Shown: one piece after another, positions 1 to 64,000 of the stretch
Layout of the letters: every line of letters begins with the position of its first letter
How positions within the stretch are numbered: position 1 is the stretch's first letter
NCBI RefSeq assembly: GCF_000341005.1
Contig: NZ_ANBD01000161.1
Location: forward strand, 1 to 64,000
Direction of reading: 5' to 3'
DNA length: 64,000 nt
Source: Nocardiopsis alkaliphila YIM 80379
GTDB lineage: Bacteria > Actinomycetota > Actinomycetes > Streptosporangiales > Streptosporangiaceae
Notes under the pieces: generated by a model
What the model was told of the DNA's origin: nothing
The model's input: the letters and a program-made list of their open reading frames with translations, nothing else
Database searches by the model: none
Made by a program: the position numbers and the translations under genes

Positions 1-25
1 GTGGGAGAGTAGGTTGCTGCCACGG
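1..25 (+). rRNA. rrf: 5S ribosomal RNA, 3' end only
   Basis: The first 25 bases match the conserved 3' end of actinobacterial 5S rRNA (GTGGGAGAGTAGG followed by a short stem closing in CTGCCACGG), and a strong Rho-independent terminator follows 10 bases later. The rest of the gene, and presumably the 16S-23S part of the rrn operon, lies left of the window. The exact 3' end is uncertain by a few bases. Confidence 0.8.
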
Positions 26-35
26 TTTTTTGTGA

Positions 36-67
36 GGGGGGTCCGTAATACGGACCCCCCTTTTTTT
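36..67 (+). terminator. Rho-independent terminator of the rrn operon
   Basis: A perfect 11-bp stem (GGGGGGTCCGT at 36-46 with ACGGACCCCCC at 50-60), a 3-base loop, then seven T residues at 61-67. It ends the 5S rRNA transcript. Confidence 0.9.
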
Positions 68-301
68 GTGCCTAAAGCGCTGGATGGAGCACGCTCTGGG
101 CCGAGGGCTCCGCGAACCCGTTCCCTTGAGGTGGTGGCGGAGCAACGAAGAACCCAGGAGCGGTGTCACCAGAATCGGGGCACTCCTATCGGTGCGACCT
201 TGGGTTCGACCCTTTCCGCGTTCGGTGCCGGAGGGAAGTATACGTCCAGAGTCGACGAGGAAGGATGGGCTCGACTTCGGGCAGGGGTGCATGCCTGTCC
301 A

Positions 302-359
302 CCGATGCCACGAAGAAGGCATCGGGATACGAGGAACAGCCCACGGCGGAAGTGGGCTG
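302..359 (-). terminator. Two tandem hairpins behind the small minus-strand genes
   Basis: Two perfect 8-bp inverted repeats lie in a row: CCGATGCC (302-309) with GGCATCGG (318-325), and CAGCCCAC (337-344) with GTGGGCTG (352-359). They lie just downstream of the minus-strand gene ending at 383, so they may end its transcript, although neither has a clear T tract. Between 68 and 301 I see no gene or other feature. Confidence 0.4.
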
Positions 360-382
360 CTACTGAGAGCCCAGGTCCGGGG

Positions 383-484
383 TCAGACCTGGTCGTCATC
401 GGCCTCCGGGGCCTCGATGAGCTGCCGTAGCAGCGCAACGAAATCCTCTTCGCTCATCGTCGACCAGTCCACGTTCTCGTTCAT
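383..484 (-). CDS. Small acidic hypothetical protein (33 aa)
   Basis: A 33-residue acidic reading frame beginning MNENVDWSTMSEEDF. The ATG at 484 is preceded by a purine-rich GGGGGA about 10 bases upstream. The same frame stays open further upstream (ATG at 535, GTG at 562), but third-position GC is high only from 484 onward, which supports the short form. It lies 128 bases downstream of the HTH/zinc-motif gene on the same strand and is probably cotranscribed. I recognise no family; the acidic helix-like sequence could bind a partner protein. Existence is moderately likely, function unknown. Confidence 0.45.
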   Translation of the reverse strand: MNENVDWSTMSEEDFVALLRQLIEAPEADDDQV

Positions 485-612
485 GTTCAGCGGTTTCCCC
501 CGAACTCTCGCTCGATAAGCCTCGGTTGGGCTCATTGCTTCGAGAAGTTCGTTGAACAGCACGTTTTCGCAGGTCGCGGCAGTGGCCGGAAGTGGACGCG
601 GGTTCCTCTTGA

Positions 613-921
613 TCAGACTCGCTGCTGGATCGCGCTACGACACTCAGGGCAACGACAGCGCTTGTTGTATCCGGTCACACTGCCGTGTGGCAGGGAGGGG
701 TCCCGTTGCTGAGTGAGGGTGGCGTCCAACTGGTCACCGAAGGCGGTAAGGATACGGGCGGTGGAGAAGACCTGTTTCGGGTTGATGCCCAGTTCTTGGG
801 CTGCTTCGTCGATGTGCTTACCCATGCGGAGTTTCGCGATGAGTCGTGACCGTGTGCTCGGAGGCATCTCGGCCTCCGCGTTCGCGATCAACTGCTCTGC
901 GTCGTCAAGCGGGTAGCTCAT
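613..921 (-). CDS. Small HTH protein with C-terminal CxCxxC motif
   Basis: A 102-residue protein. Residues about 20-65 look like a helix-turn-helix (KHIDEAAQELGINPKQV). The C-terminus carries HGSVTGYNKRCRCPECR, the H-G-x2-G-Y-x3-C-x-C-x2-C signature common in small zinc-binding proteins of actinophages, plasmids and integrative elements. The ATG at 921 has a good GAGGAAA ribosome site. The gene diverges from the XRE regulator at 1218, so the roughly 300-base gap (922-1217) holds both promoters. Likely a small DNA-binding protein of mobile-element origin; its targets are unknown. Confidence 0.7.
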   Translation of the reverse strand: MSYPLDDAEQLIANAEAEMPPSTRSRLIAKLRMGKHIDEAAQELGINPKQVFSTARILTAFGDQLDATLTQQRDPSLPHGSVTGYNKRCRCPECRSAIQQRV

Positions 922-1148
922 GGGTTTCCTCTATGTGTGCGGGCAAGGCCCGTCGAAACAGGCGCCTCAAGCATCGTACGTGCCTCACGGACCGCCCTGG
1001 CTGGGGCGGGCGAGGGCTGTGTGCCTCCTGTGGTTCGTGTGACTCCTGCACATTGAAATCCCCTCACACATCGTAACAAAGAGCCGGATTCTCTCGAGGA
1101 GGCTCTGTCTCTAATGCATCGAAACGGCTGCTGTTTCCTAGAAACGCA

Positions 1149-1164
1149 TTGCTAGATGCTAGAC
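1149..1164 (+). promoter_or_regulatory. TTGCTAG/TGCTAG direct repeat upstream of the XRE gene
   Basis: TTGCTAGATGCTAGAC contains GCTAGA twice in tandem about 55 bases before the XRE start codon. A candidate -10 (TACTCT) lies at 1193-1198. A closely similar repeat, TTGCTAGTCTGCTAGGT, lies at 2112-2128 just downstream of this regulator gene and upstream of DLW-39. The pair could be operators of the XRE protein, but the second copy also reads as an extended -10 promoter. Confidence 0.35.
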
Positions 1165-1217
1165 AGCGTGTTTCGCTGGTGGCATAACCCGATACTCTGC
1201 GTCATTGGATCAGCGTT

Positions 1218-2051
1218 ATGACCAGCCCCACGGTTCGCCGACGGCGACTGTCCGCAGAACTCCGCCGCCGTCGTGTTCAGGCAAGGATGACCCTCAACGA
1301 CGTCGCCGAGGAGCTCGAATGGTCGCCGGCCAAGCTCGGTCACATCGAGACCGGGATCCGTAAGTGGCCGTCGGTCATGGAGGTCTCCGCCCTGCTGGAG
1401 CTGTACGGGGTCACCGGAGGCCAACGGGAAGCGATCCTGACCCTGGTGCGGGAGTCCCGCTTGCGGCCCTGGTGGACCGAATACGAGGACGTCCTGTCCT
1501 CCGCCTACGTGGGCAACGAGGCCGGGGCCATCGCGATGCGGACCTACGCGGGCATCCTCGTCCCCGACCTGCTCCAGGTGCCCGATTACACCGCTGTCGT
1601 CGCGAGGTCCCTAGGGCACGGTGACCAGGGAGCCCAACGAATGGTGGCCGCTCACCTCAAACGTCAGGAGATCCTCCTCTCGGGCTCCCTGGGCCGTTAC
1701 CACGCGGTCATCGAGGAGGACGCCCTCCAGCGTGTCGCCGGGGACCTGTCCCTGTTGCGGGCCCAGGCCGACCGCATCGTCGAACTCGCCACCGAGTCCC
1801 AACACGTCACCGTGCAACTCCTGTCGACCTCCGCCGGCCCACACCCCGGGGCGGCCGGGCCCTTCTCCATCCTGGAGTTCGAGGAGGACGAGGCCGACCT
1901 CGCCTACGTCGAGTCGGCTCACGGCGGAACGATCGTCGAGTCGGAGGAAGCCGTTCGCTCTTGTCGTCGGGTTTGGGGCGAACTCACCCGGATCGCGGCC
2001 TCCCCACGGGACACGCTTGGGATCCTGCGCCGAATGGCCCTGCTGACCTGA
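1218..2051 (+). CDS. XRE-family regulator with DUF5753 domain
   Basis: A 277-residue cytoplasmic regulator. Residues about 12-65 form an XRE helix-turn-helix (LNDVAEELEWSPAKLGHIE), and residues about 95-270 are the DUF5753 domain usual in actinomycete regulators of this type, including the conserved IPDLLQ-like segment (ILVPDLLQVPDY) and a C-terminal YVES. Many relatives are paired with a small DUF397 protein; none is seen here. The ATG at 1218 fits the family start. GCTAG repeats lie both upstream and downstream and may be its targets. The regulated process is unknown. Confidence 0.85.
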   Translation: MTSPTVRRRRLSAELRRRRVQARMTLNDVAEELEWSPAKLGHIETGIRKWPSVMEVSALLELYGVTGGQREAILTLVRESRLRPWWTEYEDVLSSAYVGNEAGAIAMRTYAGILVPDLLQVPDYTAVVARSLGHGDQGAQRMVAAHLKRQEILLSGSLGRYHAVIEEDALQRVAGDLSLLRAQADRIVELATESQHVTVQLLSTSAGPHPGAAGPFSILEFEEDEADLAYVESAHGGTIVESEEAVRSCRRVWGELTRIAASPRDTLGILRRMALLT

Positions 2052-2218
2052 GGGTGTAGGGCGAAAACCGATGTGATTCGGTCCACGATGGCGAGGAACG
2101 CCCGCTACGGCTTGCTAGTCTGCTAGGTGACAACCTCATAAAGTCGCTCCCGGAGACCCGCCAAGGGGCGGGTGCCCGTGTGCACGACCGGTTTTCCAAC
2201 AGAGAAAGGGTCCGGACA

Positions 2219-2341
2219 GTGAAGAAGATCATCGTTCTGGCGCTGGTGGCCCTCGGGGCTTTCGCCGTCTACCGCAAGATCCAGGCGGACCGCGCCGAGC
2301 TCGACCTGTGGACGGAAGCCACCGCGGCCAGCGAGAGCTGA
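2219..2341 (+). CDS. DLW-39 family small membrane protein
   Basis: A 40-residue protein with an N-terminal membrane segment (KKIIVLALVALGAFAVYRK) and the family tail IQADRAELDLWTEAT, which includes the D-L-W triplet that gives the family its name. GTG start with the purine-rich ribosome site AGAGAAAGGG about 9 bases upstream. In actinobacteria this gene commonly sits near gyrA and tRNA-Ala, and here tRNA-Ala follows 228 bases later. Function is unknown; a single-pass inner-membrane protein is likely. Confidence 0.85.
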   Translation: MKKIIVLALVALGAFAVYRKIQADRAELDLWTEATAASES

Positions 2342-2568
2342 TCGCGGACCCGACCGGCCACTCACAGGGGGCCGGGGGTTCCCGGGGCGGGGCGCACATC
2401 ACGTGCGTCGCCCGCTATCCGCTGGTGACACGAAGACGTGGGTGGGCCGACGATCCCGTGGTGCGACCCACGGCTTTGTGCTGCGTCCGGCCCCCTGTCC
2501 CATGCACCGAACCACCTCCCGATGCGGGTATGCTCTGCATGGTGGCCGGGCCTGAGCCCGGTGCCGAT

Positions 2569-2641
2569 GGGGCCATAGCTCAGCTGGCAGAGCGCCGGTT
2601 TTGCATACCGGAGGTCAGGGGTTCGACTCCCCTTGGCTCCA
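2569..2641 (+). tRNA. alaT: tRNA-Ala(UGC)
   Basis: A complete cloverleaf: acceptor GGGGCCA pairs with TGGCTCC, the D arm is AGCTCAGCTGG, the anticodon TGC is at 2602-2604 inside a CCGGT/ACCGG-type stem, and the T arm is GGGGTTCGACTCCCC. CCA is not encoded. It is followed by a strong hairpin. Confidence 0.95.
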
Positions 2642-2652
2642 CTCACACGGGG

Positions 2653-2682
2653 ACGACCCTGCTCGCGCGCGAGCAGGGTCGT
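2653..2682 (+). terminator. Hairpin terminator after tRNA-Ala
   Basis: A perfect 13-bp stem (ACGACCCTGCTCG with CGAGCAGGGTCGT) around a 4-base loop, followed by TTTCG. It probably ends the tRNA transcript. Confidence 0.75.
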
Positions 2683-2808
2683 TTCGTGCTTTCCGGGGGT
2701 GCCCCGGCTCCCACGTGGTCGAGGACGGGCCAGGCGTGGTGCGGGAGCCCTGCCAAGGGTTTCGTTCACTGCCTTTGGAGAATGGGTCGGAAAGGTAGCC
2801 GGCGGCTC

Positions 2809-3807
2809 TCATGACGTTCGCCCGAACGTGAGATGCGCGGACAATGCCCGAAGGAAGTCGGGTGCGTCGAAAGCCTCGCCGGCAGAGGCGACACCGGTCA
2901 CCCGGGCCCGTCCGCTGAGGATTCTCAGGGCCGCCTCCACGGCCAAGGGCGCGGTGACGGCGTAGATGTCTCGTCCGGTGACGAACACGTGCTCCTCCTC
3001 GTCTTTCGAGCGCACGAGGACGTCGACGAGGAAGGATTCCGCCCGTCGGTCGTCGGTAGCGGTCGGCAGGTGCGGGTCCGCCACTTCTTCGGCGGCCTCG
3101 AGCGTCATGTAGGTGGTCACTCGGGGAACGTCCACGTGGCTGGGGATGGTGACGACGTCGACCATCGAGAACTCACCGATGACTCGTCGTGGACCCAGTG
3201 GCTGGGGGAAGGGCCACTCCAGTATCGGAGGAGCGTCATCGCGATACTCCAGGTGTCCATCCTCGTGGCGGACTCGCCGGCCCTCGCGTCGACCCCGCGA
3301 AACCCGACCGGCGACCCGTGTCCCGGGGGTGGGATGCCAACCACTCAGTCCGTACGCGACGTGCACTTCGTCGGCGGCGGTCCGCTTTCCCAGGGCCGTT
3401 GTGGTCAGTAGGTCACCGAGACCACCGAAGAAGGCCATGGCGGGGATGACCGATATTCGCGCGTGGTGGGCACGGTCGGTGAAGCGTGCGAACGTGTCCT
3501 GGACCAGCTCGATCTCGGCGCTCACATCCACGTAGGAGATGCCCGTGCGCAGCGCGGCCTCGATCATCGGAGCGGCGGTCGTGGCGAAAGGCCCCGCGCA
3601 GTTGATGACGGCCTGGGCTCCGAACAGGGCACGGTCGAGGGATTCAGGATCGTCGACCGATGCGCGTCGAACCTCCAACTCCGGATGGGCCGCTCGCAAC
3701 CCCGCCTCATCGCGTCCTGAGGGAAGCGGGTCCAAGCCGCGCTCCAATAACTCGCGCACCACGAATCGGCCGGTGTGCCCAGAGGCACCGAACACCGCCA
3801 CCTTCAT
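2809..3807 (-). CDS. Saccharopine-dehydrogenase-like NAD(P)-binding oxidoreductase
   Basis: A 332-residue protein opening with a Rossmann fold (KVAVFGASGHTGRFV, glycine motif GASGHTG), typical of the saccharopine dehydrogenase NADP-binding family and its trans-acting enoyl-reductase-like relatives. VINCAGPF near residue 70 is also typical. ATG at 3807 is chosen because GGGGAGCG lies just upstream and the Rossmann strand begins at once; a longer frame to 3933 would overlap the divergent GlxA gene. Divergence from that regulator suggests it controls this gene. The substrate cannot be told from sequence. Confidence 0.8.
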   Translation of the reverse strand: MKVAVFGASGHTGRFVVRELLERGLDPLPSGRDEAGLRAAHPELEVRRASVDDPESLDRALFGAQAVINCAGPFATTAAPMIEAALRTGISYVDVSAEIELVQDTFARFTDRAHHARISVIPAMAFFGGLGDLLTTTALGKRTAADEVHVAYGLSGWHPTPGTRVAGRVSRGRREGRRVRHEDGHLEYRDDAPPILEWPFPQPLGPRRVIGEFSMVDVVTIPSHVDVPRVTTYMTLEAAEEVADPHLPTATDDRRAESFLVDVLVRSKDEEEHVFVTGRDIYAVTAPLAVEAALRILSGRARVTGVASAGEAFDAPDFLRALSAHLTFGRTS

Positions 3808-3894
3808 CATCGCTCCCCATACTCGCGGGTCATCTCCGTGAACATCCTGGGGGCGCTGCCTTCCCAGGGCCAGAGTCCGAAACGACAGGCCCCG

Positions 3895-3900
3895 TACAAT
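3895..3900 (+). promoter_or_regulatory. -10 element of a leaderless promoter (GlxA-like gene)
   Basis: TACAAT lies exactly 7 bases before the ATG at 3908, and there is no ribosome site. This places the transcription start at or next to the start codon. Confidence 0.6.
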
Positions 3901-3907
3901 TTCGGAC

Positions 3908-4849
3908 ATGAGTACTGTCGCGTTGGCGATCACCGACGGGATGCTTCACTTCGAGACGGCCATGGCCTATGAAATCTTCGGTTCGGCCCCCGCCGGGGTG
4001 ACCGTCTCCTGGTACGAACTCCTTGTCTGTGGCGCTGGACCGGTCCAGGTAGGGCGCTTTCTGTTGGAGCCGGACCGAGGATTGGACCGACTGCTCCACG
4101 CCGACACGGTGCTCGTTCCGGCCTTGGCCGATGTCGACGAAGATCCGCCGGCCGCGCTGGTCGAAGCGGTCCGGGCGGCCCACGAGGCGGGGGCCCGTGT
4201 GGTCTCCCTGTGTACGGGGGCGTTCGTCCTGGCCGCCGCAGGCCTGTTGGACGGGCGGCGTGCGACCACACACTGGGCCCACACGGAGGCGATGGCCACT
4301 CGCTATCCTCGGGTGGAGGTCGACCCGGGGGTGCTCTACGTCGACGAGGGCGATGTGCTCACCTCGGCCGGTAAGGCCGCCGCCATGGACCTGTGTCTGT
4401 ACCTGGTCCGTACGGACCATGGCTCGCTGGTCGCCAACACCGTCGCTCGTCGCCTGGTCGTGGCACCGCACAGGGACGGTGGTCAGGCACAATTCGTCAT
4501 GGCCCCGGTGCCGTCCGAGGGAATCGTCGGCCCACTCGATGCTCTCCTGCCTTGGATGCTGGAACGGCTCGATCTTCCGTTGGGGATGGCCGAACTGGCA
4601 CGCCGCGCGAACATGAGTGAACGACACCTGGGCCGTCTCTTCAGGGCGACGACTGGTACGACTCCGTCGCGATGGCTGTCGACCCAGCGGATTCGCCGGG
4701 CCCAGGAACTCTTGGAGGGTACCGACATGAGTGTGGAGGGAATCGCCGCCGCAGTGGGCATGGGCACGGCGGCGACCCTGCGCCGCCACTTCCACCGCTC
4801 GGTCGGGGTGTCTCCGAACGCTTACCGCCGTACCTTTCGTGCGGGATGA
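3908..4849 (+). CDS. GlxA-family transcriptional regulator (DJ-1/PfpI plus AraC HTH)
   Basis: A 313-residue regulator. Residues 1-165 form a DJ-1/PfpI (class I glutamine amidotransferase-like) domain with the elbow VSLCTGAFVLAAAGLL, and residues about 215-310 carry two AraC-type helix-turn-helix motifs (MAELARRANMSERHLGRLF and VEGIAAAVGMGTAATLRRHF). This arrangement defines the GlxA/FtrA group, which usually controls neighbouring catabolic or redox genes. The likely target is the divergent oxidoreductase at 2809-3807, 100 bases away. Translation appears leaderless. Confidence 0.88.
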   Translation: MSTVALAITDGMLHFETAMAYEIFGSAPAGVTVSWYELLVCGAGPVQVGRFLLEPDRGLDRLLHADTVLVPALADVDEDPPAALVEAVRAAHEAGARVVSLCTGAFVLAAAGLLDGRRATTHWAHTEAMATRYPRVEVDPGVLYVDEGDVLTSAGKAAAMDLCLYLVRTDHGSLVANTVARRLVVAPHRDGGQAQFVMAPVPSEGIVGPLDALLPWMLERLDLPLGMAELARRANMSERHLGRLFRATTGTTPSRWLSTQRIRRAQELLEGTDMSVEGIAAAVGMGTAATLRRHFHRSVGVSPNAYRRTFRAG

Positions 4850-5597
4850 TCACTCCCGGCAGCATCGACACCGACGTCCAGATGTCCGTGACGTCTAGGC
4901 GTCGGTTCGTTCCAGGGGGTATCGGCTTCTCTGCGGTGGGAGCCGCGAACCTTCTGTCAGTGGGCATTCGCGAACAATCCCGCGGTATGGGATCTAGGGC
5001 CCGATGGAATGGAGTCAGTGGGTCCTAAAGATGGGATTTTGTCAGGGTTACTAAACAGTAGTTCCATGCTTATTCGGTCGAACATCGAGCGTGCGACGCG
5101 AGGTTGCTCTGTGTGGCCGAGAGAGGGTTTCTTCTAGTTCGTTCGGGGGAGTGGGGCTCTGGGGCGTCCGGTTCGGCCAGGCCTGTCCGCGTAGGGCGAG
5201 GACCCCTTCGAATGGCGTGAAGTCGCAGGTCATTAGGGTCTTCGAGGAATGGTCAGGAGCAGACCTTTCCGGTCGTTCATTCGCTGCCGCTCCTATCACA
5301 TGTAGTCACCCTCCGTGTGTGTATGATGACACTTCCTGTAGGGGCAATGGTCCTAGTGGGCCATATGAGAAATAGGCCTCTTGGGGTCTGTTGGTGAACT
5401 GGGACGATCCGTAGTTTCGACACCAACGACAAAGAGGAACCCAGCCCGCCGAAACGAACGATCCCCGAAGGCGAACCGAGCGGCCCCCCGTCCGGCTTCG
5501 CGCACCATCCTCGTACCGGCCGGGTGAATCCTCGTCCGCCGACAGCCGGTCGGCGAGTTTCGATCACCACACATGCTGATCTTGGGAGTGGGGCAAC
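4850..5597. other. Long intergenic region before the WhiB gene
   Basis: About 750 bases with no convincing reading frame on either strand. The right part (about 5380-5597) contains a long hairpin (GTTGGTG near 5390 with CACCAAC near 5420) and could be a structured leader of the WhiB gene. I recognise no known riboswitch class. Confidence 0.5.
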
Positions 5598-5927
5598 ATG
5601 TGGAATGAGAAGATGGCGGCTCGTGCCAAGTGCCGTGAAATCGACCCCGACGCACTATTCGTCCAGGGTGCCGCGCAGAATCGCGCCAAGCTGATCTGTC
5701 GCGGTTGTCCGGTCCGAACCCAGTGCCTCGCCGAGGCTCTGGACAGCCGAATCGAATTCGGTGTCTGGGGCGGTATGACCGAACGTGAGCGCCGTGCCTT
5801 GTTGCGTCGGCGCAAGGACGTCACCAATTGGTACGACCTCCTCACCAGCGCAGAGAGGCGTTACCAGGAGGAACGCTCCGACAAGGAGCCGGTGAGCGGT
5901 ACCCCCGCCATCGCCGTCCGACGCTGA
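5598..5927 (+). CDS. wblA: WhiB-family iron-sulfur regulator, WblA-like
   Basis: A 109-residue WhiB protein. Four cysteines at 12, 34, 37 and 43 bind the [4Fe-4S] cluster, and FGVWGGMTERERR (54-66) is the family turn and basic region that contacts DNA or sigma factor. The segment LFVQGAAQNRAK is typical of the WblA (Streptomyces)/WhiB4 (Mycobacterium) branch, which controls development, antibiotic genes and redox response; the symbol is given on that similarity. The ATG is preceded by GGGAGTGGGG. A long upstream gap suggests an extended regulatory region or leader. Confidence 0.85.
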   Translation: MWNEKMAARAKCREIDPDALFVQGAAQNRAKLICRGCPVRTQCLAEALDSRIEFGVWGGMTERERRALLRRRKDVTNWYDLLTSAERRYQEERSDKEPVSGTPAIAVRR

Positions 5928-6223
5928 GTACGGCCCGACCGGGGAGGGGAGCCCTGGTACGACCGTGACGAGGATGCTCGCGCGTGGCTGTGGGAGGGGC
6001 CGGGTGCGGAGCGGGGAGTAGGGTCCCGTCCATCGACGAATCGACCGAGCAGGCCCTGGGGAGGGCCGAAAGTCGGTGCCGTGTCCCCACCTTCGGGAGG
6101 AGGGCGGCTCAGGGGAGGATCAGGGACGACCCCCATACCCGTACCCGCCCTCGTGCAGCATGATGGAGGAGGGCGCGATCATCCTCGTACGGTCGAGCCC
6201 CACACAGTCTCTTGGGAGTGGGG

Positions 6224-6886
6224 ATGTCAGAGCAGATGGGGAGGAACCCGGCACCGTGGGGGCAGAGCGGCCCCAGACCGCAGGTCCGGCTCACCCACGC
6301 GGACCGGGACGCCGTGGCGGAGGTCCTTCGTGAGGCCTATTCCACCGGTCAGCTGGAGGAAGAGGAGTTCGACGAACGGCTCGACCAGGCCATGCGGGCC
6401 AAGGTGGCCTCGGAACTCGTCCCGCTGACGGAGGACCTCGGGGTCAGCGGGTTCGACGAGAGCAGGTTCCAGGGTCAAAGCCGGGGCGAACGGGGTCGTT
6501 TCCGTGGTCGAGGCGGGCGTGGCCCCAATGATCTGCGCGATCTCAGGACCGACAATCCGGTCGAGAAGGTCGGGGCGGGTCTGAGCCACGCGTCCGCGTT
6601 CTTCTTTCCCCTGCTCGGTCCGTTGCTGGTCCTGCTGGTCAGTCCGAATAGTTCGTCCTTCATGCGTAGGCACGCTCTGGAGGCGCTGAACTTCCAGCTC
6701 TACTGGCTGGTCGCCATGATCGTCACGGCGGTGGCGTCGGTCCTCATCCTGCCGATCCTGTTGTTGCTGGCGGTGGCCTTCGGCGGACTCGTCCTACCGA
6801 TCATCGGGGCCGCCACCAACATCATGGGTAAGGGCTGGCGCTATCCGCTGACCTACCGCTTCATCAAGGACGATGAAGGGGAGTGA
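6224..6886 (+). CDS. DUF1707 and DUF4870 (Tic20-like) membrane protein
   Basis: A 220-residue protein. Residues about 15-75 are a DUF1707 domain (VRLTHADRDAVAEVLREAY, QLEEEEFDERLDQA). A basic Arg/Gly linker follows, then residues about 115-210 form a DUF4870/Tic20-like domain with three hydrophobic segments (ASAFFFPLLGPLLVLLVS, YWLVAMIVTAVASVLI, LAVAFGGLVLPIIGA). ATG at 6224 is chosen over an upstream TTG because GGGAGTGGGG precedes it closely. Integral membrane protein of unknown role. It ends in a bidirectional hairpin shared with the convergent gene. Confidence 0.8.
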   Translation: MSEQMGRNPAPWGQSGPRPQVRLTHADRDAVAEVLREAYSTGQLEEEEFDERLDQAMRAKVASELVPLTEDLGVSGFDESRFQGQSRGERGRFRGRGGRGPNDLRDLRTDNPVEKVGAGLSHASAFFFPLLGPLLVLLVSPNSSSFMRRHALEALNFQLYWLVAMIVTAVASVLILPILLLLAVAFGGLVLPIIGAATNIMGKGWRYPLTYRFIKDDEGE

Positions 6887-6887
6887 G

Positions 6888-6925
6888 CCCTTCGGGTTCG
6901 AGGAGTGATGCTCGAACCCGAAGGG
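6888..6925. terminator. Bidirectional hairpin terminator
   Basis: A perfect 15-bp stem (CCCTTCGGGTTCGAG with CTCGAACCCGAAGGG) around an 8-base loop between two convergent genes. Confidence 0.8.
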
Positions 6926-6933
6926 GCGGGGGC

Positions 6934-7518
6934 TCACTTGCCGGGGCGCCCGTTCTCCTGAGCACGGTTGCCATTACCGGTGGCGCGAACCTTCTCCTTC
7001 GTCTTGGTGTCCTTGGCCGCCTCGGCGGCGTCGTCCGCTACCTGCGCGGCCTTCTCCTGCAGGTTGTCGCGGGTCTCACGGACCTGTTCCCGAGCCTGGT
7101 CCAGGTGTTCCTGCCACTCGGCGTCCTGGGAGGCCTGGCGCAGCCGGATGAGCGAGTAGACGATCACACCGCCCACCAGGGCGGCACCACCGATCACGAT
7201 GCCACGAGGGATCCGACCGCCGCCCTTGCGGAACACTCCCAGACCCTGGCGGGTGGGCTTGGGGTCGATCCGCTGCGCGGCGTTGGTCAGCATTCCGGCC
7301 ACACGCGGTGCGACGGTGTCCTCGACCCGCTGCGCGGCCGTCTCCAAACGGGGAGCGGTCCAACCACGGGCCTGGAGGAGCGTCAGGGCGGCCTGGTCCC
7401 GAGCCTGGTCGGCGTAGGGGCCAAGGCGGTCGGCCTGATCCTTGGCCAGGTCCTGTAGGCGTGCGAGGGTGATCTCCGCCTCCTTGCGTGCCTTGCGACG
7501 CTTGGCAGTGATAGGCAC
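6934..7518 (-). CDS. Membrane-anchored coiled-coil protein, DUF5324-like
   Basis: A 194-residue protein. A charged N-terminal helix region (MPITAKRRKARKEAEITLARLQDLAKDQ...) leads to one membrane segment near residues 108-128 (IPRGIVIGGAALVGGVIVYSLIRL), then an Ala/Glu/Lys-rich coiled coil ending in a basic tail. Length and layout resemble the actinobacterial DUF5324 family found near the ppiA-crgA region. Function unknown; it may tether or organise something at the membrane. Confidence 0.65.
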   Translation of the reverse strand: MPITAKRRKARKEAEITLARLQDLAKDQADRLGPYADQARDQAALTLLQARGWTAPRLETAAQRVEDTVAPRVAGMLTNAAQRIDPKPTRQGLGVFRKGGGRIPRGIVIGGAALVGGVIVYSLIRLRQASQDAEWQEHLDQAREQVRETRDNLQEKAAQVADDAAEAAKDTKTKEKVRATGNGNRAQENGRPGK

Positions 7519-7762
7519 GTCGTCAGCTCCTTAAATCGTTGTCACCGGTTCGTACGGCATCCCATCCGGTGCCCGATACGTCAGGCCACGGAGGGCGTTG
7601 TTCGTCGTCCCTACCCCGTTACTCGGGTGTTATCTCAACATACGTCCTCTGCGTCTGTGATCTACGTTTCGACACCGTCCAGGCCCGTCGGATCTCCGAC
7701 GAAGCGCGACGAAGGGAGGGGTAACGTGATCACGTAATCTCACTCGAACGAAAGGCACTGAG

Positions 7763-8287
7763 GTGTCGGACTCCACGGGTCAGCCCACCGCGCGGCTGAA
7801 CACCTCCAAGGGAACCATCGTCGTCAAGCTGTTCGAGGAGCAGGCACCCGAGACGGTCGCCAACTTCATCGGCCTGGCCGATGGCTCCAAACAGTGGATG
7901 GGCCCCGCCACGGGCAAGCCGTCCAACAACAGTCTCTACGAAGGCACGATCTTCCACCGTGTCATCGACGGCTTCATGATCCAGGGTGGCGACCCGCTGG
8001 GCACCGGTCGTGGTGGCCCGGGTTACACCTTCAAGGACGAGATCCACCCGAGCCTGCGTTTCGACCGCCCGTTCCTGTTGGCCATGGCCAACGCCGGCCC
8101 GGGCACCAACGGTTCGCAGTTCTTCATCACCGTCACCGAGCCCAACTGGCTCGACGGCCGCCACACCATCTTCGGTGAGGTGGTCGAGGGTGCTGACGTC
8201 GTCACCGCGATCAGCAAGGTCGACACCGACGCTCAGGACCGTCCGCGTGAGGACGTGGTGGTCAACAGCGTCGAGGTCACCCGCTAG
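7763..8287 (+). CDS. ppiA: Peptidyl-prolyl cis-trans isomerase, cyclophilin type
   Basis: A 174-residue cyclophilin catalysing proline cis-trans isomerisation in protein folding. The core signatures are present: FHRVIDGFMIQGGDP (catalytic Arg in FHR), MANAGPGTNGSQFFIT and W-L-D-G-x-HTIFGEV. There is no signal peptide, so it is cytoplasmic. GTG start; GAAAGG lies about 10 bases upstream. The order ppiA-rhomboid-crgA matches the conserved near-origin order of actinobacteria (Rv0009 onward in M. tuberculosis). Confidence 0.93.
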   Translation: MSDSTGQPTARLNTSKGTIVVKLFEEQAPETVANFIGLADGSKQWMGPATGKPSNNSLYEGTIFHRVIDGFMIQGGDPLGTGRGGPGYTFKDEIHPSLRFDRPFLLAMANAGPGTNGSQFFITVTEPNWLDGRHTIFGEVVEGADVVTAISKVDTDAQDRPREDVVVNSVEVTR

Positions 8288-8306
8288 AAGGAGTGAACAG
8301 CCGCCC

Positions 8307-9206
8307 ATGGCCGCATATCCCCCGCCCCCTGGGGCCTCCTCGGACCCTGGAACACCGCGCACCTGTTACCGGCACACCGATCGGGAGACCGGTGTCGGTT
8401 GCACCCGGTGTGGAAACCCGATCTGTCCCGACTGCATGGTCGAGGCGTCCGTCGGGTTCCAGTGTCCGTCCTGCGTCGCGGAGGGGAACCGCGGGGTGCG
8501 GTCCGGCCGGACCACCTTCGGGGGCAAGGTCGTCGTCAAGCCGTACGTGAGCTGGACCATCCTGGTCATGATGGTGGTCGGTTTCGTCCTCCAACTGGGT
8601 ACCTCCGACCCCATCGGTCAGGCCACGAGGTCGCCGTTGGTCTCGATGTTCAGCATGTGGGGGGCCGGTGCCGTCCTCTACGGTGAGTGGTACCGGCTCA
8701 TCACCGCGGCCTTCCTGCACGGCGGGATCTTCCACCTGCTGTTCAACGGGTACGCGATGTTCATCCTGGGGCCGCAACTGGAACGGTGGCTGGGCCATGG
8801 GCGGTTCCTCGCCCTGTGGATCCTGGGTGCCCTGTCCGGTTCGGTGCTCAGTCTCATCGCCGCGCCCGCCCAACCGTCGGTGGGTGCTTCCGGTGCGATC
8901 TTCGCCCTCTTCGGCGCGGTGTTCGTGATCGGCCGAAGCCTGCGGCTGGACATGCGGATGATCATGGTCCTGCTGGTACTCAACCTCGGGATCACCTTCC
9001 TGGTCCCCGCCATCTCTTGGACCGCGCACATCGGGGGTCTGGTCGGGGGTCTGGTGATCGGTGCGATCTTCGCCCACCTGCCGGGACGATCCGTCAAAGG
9101 GGCGCGTCGCACCGTGGTGCACACGTTGCTTCTCGCGGCCTTCGCCGTCTTGTTGGTGATCCTGTCTCTGACGGGTCCACGGCTGTGGGGGCTCTTCCTC
9201 GGCTGA
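8307..9206 (+). CDS. Rhomboid-family intramembrane serine protease
   Basis: A 299-residue protease. The N-terminal 55 residues hold a Cys/His cluster resembling a B-box zinc finger (CYRHTD, CTRCGNPICPDC, CPSC). Six or so membrane segments follow. The catalytic serine sits in GASG (VGASGAIFALFG) and the histidine in HIGGLVGG, with the L1-loop H-x2-F-N motif seen as HLLFNGYAM. ATG at 8307 follows ppiA by 19 bases, and AAGGAG near 8288 serves as ribosome site, so the two are probably cotranscribed. Substrates unknown. Confidence 0.9.
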   Translation: MAAYPPPPGASSDPGTPRTCYRHTDRETGVGCTRCGNPICPDCMVEASVGFQCPSCVAEGNRGVRSGRTTFGGKVVVKPYVSWTILVMMVVGFVLQLGTSDPIGQATRSPLVSMFSMWGAGAVLYGEWYRLITAAFLHGGIFHLLFNGYAMFILGPQLERWLGHGRFLALWILGALSGSVLSLIAAPAQPSVGASGAIFALFGAVFVIGRSLRLDMRMIMVLLVLNLGITFLVPAISWTAHIGGLVGGLVIGAIFAHLPGRSVKGARRTVVHTLLLAAFAVLLVILSLTGPRLWGLFLG

Positions 9207-9223
9207 ACCCGCTCGTACTCATC

Positions 9224-9256
9224 AGGCCCCCGGGACCGCAGGTTCCGGGGGCCTTC
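9224..9256 (+). terminator. Terminator after the rhomboid gene
   Basis: A 14-bp stem (AGGCCCCCGGGACC with GGTTCCGGGGGCCT, one G-T pair) around GCA, followed by TTCG. Confidence 0.75.
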
Positions 9257-9295
9257 GCATGCCTCAGGCGATGACGGGTCCGAACACACGAACAG

Positions 9296-9320
9296 AGTCG
9301 TCCACGGGCCGTGGACGACT
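9296..9320 (-). terminator. Hairpin downstream of crgA
   Basis: The inverted repeat AGTCGTCCAC/GTGGACGACT around a short GC loop lies 25 bases past the crgA stop codon and probably ends its transcript. Confidence 0.6.
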
Positions 9321-9345
9321 TCGTGGCCGGCTCAGGGGTGGGAGG

Positions 9346-9600
9346 TCAGTGCCAGCGTGTCGACAGGATGACGGCGATGATGATGCCGCTGAATCCGATC
9401 AGCAGGTTCCAGTTGTGCAAGTCCTGCATGTACGGGACGTAGGAGCCCGCGATGTAGTAGACGCCGATCCAGAGGATGCCCAGGATGAAGAAGCCCAGCA
9501 TCGTCGGCACCAGCCAGCGAGGACTGACCTTCGGCTGCTCTTTGGAAGGAGGCGGCGTGTAAACGGCCTTCTTCTTGCGATCGTTGCGGGACTTGGGCAC
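9346..9600 (-). CDS. crgA: Cell division protein CrgA
   Basis: An 84-residue protein of the CrgA/UPF0233 family. It has a basic N-terminus (MPKSRNDRKKKAVYTPPP) and two membrane helices (about 30-50 and 65-81) separated by a short loop with NWNLLIGF, ending in TRWH. In Streptomyces and Mycobacterium CrgA helps place FtsZ and recruits FtsI and other divisome proteins. It lies directly next to pknB; in many actinobacteria DUF881, sortase or pabA/trpG genes separate the two, and they are absent here. Confidence 0.95.
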   Translation of the reverse strand: MPKSRNDRKKKAVYTPPPSKEQPKVSPRWLVPTMLGFFILGILWIGVYYIAGSYVPYMQDLHNWNLLIGFSGIIIAVILSTRWH

Positions 9601-9825
9601 GGTCGCTGCTCCAGGATGTGGGGCGGTCGGAAAACGAATCCTCAGTCTATGCCCAGGGCGGTGCGGGCGTCACCGTCGGGAAGGTCCCGAAAACCCAACG
9701 GTCCCGTATACACGCCGAGGGCCGCACCCGATCATGAACCGGACCTCGGGAGCGGAACCGATTTCTCGGTCCAACTTCCGGGAAGCGGTGCGATCAGGGG
9801 TGCGGCCCCCGGTACACGTCTTCGA

Positions 9826-11628
9826 TCAACGGCGAGGAAGGACGAAGCCATCCTCCGGCGGTCCCGGCGGCCCGGGCACCTCCGGGTCCGTTGGCGGCTC
9901 CGGATCGGTGGGCGGCTCCGGAACGGTGGGTTCCTCGGGTTCGGTGGGCTCCTCCTCCGGGGCGGTCGCGAGGGTCACGGTCACCGTGGTACCCGCGTTC
10001 ACGGTCTGGCCGGCCGAGGGAGACTGGTCGATGACGGTGTTCTCGGCTGCGTCCGCGCTCTCCTGCTCTTGGAACTCGGCGTTCAGGCCGGCCTGGTCGA
10101 GAGCGTTCTGCGCCTGGTCGCGGTTCATGTTCTGCAGGTCCGGCACCGTCACCTGGTCGGGCCCTGAAGAGATGTGCAAGGTGATCTCCTCGTCCGGAGC
10201 GACCTCGTTGCCCGCGGAGGGATCGGTGCCGATCGCGTTGCCCTGGGCCACCGTTTCGTGTGCCCTGGACTCGGTGGTGACGTTCTCGAAACCGGCGTCC
10301 CTCAGGGTGGTCTGTGCCTCGGACTCGCTCTGTCCGTCGACGCTGGGGATCTCCAGCGCGTCGGGGCCGGAGGAGACCACGATGGTGATCGAGCCGTCGA
10401 CCGGGGTCTGGACCCCCGCTGCGGGGTCGGTCTCGATGACCGTGCCCTCTTCGACGTCCTCATCGGCCTGGGTGTCGATGGTGACGTTCTCGAAGCCCGC
10501 GCTCCCCAGCTCCGACTCGGCCTCTTCCTGGGACATACCGGCCACGTCGGGGACGGCGACCTCCTCGATGTCCGGGCCGCCTAGGTTCATCAGGAAGAAG
10601 ACCAGGCCGATCGAGGCGATGACGCCGAGAGCGAGTAGGACCCACAGGGCCGTCTTTCCGGCACCGCCCTTCTTCTCGTCCTGGTAGTCGTCGTAATCGT
10701 CATAGTCGCCGTAGGGATCGTTCGCTGCCGGAGGCAGGGCCGTGGTCGCCCCGGCCGCCGCCATCGCCATGGTGCCCGCCTGGGTGGGCATACCGGCCAG
10801 GCCACGCTGGATGTCGGCGCGCATCTCCGCGGCGTTCTGGTAGCGCTCCTCGCGGTCCTTGGTCATCGCGCGAAGGGTGATGTCCTCCAACCACTCCGGG
10901 ACCTGCGGATCCACCTCGGACGGTGGGACCGGGTCCTCACGGACGTGCTGGTAGGCGATGGAGACGGGAGAATCACCGGTGAAGGGAGGACGGCTGGTGA
11001 GAAGCTCGTACAACACGCACCCGGTGGAGTAGATGTCACTGCGCGGGTCCACGCGTTCCCCGCGCGCCTGCTCCGGAGACAGGTACTGGGCGGTACCGAT
11101 GACCTGTGACGTTTGCGTCATCGTCGCCTGGTCGTCGCTCATGGACCGCGCGATACCGAAGTCCATCACCTTGACATCGGCGTTACGGGTCAACATGACG
11201 TTCGCCGGCTTGATGTCCCGGTGCACGATCCCGTTGTCGTGGCTGTATTCGAGCGCCTTGAGGATGCCGTCGACGAGTTCCGCCGAACGTTCCGGAAGCA
11301 ACTTGCGATCGTCGTCGAGAAGTTCCTTGAGGGTTCGACCGTCCACGTACTCCATGACGATGTACGGGAGAGAGACCCCGTCGACCATGTCCTCGCCGGT
11401 GTCGTACACCGCGATGATCGCCGGATGGTTCAGGGAGGCCGCGGACTGTGCCTCCCGACGGAACCTCGCCTGGAAGACGTGGTCGCGGGCCAGGTCGTGT
11501 CGGAGCGTCTTGACCGCCACGAGACGGTCCAGTCGTAGGTCACGTGCGCGGTGTACCTCGGCCATGCCACCGCGCCCGACAACCGTGTCGAGTTCGTAGC
11601 GTCCGCCGAGGAGCCGGGGCTGGGACAT
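9826..11628 (-). CDS. pknB: Serine/threonine kinase PknB with PASTA domains
   Basis: A 600-residue membrane receptor kinase. Residues 1-275 are the kinase domain: glycine loop GRGGMAEV (18-25), Lys40 in AVK, catalytic HRDIKPAN with Asp138, DFG at 156-158 and an activation loop with three threonines (ATMTQT). A juxtamembrane Asp/Tyr-rich stretch leads to one membrane helix (about 329-351). Three extracellular PASTA repeats follow (about 357-560), then an acidic proline-rich tail. PASTA domains bind muropeptides and lipid II, and the kinase controls wall synthesis. It is last in the fhaA-pknB operon, 95 bases after pknA. Confidence 0.95.
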   Translation of the reverse strand: MSQPRLLGGRYELDTVVGRGGMAEVHRARDLRLDRLVAVKTLRHDLARDHVFQARFRREAQSAASLNHPAIIAVYDTGEDMVDGVSLPYIVMEYVDGRTLKELLDDDRKLLPERSAELVDGILKALEYSHDNGIVHRDIKPANVMLTRNADVKVMDFGIARSMSDDQATMTQTSQVIGTAQYLSPEQARGERVDPRSDIYSTGCVLYELLTSRPPFTGDSPVSIAYQHVREDPVPPSEVDPQVPEWLEDITLRAMTKDREERYQNAAEMRADIQRGLAGMPTQAGTMAMAAAGATTALPPAANDPYGDYDDYDDYQDEKKGGAGKTALWVLLALGVIASIGLVFFLMNLGGPDIEEVAVPDVAGMSQEEAESELGSAGFENVTIDTQADEDVEEGTVIETDPAAGVQTPVDGSITIVVSSGPDALEIPSVDGQSESEAQTTLRDAGFENVTTESRAHETVAQGNAIGTDPSAGNEVAPDEEITLHISSGPDQVTVPDLQNMNRDQAQNALDQAGLNAEFQEQESADAAENTVIDQSPSAGQTVNAGTTVTVTLATAPEEEPTEPEEPTVPEPPTDPEPPTDPEVPGPPGPPEDGFVLPRR

Positions 11629-11723
11629 GTCGTGTACTAATCCTCGTGTCTTCCGGTACCGGCCGGCAGGCCGATACCTAACCTGAGCGTTTCTCGCTCA
11701 TTGCATGGTCACGGCTCGTGGTC

Positions 11724-13247
11724 TCAGTTTCCTCCGTCGGACGAGCCCCCACCCCCGCCCCCGTTACCGCCACCGTTACCCGGAGGCGTGCCGGGGTTCT
11801 CGTCGCCGCCGCCACCGCCATCGCCGCCGCCATCGCCACCACCGTCTCCGGGATTCTCACCACCACCGGGTTCCTCTTCCACTGGACCATCGGTGCCGTC
11901 GTCCTCGGGCTGGTCGGGTTCGGACTCACCCTCACCGGGCTCGAGGCTTTCGGTGTCCTCCCAGTGCTGCGGCGGTGGCGTCCACTCGGGGACCTGTGGG
12001 TTCGGGGCTTGGGGCTCCGGCTCCTCGGCCTCCTTCGGCTCTTCGCTCGGGGTAGGAGAAGGGGACTCGTTCGTGACCGCGGGCGGGTTGCTGTTGTTGA
12101 CCGGCTCGTTGTCGTTGTTGCCCATCATGAACCCGGCCACCGCGGCACCCGCGATCAGGACGGTCGCGGCGACGGCCGCGAGCACGACCGGAGCCTTGAC
12201 CCGACTCCCGGATCCCGGTGCTTCCACGCGCTCAACGGGGGCGCCACCCTGAACAGGGGGGACGGCGTTCTGCCCGGTGGTTCCGTGCACCTGGTTCGAA
12301 GCGCCGCTGAGCGGGCCGGTGTCCGGAACGGTACCGACCACCCGGGTCTGCGCCATGCCGTCGAAACCGGTGGATGGAGTGGGTGGACCGGTACCCGCGT
12401 TGGACCGGATCACCGCGGCCAGGTGCGCGACCTCACCGGCGGAAGCAGGTCGGTCCTCGGGGTCCTTCTCCAACAGTGAGAAGACGAGGTCGTCGATGTC
12501 GGTCGGCACGTGTTCGGGCAACGAAGGCGGGTCGTCACGAGTGTGCGCCAGGGCCAGTGCCACCGGGCTGTCCCCGGTGAAGGGCGGCTGGCCGGCCAGA
12601 CACTCGTAGGCCACCACACCCAGCGCGTACAGGTCCGAGGCCGCGCTGGCGGGACGTCCCGAAGCCTGCTCCGGCGAGATGTACTGGGCCGTGCCCATGA
12701 CCATGCCGGTCTGGGTGAGGGTGACCGACATGTCTCCACGGGCGATACCGAAGTCGGTCAGCTTCAACCGACCGTCCTCGGTCACCAGGAGGTTGCCCGG
12801 CTTGATGTCACGGTGCACCACACCACGGGCGTGTGCCGCGGCCAGGGCCTTGGCGGCTTGGCACACGAAGTCGAGGGTTTGATCGGCGCTCAACCGCCCC
12901 TGCTCCCGCAACACCTGGGAGAGGGGTTCGCTGTCCACCAATTCCATGATCAGGAAGGCGCGCCCGTCCTCCTCGCCGTAGTCGTAGACCTGGGCGATAC
13001 CCGGATGGGACAGGCCGGCGGTGATCCGCCCCTCGGTGCGGAAGCGTTCACGCGCCGTCGGCTCGGCCATCTGGGCCGGATGCAGCAACTTCACCGCCAC
13101 CGAGCGGTTGAGCAGGGTGTCGGTCGCCCGCCACACGGTGCCCATACCACCGGAGCCGATCTGCTCTTCCAAGCGGTAACGGTCGCTCAGAACGGCCCCG
13201 GTGAGATCACCGGGACCGTTTCGAGAAGACGGTTCGTAGGCGTTCAC
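11724..13247 (-). CDS. pknA: Serine/threonine kinase PknA-like
   Basis: A 507-residue kinase with glycine loop GSGGMGTV, Lys53 in AVK, HRDIKPGN (Asp147), DFGIAR and GTAQYISPEQ. One membrane helix lies near residues 348-372 (VLAAVAATVLIAGAAVAGFMMG). The outer part has no PASTA repeats; it is Pro/Glu-rich and ends in an extreme Gly/Asp/Pro low-complexity tail (from about residue 445). Position between pbpA and pknB and domain layout identify it. It regulates polar growth and division together with PknB. Its start overlaps the pbpA stop, so translation is probably coupled. Confidence 0.93.
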   Translation of the reverse strand: MNAYEPSSRNGPGDLTGAVLSDRYRLEEQIGSGGMGTVWRATDTLLNRSVAVKLLHPAQMAEPTARERFRTEGRITAGLSHPGIAQVYDYGEEDGRAFLIMELVDSEPLSQVLREQGRLSADQTLDFVCQAAKALAAAHARGVVHRDIKPGNLLVTEDGRLKLTDFGIARGDMSVTLTQTGMVMGTAQYISPEQASGRPASAASDLYALGVVAYECLAGQPPFTGDSPVALALAHTRDDPPSLPEHVPTDIDDLVFSLLEKDPEDRPASAGEVAHLAAVIRSNAGTGPPTPSTGFDGMAQTRVVGTVPDTGPLSGASNQVHGTTGQNAVPPVQGGAPVERVEAPGSGSRVKAPVVLAAVAATVLIAGAAVAGFMMGNNDNEPVNNSNPPAVTNESPSPTPSEEPKEAEEPEPQAPNPQVPEWTPPPQHWEDTESLEPGEGESEPDQPEDDGTDGPVEEEPGGGENPGDGGGDGGGDGGGGGDENPGTPPGNGGGNGGGGGGSSDGGN

Positions 13248-14713
13248 TACAGAACCACTGCCTCCATCATGTTGCGCGCGATCGGCGCGGCCAGGGAACC
13301 ACCGCTGCCGCCACCATGTTCGATGACGACCGCTACGGCGATCTGTGGGTCGTTGGCCGGAGCGAATCCGATGAACCAGTTGTGGGTCCCCAGGTCGCCA
13401 CCGGTCTCGGCGGTACCGGTCTTGCCAGCGACGTCCACACCTTGGATCGCGGCGTTGGTGCCGGACCCGTCCGGGCCGGTCACCAGGACCATCATGTCCG
13501 TCAGCGCGGACGCGGTGCTGGCGCTCGTGGCCTGGGAGTAGACCTCGGGTGTGGTCTGGGTGACGACGCTGCGGTCGGAGTCACGCACCGAGTCCACCAG
13601 GTACGGGCGCATGACCTCACCGGAGTTGGCCACACCGGCGGCGACCATCGCCATCTGCAGTGGAGTCGCCTCCACGTTGGATTGGCCGATGCCCGCGCGA
13701 CCCAGGATGTTTCGGTCCTCCTCGACCGGGGCCTTGCTCGGCGTCACTCTCAGCGGAACGGTCAACGGCTCCGCGTCCTCCCGCTCCTGGGGGACGAAAC
13801 CGAACGCTTCGGCCTGGTCGGCCAGAGCCTGGCCGCCCATTTCGATCGCCCAGTTCGCCATCGAGGTATTACAGGAGATCTGGATCGAATGCGCCAGGGT
13901 GTCGGGATCCCCACCGTTGCACGTACCGCCCGGAGTGGCGTTGGGCAGCGGCAGACCCAACTCCAGGACGTCCGGAGCGTCCATGGTGCTGTCCGGGCCC
14001 GCGTCCAGATGTTCCATGGCCGCGGCGGCGGTCACGATCTTGAACGTCGAACCCGGGGCGTAGCGTTCGTTGAGGGCTCGGTTGAGCAACGGCTGGTTCC
14101 CGTCGGCCTCCAACTCGCCATAGTTCTGCACGGCCTGCTCGCCCTCGGAAATGCTCACGACGTCGTTGGCGTCATAGGAGGGGTAGGAGACCGCGCCGAG
14201 GATGGCGCCGGTGTTCGGCTCGATGGCGACGGCGGCACCGTTCATGCCCAGGTCTTGGAAACCGTTGAACCCGGCCTTTTGCACCTCCGGGTCGATGGTC
14301 AACTCGACTCGTGCGCCCTCGGGCTCCCGACCGGTGATGATGTCGCGGAAGTTGCGTACCGCCAACCGGTCGTCGGTACCGTCCAACAGGCTGTTCTCGG
14401 TGCTCTCGATGCCGGAGGCGCCATAACTGCGGAAGGATCCGACCACCGGGGTGTACAACGGTCCGTCGGTGTACACCCGCTGGTAACGCGGTTGGTCGTT
14501 CTCACCGGAGACGTCCTCCGAATAGGCGACGTTCTCCCCACCGATGACGATCGGTCCCCGCTGCTCGGTGAGCCTCTCGGAGTACTGGCGTCGGTTCAGC
14601 GGATCGTCGCGGATGGCCTCGGCCTGGAAGCCCTGGATCCAGGTGAGCTGGAGCATCAGGACACCGAACAGGAGCATGGCGAAGACGCTGAGGCGTCGGA
14701 TGGGTGTGTTCAT
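13247..14713 (-). CDS. pbpA: Penicillin-binding protein PbpA (class B transpeptidase)
   Basis: A 488-residue class B PBP that cross-links peptidoglycan outside the membrane. A signal anchor covers residues 8-28 and a dimerisation/NTF2-like region follows. The penicillin-binding domain has the active-site S222-x-x-K225 (GSTFK), S280-C-N and K-T-G (VAGKTGTAE). Its partner glycosyltransferase is RodA, encoded just upstream with a 4-base overlap. The gene order rodA-pbpA-pknA-pknB is conserved in actinobacteria. Confidence 0.95.
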   Translation of the reverse strand: MNTPIRRLSVFAMLLFGVLMLQLTWIQGFQAEAIRDDPLNRRQYSERLTEQRGPIVIGGENVAYSEDVSGENDQPRYQRVYTDGPLYTPVVGSFRSYGASGIESTENSLLDGTDDRLAVRNFRDIITGREPEGARVELTIDPEVQKAGFNGFQDLGMNGAAVAIEPNTGAILGAVSYPSYDANDVVSISEGEQAVQNYGELEADGNQPLLNRALNERYAPGSTFKIVTAAAAMEHLDAGPDSTMDAPDVLELGLPLPNATPGGTCNGGDPDTLAHSIQISCNTSMANWAIEMGGQALADQAEAFGFVPQEREDAEPLTVPLRVTPSKAPVEEDRNILGRAGIGQSNVEATPLQMAMVAAGVANSGEVMRPYLVDSVRDSDRSVVTQTTPEVYSQATSASTASALTDMMVLVTGPDGSGTNAAIQGVDVAGKTGTAETGGDLGTHNWFIGFAPANDPQIAVAVVIEHGGGSGGSLAAPIARNMMEAVVL

Positions 14714-16116
14714 CGTCGGATCACCTGGGTGGCCCCCTCGTCCTGGATGGCCTGCGGGGCGGGTCGCCGTGCGTTGTCACTCATTCTGAGCAACAGGCCG
14801 ATCATGAGCCAACTGGCCATCAACGCCGATCCACCCGCTGCCAGGAAAGGCGTGGTCATACCGGTCAGGGGGATGGTGCGGGTCAGCCCGCCGAGCACCA
14901 CGAACACCTGGAAACACATGACGAAGGCGATGCCACTGGCCAGCATCTTGATGAACAGTTCTCGGGAGGCCAACGCCACGCGCATGCCACGTTGCACCAA
15001 GAGGAAGATCACGATCAAGATGGTCATGATTCCGGTGAGACCCAGGTCTTCGGCCAGGGAGGCGAAGATGAAGTCGCTGTCCGCGGCGAAGATGTGGTGC
15101 GCTTGGCCGCCACCGAATCCGGTGCCGAACAGACCGCCGTACGCCATGCCGATGATCCCCTGGACCAACTGCTGGCTACCGCCCAGACGTTCGTAGACCT
15201 CGGGCTCGAAGGCGTGGAACCAGATGTCCACGCGCTGACGGAAGTGCCAGAAGACCCGCATCGCCAGTGCGGCCGCACCGACGAACACGGTGACCCCGAT
15301 GATCACCCAGGACGAACGCTGGGTGGCCACGTACAGCATCGCCAGGAAGGTGCCGAAGAGCAACAGCGAGGTCCCGAGGTCCTTGGTGATGACCAGCAGA
15401 CCGATCGCCGCGACCCAGCCGACGACCATGGGCATGAAGTCACGAGCACGCGGTAGGTCCAGGATCTTGAACCTGCCGACCTTGATCGACTTGGCCGCCA
15501 GGGAGAGCACCTGGCGTTTGGTGACCAGATACGAGGACAGGAAGATCACCAAGGCGATCTTCGCGAACTCGGAGGGCTGCATCGTGAAGGGACCGACGCC
15601 GATCCATCGACGGGCGCCGTACTCGCTGATACCCAGACCGGGCACCATCGGCAGCGCGATCATGATGATCGCGACCAGGGCGCTGACGTAGGTGTAACGC
15701 TGCAGGACCCGCGGTTCCTTCAGGAAGAACAGCAAGGCGATGCACAGCACCATGCCGACCGCGGTCCACACCAGCTGCATACCGATGCCGGCGTGTTCGA
15801 TGTCGCCGGAGTCCGCCGCGTCCAGCCGCCAGATCATGGCGACACCGATGCCGTTGAGGAACAACGCGCACGGCAGGATCAACGGGTCCGCGTACGGGGC
15901 GATGAAGCGTAGGGCCACGTGGGTGGCCAGCGCCAGGGCGCCGAAGATGAGGCCGTACCCCCACGTCGCGCCCGGGACCTGACCGTTGAGGTTCAAGCCG
16001 GCGACCGCCATCGCACTCATCATGATGACGACGGTGAGAACGACCAACACCAGTTCGGCGTTGCGACGCTTGACCGGTGGCAGGGCGGTGGGAGCCTCAG
16101 AGGTGGTGGAGCTCAC
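14710..16116 (-). CDS. rodA: SEDS peptidoglycan glycosyltransferase RodA/FtsW family
   Basis: A 468-residue polytopic membrane protein of the SEDS family, polymerising lipid II into glycan strands with PbpA. About ten hydrophobic segments are visible. SEDS signatures include GARRWIGVGPFTMQPSEFAKIALVIFL, a large loop after GIIGMAYGGLFGTGFGGGQ and ADSDFIFASLAEDLG. Position between pstP and pbpA supports RodA rather than division-specific FtsW. The start codon lies 4 bases past the pstP stop. Confidence 0.94.
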   Translation of the reverse strand: MSSTTSEAPTALPPVKRRNAELVLVVLTVVIMMSAMAVAGLNLNGQVPGATWGYGLIFGALALATHVALRFIAPYADPLILPCALFLNGIGVAMIWRLDAADSGDIEHAGIGMQLVWTAVGMVLCIALLFFLKEPRVLQRYTYVSALVAIIMIALPMVPGLGISEYGARRWIGVGPFTMQPSEFAKIALVIFLSSYLVTKRQVLSLAAKSIKVGRFKILDLPRARDFMPMVVGWVAAIGLLVITKDLGTSLLLFGTFLAMLYVATQRSSWVIIGVTVFVGAAALAMRVFWHFRQRVDIWFHAFEPEVYERLGGSQQLVQGIIGMAYGGLFGTGFGGGQAHHIFAADSDFIFASLAEDLGLTGIMTILIVIFLLVQRGMRVALASRELFIKMLASGIAFVMCFQVFVVLGGLTRTIPLTGMTTPFLAAGGSALMASWLMIGLLLRMSDNARRPAPQAIQDEGATQVIRR

Positions 16117-16120
16117 AGGG

Positions 16121-17491
16121 TCACCCCGATTCCTCGGTCTCGGTCTCCTGCTCGACCTCGGACCGGCCCGCGGTGACCGCTCGTTCCTCCAGGTCCGCGA
16201 TCACCGCCTGGGCGGTCTCGAGACTATCGACCTCGATGTTGCTCTCGAGGTCCTCCCTATCGGTGGGAACGAGCGCCTCCACCTCGAGCTCGGTACCCTC
16301 TATCTCTTCCGACAGGTCCATTCCCGCGATGTTGGTGTCGATTCCCTGGTAGACGCTGACGGTGCGACCGTCGGAGGAGACACCCACGTAGTACTGGTCC
16401 TCGACGTATTGGCGTCCGAAGTAGTAGCCGCCACCGGCGATCGCGCCGACCACGAGGACGAAGACGAGCAGGATCGGCCACCAACTCCGCCTGCGGTACT
16501 CGGGCTCTGGGGAGCGGCCACGGGAGGCGTGCGCGTCGTGGTCGTCGTAGGACTGCTCTTGGTAGGGAGAGTCGTACGGCTCGGCCGGGGCCGAGCCGGG
16601 GATCTCCTCTTGGATGGGGTCCATCTCGGCGGTGTCACCGCCGTTACCGCGCAATTCCTGCGCCCGTCTGGCCGGGCTCGTCTCGTTCGGCCCCGTCGAC
16701 ACCTCACGCTGGTCCGCGGCGCCCACCGTCTGGGTGCCCTGGGTGGGCCCCTCTCGGTCGGTGTCCGTCTCGATGACGTCCGCGACCACGGCGGTGATGT
16801 TGTCCGGTCCGCCGCCACGGATGGCCAGCTCGATCAGCTTCTTGGCGGCCGAACGCGGGTCGCTCTCGGCCGCCAGGGTCTCGTGGATGGTTTTCTTGCT
16901 GACCACCCCGGACAACCCGTCGGAGCACAACAGGTAGCGGTCACCGACCTTGGCCCGGCTGATGGAGATGTCCGGGTCGACCGGGGTCTTGCCGTCCAAG
17001 GCGCGCAGGATCAGTGATCGCTGCGGGTGGGTGGCGACCTCCTCCTCGGTGATCTTGCCCTCGTCCACGAGGGTCTGCACCAAGGTGTGGTCATGAGTGA
17101 TCTGCTCGAATCGGGAACCCCGCATCAGGTAGGCGCGCGAGTCACCGATGTGGATCAGAGCGACCTGGGAACCCGACCACAGCATCGCGGTCAGTGTGGT
17201 CCCCATGTTCTCCAGCCGGGGTTCCTGCCGAATTCGGATGGCGAGGGACTCATTGGCCTTCTCGACGGCGCGTTGCAGCACGTCGGCCATTTCCTCGGCC
17301 CGAGGGTCGTCGAGCGTGTCCAGATCACGAAGCGAGGAGATCGCGATGGAGCTGGCCACCTCGCCGCCCGCGTAACCGCCCATGCCGTCGGCCACCGCGA
17401 GGAGGTGTTGACCGGCGTAACCGGAGTCTTCATTGCCTTCGCGGAGGCATCCTACGTCGGAGTACGCCGCGTATCGGAGAGCGATTGTCAT
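16121..17491 (-). CDS. pstP: PP2C-family Ser/Thr phosphatase PstP
   Basis: A 456-residue phosphatase that reverses PknA/PknB phosphorylation. The catalytic domain (1-240) shows the metal-binding motifs N-E-D (20-22), VADGMGGYAGGEVAS, GDSRAYL, LCSDGLSG and GGPDNITAV. A long hydrophilic linker, one membrane helix (about 330-350, WWPILLVFVLVVGAIAGGGYY) and an extracellular domain follow. The start overlaps the fhaB stop by 4 bases. Confidence 0.94.
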   Translation of the reverse strand: MTIALRYAAYSDVGCLREGNEDSGYAGQHLLAVADGMGGYAGGEVASSIAISSLRDLDTLDDPRAEEMADVLQRAVEKANESLAIRIRQEPRLENMGTTLTAMLWSGSQVALIHIGDSRAYLMRGSRFEQITHDHTLVQTLVDEGKITEEEVATHPQRSLILRALDGKTPVDPDISISRAKVGDRYLLCSDGLSGVVSKKTIHETLAAESDPRSAAKKLIELAIRGGGPDNITAVVADVIETDTDREGPTQGTQTVGAADQREVSTGPNETSPARRAQELRGNGGDTAEMDPIQEEIPGSAPAEPYDSPYQEQSYDDHDAHASRGRSPEPEYRRRSWWPILLVFVLVVGAIAGGGYYFGRQYVEDQYYVGVSSDGRTVSVYQGIDTNIAGMDLSEEIEGTELEVEALVPTDREDLESNIEVDSLETAQAVIADLEERAVTAGRSEVEQETETEESG

Positions 17492-17982
17492 TTGCGCAGT
17501 TCCAGGACGGTTTTGCCGATACGGATGGGCTGACCCACCGTGATGGGCTGAGGGCGATTCAGCTTCTGCTGGCCGAGGTAGGTGCCGTTCGTGGAGTTCA
17601 GGTCCTCGACGAACCAGCGGCCGTTGTCGGAGTACACACGCGCGTGGCGACCCGACGCGTAGTCATCGGTGATGACCAGGGTGGAGTCGGGAGCGCGTCC
17701 GATGAGGATGGGCTGGGAGGCCAGGTTGACGGTGGCACCCGACAACGGGCCCTGGGTCACGGCCAAGACCGTGGGCTCGTTACGGGCGGCACGCTTGGGG
17801 CGCCCCTGGGAGGAGGCCGAGCGCCGGGGGGCCGAACGCGGGGCCGGTCGCGGCTTCTTGCGGGGCTTCTTCTTCCTCTGACCGAAGAGGTCCGTGCTGA
17901 TGACGCCGACCGCCATGAGGACGAACAGCCAAAGCACCGCGAGATACGCGATCTTGATCAATATGAGGGTCAAGTTGGACAT
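17488..17982 (-). CDS. fhaB: FHA-domain protein FhaB (FipA)
   Basis: A 164-residue protein. An N-terminal membrane helix (about 3-28, LTLILIKIAYLAVLWLFVLMAVG) and a strongly basic stretch lead to a C-terminal FHA domain (about 80-160) with IGRAPDSTLVI, SGRHARV and LNSTNGTYL, which binds phosphothreonine on PknA/B targets. ATG at 17982 is chosen because homologues begin at this membrane helix; an upstream in-frame ATG at 18111 adds a non-conserved 43 residues. It links kinase signalling to FtsZ and wall synthesis. Confidence 0.92.
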   Translation of the reverse strand: MSNLTLILIKIAYLAVLWLFVLMAVGVISTDLFGQRKKKPRKKPRPAPRSAPRRSASSQGRPKRAARNEPTVLAVTQGPLSGATVNLASQPILIGRAPDSTLVITDDYASGRHARVYSDNGRWFVEDLNSTNGTYLGQQKLNRPQPITVGQPIRIGKTVLELRK

Positions 17983-18277
17983 CGAACTGCTCTTCAGCCC
18001 CTGTCGTGCTTCGGCCGGGGTGGCGGTCATCGGCGCCGCCACCGTGTCTGCCCCACCTTCGGGTCGGTGAGTCCAGGTCGCTGGGTCCGTGGCCTGGTCG
18101 GCCGCGGCCATTGTGCCCGATCGGTCAGGTCTTCGCGGAGACTACCCTCCCGGCCGGATATCCGACAGCGGGTCCGTTATCGGTCCCTCGCCGGACTTCG
18201 ACCTGTCAGACGCCGAACCGACGTTGTTGGTTGCGGCCCGGAGAGGATCGGCTCCCCGGCCCGCCGGAGAAATCCGG

Positions 18278-19042
18278 TCAGTCCCGGCGGAACGTCATCG
18301 TGGTACGACCCAGACTGATCCGGGTGCCGTCCACGAGACGAGCCTGCCTGACCTGTTGGCCGTTGACGAAGGTCCCGTTGGTGGAACCCTTGTCCTCCAG
18401 GATGACGTCGTCGCCGTCCACGCGGATCTCCACGTGGTGCCGGGAGACACCGTTGTCCACCAGGCGGAGATCACAGTCGGTGCCACGGCCCAACAGAGTG
18501 ACCGGGGTGGTCAACTCGAAGGACTGCTGCATGCCCTGGCTCGCGATGTTGCCCTCGGCCGTCGCGCCACCCGGGGAGATGAGAAGACGAGGTCGACCCG
18601 CCTGGCGCTGCGCCGCGCCCGGGGCCGGATCGCCCACCGGCTGGCGGAGCTCCCCACCCTCGACCAGGCTGCCTCGAATCACACCGGAACGAATCCGGAA
18701 CCGGCCCGTCTTCAAACCGTCATCCGAGCGGAATTGCACCCGCACCGGTCCGACGAACGAATAACCCTGCTCCGTGGCGTAGTCACGAGCCAGCTTCGAA
18801 AGCTCTTGGCCCAGACTGTCGGCGTAGACCTCCAGGCGTTCCTTGTCGCTGGCCGACAACTCGACGATGAAGTCGTTCGGGACCAAGGTCCGTCCCTGAG
18901 CGACGATCGCGGCCCGCTCGTCCATCTCTCGCTGAACGGCGCTCGCGACCTCGACCGGCTGGAGCTCCGATTTGAAGGCCATCGCGAAGGTGCCTTCGAT
19001 CATGCCCTCAAGCCTGCGCTCGAAGCGTTGGAGCACTCCCAC
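18278..19042 (-). CDS. fhaA: FHA-domain protein FhaA
   Basis: A 254-residue protein. An N-terminal DUF3662 domain (about 1-120, GVLQRFERRLEGMIEGTFAMAF) binds MviN-type flippase in Mycobacterium, and a C-terminal FHA domain (about 165-250) has LLGRGTDCDLRL, VSRHHVEI and GSTNGTFVNG for phosphothreonine binding. GTG at 19042 is decided by an ideal ribosome site, AGGGAGGT, 6 bases upstream; the in-frame ATG at 19066 is less likely. First gene of the cell-wall kinase operon, divergent from tRNA-Leu as in many actinobacteria. The 295-base gap to fhaB may contain an extra promoter. Confidence 0.93.
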   Translation of the reverse strand: MGVLQRFERRLEGMIEGTFAMAFKSELQPVEVASAVQREMDERAAIVAQGRTLVPNDFIVELSASDKERLEVYADSLGQELSKLARDYATEQGYSFVGPVRVQFRSDDGLKTGRFRIRSGVIRGSLVEGGELRQPVGDPAPGAAQRQAGRPRLLISPGGATAEGNIASQGMQQSFELTTPVTLLGRGTDCDLRLVDNGVSRHHVEIRVDGDDVILEDKGSTNGTFVNGQQVRQARLVDGTRISLGRTTMTFRRD

Positions 19043-19270
19043 GAGGTACCTCCCTTTGTACTCCACTCCGTATGTGTAGACGATCGTAACCGGGCCAAGG
19101 TGCCCCTGGTTTCAGGAGCGCCTCGCGGACGAGGGTCGAACGGCCATGATCGGACCGACCGCAAACGGTGTGCAAGCCACCTCCAGCCCGTGCTAATCTT
19201 CTTCTTGTCGCCAGGACGAACCGGAAGGAACACCGGATCACCTGGCCATATAATTGGATGAGAGTCACTC

Positions 19271-19353
19271 GGGCGGGTGGCGGAACGGTAGACGCGCACG
19301 GTTCAGGTCCGTGTGTCCGAAAGGATGTGAGGGTTCAAATCCCTCCTCGCCCA
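19271..19353 (+). tRNA. leuT: tRNA-Leu(CAG)
   Basis: A class II tRNA of 83 bases. Acceptor GGGCGGG pairs with CTCGCCC (one G-T), the anticodon CAG is at 19304-19306 in the GCACGG/CCGTGT arm, a long variable arm follows, and the T arm is GAGGGTTCAAATCCCTC. CCA is not encoded. The position next to fhaA is conserved in actinobacteria. Confidence 0.95.
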
Positions 19354-19362
19354 CTCGAATAT

Positions 19363-19405
19363 AGACGACCCTGGTCACAAGCTCGGCTTGTTCCCAGGGT
19401 CGTCT
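19363..19405 (+). terminator. Terminator after tRNA-Leu
   Basis: A 12-bp stem (AGACGACCCTGG with CCAGGGTCGTCT) with an inner hairpin (ACAAGC/GCTTGT), followed by TCGTC. The next roughly 200 bases to 19609 hold no gene, only a short inverted repeat AACGATC-TTG-GATCGTT at 19579-19595. Confidence 0.75.
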
Positions 19406-19609
19406 TCGTCATGCTCTTCGTGGGATGACCCATGGTGCGCTGCTGGGCTCGCTGTGCCGAGGGTGCGCCGGGACACGGCACCGGTGTGGCCGAGCCGGGT
19501 CCGCGGGTGCTCGCTCGGGAGCGAAGACACCGGGCCCTCTTGGGTTTCGGGGTGGCCGTAATACGGAGAACCCTGATCAACGATCTTGGATCGTTAGGTT
19601 CGGGGTGAC

Positions 19610-19645
19610 CCGCCCTCCGAGGCCGAAACCGGTCACGGAGGGCGG
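19610..19645 (-). terminator. Terminator of the glycoside-utilisation operon
   Basis: A perfect 10-bp stem (CCGCCCTCCG with CGGAGGGCGG), starting 7 bases after the stop codon of the last gene of the nine-gene operon. Confidence 0.75.
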
Positions 19646-19651
19646 ATCCGT

Positions 19652-20353
19652 TCAGCGGATGACCGCTCCGTCGAGGTCCCAGACCCTCAGATCGCCGCAC
19701 ATTCCGGCTCTGGGGGCCTCCTGGGCAGTGAACACGGCCGCCTCCTCCAGGTGGCTTCCATCACCCTTGGCGAGGGCCTCGAGTTGTGTTCGGGCGCTTT
19801 GTGCCTGTCGCACGACGCCTTGGTGGACGTGATGGTGCCAGCCTCCGACCTTGGAGCGGACAAGGTCGACGGCGGACCTGTGGAGATCATTCAGAGCGGT
19901 GGGGCCTTTCTTCCGGACTCGTTCACGTAGTTCCAGGTAGCCCCGCACGGCCAGGTCCCGGCGCCGGCGCGCCTGTTCGCGTGTGCTGATCGCGGTGGCC
20001 CGCTGGTAGGCGTCCGGGTCGTCGAGGACCTCCTTCGGATAGGTGAGGACGGCGTCACCCGCTTCGGGCAGGCCGGCGTTCTGCATGACCACGAGGAGTT
20101 CGAGGTCGCCGCTGTTGTTGATCAGGCGGTGCACCGTTCCGGGGGTGAACCACAGGAGTGTTCCCTGGCGCAGGGGGGTCTGTTGGTGTCCCGAACGGCT
20201 GAGGGTCTCCAGGGTCCCCCGGCCGCGGACCACGACGTAGCCCTCGGCGGAGGCGGTGTGCAGGTGGGGGGAACCACCGGACACCCCATCCTCGGCGAGC
20301 CAGTCGTAGACCCACAGATGGGAGACGGCGGTTCCCCCCGGGAACGGGGTCAC
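19652..20353 (-). CDS. Cupin-domain protein, last gene of the glycoside operon
   Basis: A 233-residue protein with a cupin fold in the first 110 residues: a metal-binding-like motif (SPHLHTASAEGYVVVRG) and a second motif (LLWFTPGTVHRLINNSGD). The remaining half is helical and charged, with no recognised domain. The GTG start overlaps the TGA of the DUF6807 gene (GTGA), so the two are translationally coupled and are likely partners. It may be a sugar-acid isomerase/epimerase-like cupin or a sugar-binding accessory; the exact role is not known. Confidence 0.75.
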   Translation of the reverse strand: MTPFPGGTAVSHLWVYDWLAEDGVSGGSPHLHTASAEGYVVVRGRGTLETLSRSGHQQTPLRQGTLLWFTPGTVHRLINNSGDLELLVVMQNAGLPEAGDAVLTYPKEVLDDPDAYQRATAISTREQARRRRDLAVRGYLELRERVRKKGPTALNDLHRSAVDLVRSKVGGWHHHVHQGVVRQAQSARTQLEALAKGDGSHLEEAAVFTAQEAPRAGMCGDLRVWDLDGAVIR

Positions 20354-21267
20354 GTGGACTCCAGGGCGCTCAGACCCAGGTCCGCCAAATCCTTGCACCC
20401 AGACGCCCCGGGGTCGCCATCGGCGATGACCACGGCGTACCGGTAGGCCAGGGTCTGCTCGGGTTCGATGTCCACCTCCTGGTCGAAGAACGGTGCCGGG
20501 CACACGCACGCGAAGATGTTGCTGCGTACGAACCACTTGACGGGGTGGCCCGGGTTGTCCGGGGCGTCGACGAACACCAGGGTCGAGGAGTCGTCCGTGG
20601 CGTCGTGCTTGCCGGTGAAGGACAACCACGGTGCCTGGACACCCATGAGTTCGTCGGTTCCCTCCTGGGTGGCGGTACGCGCCAGCCCACCGCTGAAGGA
20701 TCGTGGGCCTCGCCAGAACAGGCCGCCGTAGCCGGCGTTGGGCCTTCCCTCGGTGGTGGGGCTGCCCAGGGTGATGGGCGCGCGGGTGACGTTGGTGAAC
20801 GCCGTTTCGAAGAGCAGAGTCCAAGCCCCTTGGGAGGGGGTCGCGGTCACCCGGAAGCTCCGGTTCTCGGTGAACCAGCGGGCACCCTGCCGGGTGTTCC
20901 ACTCGAGGTGTTCGGTGACCGAGACGTGGTCGGGCGCGGCCTCGATCCGGTCGAAGCCCCTGTGGTCGGTGGAACCGTTGTTGTCCAGCTGCCGGTAGCC
21001 CTGCTCCCGCAGATAGGTGGGGCCGCCCCAGAAGTTGGCGGGCCCCACGTTCGGCAGGGACCAGGCGATTCCCTTGTGCCACACGTGGTCGTGCGGCCGG
21101 TAGAGACTCACCTCGTTGCCCCGCAGGGTGCGTAGCGGGTGGAAGTAGGGCCTCGGGGACTCCAGGGGGGAGTCCCACGGTTTGTGGACGTAGCGGGCGA
21201 TCTCCTGTCCCTCATGGGTCAGACGCAGGGATCGGTTCTCTTCATGCAGCAGGCCGAGGCCGTTCAT
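20350..21267 (-). CDS. DUF6807 (PmoA-like) family protein
   Basis: A 305-residue protein of the family annotated PmoA or DUF6807 (RPYFHPLRTLRGNEVSLYRPHDHVWHKGIAWSL is its typical His-rich opening). It resembles a carbohydrate-active beta-sandwich with conserved His, Trp and Asp (HRGFDRIE, GGLFWRGPRSF). In other genomes such genes cluster with Gfo/Idh oxidoreductases and sugar transporters, as here. Starts 1 base after the binding-protein gene. The name PmoA is historical and does not imply methane monooxygenase. Biochemical function unknown. Confidence 0.8.
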   Translation of the reverse strand: MNGLGLLHEENRSLRLTHEGQEIARYVHKPWDSPLESPRPYFHPLRTLRGNEVSLYRPHDHVWHKGIAWSLPNVGPANFWGGPTYLREQGYRQLDNNGSTDHRGFDRIEAAPDHVSVTEHLEWNTRQGARWFTENRSFRVTATPSQGAWTLLFETAFTNVTRAPITLGSPTTEGRPNAGYGGLFWRGPRSFSGGLARTATQEGTDELMGVQAPWLSFTGKHDATDDSSTLVFVDAPDNPGHPVKWFVRSNIFACVCPAPFFDQEVDIEPEQTLAYRYAVVIADGDPGASGCKDLADLGLSALEST

Positions 21268-21268
21268 C

Positions 21269-23221
21269 TCACTCCTCGATGAAGTACTGCTCTGGGTTGG
21301 TCGGGCCGGGGTCGTTGTAGACCGAGGACGAGGGCATCGACTCGGGGACGTTGTGGAAGTGGTCGCCGACGATCCCGTAACCGGGTGGGCTCAAGCTGAT
21401 GCCCATGGCGTAGAACTGCTCCTGGGAGACCGCCAGGAACTCCTCCATCAACTCGAGTCGCCGATCCGGGTCGGGCTCACCCTCGACCGCCTCGTACATC
21501 TCCAGGTGCTCCTTGACGTGGTCCGGTGGCTCGATCGAGCGCGGGTCGTCGCCATCGGAACGGAACCACTGGGCCCACGGGATGCCGAAGTTGGACTCGC
21601 CGCTGTGCACGGGCGCGTACCAGCGGGCGTCGTACATGGCGTCTCGCAGGCCGGCGTCACCGGACCACACGTTGGCGTCGTGCTTGTTGTCCTCGCGGTT
21701 GCTCTGCCAAAGTGAACGGTCCTCGGTGTTGAGGTCCACGTCGATGTCCAACTCCTGCCAGAACCCGACCACCATCTCCATGGAGTCGACGATGTCGGGG
21801 CGGAAGTCGGTGGGCACCGAAAGGGTGAACCCGACGGGGGCACCGGACGGGCTCAGGCGGACGCCGCCGGAGCGCTCGTCGTAGCCGGCCTCGTCGAGGA
21901 TCTCGTTGGCCAGGTCGATGTCGTACTCGGTGTACTGCTTGGCGAGCTCTTCGTTGTAGAAAGGGCTTTCCTCGCGCGGGGCGCCCTGCCAGGGTTCACC
22001 TTGGCCTTGGTAGACCACGTCGATGATGTCCTGGCGGTTGATGGCGTGCGACAACGCCACTCGGAAGTCGTGGTCGTTGAAGATCTCCCTCAGGTCGTCG
22101 TCCTCGTGGGAGAGGTTCAGCGAGATCATCGCCGTGTTCATCTCACCGGGCACCAACTCGAAGAACCGGTAACCGCCGGACTCGCGGTTCTCGGCGAGGA
22201 CCGGCCGGTTGGCGAGGGTGTTGAAGTGCCGAGAGTGCATGTCCAACTCACCGTTGAGGGCACGGACCAGCATGACCTCCTCGTCCTGCATGATGTCGAA
22301 GCCGACCTGGTCGATGTAGGGCAGCTGATTGCCCTCGGAGTCGACCTTCCAGTAGTAGGGGTTGCGCTCCAGGACCATTCGTCCGGAGTCGGAGAGGGGG
22401 TCCACCACACGCCAGGCGCGCAGGGTGGGCATGTCCGGGTTCTGCCAGTACTGGACCGAACTGAGCACACCGGCCTTGGCATCGAACATCTCGATCCAGT
22501 CGGAGTAGCCCTCCTCCTCGGCGAGCTCGTTCGCGTCCGGGTTGTGGTCGATGTGGAACTCGCCCAGGTAGTGCAGTGGCTTCTCCACCAACTGGTACAA
22601 GATGAAGTTGTTCTCGATCCACAGGGCGTTGGGGTCCTCGAAGGTGATCGTCAGCGAGTAGTCGTCGTGCTGCTCCGCCGTGCCCGGGTCGGAGGCCGCC
22701 ATGGGGGACAGGTCGTGGTTGTTGAAGACGTCGTTGAGCGCGAACACCACGTCGTCGGCGGTGAACGGCTCCCCGTCCGACCACTTGATCCCTTCGCGCA
22801 GATGGATCGTGATCTGTGTGGCGTCCTCGCTGTACTCCCACGCGGTGGCGAGGTTCGGAATCGCCTCGTCCCACTCGGGGTCCCACCTGACGAAGTTCTC
22901 GTAACCGACGGTGCGGCCCAGCCACGGCCAGTCGTGCGCACCGACCAGGGCGGTGTTCCACACGCCCCCGTAGGTACCGATCCGCTCGTTCGGCTCCACG
23001 ACGAGGGGTTCGTCGGGCAACCGCTCCTCCAAGGGCGGCAGGTCGCCGCTCTCCACCAGGGTGGCGAGCATCGGCGCCTCGCCGATGCCCTCCACCAGGT
23101 CGGTGTCCTCGACGTCGGGGTCGAAGGAGAAGAAGGAACACCCGGCGGCCACCACGACCGCCGCGGCTCCCGCCGTCGCTCCCAGGCATCGCTTCGCCGC
23201 GATGCTTCGATGTCGTCTCAT
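21269..23221 (-). CDS. ABC transporter substrate-binding lipoprotein (SBP family 5)
   Basis: A 650-residue extracellular lipoprotein. The signal peptide ends in the lipobox VAAGC (Cys28). The mature protein is a family 5 solute-binding protein: GVWNTALVGAHDW, a conserved IKWSDGEPFTADDVVFALND block near residue 140 and FRVALSHAINRQDI around residue 390. Family members bind peptides, but several, such as those of Thermotoga, bind oligosaccharides; the GH3 context points to a glycoside here. Unusually long for the family (typically about 520-600). It delivers substrate to the permeases encoded just upstream. Confidence 0.9.
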   Translation of the reverse strand: MRRHRSIAAKRCLGATAGAAAVVVAAGCSFFSFDPDVEDTDLVEGIGEAPMLATLVESGDLPPLEERLPDEPLVVEPNERIGTYGGVWNTALVGAHDWPWLGRTVGYENFVRWDPEWDEAIPNLATAWEYSEDATQITIHLREGIKWSDGEPFTADDVVFALNDVFNNHDLSPMAASDPGTAEQHDDYSLTITFEDPNALWIENNFILYQLVEKPLHYLGEFHIDHNPDANELAEEEGYSDWIEMFDAKAGVLSSVQYWQNPDMPTLRAWRVVDPLSDSGRMVLERNPYYWKVDSEGNQLPYIDQVGFDIMQDEEVMLVRALNGELDMHSRHFNTLANRPVLAENRESGGYRFFELVPGEMNTAMISLNLSHEDDDLREIFNDHDFRVALSHAINRQDIIDVVYQGQGEPWQGAPREESPFYNEELAKQYTEYDIDLANEILDEAGYDERSGGVRLSPSGAPVGFTLSVPTDFRPDIVDSMEMVVGFWQELDIDVDLNTEDRSLWQSNREDNKHDANVWSGDAGLRDAMYDARWYAPVHSGESNFGIPWAQWFRSDGDDPRSIEPPDHVKEHLEMYEAVEGEPDPDRRLELMEEFLAVSQEQFYAMGISLSPPGYGIVGDHFHNVPESMPSSSVYNDPGPTNPEQYFIEE

Positions 23222-23225
23222 GTAC

Positions 23226-24281
23226 CTACTCCTGCCTCTGAGAGGGGGTGGGGGGGTTCACCTGACCGGTGACACCGGTCAGCTCGAGGTCGTCGGCGTG
23301 GTGACAGGCGACCGTGCGCCCCAAAGGGCCGGCGCGCGGGGCGGGGACCTCGAAGACGCACACCTGGGTGGCGTGCCGGCACCGAGGGTTGAAGGGACAG
23401 CCGGTGGGCGGCTTGGAGGGATCCGGGACCTCTCCCGTGAGCCGGATACGCTCACGGGAGCCGCGAAGGCGCGGATCGGGGACGGGAACGGCCGAGATCA
23501 GGGCCTCGGTGTAGGGGTGCCGAGGAGATCGGAAGAGTTCCTCGGTGGGAGCCACCTCCACGATCCGGCCCAGGTACATGACCGCGACCCGGTCGCACAC
23601 GTGCTCCACCACGGACAGGTCGTGCGAGATGAACAGGTAGGTCAGCCCCATCTCGTCCTGGAGGTCCCGTAGGAGGTTGAGGATCTGCGAACGCACCGAG
23701 GTGTCCAGGGCGCTCACCGCCTCGTCCGCCACCACCAGGCGTGGGCCGGGCACCAGGGCACGCGCGATGCTCACCCGCTGGCGTTGCCCACCGGAGAACG
23801 CGTGTGGGTAACGGCGTAGATGCTCGGGGTGCAACCCCACCCGTTCGGTGACGTCGCGGACCCTTTTCTCGATCTCTTGGGGGCCGAGGTCGGTGAGCAT
23901 CCGCAGGGGCTCGGCGATGATGTCACGCAACGTCATACGCGGGTTCAGTGAGGAGTGCGGATCTTGGAAGACCATCCGCACCTCGCGTCGGTAGACCTTC
24001 TCGTCGGAGCGGGACAGCCGCAGGGCGTCCAGGACCCGGTCCTGGGAATCCCGGTACAAGATGCTGCCGGTGGCCTCGGGGCGGGCGCGCATCACGCTCG
24101 ACCCCAGAGTGGTCTTGCCGCAACCGGACTCACCGACCAGTCCCATGGTCTCCCCTGGGCGGATGTCCAGGTCCACTCCGGCCACGGCCCGTACGTATCG
24201 GGCTTCTCGGCGCGATCGGCGACCGCGCACCGGATAGTTCACTTCCAGGTCGCGCACGCTCAGGACGGCTTCAGCGGGCAT
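23226..24281 (-). CDS. Oligopeptide-type ABC transporter ATP-binding protein (OppF-like)
   Basis: A 351-residue ATPase with Walker [10 protein letters not shown], signature [15 protein letters not shown], Walker [13 protein letters not shown] and the OppF-type C-terminal Cys motif ([14 protein letters not shown]) that may hold an iron-sulfur cluster. ATG at 24281 has GAGGAG upstream and overlaps the OppD-like gene by 11 bases. Together with the OppD-like subunit it powers import by the OppBC-like permeases. By context the cargo is an oligosaccharide rather than peptide. Confidence 0.92.
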
Positions 24282-25314
24282 CGGTGCTCTCCTCACGGTC
24301 GGTGGTGCCCTCCCGGAGCAGACACCGGACCTCGCGTCCAGGGCCGGGGACGGTGACCTTCGGGGTGGTGGTGTCGCACAACCCTTCGACCGCCTCCGGA
24401 CAGCGGGGGTGGAACACACAACCGGGGAGCTCGGTGCCGGGAGCGGGGACGGTTCCCCGGATGGTGGTCAGACGGTCGTGCTCGGAGGCGCCGAATCGGG
24501 GCACGGCCTCCAATAGGGCCTTGGTGTAGGGGTGCTGCGGGTCGTGGAAGATCTCGTCGACCGGCCCCTGTTCGACCACGATGCCCAGATACATGACGGC
24601 CACCTCGTCGGCGATCTCCGCCACCACCCCCATGTCGTGGGTGATGAACAGGAGGCCCATCCCGGAGTCCCGTCGCAGGTCGGCCAGCAGGTCCAGGATT
24701 TGTGCCTGGGTCGTCACGTCCAGGGCGGTGGTGGGTTCGTCGGCGATGAGTACGCGTGGGCCGCAGGAAAGGGCCATCGCGATCATGACCCGCTGGCGCA
24801 TACCACCCGAGAGCTGGAAGGGGTAGGAGTCCACGACCCGTTCGGCGCCGGGGACCCGGACCCGTTCGAGCAGTTCCACCGCGTACTCGCGCGCCCGCCT
24901 GCGAGAGATCCCGGTGTGCACGCGCAGGGACTCGCCGACCTGGTCGCCGACGGTGTGCACCAGCGACAGGGAGGACATCGGCTCCTGGAAGATCATCGCC
25001 ACGTCCCGACCGCGGACCGAGCGGATCTCCTTGCCGGTGGGGTGTAGTGAGGCCAGGTCGGTGGGCTCGGTGTCGGTGGTGTCGGCGGGCGGGTACAGGA
25101 GGATTCGTCCTCCCACGACCCGCCCTGGAGGTTCGACCAGTCGCAGTATCGAGCGGGCCATGGCGCTCTTGCCGCAACCGCTTTCCCCGACCACGCAGAG
25201 GGTTCGTCCTCGGCGTACGGTCAGGTCCACCCCGTCCACGGCGCGCACCACGGCATCGTCCGTGACGAAGTGGGTCCGTAGGTTTTGGATGTCCAGGACG
25301 ACGTCTTCGGTCAT
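24271..25314 (-). CDS. Oligopeptide-type ABC transporter ATP-binding protein (OppD-like)
   Basis: A 347-residue ATPase: Walker [10 protein letters not shown], signature [15 protein letters not shown], Walker [13 protein letters not shown] and switch His in FITHDMGVV. The C-terminal Cys motif is [15 protein letters not shown]. The second ATPase of the heterodimer. Ten bases separate it from the permease gene upstream. Confidence 0.93.
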
Positions 25315-25324
25315 GCGGACCTCC

Positions 25325-26467
25325 CTACTTGTACGGGTCGGCGGCGTCGCGGATGCCGTCGCCGACGAAGTTGAGGACCAGGACGGCGACCGTCACCGCC
25401 ACACCGGGCAACAGGACCCAGGGAGCGCCGGAGATCGAGTGGATGTTCTGTGCTTCCTGGAGGAGGACCCCCCAGCTCACGACCGGTTGTTGTAGACCCA
25501 GGCCGAGGAAGGACAGTGAGGTCTCGGCGAGGATCATGAACGGCACCGCCAGGGTCAGGGAGGCGATGATGTGGCTGGTGAAGGAGGGCAGCATGTGGCG
25601 TCCGATGACCCGGCCGGTGCGGCAGCCGTCCAGCCGGGCGGCTGTCACGAAGTCCTCTTGTCTCAGGGACAGGAATCGTCCGCGCACCACGCGTGCCAGG
25701 TCGGTCCAACCGATGAGGGACAGGATGACCGTGATCGCGAAGTAGGTCTGGATCGCGCCCCAGTCACGGGGCACGGCGGCGGACAGGCCCATCCAGAGCG
25801 GGATCGTGGGGATGGACATCAGGAACTCGATGACCCGCTGGACGTAGTTGTCGGTACGCCCGCCGAAGTACCCGGACAAGCCGCCCAGGACGACGCCGAG
25901 GACGAACGACAGGGCCACTCCGGCCAGGCCGATCGACATGGACACCCGGGTGCCGTGGATGATGCGTGAGGCCATGTCACGGCCGTTGCGGTCGGCGCCG
26001 AGGAAGTACACCTCGGTGTCAGGGTCCTTGGCGCCGATCAGGTGCCGGTCCATGGGGAAGAGCCCCCACATCCGGTAGGCCTGCCCCTGGACGAACAATC
26101 CGACGGGGACCTTGGCGGACTCGTCCACTTCGTAGGTGTTGGCGTAGGTCTCCTCGTCGCGTTCGACACGGTAGTCGTAGACGTACATGCCGAGTTCGAA
26201 GCCGTCATCGGTGTCGACGAAGTGCAGTCGTTGCGGTGGCGCGTGGGTGCGCTCCGCGTCGTAGGCGTAGGGCGTGCTGGGCGATAGGAATTCGGAGAAG
26301 ACCGAGATCAGGACGAGTCCGCATAGGAGCAGGGCGCCGAACACGGCCAGCTTGTTGCGTTTGAACCGTCGCCAGATGAGGACTCGCTGCGCAACGTCAC
26401 CGGGGATCTCGTCCGGCTCGTTCGTGGCCGCCTCCGGCGGGAGGGAACGTTCGGGAAGCAGTCCCAT
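25325..26467 (-). CDS. Oligopeptide-type ABC transporter permease (OppC-like)
   Basis: A 380-residue inner-membrane permease with an N-terminal OppC helix (NKLAVFGALLLCGLVLISVF), then a large extracytoplasmic insertion (residues about 60-145), then five helices with the EAA loop (DLARVVRGRFLSLRQEDFVTAARLDGCRTGRVI). The long insertion between helix 1 and the core is typical of family 5 transporters that carry large substrates. It starts 3 bases after the OppB-like stop. Confidence 0.92.
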   Translation of the reverse strand: MGLLPERSLPPEAATNEPDEIPGDVAQRVLIWRRFKRNKLAVFGALLLCGLVLISVFSEFLSPSTPYAYDAERTHAPPQRLHFVDTDDGFELGMYVYDYRVERDEETYANTYEVDESAKVPVGLFVQGQAYRMWGLFPMDRHLIGAKDPDTEVYFLGADRNGRDMASRIIHGTRVSMSIGLAGVALSFVLGVVLGGLSGYFGGRTDNYVQRVIEFLMSIPTIPLWMGLSAAVPRDWGAIQTYFAITVILSLIGWTDLARVVRGRFLSLRQEDFVTAARLDGCRTGRVIGRHMLPSFTSHIIASLTLAVPFMILAETSLSFLGLGLQQPVVSWGVLLQEAQNIHSISGAPWVLLPGVAVTVAVLVLNFVGDGIRDAADPYK

Positions 26468-26470
26468 GGA

Positions 26471-27472
26471 TCAGGCCCTCTCCACGTGTTGATGCCGGAT
26501 TCTGGGATCCCACCAGGCCAGCAGCAGGTCGGACAGGAGCGTTCCGATGACGGTGAGCGCTCCCAGGACGAGGATGAAACTGCCGGCCAAGTACATGTCC
26601 TGACTTTGGAGAGCGCTTACCAGAAGGGGACCAGTGGTCTCCAGGCTCAGCACGATGGACACCATCACCTCACCGCCCACGAGGGTGGGCAGGATCCACC
26701 CGATGGTGCTGATGAAGGGACTCAGGGACATGCGTACCGGATATTTGAGGATGAGCCGCCACTCCGGCAACCCCTTGGCCCGTGCGGTGGTGACGTACGG
26801 CTTTCGCAGTTCATCGAGCAGGTTGGCGCGCAGGACGCGAATGAGGGCCGCCGTTCCCGCGGTGCCGATGATCAACACCGGGATCCACAGGTTGGACACC
26901 ACGTCGAAGAGCTTGCCGATGTTCCACGCGGCATCGGCGTATTCGGCAGAGACGATTCCGCCCACGCTCTGACCGAAGTAGCGGAACGACACCCAGGCGA
27001 ACAGCAACGCCAGCATGAAGTTCGGAGTGGCCAGGCCGACGAAGCCGACGAAGGTGACGAGGTAGTCGCCGACGGAGTATTGGCGGACCGCCGAGTACAC
27101 CCCGATGGGGAAGGCGATCAACCAGCTCAGGACGAGGGTGCTGACGGCCAGGGCTAGGGTGAGGCCGATCCGATCCCAGATCAGATCCGACACCTCACGC
27201 CGATGCTCGAACGATTGCCCGAAGTCGCCGCTGGTGAGGATCCCCGATATCCACCGCCAGTACTGCACGACGACCGGGTCGTTGAGTCCGTAGCGCTCTT
27301 CCAATGCCCGGACCTGCGCTCCGTCCACACCCTGTCCCTGAGCGGACAATTGGGCGATGTAGGAGGTCAGGAAGTTTCCAGGCGGCAGTTGGATGATCAG
27401 GAAGGCCACGAGGGAGATCGCGAACAGTGTGGGGACCATGTAGAGGACGCGGCGGGCTATGTACTGGCGCAT
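26471..27472 (-). CDS. Oligopeptide-type ABC transporter permease (OppB-like)
   Basis: A 333-residue permease. The N-terminus IARRVLYMVPTLFAISLVAFLIIQLPPGNF is a standard OppB opening, and the EAA loop is ANLLDELRKPYVTTARAKGLPEWRLI. ATG at 27472 has GAGGGGAGC upstream and matches family starts; a longer frame to 27610 overlaps the Gfo/Idh gene. Pairs with the OppC-like subunit. Confidence 0.92.
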   Translation of the reverse strand: MRQYIARRVLYMVPTLFAISLVAFLIIQLPPGNFLTSYIAQLSAQGQGVDGAQVRALEERYGLNDPVVVQYWRWISGILTSGDFGQSFEHRREVSDLIWDRIGLTLALAVSTLVLSWLIAFPIGVYSAVRQYSVGDYLVTFVGFVGLATPNFMLALLFAWVSFRYFGQSVGGIVSAEYADAAWNIGKLFDVVSNLWIPVLIIGTAGTAALIRVLRANLLDELRKPYVTTARAKGLPEWRLILKYPVRMSLSPFISTIGWILPTLVGGEVMVSIVLSLETTGPLLVSALQSQDMYLAGSFILVLGALTVIGTLLSDLLLAWWDPRIRHQHVERA

Positions 27473-27509
27473 GTCGTGCTCCCCTCGCCCGCCGCGTGGC
27501 CCATCGCGC

Positions 27510-28634
27510 TCATAGCGAGCGCCCTTTGCCCATCCGGTCGTGGAAGGCCGATTCCGGCCCCAGCTCGGCCGGGGTGATGGGTCGACCTTCGAAGGAGGAG
27601 GCGTACACACCCGCGACCAAACGCATGGTGTTCAGCGTGTCGGTCGAGGTCACCGGAGGTGCGATCCCCTCTCGTAAGGCGTCCAGGACCTGGACGATCT
27701 GCGCGTGGTGTCCGCTGTTCACCCCATGCTCACCGGCTCGCCAGGCCGCCAGGACCTCCTCCTCGAAGCCGGGGGCCGGGGTGATCCGCCAGTCGTCGTC
27801 GCCGTAGCCGTACAGATGGACCAGCTCGACGGTGGCACGTTCGAAGTCGATCCGGATCCGGCTCTCTTCCTGGGGTGAGAGCAGGCTGTTGACCACACTG
27901 GCCACCGCGCCGTTGGCGAAGTCCACGCGGGCCACCGACAGATCCTCGGTCTCCACGTCACGGGCCTGGCGGCGCGCGATGGCGGACACCTCCGTCCATT
28001 CGCCCAGCAGGGCCAGGAGCAGGTCCATCTGATGGATGCCGTGGCCCATGGTGGGGCCACCGCCCTCGGTCTCCCATCTTCCCCGCCAGGGAACGTCGAA
28101 GTACTCCTGTGGGCGGAACCAGGTGGTATGGCAGGCGGCCACCAAGGGCCGACCGAGGACCCCGGAATCCATGAGCGCCCGCACCCTGCGTACACCGGAA
28201 CCGAAGCGGTGCTGGAAGACCGTGGCCATCCAGGGCCCGTTCGCGCCGCCTTCGGCGGCGGCCATCTTCTCGGTTTCGGCCAGGCTCAACGCGGGGGGTT
28301 TCTCCACCAGGACGGAGGCCCCGGCGGCCAGGCATGCTTCGACCTGGGTCCGGTGAGCACCCGGTGGGGTGCACACGTGGACCAGGTCGGGGCGTTGCTC
28401 GGTGAGCATCTCGGCCAGCTCGGTGTAACCGTTCGGGATGGCGTGAAGTTCCCGAAAGGCGTTCAGGGCCTCGGGGACGATGTCCACGGCGGCGACCAGT
28501 TCGGCCCGTTGGGGCAGGTCGAGCAGGGCCTGGGCGTGGAAACGGGCGATGTTGCCGGTACCGACCACGGCGGTGCGGACACGGCCGTCGATCGGTCGGG
28601 CGCCGGGTATCGACCTCGGGGAAGGGGCGCTCAT
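27510..28634 (-). CDS. Gfo/Idh/MocA-family sugar oxidoreductase
   Basis: A 374-residue NAD(P)-dependent dehydrogenase. The Rossmann motif is AVVGTGNIARFHAQAL (about 22-37), and EKPPALSLAE contains the EKP motif (usual K-P catalytic Lys). A C-terminal alpha/beta domain follows with GHGIHQMDLLLALLG supplying a catalytic His/Asp. These enzymes oxidise or rearrange sugars and inositols. In this operon it may oxidise the monosaccharide released by the GH3 enzyme, or act with DUF6807 and the cupin on a 3-keto sugar; that is inference. Confidence 0.88.
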   Translation of the reverse strand: MSAPSPRSIPGARPIDGRVRTAVVGTGNIARFHAQALLDLPQRAELVAAVDIVPEALNAFRELHAIPNGYTELAEMLTEQRPDLVHVCTPPGAHRTQVEACLAAGASVLVEKPPALSLAETEKMAAAEGGANGPWMATVFQHRFGSGVRRVRALMDSGVLGRPLVAACHTTWFRPQEYFDVPWRGRWETEGGGPTMGHGIHQMDLLLALLGEWTEVSAIARRQARDVETEDLSVARVDFANGAVASVVNSLLSPQEESRIRIDFERATVELVHLYGYGDDDWRITPAPGFEEEVLAAWRAGEHGVNSGHHAQIVQVLDALREGIAPPVTSTDTLNTMRLVAGVYASSFEGRPITPAELGPESAFHDRMGKGRSL

Positions 28635-28678
28635 GGGGGGTCCTCCTCTGTTACACGGGCAGGGGGATGGAAGAGCGA

Positions 28679-31111
28679 TCAGCCGATGACGGACACCTGC
28701 TCGTCGATCGGCTCCACGTGGGTGTCGCAGGTGAGTCTTCGGGTGTGGTCGACGATGCGGGTCGGACCGGTGAGTCGGACGCGTACCCGGTGTCGGACGT
28801 CGCCACTGGACGCTGCCAACTCAAGGACCAGGTCCCCGGGTTCGACGACGCGTCGCAGGTCACGGCCGGTATAGGCGGACAGGTCGGCGTGAACGGTGAA
28901 GCCGACCGCTCGTTCCTGACCGGGTTCGAGGTCGACCCGGGCATAACCGATGAGACGACGAATGGGCTGGGCCACCTGGGCCACGGGGTCGCTCAGGTAC
29001 AGCTGGACCACCTCACTTCCGGAACGGGATCCGGTGTTGCGGACGGTGCAACCGATCATCACGTCGGCGTCGGTGGCGAACTCCGTCACCTCCTCCGGAG
29101 CGGGGGCGCCGTCGACCCTGGGGTCGGTCCACTCGAAGCTCGTGTAGGACAGTCCATGGCCGAAGGGATGGCGTGGGGTGGGATCCACCGAACTGACCTG
29201 ACTGCGCTGGGCCAGTGCCGGGCCCAGGTAGGTGCTGGGCTGGCCGCCCGGGGTCCGAGGAATGGACACCGGTAGACGACCGCCGGGGTCGACCCGTCCG
29301 GAGAGCACCCCGGCGATGGCTCGGCCGCCCTCCTCACCGGGGAAGAACGCTTGAACGGTGGCGGCCAGGCGGTCGGCCACCGGACCCAGCACGTACGGGC
29401 GCCCGCTCAGGACCACCGCCACGACGGGGGTTCCGGTCTCCACGAGGGCTTCCAGGAGTTCCTGTTGCGTCCCGGGGAGCCGCAGGTCGGTGGCATCGCA
29501 CCCCTCCCCGGAGGTGCCACGTCCGAACAGGTCGGAACGGTCGCCCAAGACCACCACGCACACGCGTGCCGATCGGGCCAGGGCCGTCGCCGCGTCGAAT
29601 CCGTCGACGGAGTCACCGTCCACGGCACACCCTTGGGCGTGCTCGATCCGGTGGTCGGGCAGCTCGGCGCGTAGCGACGCGAGCAGGGTGGGGATGTCCA
29701 CCCCGGTCTCCGTGCCGGGGTGACGGCGTCCCACGTGTGCGGGGAAGGAGTAGCAGCCGAGCATGGCGTCCTCGGTGTCGGCGAGCGGGCCGACCAGGGC
29801 CACGTCCGTGACATCGTCACCACCGACGGGCGCGGGTAGGGGAAGACCGGAGCCGGCGTTGTCCAGCAGGACCACGGACCGTTCCGCCAGTCGACGGGCC
29901 AGGGCCCGATGCTCGGAGGGGTCCAGGTCGATCTCCGTGCCCGAGGGGGCCTCAGGGGACCAGCCCGGATCGAGCATGCCCAGTTCACACTTTTGCCTTA
30001 GGACCCGCCGAGCGGCCCGGTCCACGACCTCCTCGGGGACACGCCCGGAGCGGACCTCCTCGACCAGCAGCTCTCCGTAGCAGTGCACGGTGGGCAGTTC
30101 GACGTCCACTCCGGCGGACAGGGCGAGGGCGCCGGCCTGGGCAGGGGATTCGGCGACCCCGTGGAGTTTGTGCAGGAAGTCGATCCCGAAGTAGTCGGCG
30201 ACCACGGTGCCCTCGAAACCCCAGGTGTCCCGGAGCAGTTCGGTGAGCAGTCCGTGGTCGGCGGCGGCGGGAAGACCGTCGTTGTCGTTGTAGGCGTGCA
30301 TCACCGATTGGGCCCGCCCCTCCCGAACGGCCATCTCGAACGGAGGGAGGAAGACGTCGGCGAACTCTCGAGGGCCGACCGAGACGGGGGCGAGGTTGCG
30401 ACCCGCCCGGGATGCGGAGTAGCCGACGAAGTGTTTGAGGGTGGCCATGACCCCGGTGGACTGGAGTCCTCGGACGTAGGCGGTGGCGATGGTGGCGACC
30501 AGGTGGGGGTCCTCCCCGATGGTCTCTTCGGTGCGTCCCCAACGGGCGTCCCGGACCACGTCGAGTACGGGGGCCAATCCCTGGTGGGCGCCCACGGCCC
30601 GCATGCTCCGCCCGATCTGGGTGGCCATCTGTTCGACCAGCTCCGGATCGAAGCAGGCACCCCAGGCGAGGGGGACGGGGTAGATGGTCGCGGTCCACGC
30701 GGCGAAGCCGGCCAGGCACTCCTCGTGGGCCACGGCCGGGATGCCGAACCGGTTCGCGGCCATGATCTCGCGCTGGCTCCGGGCCAGGGAGGCGCTGCCC
30801 TCGGTGGGGTCCACGGGGACGGTCCCGAACGGGCGGGTGAGCTGTCCCAGTCCGTCCTTGATGACCCGTTCCCACGAGGGAGGATCCTGGGACATGTCGT
30901 GCTGGTGGGGGGCGACGGGTTCTCCGTCGGAGCTCGCCCGGACCCACACCCCATGCAATTGGGCGACCTTCTCCTCGAGGGTCATTGCGGACAGGAGCGC
31001 TTCGACGCGATCCTCGACCGTCGATGTGGGGTCTTGCCAGTCGTGATCGGCCGTCACCGGTTGTGCCTCGGTGAGATGGGTGGATGGCCTGGTCAAGGCG
31101 TGCCTTTCCAT
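28679..31111 (-). CDS. Glycoside hydrolase family 3 (beta-glucosidase/beta-xylosidase type)
   Basis: About 810 residues with the GH3 layout: TIM barrel from MTLEEKVAQLHG through SVMHAYND and the nucleophile region GTVVADYFGIDF (catalytic Asp in VVADY), then the alpha/beta sandwich (VVLLDNAGSGLPLP, VVVLGDRSDLFGRGTSGEGCD, VVAVVLSGRPYVLG) and a C-terminal fibronectin III-like domain (FGHGLSYTSFEW). No signal peptide, so intracellular, as expected when substrate is imported by the Opp-type system. The start is uncertain: ATG 31111 has a weak ribosome site, and GTG 31060 is an alternative. First gene of the operon, behind the CGAAAGTTTCG palindromes. Confidence 0.9.
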   Translation of the reverse strand: MERHALTRPSTHLTEAQPVTADHDWQDPTSTVEDRVEALLSAMTLEEKVAQLHGVWVRASSDGEPVAPHQHDMSQDPPSWERVIKDGLGQLTRPFGTVPVDPTEGSASLARSQREIMAANRFGIPAVAHEECLAGFAAWTATIYPVPLAWGACFDPELVEQMATQIGRSMRAVGAHQGLAPVLDVVRDARWGRTEETIGEDPHLVATIATAYVRGLQSTGVMATLKHFVGYSASRAGRNLAPVSVGPREFADVFLPPFEMAVREGRAQSVMHAYNDNDGLPAAADHGLLTELLRDTWGFEGTVVADYFGIDFLHKLHGVAESPAQAGALALSAGVDVELPTVHCYGELLVEEVRSGRVPEEVVDRAARRVLRQKCELGMLDPGWSPEAPSGTEIDLDPSEHRALARRLAERSVVLLDNAGSGLPLPAPVGGDDVTDVALVGPLADTEDAMLGCYSFPAHVGRRHPGTETGVDIPTLLASLRAELPDHRIEHAQGCAVDGDSVDGFDAATALARSARVCVVVLGDRSDLFGRGTSGEGCDATDLRLPGTQQELLEALVETGTPVVAVVLSGRPYVLGPVADRLAATVQAFFPGEEGGRAIAGVLSGRVDPGGRLPVSIPRTPGGQPSTYLGPALAQRSQVSSVDPTPRHPFGHGLSYTSFEWTDPRVDGAPAPEEVTEFATDADVMIGCTVRNTGSRSGSEVVQLYLSDPVAQVAQPIRRLIGYARVDLEPGQERAVGFTVHADLSAYTGRDLRRVVEPGDLVLELAASSGDVRHRVRVRLTGPTRIVDHTRRLTCDTHVEPIDEQVSVIG

Positions 31112-31157
31112 GGTGGGGATACGGGGCGCGCCGGTGTCGGTGGGGGGCGTCGCACCC

Positions 31158-31168
31158 CGAAAGTTTCG
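31158..31168. promoter_or_regulatory. Operator-like palindrome CGAAAGTTTCG, copy 1
   Basis: A perfect 11-bp palindrome 47 bases before the GH3 start codon. It is followed at 31171-31187 by an overlapping partial palindrome (CTTTCGCGAAAC). The CGAA(A)-N-TTTCG pattern resembles operators of LacI-type repressors of xylan/xyloside genes in Streptomyces (BxlR type). Confidence 0.65.
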
Positions 31169-31327
31169 TAAACTTTCGCGAAACTTGTTGCCGGTGAATG
31201 TACGTTTCGCGCCCTCCACAGGTCAACCCCCCTTGGGAGGCTCAGGTCACACTTTTCCGTGGTGCTTCATTGGTTCGAGCCGACAAGAGTGATGGTCACG
31301 AGCTCAGGAGCCGAGGCGGAGAACACT

Positions 31328-31340
31328 CCGAAAGTTTCGG
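31328..31340. promoter_or_regulatory. Operator-like palindrome CCGAAAGTTTCGG, copy 2
   Basis: A perfect 13-bp palindrome with the same core as copy 1, with centres 171 bases apart. Two sites at this distance would allow a dimer-of-dimers repressor to loop the promoter region of the glycoside operon. Confidence 0.65.
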
Positions 31341-31384
31341 TCCCGGGTGGGGAAGGTGTCCGATTCCTGCGCAGGACACGAAGA

Positions 31385-31412
31385 AGGGGCGGACCGGTGG
31401 CCGGCCCGCCCC
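31385..31412 (-). terminator. Hairpin after the SSI-like gene
   Basis: AGGGGCGG-A-CCGG pairs with CCGG-C-CCGCCCCT around TGG. On the minus strand it is followed by TTCTTCG and lies 55 bases past the stop codon. Confidence 0.65.
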
Positions 31413-31467
31413 TCGGGTCGGGGGGTGCCCGGAGCGGGGATCGCTCGGGAGTGGGGTCACTCAAGGA

Positions 31468-31989
31468 TCAGGGGTTGATCACCGTCTCGACCTGGCTGAA
31501 GCGGTCGATCTCACATCCATTGCGCTTGTTGAACTCGGTGTCGACCTCGGTGTCCTCCACGTGCCCGGTCACCCGGGCCTCCTCGGGGCCGCCCACCTCC
31601 ATCGTGCACATCATGTCGGTGGTGTCCATGACGAAAGGTTCGCCGCCGACCTCGTCGATCTCGGCGCAGGCGGCTTCGGGGTCGGGGTGATCGCCACCCA
31701 CGGGCGCGCAGGTCAGAGTCCACGTGCCCTCCTCGAAACCCTCCTCGGCGGTCAGCCCGTCCTCGTTGGACACGGAGGTCTCGATCACGAGCTCCACCGC
31801 GGCGTCGCCGTCGGTTCCCTCGGTGTCCTCGTTGGTCGTGTCGGTATCGGTCTCTTCGGGAGCATCCGCTCCGGGGGCAGGTACGTCCACTTCGGCGGGC
31901 TCGTTGCCGCAGGCCGTGATAAGCAGGCCAAGGGCTGCGAGAGCGGCGAGGCGGGTCGGCAGGGCCGTAGCGAAGGTGTGCATACGCAT
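31468..31989 (-). CDS. Subtilisin-inhibitor-like (SSI) lipoprotein
   Basis: A 173-residue secreted lipoprotein: signal peptide with lipobox LITAC (Cys27), then an acidic Asp/Glu/Thr-rich spacer to about residue 80. The C-terminal domain is SSI-like (MEROPS I16 type): WTLTCAPVGGDHPDPEAACAE matches the conserved first disulfide region, and MMCTMEV is the reactive-site loop, where Met after Cys-Thr would be P1. Four domain cysteines sit in the expected order (TLTC, AAC, MMC, NGC). Classical SSI proteins are freely secreted; a membrane-anchored form is unusual. It probably protects the cell envelope from serine proteases. Confidence 0.75.
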   Translation of the reverse strand: MRMHTFATALPTRLAALAALGLLITACGNEPAEVDVPAPGADAPEETDTDTTNEDTEGTDGDAAVELVIETSVSNEDGLTAEEGFEEGTWTLTCAPVGGDHPDPEAACAEIDEVGGEPFVMDTTDMMCTMEVGGPEEARVTGHVEDTEVDTEFNKRNGCEIDRFSQVETVINP

Positions 31990-32072
31990 ACTGCTTGGAC
32001 GTCAAGGCTCGACCACGTGGTTCCGCGGTTTCTCACATTTTTCGCATATATCTGACACAGGGGGTCACCAAC

Positions 32073-32405
32073 ATGGTCGGTGGACGGGTCGCCGAGGTTC
32101 TCGTGAACGAGGTTCCCGAAGGCGTCTACCTTCTCGACGTCCGTGAAGACGACGAATGGCGGGCGGGGCGTGCCCCGGGAGCCGTGCACATTCCGCTGGG
32201 GGACCTTGGCGAACGTGCCGGCGAGGTACCCAAGGACCAGAAGGTCTACGTCGTCTGCCGGGCGGGCGGGCGCTCCGCCCAGGCCACCATGGCACTGAAC
32301 CAGGCCGGCTGGGACGCGGTGAACGTGGCTGGCGGTATGCAGGCTTGGGAACAGGCCGGACGCGACATGGAAACCGATTCGGACAGCGAGCCGAGGGTTA
32401 TCTGA
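32073..32405 (+). CDS. Rhodanese-domain protein
   Basis: A 110-residue single rhodanese domain. LLDVREDDEWRAGRAPGAVHIPLGDL and the active-site loop VVCRAGGRSAQAT (catalytic Cys in CRAGGRS) are clear. ATG at 32073 has AGGGGG upstream. Such small proteins carry persulfide sulfur for cofactor biosynthesis or detoxification; the specific partner is unknown. Ends 67 bases before the histidine kinase gene. Confidence 0.9.
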   Translation: MVGGRVAEVLVNEVPEGVYLLDVREDDEWRAGRAPGAVHIPLGDLGERAGEVPKDQKVYVVCRAGGRSAQATMALNQAGWDAVNVAGGMQAWEQAGRDMETDSDSEPRVI

Positions 32406-32472
32406 TCGCCGAATTCGGACGGATTACGCAAAGCCTTGCCCCTCGGAGCCTTCTGAGTGGCACTATGACGAC

Positions 32473-34401
32473 GTGAGTTCCGAGCGTGCGCCCCTCAGCG
32501 CCGAAGCCATGCTCGCCTCCTCGGCGGACGCGGTGATCGGTATCGACGGCGAGCTCCGAGTCACCTTCTGGAACCCGGCCGCGGAACGGATGTTCGGTTG
32601 GACGGCGGAGGAGGTGCTCGGCGGTGAGCTACCGATCATCCCGCGTGAGTTGGGGCCCGAGTACGGCGCGGTGCTCGAACAGGTGCGCGCCGGAACCCCG
32701 TTGACCATATTCACCCGTCGGCTGCGCCGGGACGGGACCGCCCTGGACGTACGGGTCAGCACCGGCTGTGTACACGACGACCAGGGACGGCACAACGGGT
32801 GGGTCCTGGTCCTCTACCCTCGGGACAAGGAGCTTCAGGCACAGGCTTCGGCGATGGAACGCGCGCGCCTGGTGCGACGGCTCACCGACGTCGTCGCCGA
32901 CATCAACGCCGACCTGAGCCTCAAGTCGGTGTTGGACCGGATCATCAACAGTCTCACCGAACTGACCGGTGCGGACGCGGGCGGATTCGTGCTGCTCGAA
33001 GAGGAACGGGTGAAGCTGGTCAGTCTCACCCACCTGTCCGAGGAGCTCTACGGAATCAGCGCTCCACTCGAGACCAGCCTGGTCGGGGAGTTGCTGCGCA
33101 GTGGCAAGTCCGTCCTGTTGGCCAACAGCGATACCCGCAGCCTGGAGGACCTCATCTGGGCGGACCTGCCCGGACTTCACACCATCGCGCTGTGCGTGTC
33201 CAACGCCCAAGGGCGTCCCTACGGTGCCCTGTACGCGCTGTACAGCCAACGCAAGGTCGGACACGTGGAGCTGGAGCTGTTGGAGCTGTTGGCGTCGCAC
33301 GCCGGCGTGGCCATCGGCAACGCGATGGCCTACGAGGAGCTCAAGCTACAGCGTGCCCGCGAGCAGGCGGTCGCCGACTCCAGCGCCGATGGGATCGCCG
33401 TGCTGGACTTCGACGGCAAGGTCCGTAAGTGGAACCGTTCGGCCGCCGAACTCACCGGTTACACCTTCGAGGAGGTAGAAGGCAAACATCCGCCCTTTCC
33501 GACGCCGGCGGCCCACGGCGAACCGGTCAAACACAAGAACGAGGGCGGACGTTGGTTGGAGATCCTCATGGCACGGATCCCCAGCACCGATGAGTGGGTA
33601 GTGGACTTTCGGGACATCACCGCGCAAAAAGCCCTGGAAGAGGAGCGAGAGTTCTTCCTGGCCAGCACCGGACACGAACTACGGACCCCCGTCACGGTCA
33701 TCCAGGGATACGCGGCGATGCTGTCCCGTAAGGGCGAGCGGTTGGGTCCGGCCGGACGTCAGGAAGCGAGCGAGATCATCCTCGACCGGGCCCGCGCGCT
33801 GTCCAAGCTGGTGGAACGGCTCCGTTTGGGGTCGGACGTGGCCAGCGGTGAGATGACACTGGAGCGGGTGCCCTTCGACCTGGTGGAACTGCTCGGCCAG
33901 TCCGTGGCGGCCTTCCGCCCGTTGACGGAGCGACAGGAGCTGTCACTGGATTCGAAGGGTCCGCTGTGGACGGTGGGGGACCCGCTGGTCAACGGCATGG
34001 TGGTGGACCAGTTGTTGGAGAACGCTCTGAAGTTCTCTCCTGAGGGTGGTCGAGTTCGGGTGTCGGTGGAGGAGGACGGCGAAGACTGTCTGACGATCCA
34101 CGTGGACGACGAGGGTGTCGGGATCGACCCCGGTGACGAGGAGCGGATCTTCGAACGGTTCTTCCAGAGCGGTGAGCGGGGCGACCGCAGGGGTTACGGG
34201 GGACTGGGCATCGGCCTGTACCTCGTGCGTCAGCTCGTCCGTGAACAGGGAGGCGAGGTGACCGCGCACCGTTTGGAGAAGGGCACCCGGATGCGACTCA
34301 CCCTGCCTCGGCATCGGGGCGAGGAGGCGGGACCCGGCACGAGACGATCCTCACCTCGCGCGCCCGAACAGCGAGAGACCGCCCCACCGACTCATCCCTG
34401 A
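32473..34401 (+). CDS. PAS-GAF-PAS sensor histidine kinase
   Basis: A 642-residue soluble kinase. A PAS domain covers about 10-115, GAF about 140-290, a second PAS about 295-380, HisKA about 385-450 with phospho-acceptor His401 (STGHELRTPVTV), and HATPase about 490-615 (N box QLLENALKFSPEGG, G1 VDDEGVGID, G2 GGLGIGLYLVRQLV). No membrane segment, so it senses an intracellular signal. No response regulator is encoded next to it, making it an orphan or a partner of the downstream RsbW/STAS pair. GTG start. Confidence 0.9.
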   Translation: MSSERAPLSAEAMLASSADAVIGIDGELRVTFWNPAAERMFGWTAEEVLGGELPIIPRELGPEYGAVLEQVRAGTPLTIFTRRLRRDGTALDVRVSTGCVHDDQGRHNGWVLVLYPRDKELQAQASAMERARLVRRLTDVVADINADLSLKSVLDRIINSLTELTGADAGGFVLLEEERVKLVSLTHLSEELYGISAPLETSLVGELLRSGKSVLLANSDTRSLEDLIWADLPGLHTIALCVSNAQGRPYGALYALYSQRKVGHVELELLELLASHAGVAIGNAMAYEELKLQRAREQAVADSSADGIAVLDFDGKVRKWNRSAAELTGYTFEEVEGKHPPFPTPAAHGEPVKHKNEGGRWLEILMARIPSTDEWVVDFRDITAQKALEEEREFFLASTGHELRTPVTVIQGYAAMLSRKGERLGPAGRQEASEIILDRARALSKLVERLRLGSDVASGEMTLERVPFDLVELLGQSVAAFRPLTERQELSLDSKGPLWTVGDPLVNGMVVDQLLENALKFSPEGGRVRVSVEEDGEDCLTIHVDDEGVGIDPGDEERIFERFFQSGERGDRRGYGGLGIGLYLVRQLVREQGGEVTAHRLEKGTRMRLTLPRHRGEEAGPGTRRSSPRAPEQRETAPPTHP

Positions 34402-34624
34402 AACCGAGCGCACACGCTACGAGGAGCACGGGGAGCCCGAAATCCACGCAACCCTGACGAGATCGATGATCGGTGCGTCGGGGATCGTGAGGCCCTCGGA
34501 GTTTCCTCCGGGCTGGTTTCCTCCGTCGGTGATCGGGGCATTTCCACCCCTGGTGGAATTCGCCGTCGTACAGCGGGCGGGTTCCGGGCCAGCCGATGAG
34601 TACGAACGCGCAGGGACGAAAGCC

Positions 34625-35236
34625 GTGTCAGGAGACCACATCCCACTCGACCACGGGTACGCCCGGAACCCTCGAACGATCGAGCGGAACACCACCCTTG
34701 CCTACGCACCCGAGAGTGTCACGAGGGCCAGACGAGGCCTCCGCTCGGACCTTCGTTCTCTGAAGATCCCTGACGCGCGGGTCGACGACGCCGCACTCGT
34801 CCTCAGCGAACTGCTCAGTAACGCGCTCAGACACGCCAGGCCCCTGCCGGACCACACGGTGGGTGTGTCCTGGAGGATCGAGATGGAGGATGGTGCGTCG
34901 GAAGGCGGCCGATTGGAGATCGCGGTCCGCGATGGCGGATCGAGCAGTATGCCGCGGGTGGCCCGCCCCTCCATCTCCGGCCTGGGTGGCCGAGGTCTGG
35001 GGATCGTCCAATCCCTGGCCGGACGTTGGGGCACCGAGATGGACGCGACCACGACCATGGTCTGGGCGGTCTTGGAGATCGCCCCCACCGAACCTCCCGG
35101 GGTGAGCGACGACACCGATGTCGGCCTCCCGGTCTCCTTGGCCGGCGAAGGGGGAGCGCTTCGGAGGGGAGCCGGCGTCGTCGAACTCGATTCGGGCGCA
35201 CGCCGGGGGGAGCCCGTCTGGGGCGCCGTGTTCTGA
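34625..35236 (+). CDS. RsbW-like HATPase (anti-sigma factor type)
   Basis: A 203-residue protein with a GHKL ATPase domain (about 25-145): N box LVLSELLSNALRHA, G1 AVRDGGSS, G2 LGGRGLGIVQSLA. This is the short ATPase form of anti-sigma kinases of the RsbW/SpoIIAB group, common in actinomycetes. GTG at 34625 is chosen for its AGGGAC ribosome site and because the earlier part of the frame is poorly conserved in style. A STAS protein is encoded 99 bases downstream, suggesting a partner-switch pair, although no sigma factor lies nearby. Confidence 0.78.
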   Translation: MSGDHIPLDHGYARNPRTIERNTTLAYAPESVTRARRGLRSDLRSLKIPDARVDDAALVLSELLSNALRHARPLPDHTVGVSWRIEMEDGASEGGRLEIAVRDGGSSSMPRVARPSISGLGGRGLGIVQSLAGRWGTEMDATTTMVWAVLEIAPTEPPGVSDDTDVGLPVSLAGEGGALRRGAGVVELDSGARRGEPVWGAVF

Positions 35237-35322
35237 CCCCGGATCCCCTCCTTGGGCGCGGATGAAAGTGACCGGTGGCGCGAAACGCCGTCAACGATGT
35301 GGCCCGGCTCTGATCGGGCCGC

Positions 35323-35328
35323 TACAGT
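35323..35328 (+). promoter_or_regulatory. -10 element of a leaderless promoter (STAS gene)
   Basis: TACAGT lies 7 bases before the GTG at 35336, with no ribosome site. Confidence 0.55.
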
Positions 35329-35335
35329 CACGACT

Positions 35336-35692
35336 GTGGAGTTGAAGATATCGAGCCGATCTCAAGATGGCGTCGCGGTGGTCACCGTGGGCGGTGAGGT
35401 CGACCTGTACACGGCACCCCAGTTGCGCAACGAACTCGTCGGAGCCCTCGAAGAGGGGGCGCGGCGGCTGGTCGTCGACATGTCACGAACGGAGTTCTGT
35501 GACTCGACGGGGATCAGCGTCCTGCTCTCCGCGATGAAGCGTTCTCGCGACAAGGGTGGTGACCTGGAAATCGCGGCGCCCAAGCCGGCCGTCATGAAGG
35601 TCCTCGAGGTCACCGGGCTCGACGAGGTCTTCACCATTCACCCCGACCTCGAGGCGCTGCCGGTGGCCGCGGGGACCGGCGACACCCGATAG
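35336..35692 (+). CDS. STAS-domain anti-sigma factor antagonist
   Basis: A 118-residue STAS protein (SpoIIAA/RsbV/BldG superfamily). VAVVTVGGEVDLYTAPQLRNEL and the phosphorylation site region FCDSTGISVLLSAM (Ser in DSTG) are clear. Unphosphorylated antagonist would bind the anti-sigma ATPase and free its target; the natural partner is the ATPase encoded upstream at 34625. Has its own leaderless-type promoter. Confidence 0.88.
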   Translation: MELKISSRSQDGVAVVTVGGEVDLYTAPQLRNELVGALEEGARRLVVDMSRTEFCDSTGISVLLSAMKRSRDKGGDLEIAAPKPAVMKVLEVTGLDEVFTIHPDLEALPVAAGTGDTR

Positions 35693-35697
35693 CGGCC

Positions 35698-36546
35698 ATG
35701 CCTCAAGACCGGTACCGGCCCCACGGAGCGGCCGGTGCGGCGGTCGCCGTGGTGATTCCGGCCAAGGACGAGGCCGAACGCATCGGCGCCACCGTCGTCG
35801 CCGCACGAGGGCTGCCCGGGGTCGATCTGGTCATCGTGGTCGATGACGGCTCCTCCGACGCCACCGTGGACCTGGCCTTGGACGCGGGAGCGAGAGTCCT
35901 CCGGCACGGTCGCAACCGTGGTAAGGGCGCCGCGATGGAGACCGGTGCCGAGGGCGTTCGCCTGGTAGAGGAACACGAGGCGGCCGGTGGGACCGTGCGC
36001 ACCCCGCGCCACCTGCTCTTCCTCGACGCCGACCTCGGCGGGAGCGCAGAGAGGGCGGGCCCGCTGATGACCCCGGTGCTGGAGGGCACCGCGGACATGT
36101 CCATCGCGTTGTTCCCCGCCACCCGTCTGCGCCTGGGTGGGCACGGATTCGTGGTCCGACTCGCCCGCGAGGGGGTGCACAGGGCCACCGGCTGGGAACC
36201 GGAGCAACCGTTGAACGGGCAGCGTTGCCTGACCCGGGCCGCCTACGAGGCGGCACGTCCACTCGCCCCCGGTTTCGGAGTGGAGACCGGGTTGAGCATC
36301 GACGTCCTGCGGGCGGGGTTTCGGGTGGTGGAGGTCGAAGTGCCTCTGGAGCATCGACCGACCGGGGCCGACCTGCGGGCGCAGACGCATCGTGCGCACC
36401 AGTTCGTCGATGTGGCTCGGGCGCTGGCCGCTAGGGAGCTGCGGCCCACGCTGCGTCGCTCCTGGGAGGGAGCGGTCCATGGTGTGCGGGAAGCCGGGGG
36501 GAAGCTCTCTCGGAAAGCCGGGCATATTACTCGTAAAAAACGCTGA
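35698..36546 (+). CDS. Family 2 glycosyltransferase
   Basis: A 282-residue GT2 enzyme. VAVVIPAKDEAERIGATV begins the nucleotide-sugar fold, VVDDGSSDAT holds the diphosphate/nucleotide Asp pair, and LFLDADLGG the DXD-like metal site. No membrane helix, so it is cytosolic or peripheral. The sequence resembles the GpgS/dolichyl-phosphate-mannose-synthase-like group, so glucosyl-3-phosphoglycerate or polyprenyl-phosphate sugar synthesis is possible but unproven. Starts 5 bases after the STAS stop codon, so probably cotranscribed. Confidence 0.82.
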   Translation: MPQDRYRPHGAAGAAVAVVIPAKDEAERIGATVVAARGLPGVDLVIVVDDGSSDATVDLALDAGARVLRHGRNRGKGAAMETGAEGVRLVEEHEAAGGTVRTPRHLLFLDADLGGSAERAGPLMTPVLEGTADMSIALFPATRLRLGGHGFVVRLAREGVHRATGWEPEQPLNGQRCLTRAAYEAARPLAPGFGVETGLSIDVLRAGFRVVEVEVPLEHRPTGADLRAQTHRAHQFVDVARALAARELRPTLRRSWEGAVHGVREAGGKLSRKAGHITRKKR

Positions 36547-36576
36547 GAGTAGCGTCGTGAACTCTCTGCGTGGCGA

Positions 36577-36582
36577 TACGCT
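36577..36582 (+). promoter_or_regulatory. -10 element of a leaderless promoter (DUF4446 gene)
   Basis: TACGCT lies 6 bases before the GTG at 36589, with no ribosome site. Confidence 0.5.
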
Positions 36583-36588
36583 CGCGCT

Positions 36589-37170
36589 GTGTTCACTACA
36601 TCCTTGGCTTTCATCGGACTGTTTCTCGGCCTGAGCGGCCTCCTTCTCGGCGGTCAAGCGTTCCTGCGCGCCCGCCTACTCCAAAGTGAGTACCAGGCCC
36701 TGGCCCGACGGGCACTCGCCGTCAACAGCGCCGGGGCCGACCCACAGGCGGTCCGGGACGTCGCCGTGCTGCACTACGACGCGTTGGAGGAGATGAGGGG
36801 AGCCCGCTCCTTCTCCCTCGCCCTGCTCAACAGTCACGGCGACGGTGTGGTGATCACTTCCATCAACGGGCGCACCGAAGCCCGCACCTACGCCAAGGTC
36901 GTCACCCGAGGAGAATCCGAGACGCTCAGCCCCGAGGAGCGTCGGGTGATAAGGACCGCACGTCTGGGTGACGGTATCGGAGCCTGTGACCTCGAAACCG
37001 ATGCCGAGCCGGAGAAGGAACAGAGTGAAACCGATCCTTTGGAGAGGTGGGAGACAAAAGAGGAGAATCTGGTCTCCGTGGTCTCCGGAGCACAGGCACG
37101 ACGGGATCCAGGCGATACCGAGCACGCCGACACCGAAGCCGGCCCGCCTGAACCTCGGACCGAACAATGA
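36589..37170 (+). CDS. DUF4446 family membrane protein
   Basis: A 193-residue protein. One N-terminal membrane helix (about 3-24) is followed by the DUF4446 core (VRDVAVLHYDALEEMRGARSF, ALLNSHGDGVVITSINGRTEARTYAK) and a charged tail extended beyond the usual length. Function unknown in all relatives; it often lies next to pheA and serS, as here. Its stop overlaps an ATG in the pheA frame (ATGA), but pheA probably starts further in. Confidence 0.85.
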   Translation: MFTTSLAFIGLFLGLSGLLLGGQAFLRARLLQSEYQALARRALAVNSAGADPQAVRDVAVLHYDALEEMRGARSFSLALLNSHGDGVVITSINGRTEARTYAKVVTRGESETLSPEERRVIRTARLGDGIGACDLETDAEPEKEQSETDPLERWETKEENLVSVVSGAQARRDPGDTEHADTEAGPPEPRTEQ

Positions 37171-37195
37171 CCACGAGCAGGGCACGGGCCCCGTA

Positions 37196-37201
37196 TAGCC
37201 T
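37196..37201 (+). promoter_or_regulatory. -10 element of a leaderless promoter (pheA)
   Basis: TAGCCT lies 7 bases before the ATG at 37209. Confidence 0.5.
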
Positions 37202-37208
37202 GGATGGT

Positions 37209-38156
37209 ATGCCCAACCGTTACGCCTACCTCGGCCCCGAGGGCACCTTCACCGAAGCCGCCCTGCGCGATCTACGGCCCGAGGCTCCCGCCGACGCCCG
37301 TGTCCCCTATGACGGGGTGGCCGCGGTCTTCGACGCCGTACGCGCCGGAGACGTGGACGGTGGCGTCGTTCCACTGGAGAACTCGGTCGAGGGCGGGGTC
37401 ACCACCACCATCGCCGAACTCATCAACGGGGAACCCCTGCTCATCACCGGAGAGACGGCCGTTCCGGTCGAGTTCGCCCTCTTCACCCGACCCGGCACCG
37501 TGTTGGAGGACGTCAAAAGGGTGGCCACCCACCCCCACGCCCTCGCCCAATGCCGTGGTTGGCTCTCGCGACACCTGCCGGAGGCCGACCACCACACCGT
37601 CTCCTCCACCGCGGCCGCGGCCCGCGCGGTCTCCGAACCGGGGGCGCCCTACGACGCCGCGATCTGCGCCGTCATCGCCGGCGAGCGCTACGGCTTGCAG
37701 GCCCTGGCCACCGGAGTCGGTGACCGTTCCGACGCGGCCACCCGCTTCATCTACCTCAACCGGGCCGGGGCACTTCCCGAGCCCACCGGCGTCGATCTGA
37801 CCTCCCTGGTCGCCTTCATCGCCGACGACCACCCCGGCGCGCTCATCGAGGTCCTCAACCAGTTCGCCGTGCGCGGCGTCAACCTCACCCGCCTGGAATC
37901 GCGCCCCACCGGTGACGGACTCGGCAGCTACTGCTTCTGCATCGACGCCGAGGGCCACGTCGCCGACGCACGCGTGGGCGAAGCCCTCATGGGTATCCGT
38001 CGGGTCTGCCGCGACGTCCGTTTCCTCGGGAGTTATCCGCGCCGTAGCCGGGCGACCGAACTCGATCCGCCGCTGCGGCCACGCGCCGCCACCGACGCGG
38101 ACTTCGCCGAGGCCGAGCGCTGGCTCGCCCGCGTCCGATCCGGTGACATCGACTGA
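37209..38156 (+). CDS. pheA: Prephenate dehydratase
   Basis: A 315-residue enzyme converting prephenate to phenylpyruvate in phenylalanine synthesis. The catalytic domain (1-185) begins RYAYLGPEGTFTEAAL and holds ENSVEGGV and the TRF motif (AATRFIYL). A C-terminal ACT domain (about 198-275) contains the Phe-sensing HPGALIEVL and LESRPTG motifs for feedback inhibition. ATG at 37209 fits the family start and the leaderless promoter; an in-frame ATG at 37167 overlaps the DUF4446 stop and is the alternative. The C-terminal 40 residues are an extension. Confidence 0.93.
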   Translation: MPNRYAYLGPEGTFTEAALRDLRPEAPADARVPYDGVAAVFDAVRAGDVDGGVVPLENSVEGGVTTTIAELINGEPLLITGETAVPVEFALFTRPGTVLEDVKRVATHPHALAQCRGWLSRHLPEADHHTVSSTAAAARAVSEPGAPYDAAICAVIAGERYGLQALATGVGDRSDAATRFIYLNRAGALPEPTGVDLTSLVAFIADDHPGALIEVLNQFAVRGVNLTRLESRPTGDGLGSYCFCIDAEGHVADARVGEALMGIRRVCRDVRFLGSYPRRSRATELDPPLRPRAATDADFAEAERWLARVRSGDID

Positions 38157-38250
38157 GGGCACGCGCCCCGACCGATGGAAGGGCGGCAAGTCATACCCGT
38201 TCGTGACGTGACCTTGCGTAAAGGATGTGAGGCACGGTGAGGGCGAGCGG

Positions 38251-38256
38251 TAACCT
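38251..38256 (+). promoter_or_regulatory. -10 element of a leaderless promoter (serS)
   Basis: TAACCT lies 7 bases before the GTG at 38264. Confidence 0.45.
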
Positions 38257-38263
38257 GCAAGAC

Positions 38264-39547
38264 GTGATCGACCTTCGCGCCCTTCGAGAAGACCCCGAAC
38301 GACTCCGTGCATCGCAGCGGGCCCGCGGCGAGGACCCAGCCGTCGCCGACCGGCTGCTCGACCTGGACACCAGTCGCCGTTCCGCGCTGACCCGTTTCGA
38401 AACGCTGCGCGCAGAGCAGAAGAGTGTGGGCAAGTCCGTCTCCAAGGCCTCCCCCGAGGAGCGTGAGGAGCTCCTCGCCAAGGCCAAGTCCCTGGCCGCG
38501 CGAGTCAAGGAGGCCGAGGCCGAGGCCGGCCGTCTGGGCGACGAGCTCGACGCGGCCCTGGCTCGTGTGCCCAACCTCGTGGAGGAGGGCGCACCAGAAG
38601 GCGGCGTCGACGACTTCGTGGTCCTGGAAACCGTGGGCGAGCCCCGCGACTTCGACTTCACCCCGCGCGACCATCTCGAACTGGGCGAGATGCTCGGCGC
38701 CATCGACATGGAGCGTGGCGCCAAGGTCTCCGGGGCCCGGTTCTACTTCCTCACCGGTGTGGGCGCTCAGCTGGAGCTGGCCCTGCTCAACATGGCGATG
38801 AACCAGGCCGTCGAAGCGGGCTTCACCCCGATGATCCCGCCGGTCCTGGTCAAGCCGGAGACCATGGAGGGCACCGGTTTCCTCGGTGAGCACTCCGACG
38901 AGGTCTACCACCTGCCCGACGACGACCTCTACCTCGTGGGAACCTCCGAGGTGGCCCTGGCCGGGTTCCACGCCGGGGAGATCCTGCCCGCCAACGCCCT
39001 GCCCCACCGTTACATCGGATGGTCCTCCTGCTTCCGTCGTGAGGCCGGGTCCTACGGTAAGGACACCCGAGGCATCATCCGCGTCCACCAGTTCAACAAG
39101 GTGGAGATGTTCGTCTACACCCACCCGGACCAGGCACACGAGGAGCACGAGCGGCTCCTGGCCTGGGAACGGCGGATGCTCGACAAGCTCGACCTGCCCT
39201 ACCGCGTGGTGGACATCGCCGGAGGTGACCTGGGCACCAGCGCCGCCCGCAAGTACGACTGTGAAGCGTGGGTCCCCACTCAGGAGACCTACCGTGAGCT
39301 GACCTCGACCTCGAACTGCACCGAGTTCCAGGCCCGCCGCCTCAACGTCCGCTATCGGGACGCCGACGGTAAGCCCCGCTTCGCCGCCACCCTCAACGGC
39401 ACGCTCGCCACCACCCGATGGATCGTCGCCATCCTGGAGAATCACCAGCGCGCGGACGGCTCCGTGGTGGTCCCCGAGGCACTGCGCCCCTACCTGGGCA
39501 AGGACGTCCTCGAACCGATCCAAGCGCCCCGAGGCCACAACGGGTGA
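38264..39547 (+). CDS. serS: Seryl-tRNA synthetase
   Basis: A 427-residue class II synthetase charging tRNA-Ser. An N-terminal coiled-coil arm (about 1-105, [21 protein letters not shown]) binds the long variable arm of tRNA-Ser. The catalytic core has motif 2 ([21 protein letters not shown]) and motif 3 ([17 protein letters not shown]). GTG at 38264 matches the usual MIDLR start; an in-frame GTG at 38237 preceded by GAGG would add 9 residues. Confidence 0.96.
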
Positions 39548-39560
39548 CACACCGCTCACG

Positions 39561-39595
39561 AACGGAGCCCGATCCCACCAGGATCGGGCTCCGTT
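39561..39595 (+). terminator. Terminator after serS
   Basis: A perfect 15-bp stem (AACGGAGCCCGATCC with GGATCGGGCTCCGTT) around CACCA, followed by CGTTCT. It also separates the convergent Bpa gene. Confidence 0.88.
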
Positions 39596-39617
39596 CGTTC
39601 TCACGCGTGTTCGGGCA

Positions 39618-40166
39618 TCACAGGTAGGGGCCGGATCCCATACTCGGTCGTTCCTGTTCACCGTCGACCCTGGGCCCTTGGGCCTGCAGGCCGCCCATCC
39701 CGCTCGGCAGTGCCTTGCGCATGTTCTCCAGCTGGGCGCGGGCCGCCATCTGCTGAGCGACCAAAGTGGTCTGAATGCCGTGGAACAAGCCCTCCAACCA
39801 ACCCACCAGCTGAGCCTGAGCGATTCTCAGTTCGGCGTCACTGGGCGCCGAATCATCGGCGAACGGGAGGGTGAGCCGCTCCAGCTCCTCGATGAGCTCC
39901 GGAGCCAGGCCGTCCTCCAACTCCTTGATGGAGGACGTGTGGATCTCCTTCAACCGAGTGCGGCTGGCATCGTCCAAGGGCGCCGCCTTCACCTCGTCCA
40001 GGAGCTGACGGATCATGCTGCCGATCCGCATCACCTTGGCGGGCTGCTCCACCATGTCGGTGAGCGAGCGCTGCCCCTCCGCGCCTTCCTCGCCTTCGCC
40101 CTCGTGCTCGGAGCCGGCGCCCATCACCAGGACCTGGGCTTCCTTCTGGTCGTCTGTGCTGCTCAT
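39618..40166 (-). CDS. bpa: Bacterial proteasome activator
   Basis: A 182-residue protein of the Bpa (PafE) family, which forms a dodecameric ring and opens the 20S proteasome without ATP. The helical core is clear (VMRIGSMIRQLLDEVKAAPLDDASRTRL, SIKELEDGLAPELIEELERL, AQLVGWLEGLFHGIQTTLVAQQ). The C-terminal proteasome-docking motif is GPYL; mycobacterial Bpa ends in GQYL. Its presence implies that the organism keeps a 20S proteasome, encoded elsewhere. Confidence 0.9.
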   Translation of the reverse strand: MSSTDDQKEAQVLVMGAGSEHEGEGEEGAEGQRSLTDMVEQPAKVMRIGSMIRQLLDEVKAAPLDDASRTRLKEIHTSSIKELEDGLAPELIEELERLTLPFADDSAPSDAELRIAQAQLVGWLEGLFHGIQTTLVAQQMAARAQLENMRKALPSGMGGLQAQGPRVDGEQERPSMGSGPYL

Positions 40167-40199
40167 TGATCCCCTAGCTCGACTGTGTTCGGCACGCTG

Positions 40200-41168
40200 T
40201 CAACGGGAGAGAAGGATCTTGCCGGTGTGCGCGCTCGATTCCATGACTCGATGCGCCTCCGCCGCGTCCCGCAGGGGTAGTGTGCGGTCCACGACGGGGC
40301 GAATGCTTCCATCTTCCACCAACGGCCAAACCTGCTCCAGTACTCCCGAAACGATCATCGCCTTCTCCGGAGCCGGGCGGGAACGCAGGGTGGTCGCCTG
40401 AACGGAGAGTCGTTTGGCCAACATGCGTCCCAGGTCGATCTCGGAACGGCGTCCACCCATCAGACCGATGATCACCAGTCGACCGTTGGTGGCCAACGAC
40501 CGCAGGTTCCCGTCCAGGTACGAACCGCCCATGATGTCGAGGACGAGGTCGGCTCCGCCCTCGGCGCGCACCCGTTCGGTGAAGTCCTCGGTCCGATAGT
40601 CGATGGTGATCTCCGCGCCCAGCTCGCGGCAGCGTTCCAGTTTCTCCCGGCTGCCGGCCGTGACCGCCACACGAGCGCCCAGAGCGCGTGCGAATTGGAT
40701 CGCGAACGTGCCGATACCGCTGCCACCACCATGCACCAGGACGGTCTCACCGGCCTTCAGTCCGCCCACCATCACCAGGTTCGACCACACGGTGCAGGCC
40801 ACCTCGGGCAGCGCCGCCGCCTCGACCAGGCCCACCCCCTCGGGGATCGGTAGAAGCTGACCGGCGGGGACGGCCACCCGCTCCGCGTAGCCGCCACCGG
40901 ACAGCAGGGCACAGACCTGGTCGCCCACGGACCATCCCTCGACCCCGGGGCCGAGCTCGACGATGCTCCCAGAGCATTCCAGGCCGGGGTACTCGGAGGC
41001 TCCGGGCGGCGGGGGATAGGCTCCTTGGCGCTGGGACACGTCGGCACGGTTGACCGCCGTGGCCGCCACGTCCACCAAGACCTCACCCTCCTGGAGGATG
41101 GGATCGGGTACCTCGGACCAGGCCAAGACCTCGGGCCCGCCCGGTTCGGTGATTCGAATCGCGTGCAT
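40200..41168 (-). CDS. NAD(P)H quinone oxidoreductase, PIG3/QOR type
   Basis: A 322-residue medium-chain dehydrogenase without the catalytic zinc ligands, hence the quinone oxidoreductase group. The N-terminal GroES-like domain (VNRADVSQRQGAYPPPPGA) is typical of the TP53I3/PIG3 branch. NADPH binding is by VLVHGGGSGIGTFAIQ (AxxGxxG-like). Likely reduces quinones or enones in the cytoplasm. A leaderless-type promoter precedes it. Confidence 0.88.
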   Translation of the reverse strand: MHAIRITEPGGPEVLAWSEVPDPILQEGEVLVDVAATAVNRADVSQRQGAYPPPPGASEYPGLECSGSIVELGPGVEGWSVGDQVCALLSGGGYAERVAVPAGQLLPIPEGVGLVEAAALPEVACTVWSNLVMVGGLKAGETVLVHGGGSGIGTFAIQFARALGARVAVTAGSREKLERCRELGAEITIDYRTEDFTERVRAEGGADLVLDIMGGSYLDGNLRSLATNGRLVIIGLMGGRRSEIDLGRMLAKRLSVQATTLRSRPAPEKAMIVSGVLEQVWPLVEDGSIRPVVDRTLPLRDAAEAHRVMESSAHTGKILLSR

Positions 41169-41175
41169 GGAGCCG

Positions 41176-41181
41176 ACAGTA
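41176..41181 (-). promoter_or_regulatory. -10 element of a leaderless promoter (quinone oxidoreductase)
   Basis: On the minus strand TACTGT lies 7 bases before the ATG at 41168. Confidence 0.5.
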
Positions 41182-41348
41182 CCCAGGCCGGGGGACGGCT
41201 ACCTCATCGGTTTCGGGCCTGTTCAGCCGACCCCAAAGGATGCTTGGCTGGTTCTCACGGGTAAGAGAACCCTCGAGGGCAGATCCCGACACCTCCCGGC
41301 GGGAGTGCCTTCCTCCCGAGCAAGCCCCTTGACGCAGGAGAAACCCCG

Positions 41349-42938
41349 GTGGCACAGCACGAACACAACGGGCCAGGCACCGAGTCGGAGTCGCCGGACC
41401 ACACCGAGTCGATCTGGCCGCCCGACGATGCCCAGGAGGAAACCGACGACCCGGCCACCGCGACCCCTCCGGGCCCGGAGGGGTTCACACCCACCCCTCG
41501 AGAACAGTGGTTCGGGGGTTTCGAGGGTGAGGCGCCTCCGCCTCCGCCGTACGCGCGACGACCCGAGGACGCCCCGTCACCGTTGCCCGGCGCTACCTTG
41601 GCCGCACCGGAACCGAAGTCGAAGCCGGGAAAGGGCGAGGTGACCCGCGACGAACCCGAGGAACCACGCAACGGTGCGGTCCGGCCCGTACCGGGGAACC
41701 GGCGTCCCGACGCCACACCTTGGCGTGAGGAGGAACCACGGATCCCGCCCCGCCCTTCTCCCACCGGGCGTGAGGAACGGGACCCACTCGGTCCACGCCG
41801 TGTACGTGGTGACTCCGACGTTCCCGAACCCGAGCAACTTCCACCTCTGGAGACCGAACGACCAGGTGAGACCTGGGAGGGTTCCAAGGAAGCGGGCGCC
41901 CCTTCATCGTCCGATCCCGAGCCTTCGGTGACCGCGACCTCGCCACGCGACCAGGAGAACGAGCCCGCCCCCCGGTCACCCGCTCGGCGTCCGGAGAACG
42001 AGCCCGGTGTGACCGCCGACGCGCTCAACGCCGCCACACTGGTCCGCAACCGGCGCCAAGGACCCAGCGGGGGATGGCGTCGGGTCGTCCACGGCGTGAG
42101 TCTCGGTCTGATCAACCCGGGCGAGTCCCCCAAGGTTCTGCGCGAACGCGAACTCGTCGCCCGGGCCTGTACCCCCGTCGCCACCGGACACCACCGGGTG
42201 GCGGTGCTCAGCCTCAAGGGTGGGGTCGGCAAGACCACCACCACCGTCGCCTTGGGCGCCACCCTCGCCTCCCTGCGCGGTGACCGGATCCTGGCCGTGG
42301 ACGCCAACCCGGACCGGGGCACGCTTTCGGACAAGGTGCGACTGGAGACCGCGGCCACCATCCGTGACCTGCTCAACGAACGTCATCTGGTCTCCCGCTA
42401 CGCTGACATCCGCGGGTTCACCTCACAGGCGCCCAGCCGGTTGGAGATCCTCGCCTCCGACCGTGACCCCGCCGTCTCAGAGGCCTTCAGCGACGAGGAC
42501 TACCGTGAGGTCGCCCGCATCGTCGAGCACTTCTACTCGATCTGCATCACCGACTGCGGTACCGGGCTGTTGCACTCCGCCATGGGCGGTGTCCTCGGTC
42601 TCGCCGACCAGGTGGTCCTGGTCAGCTCGGCCTCCGTCGACGGGGCACGCAGCGCCAGCGCCACCCTCGACTGGCTCGAGGCGCACGGGCATGGTGCCCT
42701 CGTCGCCGGCGCCGTCGTGGTGCTGTCCATGGTGCGCTCCAACAGCAAGAGCAGTGTGGACCTCGACCGGCTGGAGGAGCACTTCGCCGGTCGTTGTCGG
42801 TCCGTGGTCCGAGTCCCCTGGGACGGCCACCTCGAAGAGGGCGCCGAGGTCGACCTGGACCGGCTCGCCCCCGCGACCAAGGACGCCTACCTCCAACTGG
42901 CCGCGAACGTGGGGGAGGCCTTCGCTCACCGTCGCTGA
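41349..42938 (+). CDS. MinD/ParA-like ATPase with long disordered N-terminus
   Basis: A 529-residue protein. The first 230 or so residues are low-complexity, rich in Pro, Glu, Asp and Arg, with no fold. The C-terminal half is a deviant Walker A ATPase: VLSLKGGVGKTTTTVAL, LAVDANPDRGTL and switch II ITDCGTGLLHSAM. The layout matches actinobacterial MinD/ParA-like proteins that accompany type VII secretion or polar growth, but no secretion genes are visible here. GTG at 41349 has AGGAG 9 bases upstream. Confidence 0.85.
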   Translation: MAQHEHNGPGTESESPDHTESIWPPDDAQEETDDPATATPPGPEGFTPTPREQWFGGFEGEAPPPPPYARRPEDAPSPLPGATLAAPEPKSKPGKGEVTRDEPEEPRNGAVRPVPGNRRPDATPWREEEPRIPPRPSPTGREERDPLGPRRVRGDSDVPEPEQLPPLETERPGETWEGSKEAGAPSSSDPEPSVTATSPRDQENEPAPRSPARRPENEPGVTADALNAATLVRNRRQGPSGGWRRVVHGVSLGLINPGESPKVLRERELVARACTPVATGHHRVAVLSLKGGVGKTTTTVALGATLASLRGDRILAVDANPDRGTLSDKVRLETAATIRDLLNERHLVSRYADIRGFTSQAPSRLEILASDRDPAVSEAFSDEDYREVARIVEHFYSICITDCGTGLLHSAMGGVLGLADQVVLVSSASVDGARSASATLDWLEAHGHGALVAGAVVVLSMVRSNSKSSVDLDRLEEHFAGRCRSVVRVPWDGHLEEGAEVDLDRLAPATKDAYLQLAANVGEAFAHRR

Positions 42939-43010
42939 AACGGTGGGATGGGCCACCCTGGTTCATCGGCGTGGGACCAGGACAATGGAAGGGAGGACGA
43001 AGGGGTGGAC

Positions 43011-43928
43011 ATGAACGCACAGGAACGCCCACCGGCGGTCATCGTCGGGGTGGATGGAAGACCGGCGGCGCACGCGGCGCTGCTATGGGCCACGGAGGTG
43101 GCCGCCCGACGCGGTGAACGACTGCGTATCGTGCACGGTCTCGAAACACCGATGGTGACGGGTACCTACTCCGGGACGGAGCGCCATCAGGCCGATGAAC
43201 GGGCTCGTGAAGCCGGTCGACGACTGCTCGACGAAAGCGTGGAACACGCCCGAGCCCTCAGACCCGAACTGGAGGTCGCCACCGTCCTGGCCTCCGAGGG
43301 CGCCCCGGAGGTCCTGCTCGACGAGGCCCGGCACGGGGACCTCATCGTCGTGGGTTCCCGAGGCCTGGGCGCGATCCGGGCCATCATGCTCGGTTCGGTG
43401 AGTGTACGGACCTCCGCGCACGCCCCATGTCCGGTCATCGTCGTCCCCGAAACGGCCACCCAACACCGAGGCAGGATCGTGGTCGGTGTGGACGGATCCG
43501 AGTCCTCCCGGCGTGCCTTGCGCTTCGCCCTGCGCCACGCGCTGCTCGTCGACGCCTCCGTGGAGGTGGTCAACAGCTGGGAGGTGCCACTCCCACAGGA
43601 CTCCGAATCGCAGGCCACGGACGCCCGGTCGCTTCACGAGGAGGTGTTCGACCGCCAGTCCGAGGAGATCGTCGCCGGAGTCCTCGCGGAGGTCATCGAC
43701 GACGAGACCGAGGACCTCGACATCTCCGCCGTTCGTATGCAGTCCGATCCCGTCAAGGCCCTGTTGGACGCCGGCCGGGAAGCGGAACTGATCGTGGTCG
43801 GCTCTCGTGGTCGGGGTGGTGTGCGCGGTCTGGTCATGGGTTCGACCAGTCAGGAGGTCCTGCGTCAGGCGCGGGTTCCCGTGGCGGTCCTACCCCCGCA
43901 TTCCGAAGAAACAGGCCAAGGCCCCTAA
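43011..43928 (+). CDS. Universal stress protein, two tandem Usp domains (copy 1)
   Basis: A 305-residue protein with two Usp domains (about 8-148 and 160-298). Both have the ATP-binding G-x2-G-x9-G-S motif (VVGSRGLGAIRAIMLGSVS and VVGSRGRGGVRGLVMGST), so ATP binding is likely. ATG at 43011 follows an AAGGGG ribosome site. A close relative follows 85 bases downstream; the pair probably arose by duplication. Such proteins act in dormancy, hypoxia or oxidative stress. Confidence 0.9.
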   Translation: MNAQERPPAVIVGVDGRPAAHAALLWATEVAARRGERLRIVHGLETPMVTGTYSGTERHQADERAREAGRRLLDESVEHARALRPELEVATVLASEGAPEVLLDEARHGDLIVVGSRGLGAIRAIMLGSVSVRTSAHAPCPVIVVPETATQHRGRIVVGVDGSESSRRALRFALRHALLVDASVEVVNSWEVPLPQDSESQATDARSLHEEVFDRQSEEIVAGVLAEVIDDETEDLDISAVRMQSDPVKALLDAGREAELIVVGSRGRGGVRGLVMGSTSQEVLRQARVPVAVLPPHSEETGQGP

Positions 43929-44013
43929 AGGAAGGACCCTTTGTCCTGTCCGGCCTCGCATGAATTTGTTCTACTTGGGGAAGATGGTGACCAACGTTGA
44001 GGGGGGAGACCAG

Positions 44014-44943
44014 ATGGCAGCCAAGCAGGAGCGGCAGAGCAAGGTCGTCGTAGGCGCCGATGGTTCGGAGCAGTCGAAGGCGGCGGTCGAGTGGGCGGCC
44101 GCCGAAGCCGTTCGTCGAGGTGTGCCTTTGCGCATCGTCCACGGTCTCGGGATGCCGCTCATCGTCTCGGCCTACGGTGGACCGGAACGTTTCCAGCCGA
44201 CCAGTGAGATCTCCGAGCAGGCGGACGGCGTACTCGTGGCAGCCAAGGAGTTGGTCGAGAAGGTGCAACCCTCGGTCACCGTCGAAACCGTCACCGCCTT
44301 GGAGGAGGCGCCTTTGGCGCTGATCCGGCAGAGCCACCCCCATGACCTCTTGGTCGTGGGCTCTCGTGGCCTCGGTTCAGTGGCCTCCCTGTTCGTGGGC
44401 TCGGTCAGTATTCGCGTCGCGGCCCAGGCCCCGTGCCCCGTCGTCGTGGTGCCCTCCGAGAACGGTGAACCCACCACGACCAAGCTCGGCAGCCTGGTCG
44501 TGGGTGTGGACGACTCCAAGAACGCCCGACGCGCCCTGAACCTGGCCGTGGACCTGGCGTCCGAGACCGGAGGGGAGCTCACCGTCGTCAACAGCTGGGA
44601 GGTGCCCTTCCCCTACGATCCGGTCGCCATGACCGCGGCGGGCTACCAGCCCCAGGACGATATCTTCGAGAAGAATTCCGAGGCGCTGGTGACCGAGCTC
44701 CTCGACGAGGTCATGGAAGACCGGGGCGAGGACACCGACATCGAGGTCTCCATCGTTCGTGCCCAGGCCAATCCGGTCGACGCCCTGCTGGGAGCGGCTG
44801 TCGAGGCGGACGCCATCGTCGTCGGCTCCCGAGGTCGGGGCAGTGTTCGAGGATTGCTGCTCGGTTCCGTCAGCCAAGGGGTGCTGCACCGCTCCAGGGT
44901 CCCCGTGGTGGTACTCCCCAAACACGCCGAAGAGGACGATTAG
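44014..44943 (+). CDS. Universal stress protein, two tandem Usp domains (copy 2)
   Basis: A 309-residue paralogue of the gene at 43011, with the same domain order and ATP motifs (VVGSRGLGSVASLFVGSVS, VVGSRGRGSVRGLLLGSVS). ATG at 44014 is fixed by a strong GAGGGGGGAG ribosome site; longer in-frame starts run into the preceding gene. It has its own downstream terminator. Confidence 0.9.
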   Translation: MAAKQERQSKVVVGADGSEQSKAAVEWAAAEAVRRGVPLRIVHGLGMPLIVSAYGGPERFQPTSEISEQADGVLVAAKELVEKVQPSVTVETVTALEEAPLALIRQSHPHDLLVVGSRGLGSVASLFVGSVSIRVAAQAPCPVVVVPSENGEPTTTKLGSLVVGVDDSKNARRALNLAVDLASETGGELTVVNSWEVPFPYDPVAMTAAGYQPQDDIFEKNSEALVTELLDEVMEDRGEDTDIEVSIVRAQANPVDALLGAAVEADAIVVGSRGRGSVRGLLLGSVSQGVLHRSRVPVVVLPKHAEEDD

Positions 44944-44960
44944 GCCCGAAGGGTCGAAGG

Positions 44961-44987
44961 CCCGGCCGAAAGGTCGGGTCTTCTTCT
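44961..44987 (+). terminator. Terminator after the second Usp gene
   Basis: CCCGGCC pairs with GGTCGGG around a GAAA tetraloop, followed by a pyrimidine-rich TCTTCTTCTT. Confidence 0.75.
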
Positions 44988-45023
44988 TGCTTCGGCGCCG
45001 AGGCGGGAGCCGGCAACGAAGAA

Positions 45024-45056
45024 GGGGACCACCTGCCTACTCATCAGGTGGTCCCC
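45024..45056 (-). terminator. Terminator of tRNA-Ser
   Basis: A perfect 12-bp stem (GGGGACCACCTG with CAGGTGGTCCCC) immediately behind the encoded CCA of the tRNA, followed on the minus strand by TTCTTCG. Confidence 0.8.
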
Positions 45057-45148
45057 TGGCGGAGGGTGTGGGATTTGAACCCACGAAGCCCCGTCAAGGA
45101 CTTGGTGCTTTTCAAGAGCACTGCACTCGGCCGCTATGCGAACCCTCC
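45057..45148 (-). tRNA. serT: tRNA-Ser(UGA)
   Basis: A class II tRNA read on the minus strand. Acceptor GGAGGGT pairs with ACCCTCC, discriminator G is followed by an encoded CCA, the anticodon TGA is at 45112-45114 in the GTGCTCT-TGA-AAAGCAC arm, a long variable arm follows, and the T arm is GTGGGTTCAAATCCCAC. It is the only one of the three intact tRNAs here with an encoded CCA. Confidence 0.95.
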
Positions 45149-45231
45149 AGGGGGAGAGGTCCCCTCTCACGTCAGACATGGTAACCCACGGAGGCGGGTG
45201 GGGCGCGGGGTGGCCGAGAACGGATGACACC

Positions 45232-45237
45232 TATGAT
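45232..45237 (+). promoter_or_regulatory. -10 element, TATGAT, before the thioesterase gene
   Basis: TATGAT lies 5 bases before the GTG at 45243; there is no ribosome site, so a leaderless transcript is likely. Confidence 0.5.
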
Positions 45238-45242
45238 TACCC

Positions 45243-45728
45243 GTGAGTAACATGTCTGCCATGCAGAAAATGGACGCCGAGACGGCGGAGTTCGTCAAGT
45301 CCGGGTTCCTCGCGACGGTCCCCTTCGCACGCCATCTCGGGCTCGAGTTCGTCGACGTGGAGCACGGGCGTGTGATCATGCGCCTGCCGGAGAACCCGGA
45401 CCACCACAACCACGTGGGCGGACCGCACACGGGCGCCATGTTCACCCTGGCCGAGTCCGCCTCGGGCGCCATCGTCATCGGTGACTTCGTCGACCAACTG
45501 GATCGAGCCGTGCCGTTCCCCGCTCGCGTCGAGGTGGACTTCTTGGAGATCGCCTTGGGCGTGGTCACGGCGGAGGCCACCCTGGGGCGTGCGCGAGAGG
45601 AGGTCGTCGCCGAACTGGATGCCGGTAAGCGTCCTGAATTCCCCATCGAGGTGGAGATGCGCACCGAGGACGGCACCCTCACCGGCAGGATGACCGTCAC
45701 GTGGACGCTTCGGCCCGGACGGAAGTAA
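45243..45728 (+). CDS. Hotdog-fold thioesterase, DUF4442/PaaI-like
   Basis: A 161-residue protein with one hotdog domain (HLGLEFVDVEHGRVIMRLPEN, HHNHVGGPHTGAMFTLAESASG). The H-N-H-x-G-x2-H-x-G segment is the usual active-site region of acyl-CoA thioesterases of the PaaI/DUF4442 type. Probably cytoplasmic; the acyl substrate is unknown. Confidence 0.85.
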   Translation: MSNMSAMQKMDAETAEFVKSGFLATVPFARHLGLEFVDVEHGRVIMRLPENPDHHNHVGGPHTGAMFTLAESASGAIVIGDFVDQLDRAVPFPARVEVDFLEIALGVVTAEATLGRAREEVVAELDAGKRPEFPIEVEMRTEDGTLTGRMTVTWTLRPGRK

Positions 45729-45813
45729 CCCTTCCCAAAGGCCCGCTCGAATGTCGTTACCTCTGGGTACGTTGACCTGGAAGAAGGATCGGGTCGACTG
45801 AGGAGGCCGTGCG

Positions 45814-46968
45814 GTGAGACTACGAGTGGATCGCGACGCGTTCGCGGAGGCGGTCTCCTGGACCGCGCGGGCGCTACCCACCAGGCCCGCGGTGCCCGTG
45901 CTCGCGGGAATGCGCATGGAGGTCTCCGCCGACGGTGACACGCTGAACATGTCCGGCTTCGACTACGAGGTCTCCACCCGGGCCTCGGTGGAAGTCCTCT
46001 CCGAGGAATCCGGGGCGGTGCTGGTCCCCGGGCGTTTGTTGGCGGAGATCGTCAACAACCTGCCCTCGGGTTCGGTGTACATCGACACCGACGGGCCCAA
46101 AGTGAAGGTGAGCGGGGGCGCGGCCCGGTTCACACTCATCACCATGCCCCTGGAGGACTACCCGAGCCTGCCGGGTATGCCGGGGACGATCGGTTCGGTG
46201 GCGGCGGGCGGCTTCGGTACGGCGGTACGGCAGGTGGCCCCGGCGGCGAGCAAGGACGACACCCTGCCGATGCTCACCGGCGCCTACCTAGGCTTCTCCG
46301 GGGAGACGTTGAAGGTGGTGGCCACCGACCGCTACCGGATCGCGGTGCGTGAGTTGTGGTGGCGGCCGGAGGATCCCGGGGTGGACTTGTCCGCGCTGGT
46401 CCCCGCACGGACCCTGGCCAATACGGTGCGCGGGCTGATAAGCCGGTCCAACGTGGACATCGCCTTGTCCACGGACGTGGTGGGGCAGGGTGTGAACCTC
46501 TCTCCGGGCGAGGGCATGATCGGCTTCGCCAACGGTGAGCGACGGACCACCACCCGACTGATCGACAGTGACTTCGTCAAGTACGCCTCCTGGTTCCCCA
46601 CCGAGTTCAACGGACGGGCGGAGGTCGCGGTGACTCCGCTGCTGGAGGCGATCAAGCGGGTCGCTTTGGTGGCGGACCGAAACACGCCGCTCCGGCTGGC
46701 GTTCACGGAGGGTGAGGTCGTTCTGGAGGCCGGTTCGGGTGAGGACGCCCAAGCGGTGGAGGCCATCGAGGTGGGCTACGAGGGGGACCCCCTGCGGGTG
46801 GCGTTCAAGCCCGACTACCTGGTCGACGGGCTCACGGCGGTGGAGACGACCACCGCACACCTGAACTTCACCGAACCGACGAAACCCGCCGTGTTCACAG
46901 ATGTGCCGGCCAAGAAGGGGGAGGAACCCTCCTTCCGTTACTTGGTCCAGCCTTTGCGTAGCGCCTGA
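45814..46968 (+). CDS. DNA polymerase III beta clamp (DnaN), possible paralogue
   Basis: A 384-residue sliding clamp with three repeats of the clamp fold. DTLPMLTGAYLGFSGETLKVVATDRYRIAVREL and LPMVRL-like ending YLVQPLRSA are typical. It is full length with a good GAGGAG ribosome site. Neither dnaA nor recF is adjacent, unlike the principal dnaN of actinobacteria, which suggests a second clamp gene as known in Streptomyces; however, a DnaA-box cluster lies directly downstream. It may act in replication or repair as an alternative clamp. Confidence 0.82.
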   Translation: MRLRVDRDAFAEAVSWTARALPTRPAVPVLAGMRMEVSADGDTLNMSGFDYEVSTRASVEVLSEESGAVLVPGRLLAEIVNNLPSGSVYIDTDGPKVKVSGGAARFTLITMPLEDYPSLPGMPGTIGSVAAGGFGTAVRQVAPAASKDDTLPMLTGAYLGFSGETLKVVATDRYRIAVRELWWRPEDPGVDLSALVPARTLANTVRGLISRSNVDIALSTDVVGQGVNLSPGEGMIGFANGERRTTTRLIDSDFVKYASWFPTEFNGRAEVAVTPLLEAIKRVALVADRNTPLRLAFTEGEVVLEAGSGEDAQAVEAIEVGYEGDPLRVAFKPDYLVDGLTAVETTTAHLNFTEPTKPAVFTDVPAKKGEEPSFRYLVQPLRSA

Positions 46969-46995
46969 CCAGCCGTTTCACGGCTTCTGGGGAAG

Positions 46996-47166
46996 TTGTA
47001 CACAGGTCTGTCCACAAGTTATCCACAGGTCGTCTCGACAGCCTGTGGATAACCCGGGGTGATCAGACCTTCCACGGTCGTGAAGCGCCTCCCGAACCGG
47101 CGCATATTTCCGCTGTGACATGGGAAAACGCTGCGCCTGGGGATTCTGTGCACATCCTGTGGATAA
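46996..47166. other. Cluster of DnaA boxes
   Basis: Within 171 bases there are three perfect TTATCCACA boxes: forward at 47019-47027, and reverse (TGTGGATAA) at 47044-47052 and 47158-47166. Near-matches are TTGTACACA at 46996-47004 and CTGTCCACA at 47008-47016. The cluster fills the gap between two convergent genes (beta clamp and DUF2786). It looks like a DnaA-binding locus; whether it is an origin, a remnant or a DnaA titration site cannot be told. Confidence 0.75.
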
Positions 47167-47180
47167 CTCTGGTCGAAGAG

Positions 47181-48017
47181 CTATTCCCCTTCGGCCAGAG
47201 CGGACGTCCCACCCCTGGTCACCGGAGTTTCCAGACCCAGTTCCGCCTGGTGCCCACGGCGGTATCCGGCCCGGTGGCCGGCGGCGCTATGAGTACGCTC
47301 CGGGCGGTGTTTGCGCAACTGTGGGAACTGCTTGTGGAACTCTTCGTTCACCCGATGCACATCGTCGCGTAGAACCAGATCGGCGGCGCGGGCGGAACCA
47401 CTCCCGTCACTTTCGGTGACCCTGGAGGTGTCGGTTTCGGATGAGGCCATTCTCTGAAGACGGGCACGGAACTCACGAATGCGTTCGGCCACCGCCTGCC
47501 CATACGCACGGACGAAGGAACGGTAGTAACGCTTACGCTCGGTCTCCAGTTCCGACCGCGTGTAGTTGCGCAACTCCCGAATGTCGGAGACGTGCGCCGA
47601 ACTCATGAACCTGGCCGACGCTTCCATCTGCATGGAGATCGACGGCAGGAGCATTCGCAGCGCTTCCAGGGCGTTGACCGTGCCCACCAGGATGATGGTC
47701 CGTTCGGTGTTCTCGGAGGTGTTGCCACGCACCGCGGATTGACAGCCATAGGCCGCGGCGATATCGGCCAGGGCCCGGACCCGTGCCTTGCCGTGGCCGC
47801 CCACACCGGAAACGGTGTAGTCCATGCGGCTGATCGAATCCGGCTCCTCGCCCCTCTCGGCGCGGGCCTCGGCCTCGGCGATCGCGTGGCGGGTCATCAG
47901 CTCTGCGGCCTTGGCGGTGAACGCCTGGCTCTCGGCATCGGTGACCGCGGGATCCTCCGCCATGCGCAGGAGCCCGCGGACCCGCTCGACCATCTTCTGA
48001 CGAGCAGCTTCAGTCAT
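47181..48017 (-). CDS. DUF2786 family protein
   Basis: A 278-residue cytoplasmic protein. The N-terminal about 45 residues are DUF2786 (VERVRGLLRMAEDPAVTDAESQAFTAKAAELMTRHAI), and the middle part matches the domain that commonly follows it (TIILVGTVNALEALRMLLPSISMQME, YRSFVRAYGQAVAERI). The tail is basic and His-rich. Unknown function. Convergent with the beta clamp gene across the DnaA-box cluster. Confidence 0.82.
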   Translation of the reverse strand: MTEAARQKMVERVRGLLRMAEDPAVTDAESQAFTAKAAELMTRHAIAEAEARAERGEEPDSISRMDYTVSGVGGHGKARVRALADIAAAYGCQSAVRGNTSENTERTIILVGTVNALEALRMLLPSISMQMEASARFMSSAHVSDIRELRNYTRSELETERKRYYRSFVRAYGQAVAERIREFRARLQRMASSETDTSRVTESDGSGSARAADLVLRDDVHRVNEEFHKQFPQLRKHRPERTHSAAGHRAGYRRGHQAELGLETPVTRGGTSALAEGE

Positions 48018-48161
48018 CGGCGCCGGTTGTCTCCCCTAGGTGAGTGTCTTGATCCGCCTCGGGCGGAAACAACGAGCCTAATCCCTGTTGTTCCCCGCGA
48101 TGGCCGCAAGAGCCCCGGGAATCACTCGCGGGCGACCGATCACGACCGCTGATCGGAAGGA

Positions 48162-48599
48162 TCAGTTCTTGCCGCCCGCGACCGCGGCGACGACCCCGAT
48201 GATCAGCCACAACACCAGACCCACGCCCAGGCCGGCGAAGGCGGCGCCGAACAGCCCGCTGAAGATCGCGAAGCTGCCGATCACGGAACCGATGTAGCTG
48301 ATGATGGCGGTGGCGCCGCCGGCGAACATGGCCGGGGCGGCCGCGTAACGGAACGGGTAGGAGGCGGCCCAGCGGCGACCCCGGCGGTCACCCTTCTTGC
48401 TCAGCACACCGCCGATCCCACCGATCAGGGCGAAGAAGAAGATTCCGGTCGTGACCGCACCGGGGATTCCGGCCAAACCGAAGTTCATCAGGAACGAAAG
48501 GGCGGCGGCCACGGAACCGCCCACGACCGAGGCTCCCCACGGCCAGATCATCGTCGCCGAGGCGACGGGAGTGAATGCGTTACCGCGCTCCAGCGTCAT
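48162..48599 (-). CDS. Small polytopic membrane protein, unknown
   Basis: A 145-residue protein with about four hydrophobic helices (WPWGASVVGGSVAAALSFLMN, AVTTGIFFFALIGGIGGVL, FAGGATAIISYIGSVIGSFAIF, GLGVGLVLWLIIGVVAAVAG). ATG at 48599 is chosen for its nearby GGAG; an upstream extension is Arg-rich and looks non-coding. No family recognised. It sits alone between DUF2786 and the NUDIX gene. Confidence 0.7.
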   Translation of the reverse strand: MTLERGNAFTPVASATMIWPWGASVVGGSVAAALSFLMNFGLAGIPGAVTTGIFFFALIGGIGGVLSKKGDRRGRRWAASYPFRYAAAPAMFAGGATAIISYIGSVIGSFAIFSGLFGAAFAGLGVGLVLWLIIGVVAAVAGGKN

Positions 48600-48797
48600 G
48601 TTCACAGCTCCAGTCGATTCGCGTGGCCTCCGCGCACCGCGGGACCCTCCCCTCCAGGATGGGGGGTCGGGGCGTCCCACACATCAGGGCTCGTCCCTGA
48701 CTTACCCCGGAGGTGGCGCCCCGGCACCCGACACACGGGGAAAGACGGTACGGAACCATCCGAACCCGTGCACGAAGTACCGCTGAAGGATCAACGA

Positions 48798-49349
48798 TCA
48801 AACGTCCGCGGAAGTGCCCGGGGTTCCGTTCTTCCCGAGGCCCACGTCACCGAATGTCTCCCTTGTCGACCCGAACCCGTCCACCCGGGACAGGTCGGCG
48901 TGCAGGCGGGGCCAAGCCGAGCGGAACGCCGGGAGCAGGGGAAGCGATTCGGTGGTGGCCAGCGGCACCCACTTGATCTCCTTGCTCTCGGCGTTGCCCG
49001 GACGGAAGGGTGTCAGGGCGGGGAGGCGCAGAAGGAAGGTGTCGTAACGCCATACGGACAGGTCGTGTTCGTGGCGGGACAGCACCGTGTAGTCCGCGAG
49101 ATCCCCCGCGACCTCCTCTCGGAACTCCCGGATGGCCGCCTCCAACGGGGTCTCGTCCCGGTTGCGGGCCCCGCCGGGGATGCCCCAGGTGTCTCCCATG
49201 TGAGTCCACCCGGCACGGTGCTGGAGCAGCACGTGGCCGGAACCGGCCGTGTCGGTGGCGTACAACAACAACCCGGCGGCACCGTACAGCCCCCACCTCT
49301 TGGAGCCGTCGGGTAGTTCCACCCAACCGTTTCCGTCGCCTTCCTGCAT
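48798..49349 (-). CDS. NUDIX hydrolase
   Basis: A 183-residue NUDIX protein. The box is GARNRDETPLEAAIREFREEVAG, which fits G-x5-E-x7-R-E-U-x-E-E except that the glycine two residues past the last Glu is Ala. GLYGAAGLLLYATD precedes it as in typical family members. A GGAGG ribosome site precedes the ATG. It hydrolyses a nucleoside-diphosphate-linked compound; the substrate is unknown. Confidence 0.88.
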   Translation of the reverse strand: MQEGDGNGWVELPDGSKRWGLYGAAGLLLYATDTAGSGHVLLQHRAGWTHMGDTWGIPGGARNRDETPLEAAIREFREEVAGDLADYTVLSRHEHDLSVWRYDTFLLRLPALTPFRPGNAESKEIKWVPLATTESLPLLPAFRSAWPRLHADLSRVDGFGSTRETFGDVGLGKNGTPGTSADV

Positions 49350-50108
49350 CAGGACCTCCGATCAGCCCGGTCGCCTCGCACGCGCGGCCGCTCGCCGCGC
49401 GCCTGTGAACAACGGGGCCTTGGTCGCGAACCCCGCTGATCTCTTGAACCTACGGTCCCCTCGACCTCTTCCGCAGCCCTGTGGCTCGGTCTGGACACCG
49501 GACCCGGGGCGTGGCCACTGGACGCCCCCGCTGGGCGCGGGCATGGTGGAGCGCGAGACGCGAGTCGCAGGGACGAAGTGGCGCCCGGTCCCTGAAACGA
49601 CCGGAGGCGGTCGGGCCACTTCTGGACGACATGGCCGAATCAGGAAACCGTAGATGGTGTCTCAGCGTTCTCTCGCCTTGGTCCCGAAGCCTTCGGGAAA
49701 CGACGATCGATTCGACCTTTCGGGATGAAACCGATCGTGCGTGTTCGGCTACCCAAGGTATGGAAGTGGGGGAGGGGCGAACGCAAACAGGCCAGAAGTC
49801 GACAATGGGTGTGCGCGGTGCGACCCTGAGTTTTTATTTCTGGGTTGAAAGTGCCTTGTAAGCGCCGCACAAGAGGGTCTTTCTAGTGTGAAGTCCGTTC
49901 GTTGGTCGCGGTGCCGGCAAGAGGACGGCTTGCCGGAGTCACGCCGATCCGACGACGGGTTCGGACACAGGCCATCCGTGGTGGTCCCCAGGCGGAGGGC
50001 ACCACGGATGGCGGTTCCGTCGGAGGGGCGGTGAGTCCCGTGAGACTTCGTAGACGACGTAGGGCGACCCTACGGCTCTACACGAGTGCGGTGAGAAAGG
50101 GAATTCGA
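49350..50108. other. Long intergenic region before the acidic peptide gene
   Basis: About 760 bases without a credible gene. An inverted repeat CTTGT-N9-ACAAG at 49855-49873 follows an AT-rich stretch (TTTTTATTTC near 49831) and could belong to the promoter of the small acidic gene at 50109. Confidence 0.4.
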
Positions 50109-50261
50109 GTGCCGAAGATGTTGACAGTGGAAGAAGAGTTCGAGGCGATCATCTCGGGTGTGGACCACGAGGCCAAGATGCGGCCTTTGGAGGACCCTGA
50201 GCCCAAGGAGGGTGTCCCCGCGGAGAAGGAGAACAAGCCCGTGGAAAAGGAAGAGAAGTAG
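50109..50261 (+). CDS. Small acidic/lysine-rich peptide of 50 aa
   Basis: A 50-residue frame (start VPKMLTVEEEFEAIISGVDHEAK in two parts: leader-like VPKMLTVEEEF, then EAIISGVDHEAK) ending in a Glu/Lys/Pro tail (KPVEKEEK). GTG at 50109 has AGAAAGGG upstream, ATG at 50118 is an alternative, and a strong terminator follows. Size and acidity recall leader peptides or small partner proteins, but no modification enzyme lies nearby and the C-terminus lacks Cys, Ser and Thr for ring formation. Lies just upstream of the large regulator gene. Function unknown. Confidence 0.6.
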   Translation: MPKMLTVEEEFEAIISGVDHEAKMRPLEDPEPKEGVPAEKENKPVEKEEK

Positions 50262-50280
50262 AACACCCTCTTCATTGGGC

Positions 50281-50321
50281 CGAGTGAACCGAGTATTGCC
50301 GGAGGGGGCTCGGTTCACTCG
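50281..50321 (+). terminator. Terminator after the acidic peptide gene
   Basis: A perfect 13-bp stem (CGAGTGAACCGAG with CTCGGTTCACTCG) around a 15-base loop, separating the small gene from the regulator gene. Confidence 0.8.
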
Positions 50322-50357
50322 GCTCTTCGGTGACTCCAAAGGGCATACCGGGCTTGC

Positions 50358-50363
50358 TAGGGT
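50358..50363 (+). promoter_or_regulatory. Extended -10 element before the AfsR-like regulator
   Basis: TGC-TAGGGT (TGn extension plus TANNNT) ends 8 bases before the GTG at 50372, with no ribosome site, indicating a leaderless transcript that starts between the terminator and the gene. Confidence 0.55.
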
Positions 50364-50371
50364 GGCTCGTT

Positions 50372-53300
50372 GTGGAGTTCGGCTTGCTTGGCCCCATCGC
50401 CGCGTGGTCCGACGGACGTTCCCTTCCCGTGGGTGGACCACGCCAACGCTGTGTTCTGGGCGTTCTGCTGGTCCACGTGGGCCGAGAGGTCACCTTCGAC
50501 CAATTGATCGGTTACCTGTGGAGCGATGACCCGCCCAGAACCGCGCGTTCGGTGATTCAGGTCCAGATCTCCCACCTGCGCCGAGCCTTTCCCGAGATGA
50601 TCAGGACCACCTCCGGCGGTTACCTGGCCGACATCGAACCCGACCAAGTCGACCTGCACCGCTTTCGTCGGCTGCGCTCCGAAGCGGAACGAGAACCGCC
50701 GGAGAAAGCCGTCGAGAACCTCTCCGCAGCACTCGGATACTGGCGCGGCATCCCCTTTTCCGGGGTGGGATCGGAGCACCTCTACTACTCACTCGTCTCG
50801 CCGCTGCTGGAGGAACGTTGGAACGCGGTGGCGGAATGGGCGGATCACGCGCTCTTCTTGGGGCGCGCCCGTGAGGTCGTCTCCTACCTGACCCCCATCG
50901 CTCGTGCCGAACCGATGCGGGAGCGCATCCACCAGTTGCTCATCACCGCTCTATGGCACAGCGGTGAAAGGGCCAAGGCGCTCGCGACGTATGAGGAGCT
51001 CCGTTCCCACCTGTCCGAAGAACTCGGTGTGGACCCCGGACCGGACCTGGGCGCACTGCACGCCCGGATCCTGCGTTCCGACCGGCCCTCCGACACCCCT
51101 CCCCAGGGAGTGTCACCGGTCATGTCCCAAACGAGTGAGGCCCCCTTCGTCGTTCGTAACGACCTACCTCGGGACATCCCCGACTTCAGTGGCCGGTCCG
51201 ACTCCTTCGCCCAGCTCCTGGACCTGTCCGTGGTGGACGACAAACGCGCCAAGATCTGTGTGATCACCGGTAGTGGGGGTGTGGGGAAGACGACCATCGC
51301 GGTTCGGGCGGGGCACGAGCTCGCCGACCACTACGCCGATGGGCAACTGTTCATCGACCTGTACGGCTACGCGGTGAACAAGGACCCCCTCGACCCCTCC
51401 TCCGCCCTGGGCGCCTTGCTGCGAGCGATCGGTGCGTCCCCCGAGGAGATCCCCGAAGAGCTGGACGAGCGCTCGGCCTTGTGGCGAGCCAGGCTCATGG
51501 GCAAGCGTCTCCTCCTGGTCCTGGACAACGCCGTCAGCTACGCCCAGGTGAGCCCCCTCCTGACGTCCTCCCCGGGTTCCCTCACCCTGATCACCTCGCG
51601 TAACGACCTTTCGGGACTCAGCGGCGCCAAGCACCTCAACCTGGGAGTCCTCGAGGAGGACTCCTCATTGGAGCTCTTCGCGCAGATCCTCGGCGAAGAC
51701 CGGGTGGAGGCGGAACCGGAGGAAGCCACTGAGGTCGTGCGGCTCTGCGGCGGTCTTCCACTCGCTCTCAGGGTGATCGGCGCACGCATGCTCAGCCGAC
51801 CCCGGTGGACCTTCGCCCACGTCGTTCGCAGACTGAGCGACCAGAGTCGTCAGTTCCAGGAATTGCGTGTGGACGGCCAGAGCGTCGAGTCCGTGATCGA
51901 TCTGTCCTACCGCAGTCTCACCCCGGACCTGCACACCGCGTTCCTCCTCCTGAGCGGCTCCTTCGGGCGCAGCGTCGACCTTCATGGCGCCGCCGCGCTG
52001 ATGGGCCTGCCACCCGAGGACGCGGACGATCTGTTGCAGGAACTCGTCGGCGTCTGTCTGTTGGACGAACCGCACGCGGACGTGTACCGGTTCCACGACC
52101 TCATCCATGCCTTCGCGACCCAACGAGCCCGAAACGACATCGGGTCGATCGAGTACGAACGGGCCCGAGAGGCGCACGCGGAGTACTTCACCGAGACCAC
52201 GGACCGAGCCGCCGAGTTCCTCGGGAGGTCCGTGGCCGACGATGGACGGCCACGGACCTCCCGATACGAGGCTCCCCTGAGCAGTCGTGAGGAGGCGGAG
52301 GAATGGTTCGAACTCCATCAGGAGGACATCACCGAGGTGGTCGAGTACTTCGCCACTCGTGGGCGAGGTGACGAAGCCTGGCGCATCGCCGACTCGGCCT
52401 GGAAGTTCTACGCCATCAGAGGCAGGACCGGCCTGCTCCTCTCCCTGCATGAACGTGCCCTGGCGGCCAACGACGGCAGCGGGCACGAACGGGGACGGGC
52501 GGTCACCCTCATCGGTATGGGGATCGCCTACTACATCGAGGGGAGCTTCGATCGGGCGTTGGAGATGCTGACCGATGCCAGGGACTCCCTGGAAGCGGTG
52601 GGCGATGAGTGGGGGATGGTCCGGGCACTGTCCAACCTGGCGATGGTCTACGAGCGGGTCGGAAGGTTCCGTGAGGCCGCGGCGATGATCGAGGAACTAC
52701 TCGACCACGACCTCACCTTGGCCGACCCCAACGTCGCGGCCGTGCAGTGGGGCAACCTGGCGGTCCTGCGCCAGATGCTGGGTGAGCACGAGGAGGCACT
52801 GCGCTGCGCCGAATCCGCCCTTCGGATCGGGGAAGGGGCGTCGGAGGAGGAGGGACGCGCCTACGTCAAGCGCGTCATGGGCGAGGCCCGCGCCGGATTG
52901 GGGGACCTGCGGGGCGGCTTCGCCGATCTGAACGAGTCCTTGGAGATCTCACTGCGCCTGCGACTGGTCAGCACCCAGATCTACGCGTACAACTCACTGG
53001 GCGTCGTGCATCGGAACGCGGGGGAACTGGACGAGGCGGTCCTCGCCCATGAGAAGGCGTTGGAGTTGGCGGAGGAATCCGGGGATCGCAGTGGTGACGC
53101 GGAGATCCTCGTGGAACTCGGGGCCACCCTCGCCGTGGACCATCGGCTCGACGAGGCGGTGAGAACCCTGGAGAAGGCATGGGGCATCGCGGCCGAACGC
53201 AACGAGCGGTACATGGCGGCTCGAGCCGAACTCTGCCTGGGGCTTTTGCCGGAGTCGGTGATGAAGGTCGACCGAGGACGCGCATTGCTCACCAACGCAC

Positions 53301-53374
53301 TCGGTACCTTCGAGGAACTCGACCTCCCCGAAGCCGAGCAGGCCCGTGAGGCGTTACGGAAGCTGGACGGTTAG
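50372..53374 (+). CDS. AfsR/SARP-type regulator (OmpR-HTH, BTAD, NB-ARC, TPR)
   Basis: A 1000-residue regulator. Residues about 1-90 form an OmpR-type winged helix (LGVLLVHVGREVTFDQLIGYLW, VIQVQISHLRRAF), about 95-240 the bacterial transcriptional activation domain, about 270-520 an NB-ARC ATPase (Walker A VITGSGGVGKTTIAV, LLLVLDN, GGLPLALRVIGAR), and about 640-990 TPR repeats. This is the AfsR layout, activating secondary metabolism or stress genes. No biosynthetic cluster is next to it, so it may act in trans. GTG at 50372 suits both the fold and the leaderless promoter. Confidence 0.9.
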   Translation: MEFGLLGPIAAWSDGRSLPVGGPRQRCVLGVLLVHVGREVTFDQLIGYLWSDDPPRTARSVIQVQISHLRRAFPEMIRTTSGGYLADIEPDQVDLHRFRRLRSEAEREPPEKAVENLSAALGYWRGIPFSGVGSEHLYYSLVSPLLEERWNAVAEWADHALFLGRAREVVSYLTPIARAEPMRERIHQLLITALWHSGERAKALATYEELRSHLSEELGVDPGPDLGALHARILRSDRPSDTPPQGVSPVMSQTSEAPFVVRNDLPRDIPDFSGRSDSFAQLLDLSVVDDKRAKICVITGSGGVGKTTIAVRAGHELADHYADGQLFIDLYGYAVNKDPLDPSSALGALLRAIGASPEEIPEELDERSALWRARLMGKRLLLVLDNAVSYAQVSPLLTSSPGSLTLITSRNDLSGLSGAKHLNLGVLEEDSSLELFAQILGEDRVEAEPEEATEVVRLCGGLPLALRVIGARMLSRPRWTFAHVVRRLSDQSRQFQELRVDGQSVESVIDLSYRSLTPDLHTAFLLLSGSFGRSVDLHGAAALMGLPPEDADDLLQELVGVCLLDEPHADVYRFHDLIHAFATQRARNDIGSIEYERAREAHAEYFTETTDRAAEFLGRSVADDGRPRTSRYEAPLSSREEAEEWFELHQEDITEVVEYFATRGRGDEAWRIADSAWKFYAIRGRTGLLLSLHERALAANDGSGHERGRAVTLIGMGIAYYIEGSFDRALEMLTDARDSLEAVGDEWGMVRALSNLAMVYERVGRFREAAAMIEELLDHDLTLADPNVAAVQWGNLAVLRQMLGEHEEALRCAESALRIGEGASEEEGRAYVKRVMGEARAGLGDLRGGFADLNESLEISLRLRLVSTQIYAYNSLGVVHRNAGELDEAVLAHEKALELAEESGDRSGDAEILVELGATLAVDHRLDEAVRTLEKAWGIAAERNERYMAARAELCLGLLPESVMKVDRGRALLTNALGTFEELDLPEAEQAREALRKLDG

Positions 53375-54186
53375 GCGACCCGGGTTCGTTTCCTCCCCGT
53401 CCGCCGGGGGCTCTTCCAGCCCCCGTGGCGGCGCATCGAACGCAGGTACAGCTTCGCGGGCAGGGTCCTGACGGGGCGGGGGATCCTCGGATACACGACC
53501 CTGGTCACCCGCGTCAACCGGTCGAATCCGCGCTGTTTGGCCGGTGACCAGGGGATACCGAACTCTCGCCGCAGCTCCGGCGGCAGCAGCCCACCGGTGA
53601 GGAACCGCTGGGTCAGGGTGAGCGGCCACAACACCCGCTTCTTCGGCCGGAACAACTCATCGGCCAGACCACGGGCGGCACCCTCGACCCTCAACCGCGC
53701 GTACGCACCGCTCCAGTACTCGTCGAACTCCCTCGGGGTCGCGGGCCATTCCTCCTCCGGCAGGCCCAGCGCGGTGGCGTACACCGAGGACTCCCGCAGG
53801 AAGCGGTACCGCTCCTGAGGGGAGAGGTCTCCGATGACCAGTTCGTACAGCCGTTCACCCGAGTGGTACAGGGTCGCACCCACCCACAGCAGCAGCTCGG
53901 GGTCGAGCGCGTCGTATCCGGGTCCGCGTACCTTGCGGTGCATCGCGCGCACGATGGCCTGGACCCGGTCGCGTTCCTCCTCGGTGCCCAGAGCCATCCC
54001 ATAGACGTAGTACAGGGTGCCGCGCAGTCGATCCAGGGGGCGAGAGGCGAAGTCGCTGTGTTCGGACACGCCTCGGGCGACGGAGGGGTGGGCGATCTGG
54101 AGCAGGACCGCGTAACCGGCCCCGAGCAGGAGGGCGGCCTCCGCGTTGATCCGACCCAGCGTGGATCCATCGGACGATCGGTCCAT
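53371..54186 (-). CDS. DUF2236 / MpaB-like oxygenase family protein
   Basis: A 271-residue all-helical protein of the DUF2236 family, related to latex-clearing and MpaB-type haem oxygenases. LQIAHPSVARGVSEHSDF, RLRGTLYYVYGMALGT and a His-containing VRAMHRKVRG followed by LLWVGATLYHS are conserved. ATG at 54186 agrees with the family start and with a leaderless promoter. The stop overlaps the convergent regulator gene by 4 bases. A role in oxidising a hydrophobic substrate is possible. Confidence 0.82.
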   Translation of the reverse strand: MDRSSDGSTLGRINAEAALLLGAGYAVLLQIAHPSVARGVSEHSDFASRPLDRLRGTLYYVYGMALGTEEERDRVQAIVRAMHRKVRGPGYDALDPELLLWVGATLYHSGERLYELVIGDLSPQERYRFLRESSVYATALGLPEEEWPATPREFDEYWSGAYARLRVEGAARGLADELFRPKKRVLWPLTLTQRFLTGGLLPPELRREFGIPWSPAKQRGFDRLTRVTRVVYPRIPRPVRTLPAKLYLRSMRRHGGWKSPRRTGRKRTRVA

Positions 54187-54192
54187 GTCTGG

Positions 54193-54198
54193 ATGGTA
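54193..54198 (-). promoter_or_regulatory. -10 element of a leaderless promoter (DUF2236 gene)
   Basis: On the minus strand TACCAT lies 6 bases before the ATG at 54186. The rest of the intergenic region to 54659 holds no gene that I can support. Confidence 0.45.
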
Positions 54199-54659
54199 GG
54201 CCAGAACGGTGTCCCGTAAACCACGACGTGCTCCCGCGTGCGGAGTCCACTCGGGCGAGTGGAAGCAGGGTAAGAGGACTGTCACCTGAAGGTGAGGTCT
54301 GCTCGAACCCGCCCACGGTCGGCCCCTGGATTCGTCCATCGCGGGCCAGACCGGAACCTAATCTGGAAGGTGTATTTCCAGTTCGAGTGCGCACCTGGAC
54401 CGGAGCCCATCAGTACCAGTGTCCCGTAACACCGACCCCGAATCCCGCCACCGGTACGCAACGCACACCCTTCCCCCGCTTTCCGGGATCTTGACGGACG
54501 GTGACTCCCTCTTTACGGTCTTCGACACCGGGTGGGGAATCCGAAACCCACGGAAATAACCGGCCGTGGACGCCTCCGCCCGACCCCCTGGACCGGTGAC
54601 GGTCCGGGTCACCCCGCTACGGCCCCTCGGGGCCGTGACCCACAGGAAGGGCACGATTC

Positions 54660-55184
54660 ATGACCCTGCGCAGCAAGATCCGCTCGACCGCGGCCGTCGC
54701 CGCCGGAACCGCCCTGATCTTCGGCCTCATGCCGGCGGGCACCGCCAGTGCCCATGGCTACGTCTCCGACCCGCCCAGTCGCCAGACCCAGTGCGCCGCC
54801 GGCGTGGTCCAGTGCGGCTCCATCCAGTGGGAACCGCAGAGCGTCGAGGGCCCCAAGGGTCTGATGGAGTGCGCCGGAGGCAATGAGCGCTTCGCCGAGC
54901 TCAACGACGACGACTACGGCTGGGACGTCACCCCCGTCGGCACCACCGCCACCTTCGAGTGGATCATCACCGCCGCCCACGCCACCGCCGAGTGGGAGTA
55001 CTTCATCGACGGGCAGCTGATCGACAGCTTCGACGAGGGCGGTGCCCAGCCGCCGAACAACTTCTCCCACCAGGTCGACCTGTCCGGGTACAGCGGTGAG
55101 CACACCGTCCTGGCCCGCTGGAACGTCGCCGACACCGCCAACGCGTTCTACGCCTGCGTCGACGTCAACATCGGCGCCCTGTAG
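54660..55184 (+). CDS. AA10 lytic polysaccharide monooxygenase (short form)
   Basis: A 174-residue secreted protein. The signal peptide (1-31, ending TASA) is cleaved before His32, so the mature protein starts HGYVSDPPSR, the hallmark of AA10 copper oxygenases. His107 in TAAHATAEWEYF is the second histidine-brace ligand, and NAFYACVDVNI supplies the axial aromatic residue near the C-terminus. The mature length of 143 residues is short for AA10, and there is no carbohydrate-binding module. Acts outside the cell on chitin or cellulose. AGGAAGGG ribosome site. Confidence 0.85.
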   Translation: MTLRSKIRSTAAVAAGTALIFGLMPAGTASAHGYVSDPPSRQTQCAAGVVQCGSIQWEPQSVEGPKGLMECAGGNERFAELNDDDYGWDVTPVGTTATFEWIITAAHATAEWEYFIDGQLIDSFDEGGAQPPNNFSHQVDLSGYSGEHTVLARWNVADTANAFYACVDVNIGAL

Positions 55185-55327
55185 TCCGGCCCTCCGGCCC
55201 GGTCCTCCCCTGGATCGGGCCGGTATGCGTCCTTTGTTGCTTCGTAGGGGTAATCATCCGTTCGTCCCCCCATCATGGGAACATGCGTTGAGTACGGACT
55301 CGACTACTTTCGGAAAGACCCCTACGC

Positions 55328-56155
55328 ATGGGACACCCTTACCCCCCGCCCGGACAGCCTCATCCAGGCCGACCCTCCTTCTCAGGACAGCCGAGTCCCT
55401 CCCCACACCAGGCTCCCCCCGGGCAGCCCGGACACCCTCCGCAACCTCCGCCCCCGCCCGGCCACCCGACACCGTCCCCGCCCCCGGCGCCGGGAGGTGG
55501 TCCTCGTACGGGGACCACCATCGCGCTCACCGCCACGGCGACCCTGGCGATCGCCGGCGTCCTCACCTGGACCGTGGTCTTCGCCTACGGTTCCTCCTCT
55601 GGCGTGAACACCGCCCAAGGTCTGCCCACCGACGACCCGTGCGCCTCCATCAGCGAGCAGACCCTCACCGACCTGGACGCCGAACCCTCCTCCTGGACCA
55701 CCGGCGAGTACACCAATGGGTGCAGGTGGGAAGTCTCGATCGCGGGGGAGGACGGGGTCCCCCTGGCCTTCGACCGGGCCGTGGCCTTCGCGGAGGCGGA
55801 CGCCGACAGGCTGGAGGACGTCGCCGGTGACGAGGAGGAGGTACCGCGCGATACCGATGAGCTCTATGACTACACCGTCGAGGGAGCCGACAGGGTCTAC
55901 ATCGACCTGCAGGAGGAGGGGTACTCCGACAGTCGGGACCGCTCCCTTTCCTATGGGGACGAGAGCACGCTCATCCTTCACGACGTCAACTACGGCTACA
56001 CCGACGACCGGGTGAATCAGAGCGTGACCCTCGTCGTTCGGGAGGGCGACCTCGTGAGCAGGATTTCCTTCGACCTGAGCGGTGACACCCCCGCGATCGA
56101 CATCGACGAGGCCGAGAGCCTGATCACCAGGGTCGCCGACGATGTCTTCGGTTGA
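55328..56155 (+). CDS. Proline-rich single-pass membrane protein, copy 1
   Basis: A 275-residue protein. The first 60 residues are almost entirely Pro, Gly, Ser and His, then one membrane helix (about 63-85) and an acidic outer domain with two Cys (CASIS, NGCRWEV) in an arrangement like DUF3558 lipoproteins. Shares layout with the next gene. Function unknown; a cell-surface protein. Confidence 0.7.
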   Translation: MGHPYPPPGQPHPGRPSFSGQPSPSPHQAPPGQPGHPPQPPPPPGHPTPSPPPAPGGGPRTGTTIALTATATLAIAGVLTWTVVFAYGSSSGVNTAQGLPTDDPCASISEQTLTDLDAEPSSWTTGEYTNGCRWEVSIAGEDGVPLAFDRAVAFAEADADRLEDVAGDEEEVPRDTDELYDYTVEGADRVYIDLQEEGYSDSRDRSLSYGDESTLILHDVNYGYTDDRVNQSVTLVVREGDLVSRISFDLSGDTPAIDIDEAESLITRVADDVFG

Positions 56156-56210
56156 TCGGCGACCTTTCCCTCCCAGACCCTCAGGCCATGCTCGGAACAG
56201 GAGATCCGCC

Positions 56211-56897
56211 GTGTACCACGGTCCGACACAGCAGTTTCCCCCACCCGCCCCCGTAGCCCCTCGTCGTACCGGGCGCACCGTGGGGATCACCATCGCGGTG
56301 ACCCTGGGCGTGTACGCGTTGGTGGTGGGGGTCGCCGGAGCGGTGATCGCCGGGACCGGAGCGAGAAACACCGTGGGCCCCGAGGTCGAAGGACTGCCCA
56401 CCGAGCCGTGTTCGGCGGCGAGCGGCTCCCAACTCGGCTCCTTGTCCGCGATGGTGGCGACCGCCTCCTTCTCCGAGGTCGGTTCCAGTTGCCAGTGGTA
56501 CGTCGAGTACTCGGATGGGACCCAGGGCACGCTGTCCGTGCGTTACCGGATTCCCACGGATGACGATCGTGAACCGCTTCGTGGTGAGTCGAACGCCCAG
56601 GACCAGTACGCGGAAGAGGCCGACGCCCTGCGCGATGGAGAGGACGGCGAGTACTGGACGCAGGAGATCTTGGAAGTCCGCGACCTCGATCTCGGCGACG
56701 AGTCGGTGGTCTCCCACTACCGGACGGGAAGCGGCGAGCTGAACAGCCAGGCCGAGGTGCTGGTACGGTCCGGCGGCGTGCTGGTCTCCGTCCAGACCAC
56801 CGAACTCTGGGAGCAGGCTTCGGGCCGAGCCGATTTCACCGAGGACGAGGAAACGCTCATCGCCATCGCCGAGAACGCGCTCACCTTGGTGGAGTGA
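56211..56897 (+). CDS. Proline-rich single-pass membrane protein, copy 2
   Basis: A 228-residue protein with a short Pro-rich head, one membrane helix (about 24-48, VGITIAVTLGVYALVVGVAGAVIAG in two parts) and an acidic outer domain with two Cys (PCSAAS, SSCQWYVEY), like its neighbour. GTG at 56211 has AGGAG 9 bases upstream; the longer frame from 56142 would overlap the previous gene. The pair looks like a diverged tandem duplication. Confidence 0.7.
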   Translation: MYHGPTQQFPPPAPVAPRRTGRTVGITIAVTLGVYALVVGVAGAVIAGTGARNTVGPEVEGLPTEPCSAASGSQLGSLSAMVATASFSEVGSSCQWYVEYSDGTQGTLSVRYRIPTDDDREPLRGESNAQDQYAEEADALRDGEDGEYWTQEILEVRDLDLGDESVVSHYRTGSGELNSQAEVLVRSGGVLVSVQTTELWEQASGRADFTEDEETLIAIAENALTLVE

Positions 56898-56915
56898 GCG
56901 GTGACCCGGAAACGA

Positions 56916-56945
56916 CGAAGGCCGGTCCCATGGAACCGGCCTTCG
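56916..56945 (+). terminator. Terminator after the proline-rich protein pair
   Basis: A perfect 11-bp stem (CGAAGGCCGGT with ACCGGCCTTCG) around an 8-base loop. Confidence 0.8.
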
Positions 56946-57398
56946 TGCTGGTCAGGGGTGGTGGTCGTGCTGCCCCGTGAGTACTCGCGTGGTTCCCTCG
57001 CACGGTTTTGCCATATTTTGAGGCTATTGTCGGCGCAGCTGCGTCGGATCAACCGTGGGAAGGGCACAGGTGGGCGGCAATCTGCGCATGGGCCAGGTGT
57101 TTCGTTACGCGCGTGATCAACGGGATAGCCAAGGTCTCTGGGCAGGGAAGCGTTGCCCCTCGCAACACGTCTTCGATTGCCGCACCAGATTCAGCGCGTG
57201 GTGCGGAGCACCGCCAAACCCAGGCTCGAGGAAGTTCGGGCCGATGCCCTGGCACGCCCGCACGACCTCACCCGGCATCGAACGACGGCCGGTTCGCTCC
57301 CTCGGCAACGGACCGTTGGAGGAGGGATTCACAGGAACGACCTGTGATCGGAACTCCCCTTCGACTCGAACGGATTGCTGAGGTGGTCGTGTGATGGC
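56946..57398. other. Intergenic region with possible decayed HTH gene
   Basis: No intact gene. Pieces in different forward frames resemble an XRE regulator (MGQVFRYARDQRDSQG near 57090, then QRVVRSTAKPRLEEVRADALARP near 57190-57260), which may be a remnant broken by frameshifts. Tentative. Confidence 0.25.
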
Positions 57399-57575
57399 CT
57401 ACCCGTCGATGGTCCGGGAGGTCTCGATGAAGGCGTTCCATTCCGCGCGGGTGAAGGACAGGTGTCCCAATTCCCTGTTCTGGGTGTCGCGCACATCGGC
57501 TCCGGCTTGGTACTCCCGGGCCTCGACACACTCGTTCGACCCACCGCTGTGGCTGCTCTTGTGCCAGTCACTCAT
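57399..57575 (-). CDS. DUF397 protein, partner of the adjacent XRE regulator
   Basis: A 58-residue protein that reads WHKSSHSGGSNECVEARE near the start and ends FTRAEWNAFIETSRTIDG, the full DUF397 signature. The ATG overlaps the stop of the XRE-DUF5753 gene (ATGAGTGA), so translation is coupled. In Streptomyces, XRE-DUF5753/DUF397 pairs (WhiJ-type) act in development and antibiotic control and have been compared to toxin-antitoxin systems. Too short and shadowed to be obvious, but well supported. Confidence 0.9.
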   Translation of the reverse strand: MSDWHKSSHSGGSNECVEAREYQAGADVRDTQNRELGHLSFTRAEWNAFIETSRTIDG

Positions 57576-58395
57576 CGTCGATCTTCCTCATCTCGTCGTG
57601 GATGGCCTCCAGGGTCTCCTGCGGGTCGCGGGCGGCTCCCTGGAGAGAAGTGAACAGCAACCGGCTTCGAAAGATACCAGCGGAGTCGGTGATGATTCGG
57701 CCCTCTTCAGCGGATTCCATGTAGACCACCTCGGGTTCGTCCGCCGTGGTGATGATGCGACGGGGTCCTGAGTTTCCCGCGTGGTGAGGGGAGTTGGTGG
57801 GGATCATCTGCACGGTGAGACGTTCACTGTTGATCAAGTCGGCGACACGGGCGAGCTGCGCGCGTTGGATTTCCGGGGAACCGTAGCGTCGGGCCAGCAC
57901 GCTTTGGTCGATGATCAACCAGAGGGAGGGAGCCTCGGCCTGGGTCATCTGATCGGCGCGTTCGCGCCTCTCTTTGGCCAGCGCCCTGACTTCCTTGCCC
58001 GACAGCCACGGTGAACCATAGCGAATCAGTGCGTGCGCGTACTGCTCGGTTTGTAGGTACGACGGAAACACGAGGGGCTGGTACTCCAAGATGGCGTCAG
58101 CGGCATGGGTGCGTTTGGTGACCTCGTGCAGCCACACCTGACGGCCGGATCCCGTCAGCTCTTCCCAGAGCTTGTCCAGTCTCCCGTCGCTCCCCAAGAC
58201 CTCGTCCAAGAGCTTTCTCAACCAAGGGCGCGCCATGGCTCGGCCGTTCTCGACGTCGGACAGGTGGGAATCGCTGATCGTCGTGCCCCGCTGGCTGACC
58301 CTCCGGGCCAGAGCCTGCTGAGTCAGCTCTGCTTCCACGCGTAGCCTGCGCAGTTCCCGCCCGAATGCCTTCAGAGCCCGTTCGTCCGTGTGCAT
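57568..58395 (-). CDS. XRE-family regulator with DUF5753 domain
   Basis: A 275-residue regulator with HTH at about 10-65 (LRVEAELTQQALARRVSQRGTTISDSHLSDVENGRA is its two helices, conserved Q and the recognition helix ISDSHLSDVE) and DUF5753 at about 95-270 (YQPLVFPSYLQTEQYAHALI, VVYMES). ATG at 58395 fits the family start. Paired with the DUF397 gene downstream. It is only distantly similar to the XRE protein at 1218. Confidence 0.9.
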   Translation of the reverse strand: MHTDERALKAFGRELRRLRVEAELTQQALARRVSQRGTTISDSHLSDVENGRAMARPWLRKLLDEVLGSDGRLDKLWEELTGSGRQVWLHEVTKRTHAADAILEYQPLVFPSYLQTEQYAHALIRYGSPWLSGKEVRALAKERRERADQMTQAEAPSLWLIIDQSVLARRYGSPEIQRAQLARVADLINSERLTVQMIPTNSPHHAGNSGPRRIITTADEPEVVYMESAEEGRIITDSAGIFRSRLLFTSLQGAARDPQETLEAIHDEMRKIDDE

Positions 58396-58562
58396 GGAGC
58401 CATGGGAACACAAGGAGCGACTGACCGTGGGAGATTCCAGAGAATTCCAAGCGCATGTGGAAGATTGGTGAGCTCTCCGAGCAGCCTTCACACGCCATTA
58501 CCCCAGGCCACATCCTTTCTGTCGCGGGCCCGCAGCCATCAGCACGACGACGAAAGGAACCG

Positions 58563-59069
58563 GTGGATTCCATGACTCCCACTCGGCCACCCCTCGACCT
58601 GCCCCGAAGGATCCGCTGCACGGACCCCGAACAGGGGACCCTGGAGTGCGGGCACCGGCTCTGGCACCTCAAGGCCGCCCGTAGCTGGGCCGCCCACGTG
58701 GCCCGCACCACCCCCGCCTGCGCGGACCCGCTGCTGGTCTCACTCTCCGAACTGCACACCAACGCGTTGAAGCACACCGCTTCGGGGCGCCCCGGTGGTC
58801 GGGTGCGTATCGAGATCGAACGGCGCCGACGCCTGTTCCTGCTCCGGGTCACCGACGACGGACCCCGCCCCGGTGCGGAGGTGACCGTGCCCCAGGCCCG
58901 CCCGGTGGAGGGGCTGCGTGGCGTGGACGGGTTGCTCGCCGAGGGCGGGTACGGCCTGGCCTTGGTGGACGCGATGGCCCTGTTCTGGGACTTCACCCGA
59001 GAGCCGGACGGCGGGTTGACGGTCCGTGCCGCCTTCGACCGGTCCGGGCGCACCCGGATGGCCGCGTGA
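58563..59069 (+). CDS. Stand-alone HATPase (RsbW-like ATP-binding protein)
   Basis: A 168-residue GHKL ATPase domain: N box LVSLSELHTNALKHTA (a His replaces the usual Asn-Glu context), G1 VTDDGPRPG, and G2-like GGYGLALVDAMA. GTG at 58563 is chosen for its AAAGGA 5 bases upstream; ATG at 58572 is the alternative. Divergent from the XRE-DUF5753/DUF397 pair, an arrangement frequent in Nocardiopsis- and Streptomyces-type genomes, so it is probably their regulatory target or partner. Confidence 0.75.
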   Translation: MDSMTPTRPPLDLPRRIRCTDPEQGTLECGHRLWHLKAARSWAAHVARTTPACADPLLVSLSELHTNALKHTASGRPGGRVRIEIERRRRLFLLRVTDDGPRPGAEVTVPQARPVEGLRGVDGLLAEGGYGLALVDAMALFWDFTREPDGGLTVRAAFDRSGRTRMAA

Positions 59070-59354
59070 AAACCCGCGACCGGGTAGTGGCCGACAGGCC
59101 TTGAAACACCTCGCCCACCCAAGCGAACGTCGGCCATCCCTCGAGGGAACGGCGTGTTCAGCGGCCGATCCAGGGCCCTGTGCCCTGTGCGGCATGGACG
59201 GGAAGCGCAGCACCGGGACGTGTGGTCTCGGGGCCACAGACACCCGCCCATGCCGAGCAACGAAGAAGGACCCACAAGTGGAGGCGCCCCGACGCGGTGC
59301 GGCGAACACCGGGCCGGGGCTGACATCCCCACCTGAGAAAGCAGGAGGAGATTC

Positions 59355-59819
59355 GTGGAAAAGTCTACTGGTAGGCACCGCAAACCCGTGCGGGGCTGGG
59401 GACAGCGCGTGCGGTGGCTGTTCGGCGCGATCCTGACCGCAGTGCTGTGCAGCCCGCTTGAAGTCGCACCGTGCCGCAGCATCGGCCGTCCCAGGAACGA
59501 AGGCCGGTCGGTGCTGGAACGCCGCTCGAGGTCCAAGGCTCTGCCGGCCGCCACTCGCCAGGTGCGGAGTACGGGGCCGAAGGTCCTCGGTGAAGCTGGA
59601 AAAGAGCATGAGCCGGGGCCGGTACGGTTTCCGCGTCCTCGATGCCCGCACCCATCGGAGCAGCAGGGGTGGTGTGTGGACGACGATGGGGTGCGCGGGG
59701 TGCGCCCGTACCTGTTCCACACTCCGAAGCGCGGGAGCCGTTTCCCGGTGGCGGAAGCGCCGGGGGAGTTCGATGACCTGGCCGGCGCGGTGCGCACCTG
59801 GCTGGGCCTGGCCACCTGA
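59355..59819 (+). CDS. Hypothetical protein downstream of the HATPase gene
   Basis: A 154-residue basic protein. The frame starts with GTG behind an ideal AGGAGGAG ribosome site and has high third-position GC throughout. A hydrophobic stretch near residues 21-33 (WLFGAILTAVLCS) might be a membrane segment. The C-terminus VRPYLFHTPKRGSRFPVAEAPGEFDDL resembles tails of small proteins that accompany such ATPases in related genomes. No known domain. Confidence 0.5.
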   Translation: MEKSTGRHRKPVRGWGQRVRWLFGAILTAVLCSPLEVAPCRSIGRPRNEGRSVLERRSRSKALPAATRQVRSTGPKVLGEAGKEHEPGPVRFPRPRCPHPSEQQGWCVDDDGVRGVRPYLFHTPKRGSRFPVAEAPGEFDDLAGAVRTWLGLAT

Positions 59820-59836
59820 GTACACGCTCTGGGATT

Positions 59837-59864
59837 GGGGCGGTGCCGCAGGTGGCATCGCCCC
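59837..59864 (+). terminator. Hairpin after the hypothetical gene
   Basis: An 11-bp stem with one mismatch (GGGGCGGTGCC with GGCATCGCCCC), followed by TCTT. Confidence 0.65.
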
Positions 59865-59893
59865 TCTTGCCCTACGTGGTAGGCGTCCTGGTG

Positions 59894-59917
59894 TTGACTC
59901 ACGCCGTTGTGAGTCAA
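59894..59917. repeat. Perfect inverted repeat TTGACTCAC-N6-GTGAGTCAA
   Basis: A 9-bp perfect inverted repeat at the left edge of the tRNA-Pro scar region. It could be an operator, a recombinase half-site pair or a small hairpin; no gene is near enough to decide. Confidence 0.5.
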
Positions 59918-60058
59918 GTTGTTTCTCGCGGGGCGAAGGGCGGCTTCCCGCAGGCCCGGGAAGTGTAGACCGGCCCGTGGTCGGAGTGAAAGATTGCCCC
60001 TTCCAGACCCCCGGGCTCGCGCGCTACGCCCTTGAAGGCTCCATGCTGGGAAAACGAA

Positions 60059-60090
60059 GAACGGGTGCCCACGTGTGTGGACACCCGTTC
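60059..60090 (-). terminator. tRNA-type terminator at tRNA-Pro remnant A
   Basis: On the minus strand GAACGGGTG pairs with CACCCGTTC with an inner CCAC/GTGG stem, followed by TTCGTTTTCCC. It sits right behind the 3' end of tRNA-Pro remnant A. Confidence 0.75.
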
Positions 60091-60094
60091 CTTT

Positions 60095-60137
60095 GTCGGG
60101 GTGGCGGGATTTGAGCCCACGACCTCTTCGTCCCGAA
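60095..60137 (-). pseudogene. 3' half of tRNA-Pro(GGG), remnant A (att scar)
   Basis: On the minus strand the 43 bases run from the anticodon loop (TTCGGGA) through the anticodon stem 3' side (CGAAG), variable region, T arm (GTGGGCTCAAATCCCGC) to the acceptor 3' strand (CACCCCGAC). Upstream of the loop the match to tRNA stops: there is no proper anticodon 5' stem, D arm or acceptor 5' strand. A displaced 3' half ending in the anticodon loop is the classical mark of site-specific integration into a tRNA gene. Confidence 0.75.
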
Positions 60138-60843
60138 CAAGGTACGGGGCCGACCTGTGGTATTCGGGATCGTAGCAGGTCAAAGCGTTGCTTTAGGTTG
60201 GTGTGTGCAAGTGAGGGGGTTGTGGGGAAATCTTTCCCAGGCTCTCCCCGCTTCTCCCGCCCCTGGTCCGGACACAGAGCGGCCCCGGTTCGATGGTGAG
60301 CGGATTCAAGGGGCCTTCTGCGTGTCCGCCGGTTTGGCCCATGCATGACCCGGATTTGGCCGACCGCGTTGAGTACGAAGCTGTGAAGGCGCCAGGTGTC
60401 CCAGGGCATGTGGAAGCCCAGGTTCGCGAGGAGGTTGAGGAGCCAGTCGAGCAGCAGGTGGACCCGATCCAAGAGGCGGTCGCCGATCAGGTGGAGGCGG
60501 ATGTGAGTGGCGCTCAGGGTTCAGGTGGTTGACAGTTGGTCTGAACTGCTAGCGAACTGTCGGTTGAGCCAAGACTTGCAGTTGGCGCCCGTGCGGGTCG
60601 GGCGCCCGGTCACAACACAACCGCACCCCTGACACGAATAAGGTTCCGCCATACATTAGTTGTGCGATCGATCAGCAAGGTGGAACTCTCATGTCCCACC
60701 GTACCCCGGACACCCCGTCACCATCGGGAAAGGGGAACGTGATCGCGTTGAGGAGTGCCGCACAGTGATAGTGGCATGTGTGTGCGGAATCACTCGGGCG
60801 GGTTTGTCTCTCCAGATTCTCCCGAGCGCCCCCGGAAACGAGG
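60138..60843. other. Decayed DNA between the two tRNA-Pro remnants
   Basis: About 700 bases with no reliable gene on either strand. An inverted repeat GACAGTT (60531-60537)/AACTGTC (60555-60561) flanks CTGCTAGCG. Open frames here lack ribosome sites and family resemblance. Probably remains of an earlier integrated element. Confidence 0.45.
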
Positions 60844-60879
60844 CAGGGGCCCGACTCACTTTCGTGAATCAGGCCCCTG
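60844..60879 (-). terminator. tRNA-type terminator at tRNA-Pro remnant B
   Basis: CAGGGGCC-CGACTCAC pairs with GTGAATC-A-GGCCCCTG around TTTC. It lies behind the 3' end of remnant B with respect to the minus strand. Confidence 0.7.
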
Positions 60880-60895
60880 ATTTTGTGTTTCTTAA

Positions 60896-60930
60896 GTCAG
60901 GGTGGCGGGATTCGAAACTACGACCTCTTC
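60896..60930 (-). pseudogene. 3' part of tRNA-Pro, decayed remnant B (att scar)
   Basis: GAAGAGGTCGTAG-TTTCGAAT-CCCGCCACCCTGAC on the minus strand matches remnant A at 29 of 35 positions but has mutations in the T stem, so it is not functional. Same orientation as A, about 800 bases to the right. The forward strand continues directly into the transposase remnant. Confidence 0.65.
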
Positions 60931-60937
60931 CCGTGCC

Positions 60938-61365
60938 AGGCCCTGCTCGTGCTGGTCCACCTGTGCAAAGGCGAACCGTTCACCCACCTCGCGGCCGGAT
61001 TCGGTGTCGGCACCGCCACCACCTGGCACATGCGTACGCGAGACCACCCGCCTGCTCTGCGAACAAGCGCCCACCCTCGAACAGGGGCTGCGCCGCGCTC
61101 GCAGAAGCGGCCACGGATACGTGACCGTCGACGGCACCCTCATCGCCTGCGACCGGGTGGCGGCGGACCGGCCCTTCTACTCCGGCAAGCACCAGCAGCA
61201 CGGCATGAACATCCAGGTCGTGGCCGCTCCCGACGGCGAACCGTTGTGGACTTCCTGGTCGCTACCCGGGGCGGTGCACGACACCAAGGCAGCCCAGGTG
61301 TGGAAGATTGCCGAGCGCATCGAGCTGGCCAGGTCACCCGTGCTGTTCTCGTTCTTCAGCTCCGA
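60938..61365 (+). pseudogene. IS transposase fragment (IS5-type DDE), broken
   Basis: Two forward frames together encode a DDE transposase piece: QALLVLVHLCKGEPFTHLAAGFGVGTAT, then after a frameshift near 61035 ETTRLLCEQAPTLEQGLRR, YVTVDGTLIACDRV (first catalytic Asp) and LPGAVHDTKAAQVWKIAERIE. It lacks the N-terminus and ends before the second catalytic Asp, so it is inactive. Its 5' end lies at tRNA-Pro remnant B. Confidence 0.8.
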
Positions 61366-61560
61366 GAAGCAGGATGAAAAGGTCTCACAGACGCCACCGT
61401 AGCAGTCGAATGGCCTCGGTCTTGGTCTTTCCCCAGGCAGTGAGCTTGTCGTAACTCGACCTGGGGCAGGCTGTCGAGAACCCAAAGAAGGTGAGGTCTA
61501 AAAGTTGCGCAGTACAGGTAGTCTCAAGAGCATGTTGAACTACGAATCGTCCCGTACGTC

Positions 61561-62322
61561 ATGAGTTTGGAGCGACTTCAGACTGCCGCTCGTTATCTCG
61601 ATGAAGCACAGTTGGACCTGCTCTGCGAGATGGCGGACGCCTTTGGGTGGCAAGTCGAAGTTTACAAGAACCCGAAGAGCGATCTAATTAGGGATGGCTT
61701 TGGTGATTCTTTACTCAACCGACTGAGGCTTCATCACGCTACCTCCGAGGAAAAATTCAACAAGACCTCGTTTGAGTTCGCCTTCAAAACTGCCTCGAGG
61801 TTTGCGGGGCGGCGAGCTGAGAAGACGCTGGAACACACCTTTCAGGGCGCCGATGTTGTGGTCGAAGATGTGCGATGGTCATTGAAGACCGAGGGCGCTG
61901 CCCGCATGAGTCAGAGTAATATCACCATTTCGAAGTTCTCTGAGGCGCGGTGGATTAGGGACTGCGTTACTCCGGAAGATTTTGCTCGTGAGGCAACGGC
62001 ACGCATGAGCAAGCACTTGAGCGAGTACGACCGTGTGCTCACTCTGCGGAGCTCCTATGTCCAGAACAAGGAGGCTGTGCGTTACGACCTCGTCGAGATC
62101 CCACATGACATGCTTATGGCTGCCACGAAACTGACCGCAGCTGATTTCTCCCCGCTTACCAAAAAAGGCTCAACTTCCGCATGGGTGATGTTTGAAGGGA
62201 AGCAAGCCTTCACGGTCATCTTGGACGGTAGTGTCGAGAAGATTACCCTGCGTAACATTTCGGTGGGGCAGTGCGTGACTCACGCTCGATGGATTGTGCC
62301 CGTGCTACCCCAAGACGACTAG
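61561..62322 (+). CDS. Candidate type II restriction endonuclease
   Basis: A 253-residue protein encoded tail-to-tail with a DNA cytosine methyltransferase, 8 bases between stop codons. A likely PD-(D/E)XK nuclease core is GAD (Asp98), nine residues, then SLKTEG with Lys109 and Glu111, preceded by a conserved-looking helix (AEKTLEHTF). Base composition is clearly AT-richer than the rest of the window and codon use is mixed, indicating transfer. I recognise no exact enzyme family; identity rests on the motif and on the methyltransferase neighbour. Confidence 0.65.
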   Translation: MSLERLQTAARYLDEAQLDLLCEMADAFGWQVEVYKNPKSDLIRDGFGDSLLNRLRLHHATSEEKFNKTSFEFAFKTASRFAGRRAEKTLEHTFQGADVVVEDVRWSLKTEGAARMSQSNITISKFSEARWIRDCVTPEDFAREATARMSKHLSEYDRVLTLRSSYVQNKEAVRYDLVEIPHDMLMAATKLTAADFSPLTKKGSTSAWVMFEGKQAFTVILDGSVEKITLRNISVGQCVTHARWIVPVLPQDD

Positions 62323-62330
62323 CCCGTGAC

Positions 62331-63545
62331 TTAGAGTGGCAACTGATCCTCTACAGGTAGCAGGTCAGTAGTGGTCAGGTGCGTTCCTGGTAGAAGCGCA
62401 TCCTTCAGCTCAGGGCGTTCGCCTGTCAGGATCCAGTCCGCAACGGCAGCGAGTTGGTAGCTCACAATGGGTGGCACAGCGTCCCCGATATGACGGTACA
62501 TGTTGGAAAGCCCTCGCGCCTTGAACTGGTAAGTATCAGGAAAACCGGTCAAGAGCGCCATCTCGCGAACCGTGCATAGCCTATCTTGCTCAGGATGGGT
62601 GTAACGACCGTTGCCAAAGTGCGCACACTCACGCTTGATCGTGGGTGCCGGGCGATCCCACCACATGCGGCCGTAGACATCAGGGTGCGAACCAAGCTTT
62701 CCAGCTGAGACGCTGCGTTGCATCGCAGGGGTGAGGAGTTCATGCGCATTCTTGTGGAAGCGGAGATCAGCCCACGACCCACCGTCATGAGGCATCGCCT
62801 TGAGGCGACGCCGAGTACTTTCTGTGCCCGTTGAGGGACTCACATGCATCGGGTCGTTTGGGTCCATCTCGCCGGCAGCGATTGGGCGCAGGTGCCCAAT
62901 CGCGCGACGCACGGTGGAAGCTTCAGGAAGAAGAGTCATGCCCTCCCAAAGGTCATCGAGTGTTCGAAGCTTCTGATCACCACGGACCGCGATCACGAGT
63001 GCTCGCTCACGCTTTTGGGGGACACCGAATTGCGAGAGCATGTGGATTCCTGCATAAACCTTGTACCCCATGCTCTCAATTCGATGTCGGAATTCAGTAA
63101 AGTGGATCTTGAAATTTCCTCGTAGAAGTTCTCGGGCGTTCTCCATGACCACGACCTTCGGCTGGAGGACAGCTACATGGTCAGCCACTCGGTAGACGAG
63201 AGAGTTGCGTGGGTCATCAACGAGGTGGTTATTGGGGTTGGCGCGTGAGAAACCAGTGCATGGGGGGCAGGCACTAAGCACATCCAGCTGGCGCCCTTCT
63301 AGCGCAGGTTCAAGCAGACTGTCCAGTTCTTCGCCAGCGAGTTCGGCGAGGTCCCGTTCATGGGGCACGATCCCCATGTTGGCCTCAAAGGTGGAGTTGC
63401 ACTCAAGCGAACCCTTGCCGCTACTGGGTTTTCCGAACTGCGCATCAACCGCCCCCACGACCTCGTAGCCACGGGCGAAGAAGCCGTAACTCATCCCGCC
63501 TGCTCCGCTGAACAAGTCCGCAAAGGTTTTCCTCTTCAACGTCAT
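62331..63545 (-). CDS. DNA (cytosine-5)-methyltransferase
   Basis: A 404-residue C5 methyltransferase. Motif I FADLFSGAGG (8-17) binds S-adenosylmethionine, motif IV ACPPCTGFSR holds catalytic Cys96, motif VI is MENAREL (Glu135), motif VIII is QKRERAL, motif IX is REMALLTGFPDTY and motif X is IGDAVPP. ATG at 63545 places motif I near the N-terminus as usual; longer starts (ATG 63587, TTG 63692) lack ribosome sites. It protects host DNA against the nuclease encoded at 61561. The stretch 63693-63844 holds no clear gene. Confidence 0.92.
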   Translation of the reverse strand: MTLKRKTFADLFSGAGGMSYGFFARGYEVVGAVDAQFGKPSSGKGSLECNSTFEANMGIVPHERDLAELAGEELDSLLEPALEGRQLDVLSACPPCTGFSRANPNNHLVDDPRNSLVYRVADHVAVLQPKVVVMENARELLRGNFKIHFTEFRHRIESMGYKVYAGIHMLSQFGVPQKRERALVIAVRGDQKLRTLDDLWEGMTLLPEASTVRRAIGHLRPIAAGEMDPNDPMHVSPSTGTESTRRRLKAMPHDGGSWADLRFHKNAHELLTPAMQRSVSAGKLGSHPDVYGRMWWDRPAPTIKRECAHFGNGRYTHPEQDRLCTVREMALLTGFPDTYQFKARGLSNMYRHIGDAVPPIVSYQLAAVADWILTGERPELKDALLPGTHLTTTDLLPVEDQLPL

Positions 63546-63844
63546 CTCCTTGGGGCTGCGTGGACCGAGGCGGCACAGGTCGCACATCGGGTTGAGTCTA
63601 GGTTCATTCTGACGGAGACCCCCGACACTCAGGAGGCCGTATCCTACTGTCGTAGCAACGCCGCAGTTCACAGGGGTTACCGAGAGAGACAAGGTGGATG
63701 CTCACCATAGGGGAACGTGAAGAGATCATGCTCCTGAAAACACGAGGTGAAGGTGTCCGCCATGTTGGAGATGGCGTGGATGTGGCGGATACCCTTGGTA
63801 AGCAACACGTGTCGAATTGAGTTGGTCGAAGGGACCCGGTCTCG

Positions 63845-64000
63845 CTAGGCGTAGGACCTGGGCTCCCAAGTCTTCAGTATCTGGGCGGTGACCTGGACCC
63901 GGTGACCTGCGGTGGTCGTCACTGGGACTGCCTCGAACCACCTTTTTGGGGCCACCTTGCCTGAGAGCTCGCTGGCCCGGTGGGGTACGGCGAACTCGGT
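63845..64000 (-). CDS. C-terminal end of a gene running off the right edge
   Basis: A minus-strand open frame with no stop from the right edge to TAG at 63845-63847, 51 residues including SGKVAPKRWFEAVPVTTT and VQVTAQILKTWEPRSYA. The composition looks protein-like but no family is recognised. It may be an accessory gene of the same island. Confidence 0.35.
   Translation of the reverse strand, partial: TEFAVPHRASELSGKVAPKRWFEAVPVTTTAGHRVQVTAQILKTWEPRSYA

Follow-up and report, generated by a model that had tools for sequence, protein, structure and literature searches.

The dnaN2-DUF2786 intergenic region

The window analyzed here, a 64-kb stretch of contig C161 of a draft 5.2-Mb Nocardiopsis alkaliphila genome, carries a second β-clamp gene, dnaN2, that converges on a DUF2786 gene across a short noncoding gap (Table 1). 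An earlier note, made from the sequence of the window, had called these flanking genes as DnaN-type clamp and DUF2786, and matches to TIGR00663 and PF10979 bear this out. The nearest named relatives of dnaN2 are from Nocardiopsis species, and every one of the 40 Nocardiopsis genomes carries the gene. It encodes a full-length β clamp about 56% identical to the product of the dnaN copy at oriC, and in related genera dnaN2 is found at 56–68% identity to the window copy. A gene for a ParA/MinD-like ATPase with a long N-terminal extension (positions 41349–42938) also lies near the cluster described below; it is kept near dnaN2 even in the deeper relative G095.

Within 171 bases of the gap lie three perfect TTATCCACA DnaA boxes and two near-matches, exactly as the earlier note had listed them. 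The three are the only perfect copies in the window, where about 0.05–0.07 are expected; the whole draft genome has 30, vs 4 in a reversed-sequence control. The chance of finding two further boxes within 148 bp of a given one is ~6e-9 at the control density and 4e-7 at the observed density, and these statistics, together with the permuted-box controls given below, rule out a chance origin of the cluster. Its boxes match those of the same genome's oriC. The two near-matches, with two mismatches each, would mean little if taken alone; they lie +28 (46996) and +40 (47008) from the dnaN2 stop, which are the sites of TTCTCCACA or perfect TTATCCACA in relatives. The locus thus has multiple high-consensus DnaA boxes in a few hundred bp outside oriC, as is expected of a titration-class cluster.

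Table 1 Coordinates of the DnaA-box cluster, its neighbors and a landmark gene pair in the window
Feature	Position	Strand	Remarks
pheA and serS	37167–39547	+	Landmark; orthologs flank a DnaA-box cluster in two Streptomyces-like genomes
dnaN2, second β-clamp gene	45814–46968	+	Complete; TIGR00663, 234 bits; neighbor, not thought part of the element
Intergenic DnaA-box cluster region	46969–47180	.	Between convergent dnaN2 and DUF2786 genes; 212-bp gap
Degenerate DnaA-box position TTGTACACA	46996–47004	+	2 mismatches; TTCTCCACA in some relatives
Degenerate DnaA-box position CTGTCCACA	47008–47016	+	2 mismatches; many relatives have perfect TTATCCACA
Perfect DnaA box	47019–47027	+	Left member of the conserved inverted pair, GTTATCCACAGG; columns 99% identical over 30 genomes
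Perfect DnaA box	47044–47052	-	Right member of the conserved inverted pair, CCTGTGGATAAC; columns 99.6% identical
Non-box motif GTTTTCCCATGTCACA	47114–47129	-	Also in oriC and dnaB-upstream cluster; wider conserved stretch 47105–47129
Conserved palindrome TGTGCACA	47147–47154	.	96% identity; possible weak DnaA site; also in dnaB-upstream cluster
Third perfect DnaA box	47158–47166	-	Varies at box position 3 only in 30-genome alignment
DUF2786 gene	47181–48017	-	PF10979; boxes near its 3′ end across genera

The cluster is not the replication origin

Several DnaA boxes adjoining a clamp gene could suggest a displaced or second replication origin, and a displaced origin piece was one of three possibilities raised in the earlier note, which had also remarked that neither dnaA nor recF accompanies this clamp gene. 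Both of those genes are with the main dnaN on a separate contig of the same genome, C52, where the principal dnaA-oriC-dnaN-recF locus is complete. The main block of this oriC contains 15 boxes (with up to one mismatch), and a TAGTAGTAGTAG run of TAG-repeat DnaA-trios adjoins two of them. The window cluster lies outside the dnaA-dnaN region, a search for TAG-repeat DnaA-trios within it found none, and GC skew across the window, which the note had proposed as a check, has no clear sign switch near 47 kb. In view of this evidence the cluster is almost certainly not an origin of either kind.

It is origin-proximal. In the 17 genomes that have both dnaN genes on one contig, the distance from the oriC dnaN to dnaN2 is 60–256 kb (median 144 kb).

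Conservation in Nocardiopsis and other genera

All 39 Nocardiopsis loci examined retain the inverted pair, its two boxes separated by 15–16 bp and, relative to the dnaN2 stop, offset by about +50 and +75; the distal box is at about +188, and part of the genus has an extra box at about +39. In an alignment of 30 genomes the columns of the three main boxes average 98% identical, vs 65% for other intergenic columns (p=6e-13, by a Mann-Whitney comparison over alignment columns that ignores the relatedness of the genomes). The distal box (47158) has a single variable position, its third, which is A, G or T in relatives. The boxes are therefore conserved among relatives, and the doubt on that point entered in the earlier note can be set aside.

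With its inverted pair between convergent genes, the cluster might instead be a bidirectional transcription barrier, whether an RNA hairpin terminator or a roadblock of bound DnaA to RNA polymerase. The pair can fold into a 13-bp hairpin (-24 kcal/mol), and RNA from the gap has a more stable fold than shuffled sequences (z -3.3). On the other hand, one arm is altered at box position 3 in 8 of the 39 loci and its partner never compensates, so that the pair is broken in 8 of 8. The mostly direct repeats of other genera (below) allow no hairpin, a search for U-tract terminators gave no match, and an Rfam search was likewise negative. We therefore reject the RNA hairpin or intrinsic terminator; a DnaA roadblock between the convergent genes is conceivable, and overall we regard a barrier of either sort as unlikely.

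In the other genera of the Nocardiopsaceae, dnaN2 and the DUF2786 gene are usually separated by further sequence or another gene, which in two loci includes an F420/PPOX-like reading frame (read by eye) and in one a transposase. The boxes in these genera, mostly direct repeats, adjoin the DUF2786 3′ end and are 0.6–2 kb from dnaN2, behind the other sequence. A box cluster was found in 26 of the 29 other-genus loci fetched; with 60 permuted boxes matched in composition the count was 0 of 29 every time. In two of the three exceptions (L163 and L164) the DUF2786 gene lies beyond the stretch first fetched and boxes are present there, and the third is truncated by a contig edge, so 28 of 28 evaluable other-genus loci carry boxes. 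Of the deeper relatives, G056 has the boxes, and G095 has both dnaN2 and the DUF2786 gene with no boxes. Apart from G095, then, relatives share the cluster at this locus, and it has been kept in place across some 15 genera. Since the boxes stay beside DUF2786 when other sequence splits the two genes, it is the 3′ end of DUF2786, not the clamp gene, that the cluster tracks.

This arrangement bears on the suggestion that the boxes regulate transcription of one of their neighbors, which in the earlier note took the form of a second clamp gene under DnaA control. Both dnaN2 and DUF2786 are indeed adjacent to the boxes. However, the boxes are at the 3′ ends of both genes, neither gene start has a perfect box nearby, and a search for sigma-70-like promoters at the cluster gave no match. 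Being 3′ of both neighbors, the boxes are unlikely to act in promoter control, and as they are not close to a promoter and do not stay with the clamp gene, DnaA control of dnaN2 in particular does not hold up. Regulation of either gene seems to us very improbable.

A probable initiator-titration site

The cluster is a real, conserved DnaA-box cluster outside oriC. By its sequence and location it is probably an initiator-titration site comparable to datA of Escherichia coli. Its fixed, conserved place and oriC-proximal position make this the best supported of the three possibilities in the earlier note. DnaA-box clusters near oriC in Streptomyces coelicolor and Bacillus subtilis repress untimely initiation, as E. 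coli datA does (reviewed in PMC4585315, PMC5742627 and PMC10950094), and these precedents make titration the best-supported reading.

Under the titration model DnaA would bind cooperatively to the inverted pair and to the distal box. Lying 60–256 kb from oriC, the site would be copied early after each initiation; this would double the DnaA sink, free initiator would fall until more was made, and the lowered level of free DnaA would limit re-initiation. The second conserved motif of the cluster, which is also in oriC, might speculatively be the site of a co-factor. What is seen directly of these steps is the presence of high-consensus boxes, their conservation with conserved spacing, and their oriC-proximal position.

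Three observations weigh against titration. The architecture is not strictly maintained, with an inverted pair plus a distal box in Nocardiopsis and mainly direct repeats in other genera; G095 is box-free despite having both flanking genes; and the cluster has two to four strong boxes, fewer than oriC. An alternative function is a DARS-like one, in which the site converts ADP-DnaA back to ATP-DnaA instead of titrating it. Three strong boxes with an extra conserved motif among them would suit such a site, but the box arrangement varies between genera and DARS activity is not readable from sequence; we think this quite unlikely, somewhat more so than a transcription barrier. The locus is of practical interest: control of re-initiation in actinobacteria is poorly known, and the cluster is a small deletable target with which to test initiator titration outside the model species.

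Comparison with known extra-origin clusters

Clusters of this type have precedents in Streptomyces, Bacillus and E. coli, and most likely the Nocardiopsaceae locus adds to them; a search of the available literature found no paper linking Nocardiopsis with DnaA boxes and oriC. S. coelicolor reportedly has extra-oriC DnaA-box clusters, D78, H24 and H69, which are said to have been described by Smulczyk-Krawczyszyn et al. in 2006. Like the Nocardiopsaceae cluster, those of S. coelicolor have several DnaA boxes near oriC and outside dnaA-dnaN; they differ in that the Nocardiopsaceae site is at the DUF2786 3′ end, in the window about 7.5 kb from serS.

In each of two chaplin-rich Streptomyces-like genomes one group of boxes, about 98 kb from oriC, separates pheA from serS, and another is found next to cyclophilin/rhomboid genes. 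The first presumably corresponds to D78 of S. coelicolor and the second to H69. The window carries orthologs of pheA, serS, cyclophilin and rhomboid, and no boxes were found beside serS or between pheA and serS in the Nocardiopsaceae tested. The window cluster is therefore in the same neighborhood as the Streptomyces clusters and at a different site; in particular it does not occupy the D78 locus, if that is taken as the pheA-serS intergenic site. SCO3961 of S. coelicolor is serS (PMC4595836).

Like E. coli datA, the cluster is noncoding and brings together DnaA boxes at no great distance from oriC. In datA a further protein, IHF, has its site between the boxes, and the extra motif of the cluster may likewise be a protein site. 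It differs from datA in box sequence and order, and the conserved motif between its boxes is a different one. B. subtilis is said to have oriC-proximal DnaA-box clusters as well (attributed to Okumura et al., 2012), similar in having DnaA boxes near oriC and different in that they are at other loci and in another phylum.

The dnaB-upstream cluster and a shared non-box motif

Outside the origin, the groups of perfect boxes that recur in six closed genomes are found at the DUF2786 locus, just upstream of dnaA (in most of the genomes) and upstream of dnaB. The cluster immediately upstream of dnaA (L003:6927-7116) has four perfect boxes and is likely to function in dnaA autoregulation. The dnaB-upstream cluster is 36–40 kb from oriC in the six genomes, with box-pair spacing fixed at 102–103 bp. 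In N. alkaliphila it lies between dnaB and a MATE gene at L004:3834-3982 (C54:6833-6981), and it may put the helicase gene under DnaA control or be a further titration site. Its box is presumably the counterpart of S. coelicolor H24.

The motif between the boxes of the window cluster, GTTTYCSCAKGTCAVA, has copies at 47114–47129, in oriC (L003:3772-3787, adjoining the two boxes beside the TAG trios) and in the dnaB cluster (L004:3918-3933). A weight matrix for this middle element, trained solely on Nocardiopsis DUF2786-locus copies, in 7 of 7 Nocardiopsaceae loci scores highest within the dnaB cluster; its best match also falls in the oriC of N. alkaliphila and, for both Streptomyces-like genomes, in the cyclophilin/rhomboid cluster. 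A pattern search of the N. alkaliphila genome gave three perfect matches, two of them at DnaA loci, with a pattern that had been fitted to the oriC copy as well. Across 70 genomes GTTTYCSCAKGTCAVA is over-represented vs a reversed control, and most matches are away from DnaA loci; a motif scan of the DUF2786 clusters of other genera found it missing from most. We accordingly do not accept GTTTYCSCAKGTCAVA as a strict marker of DnaA loci, and its absence from those clusters and occurrence at unrelated places make it a lead, not a result.

IHF acts at oriC, datA and DARS2. As GTTTYCSCAKGTCAVA is common to the dnaB cluster, the Nocardiopsis DUF2786 cluster, oriC and one Streptomyces cluster, a shared second factor, an actinobacterial counterpart of IHF, could conceivably bind the origin and its regulatory satellites, an idea that we hold only tentatively and think doubtful on balance. 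The shared motif does suggest where to seek a missing origin co-factor.

Two other box groups were seen. G126, another member of the family, has a cluster at L115:5662-5789, near a rhodanese gene and about 119 kb from its oriC, which is not a DUF2786 locus. Two perfect boxes 114 bp apart (L005:3694-3816; C128:12693-12815 in N. alkaliphila) lie by an asparagine-synthase-like cluster and have the same spacing as the boxes at 47044 and 47158; this is probably coincidence.
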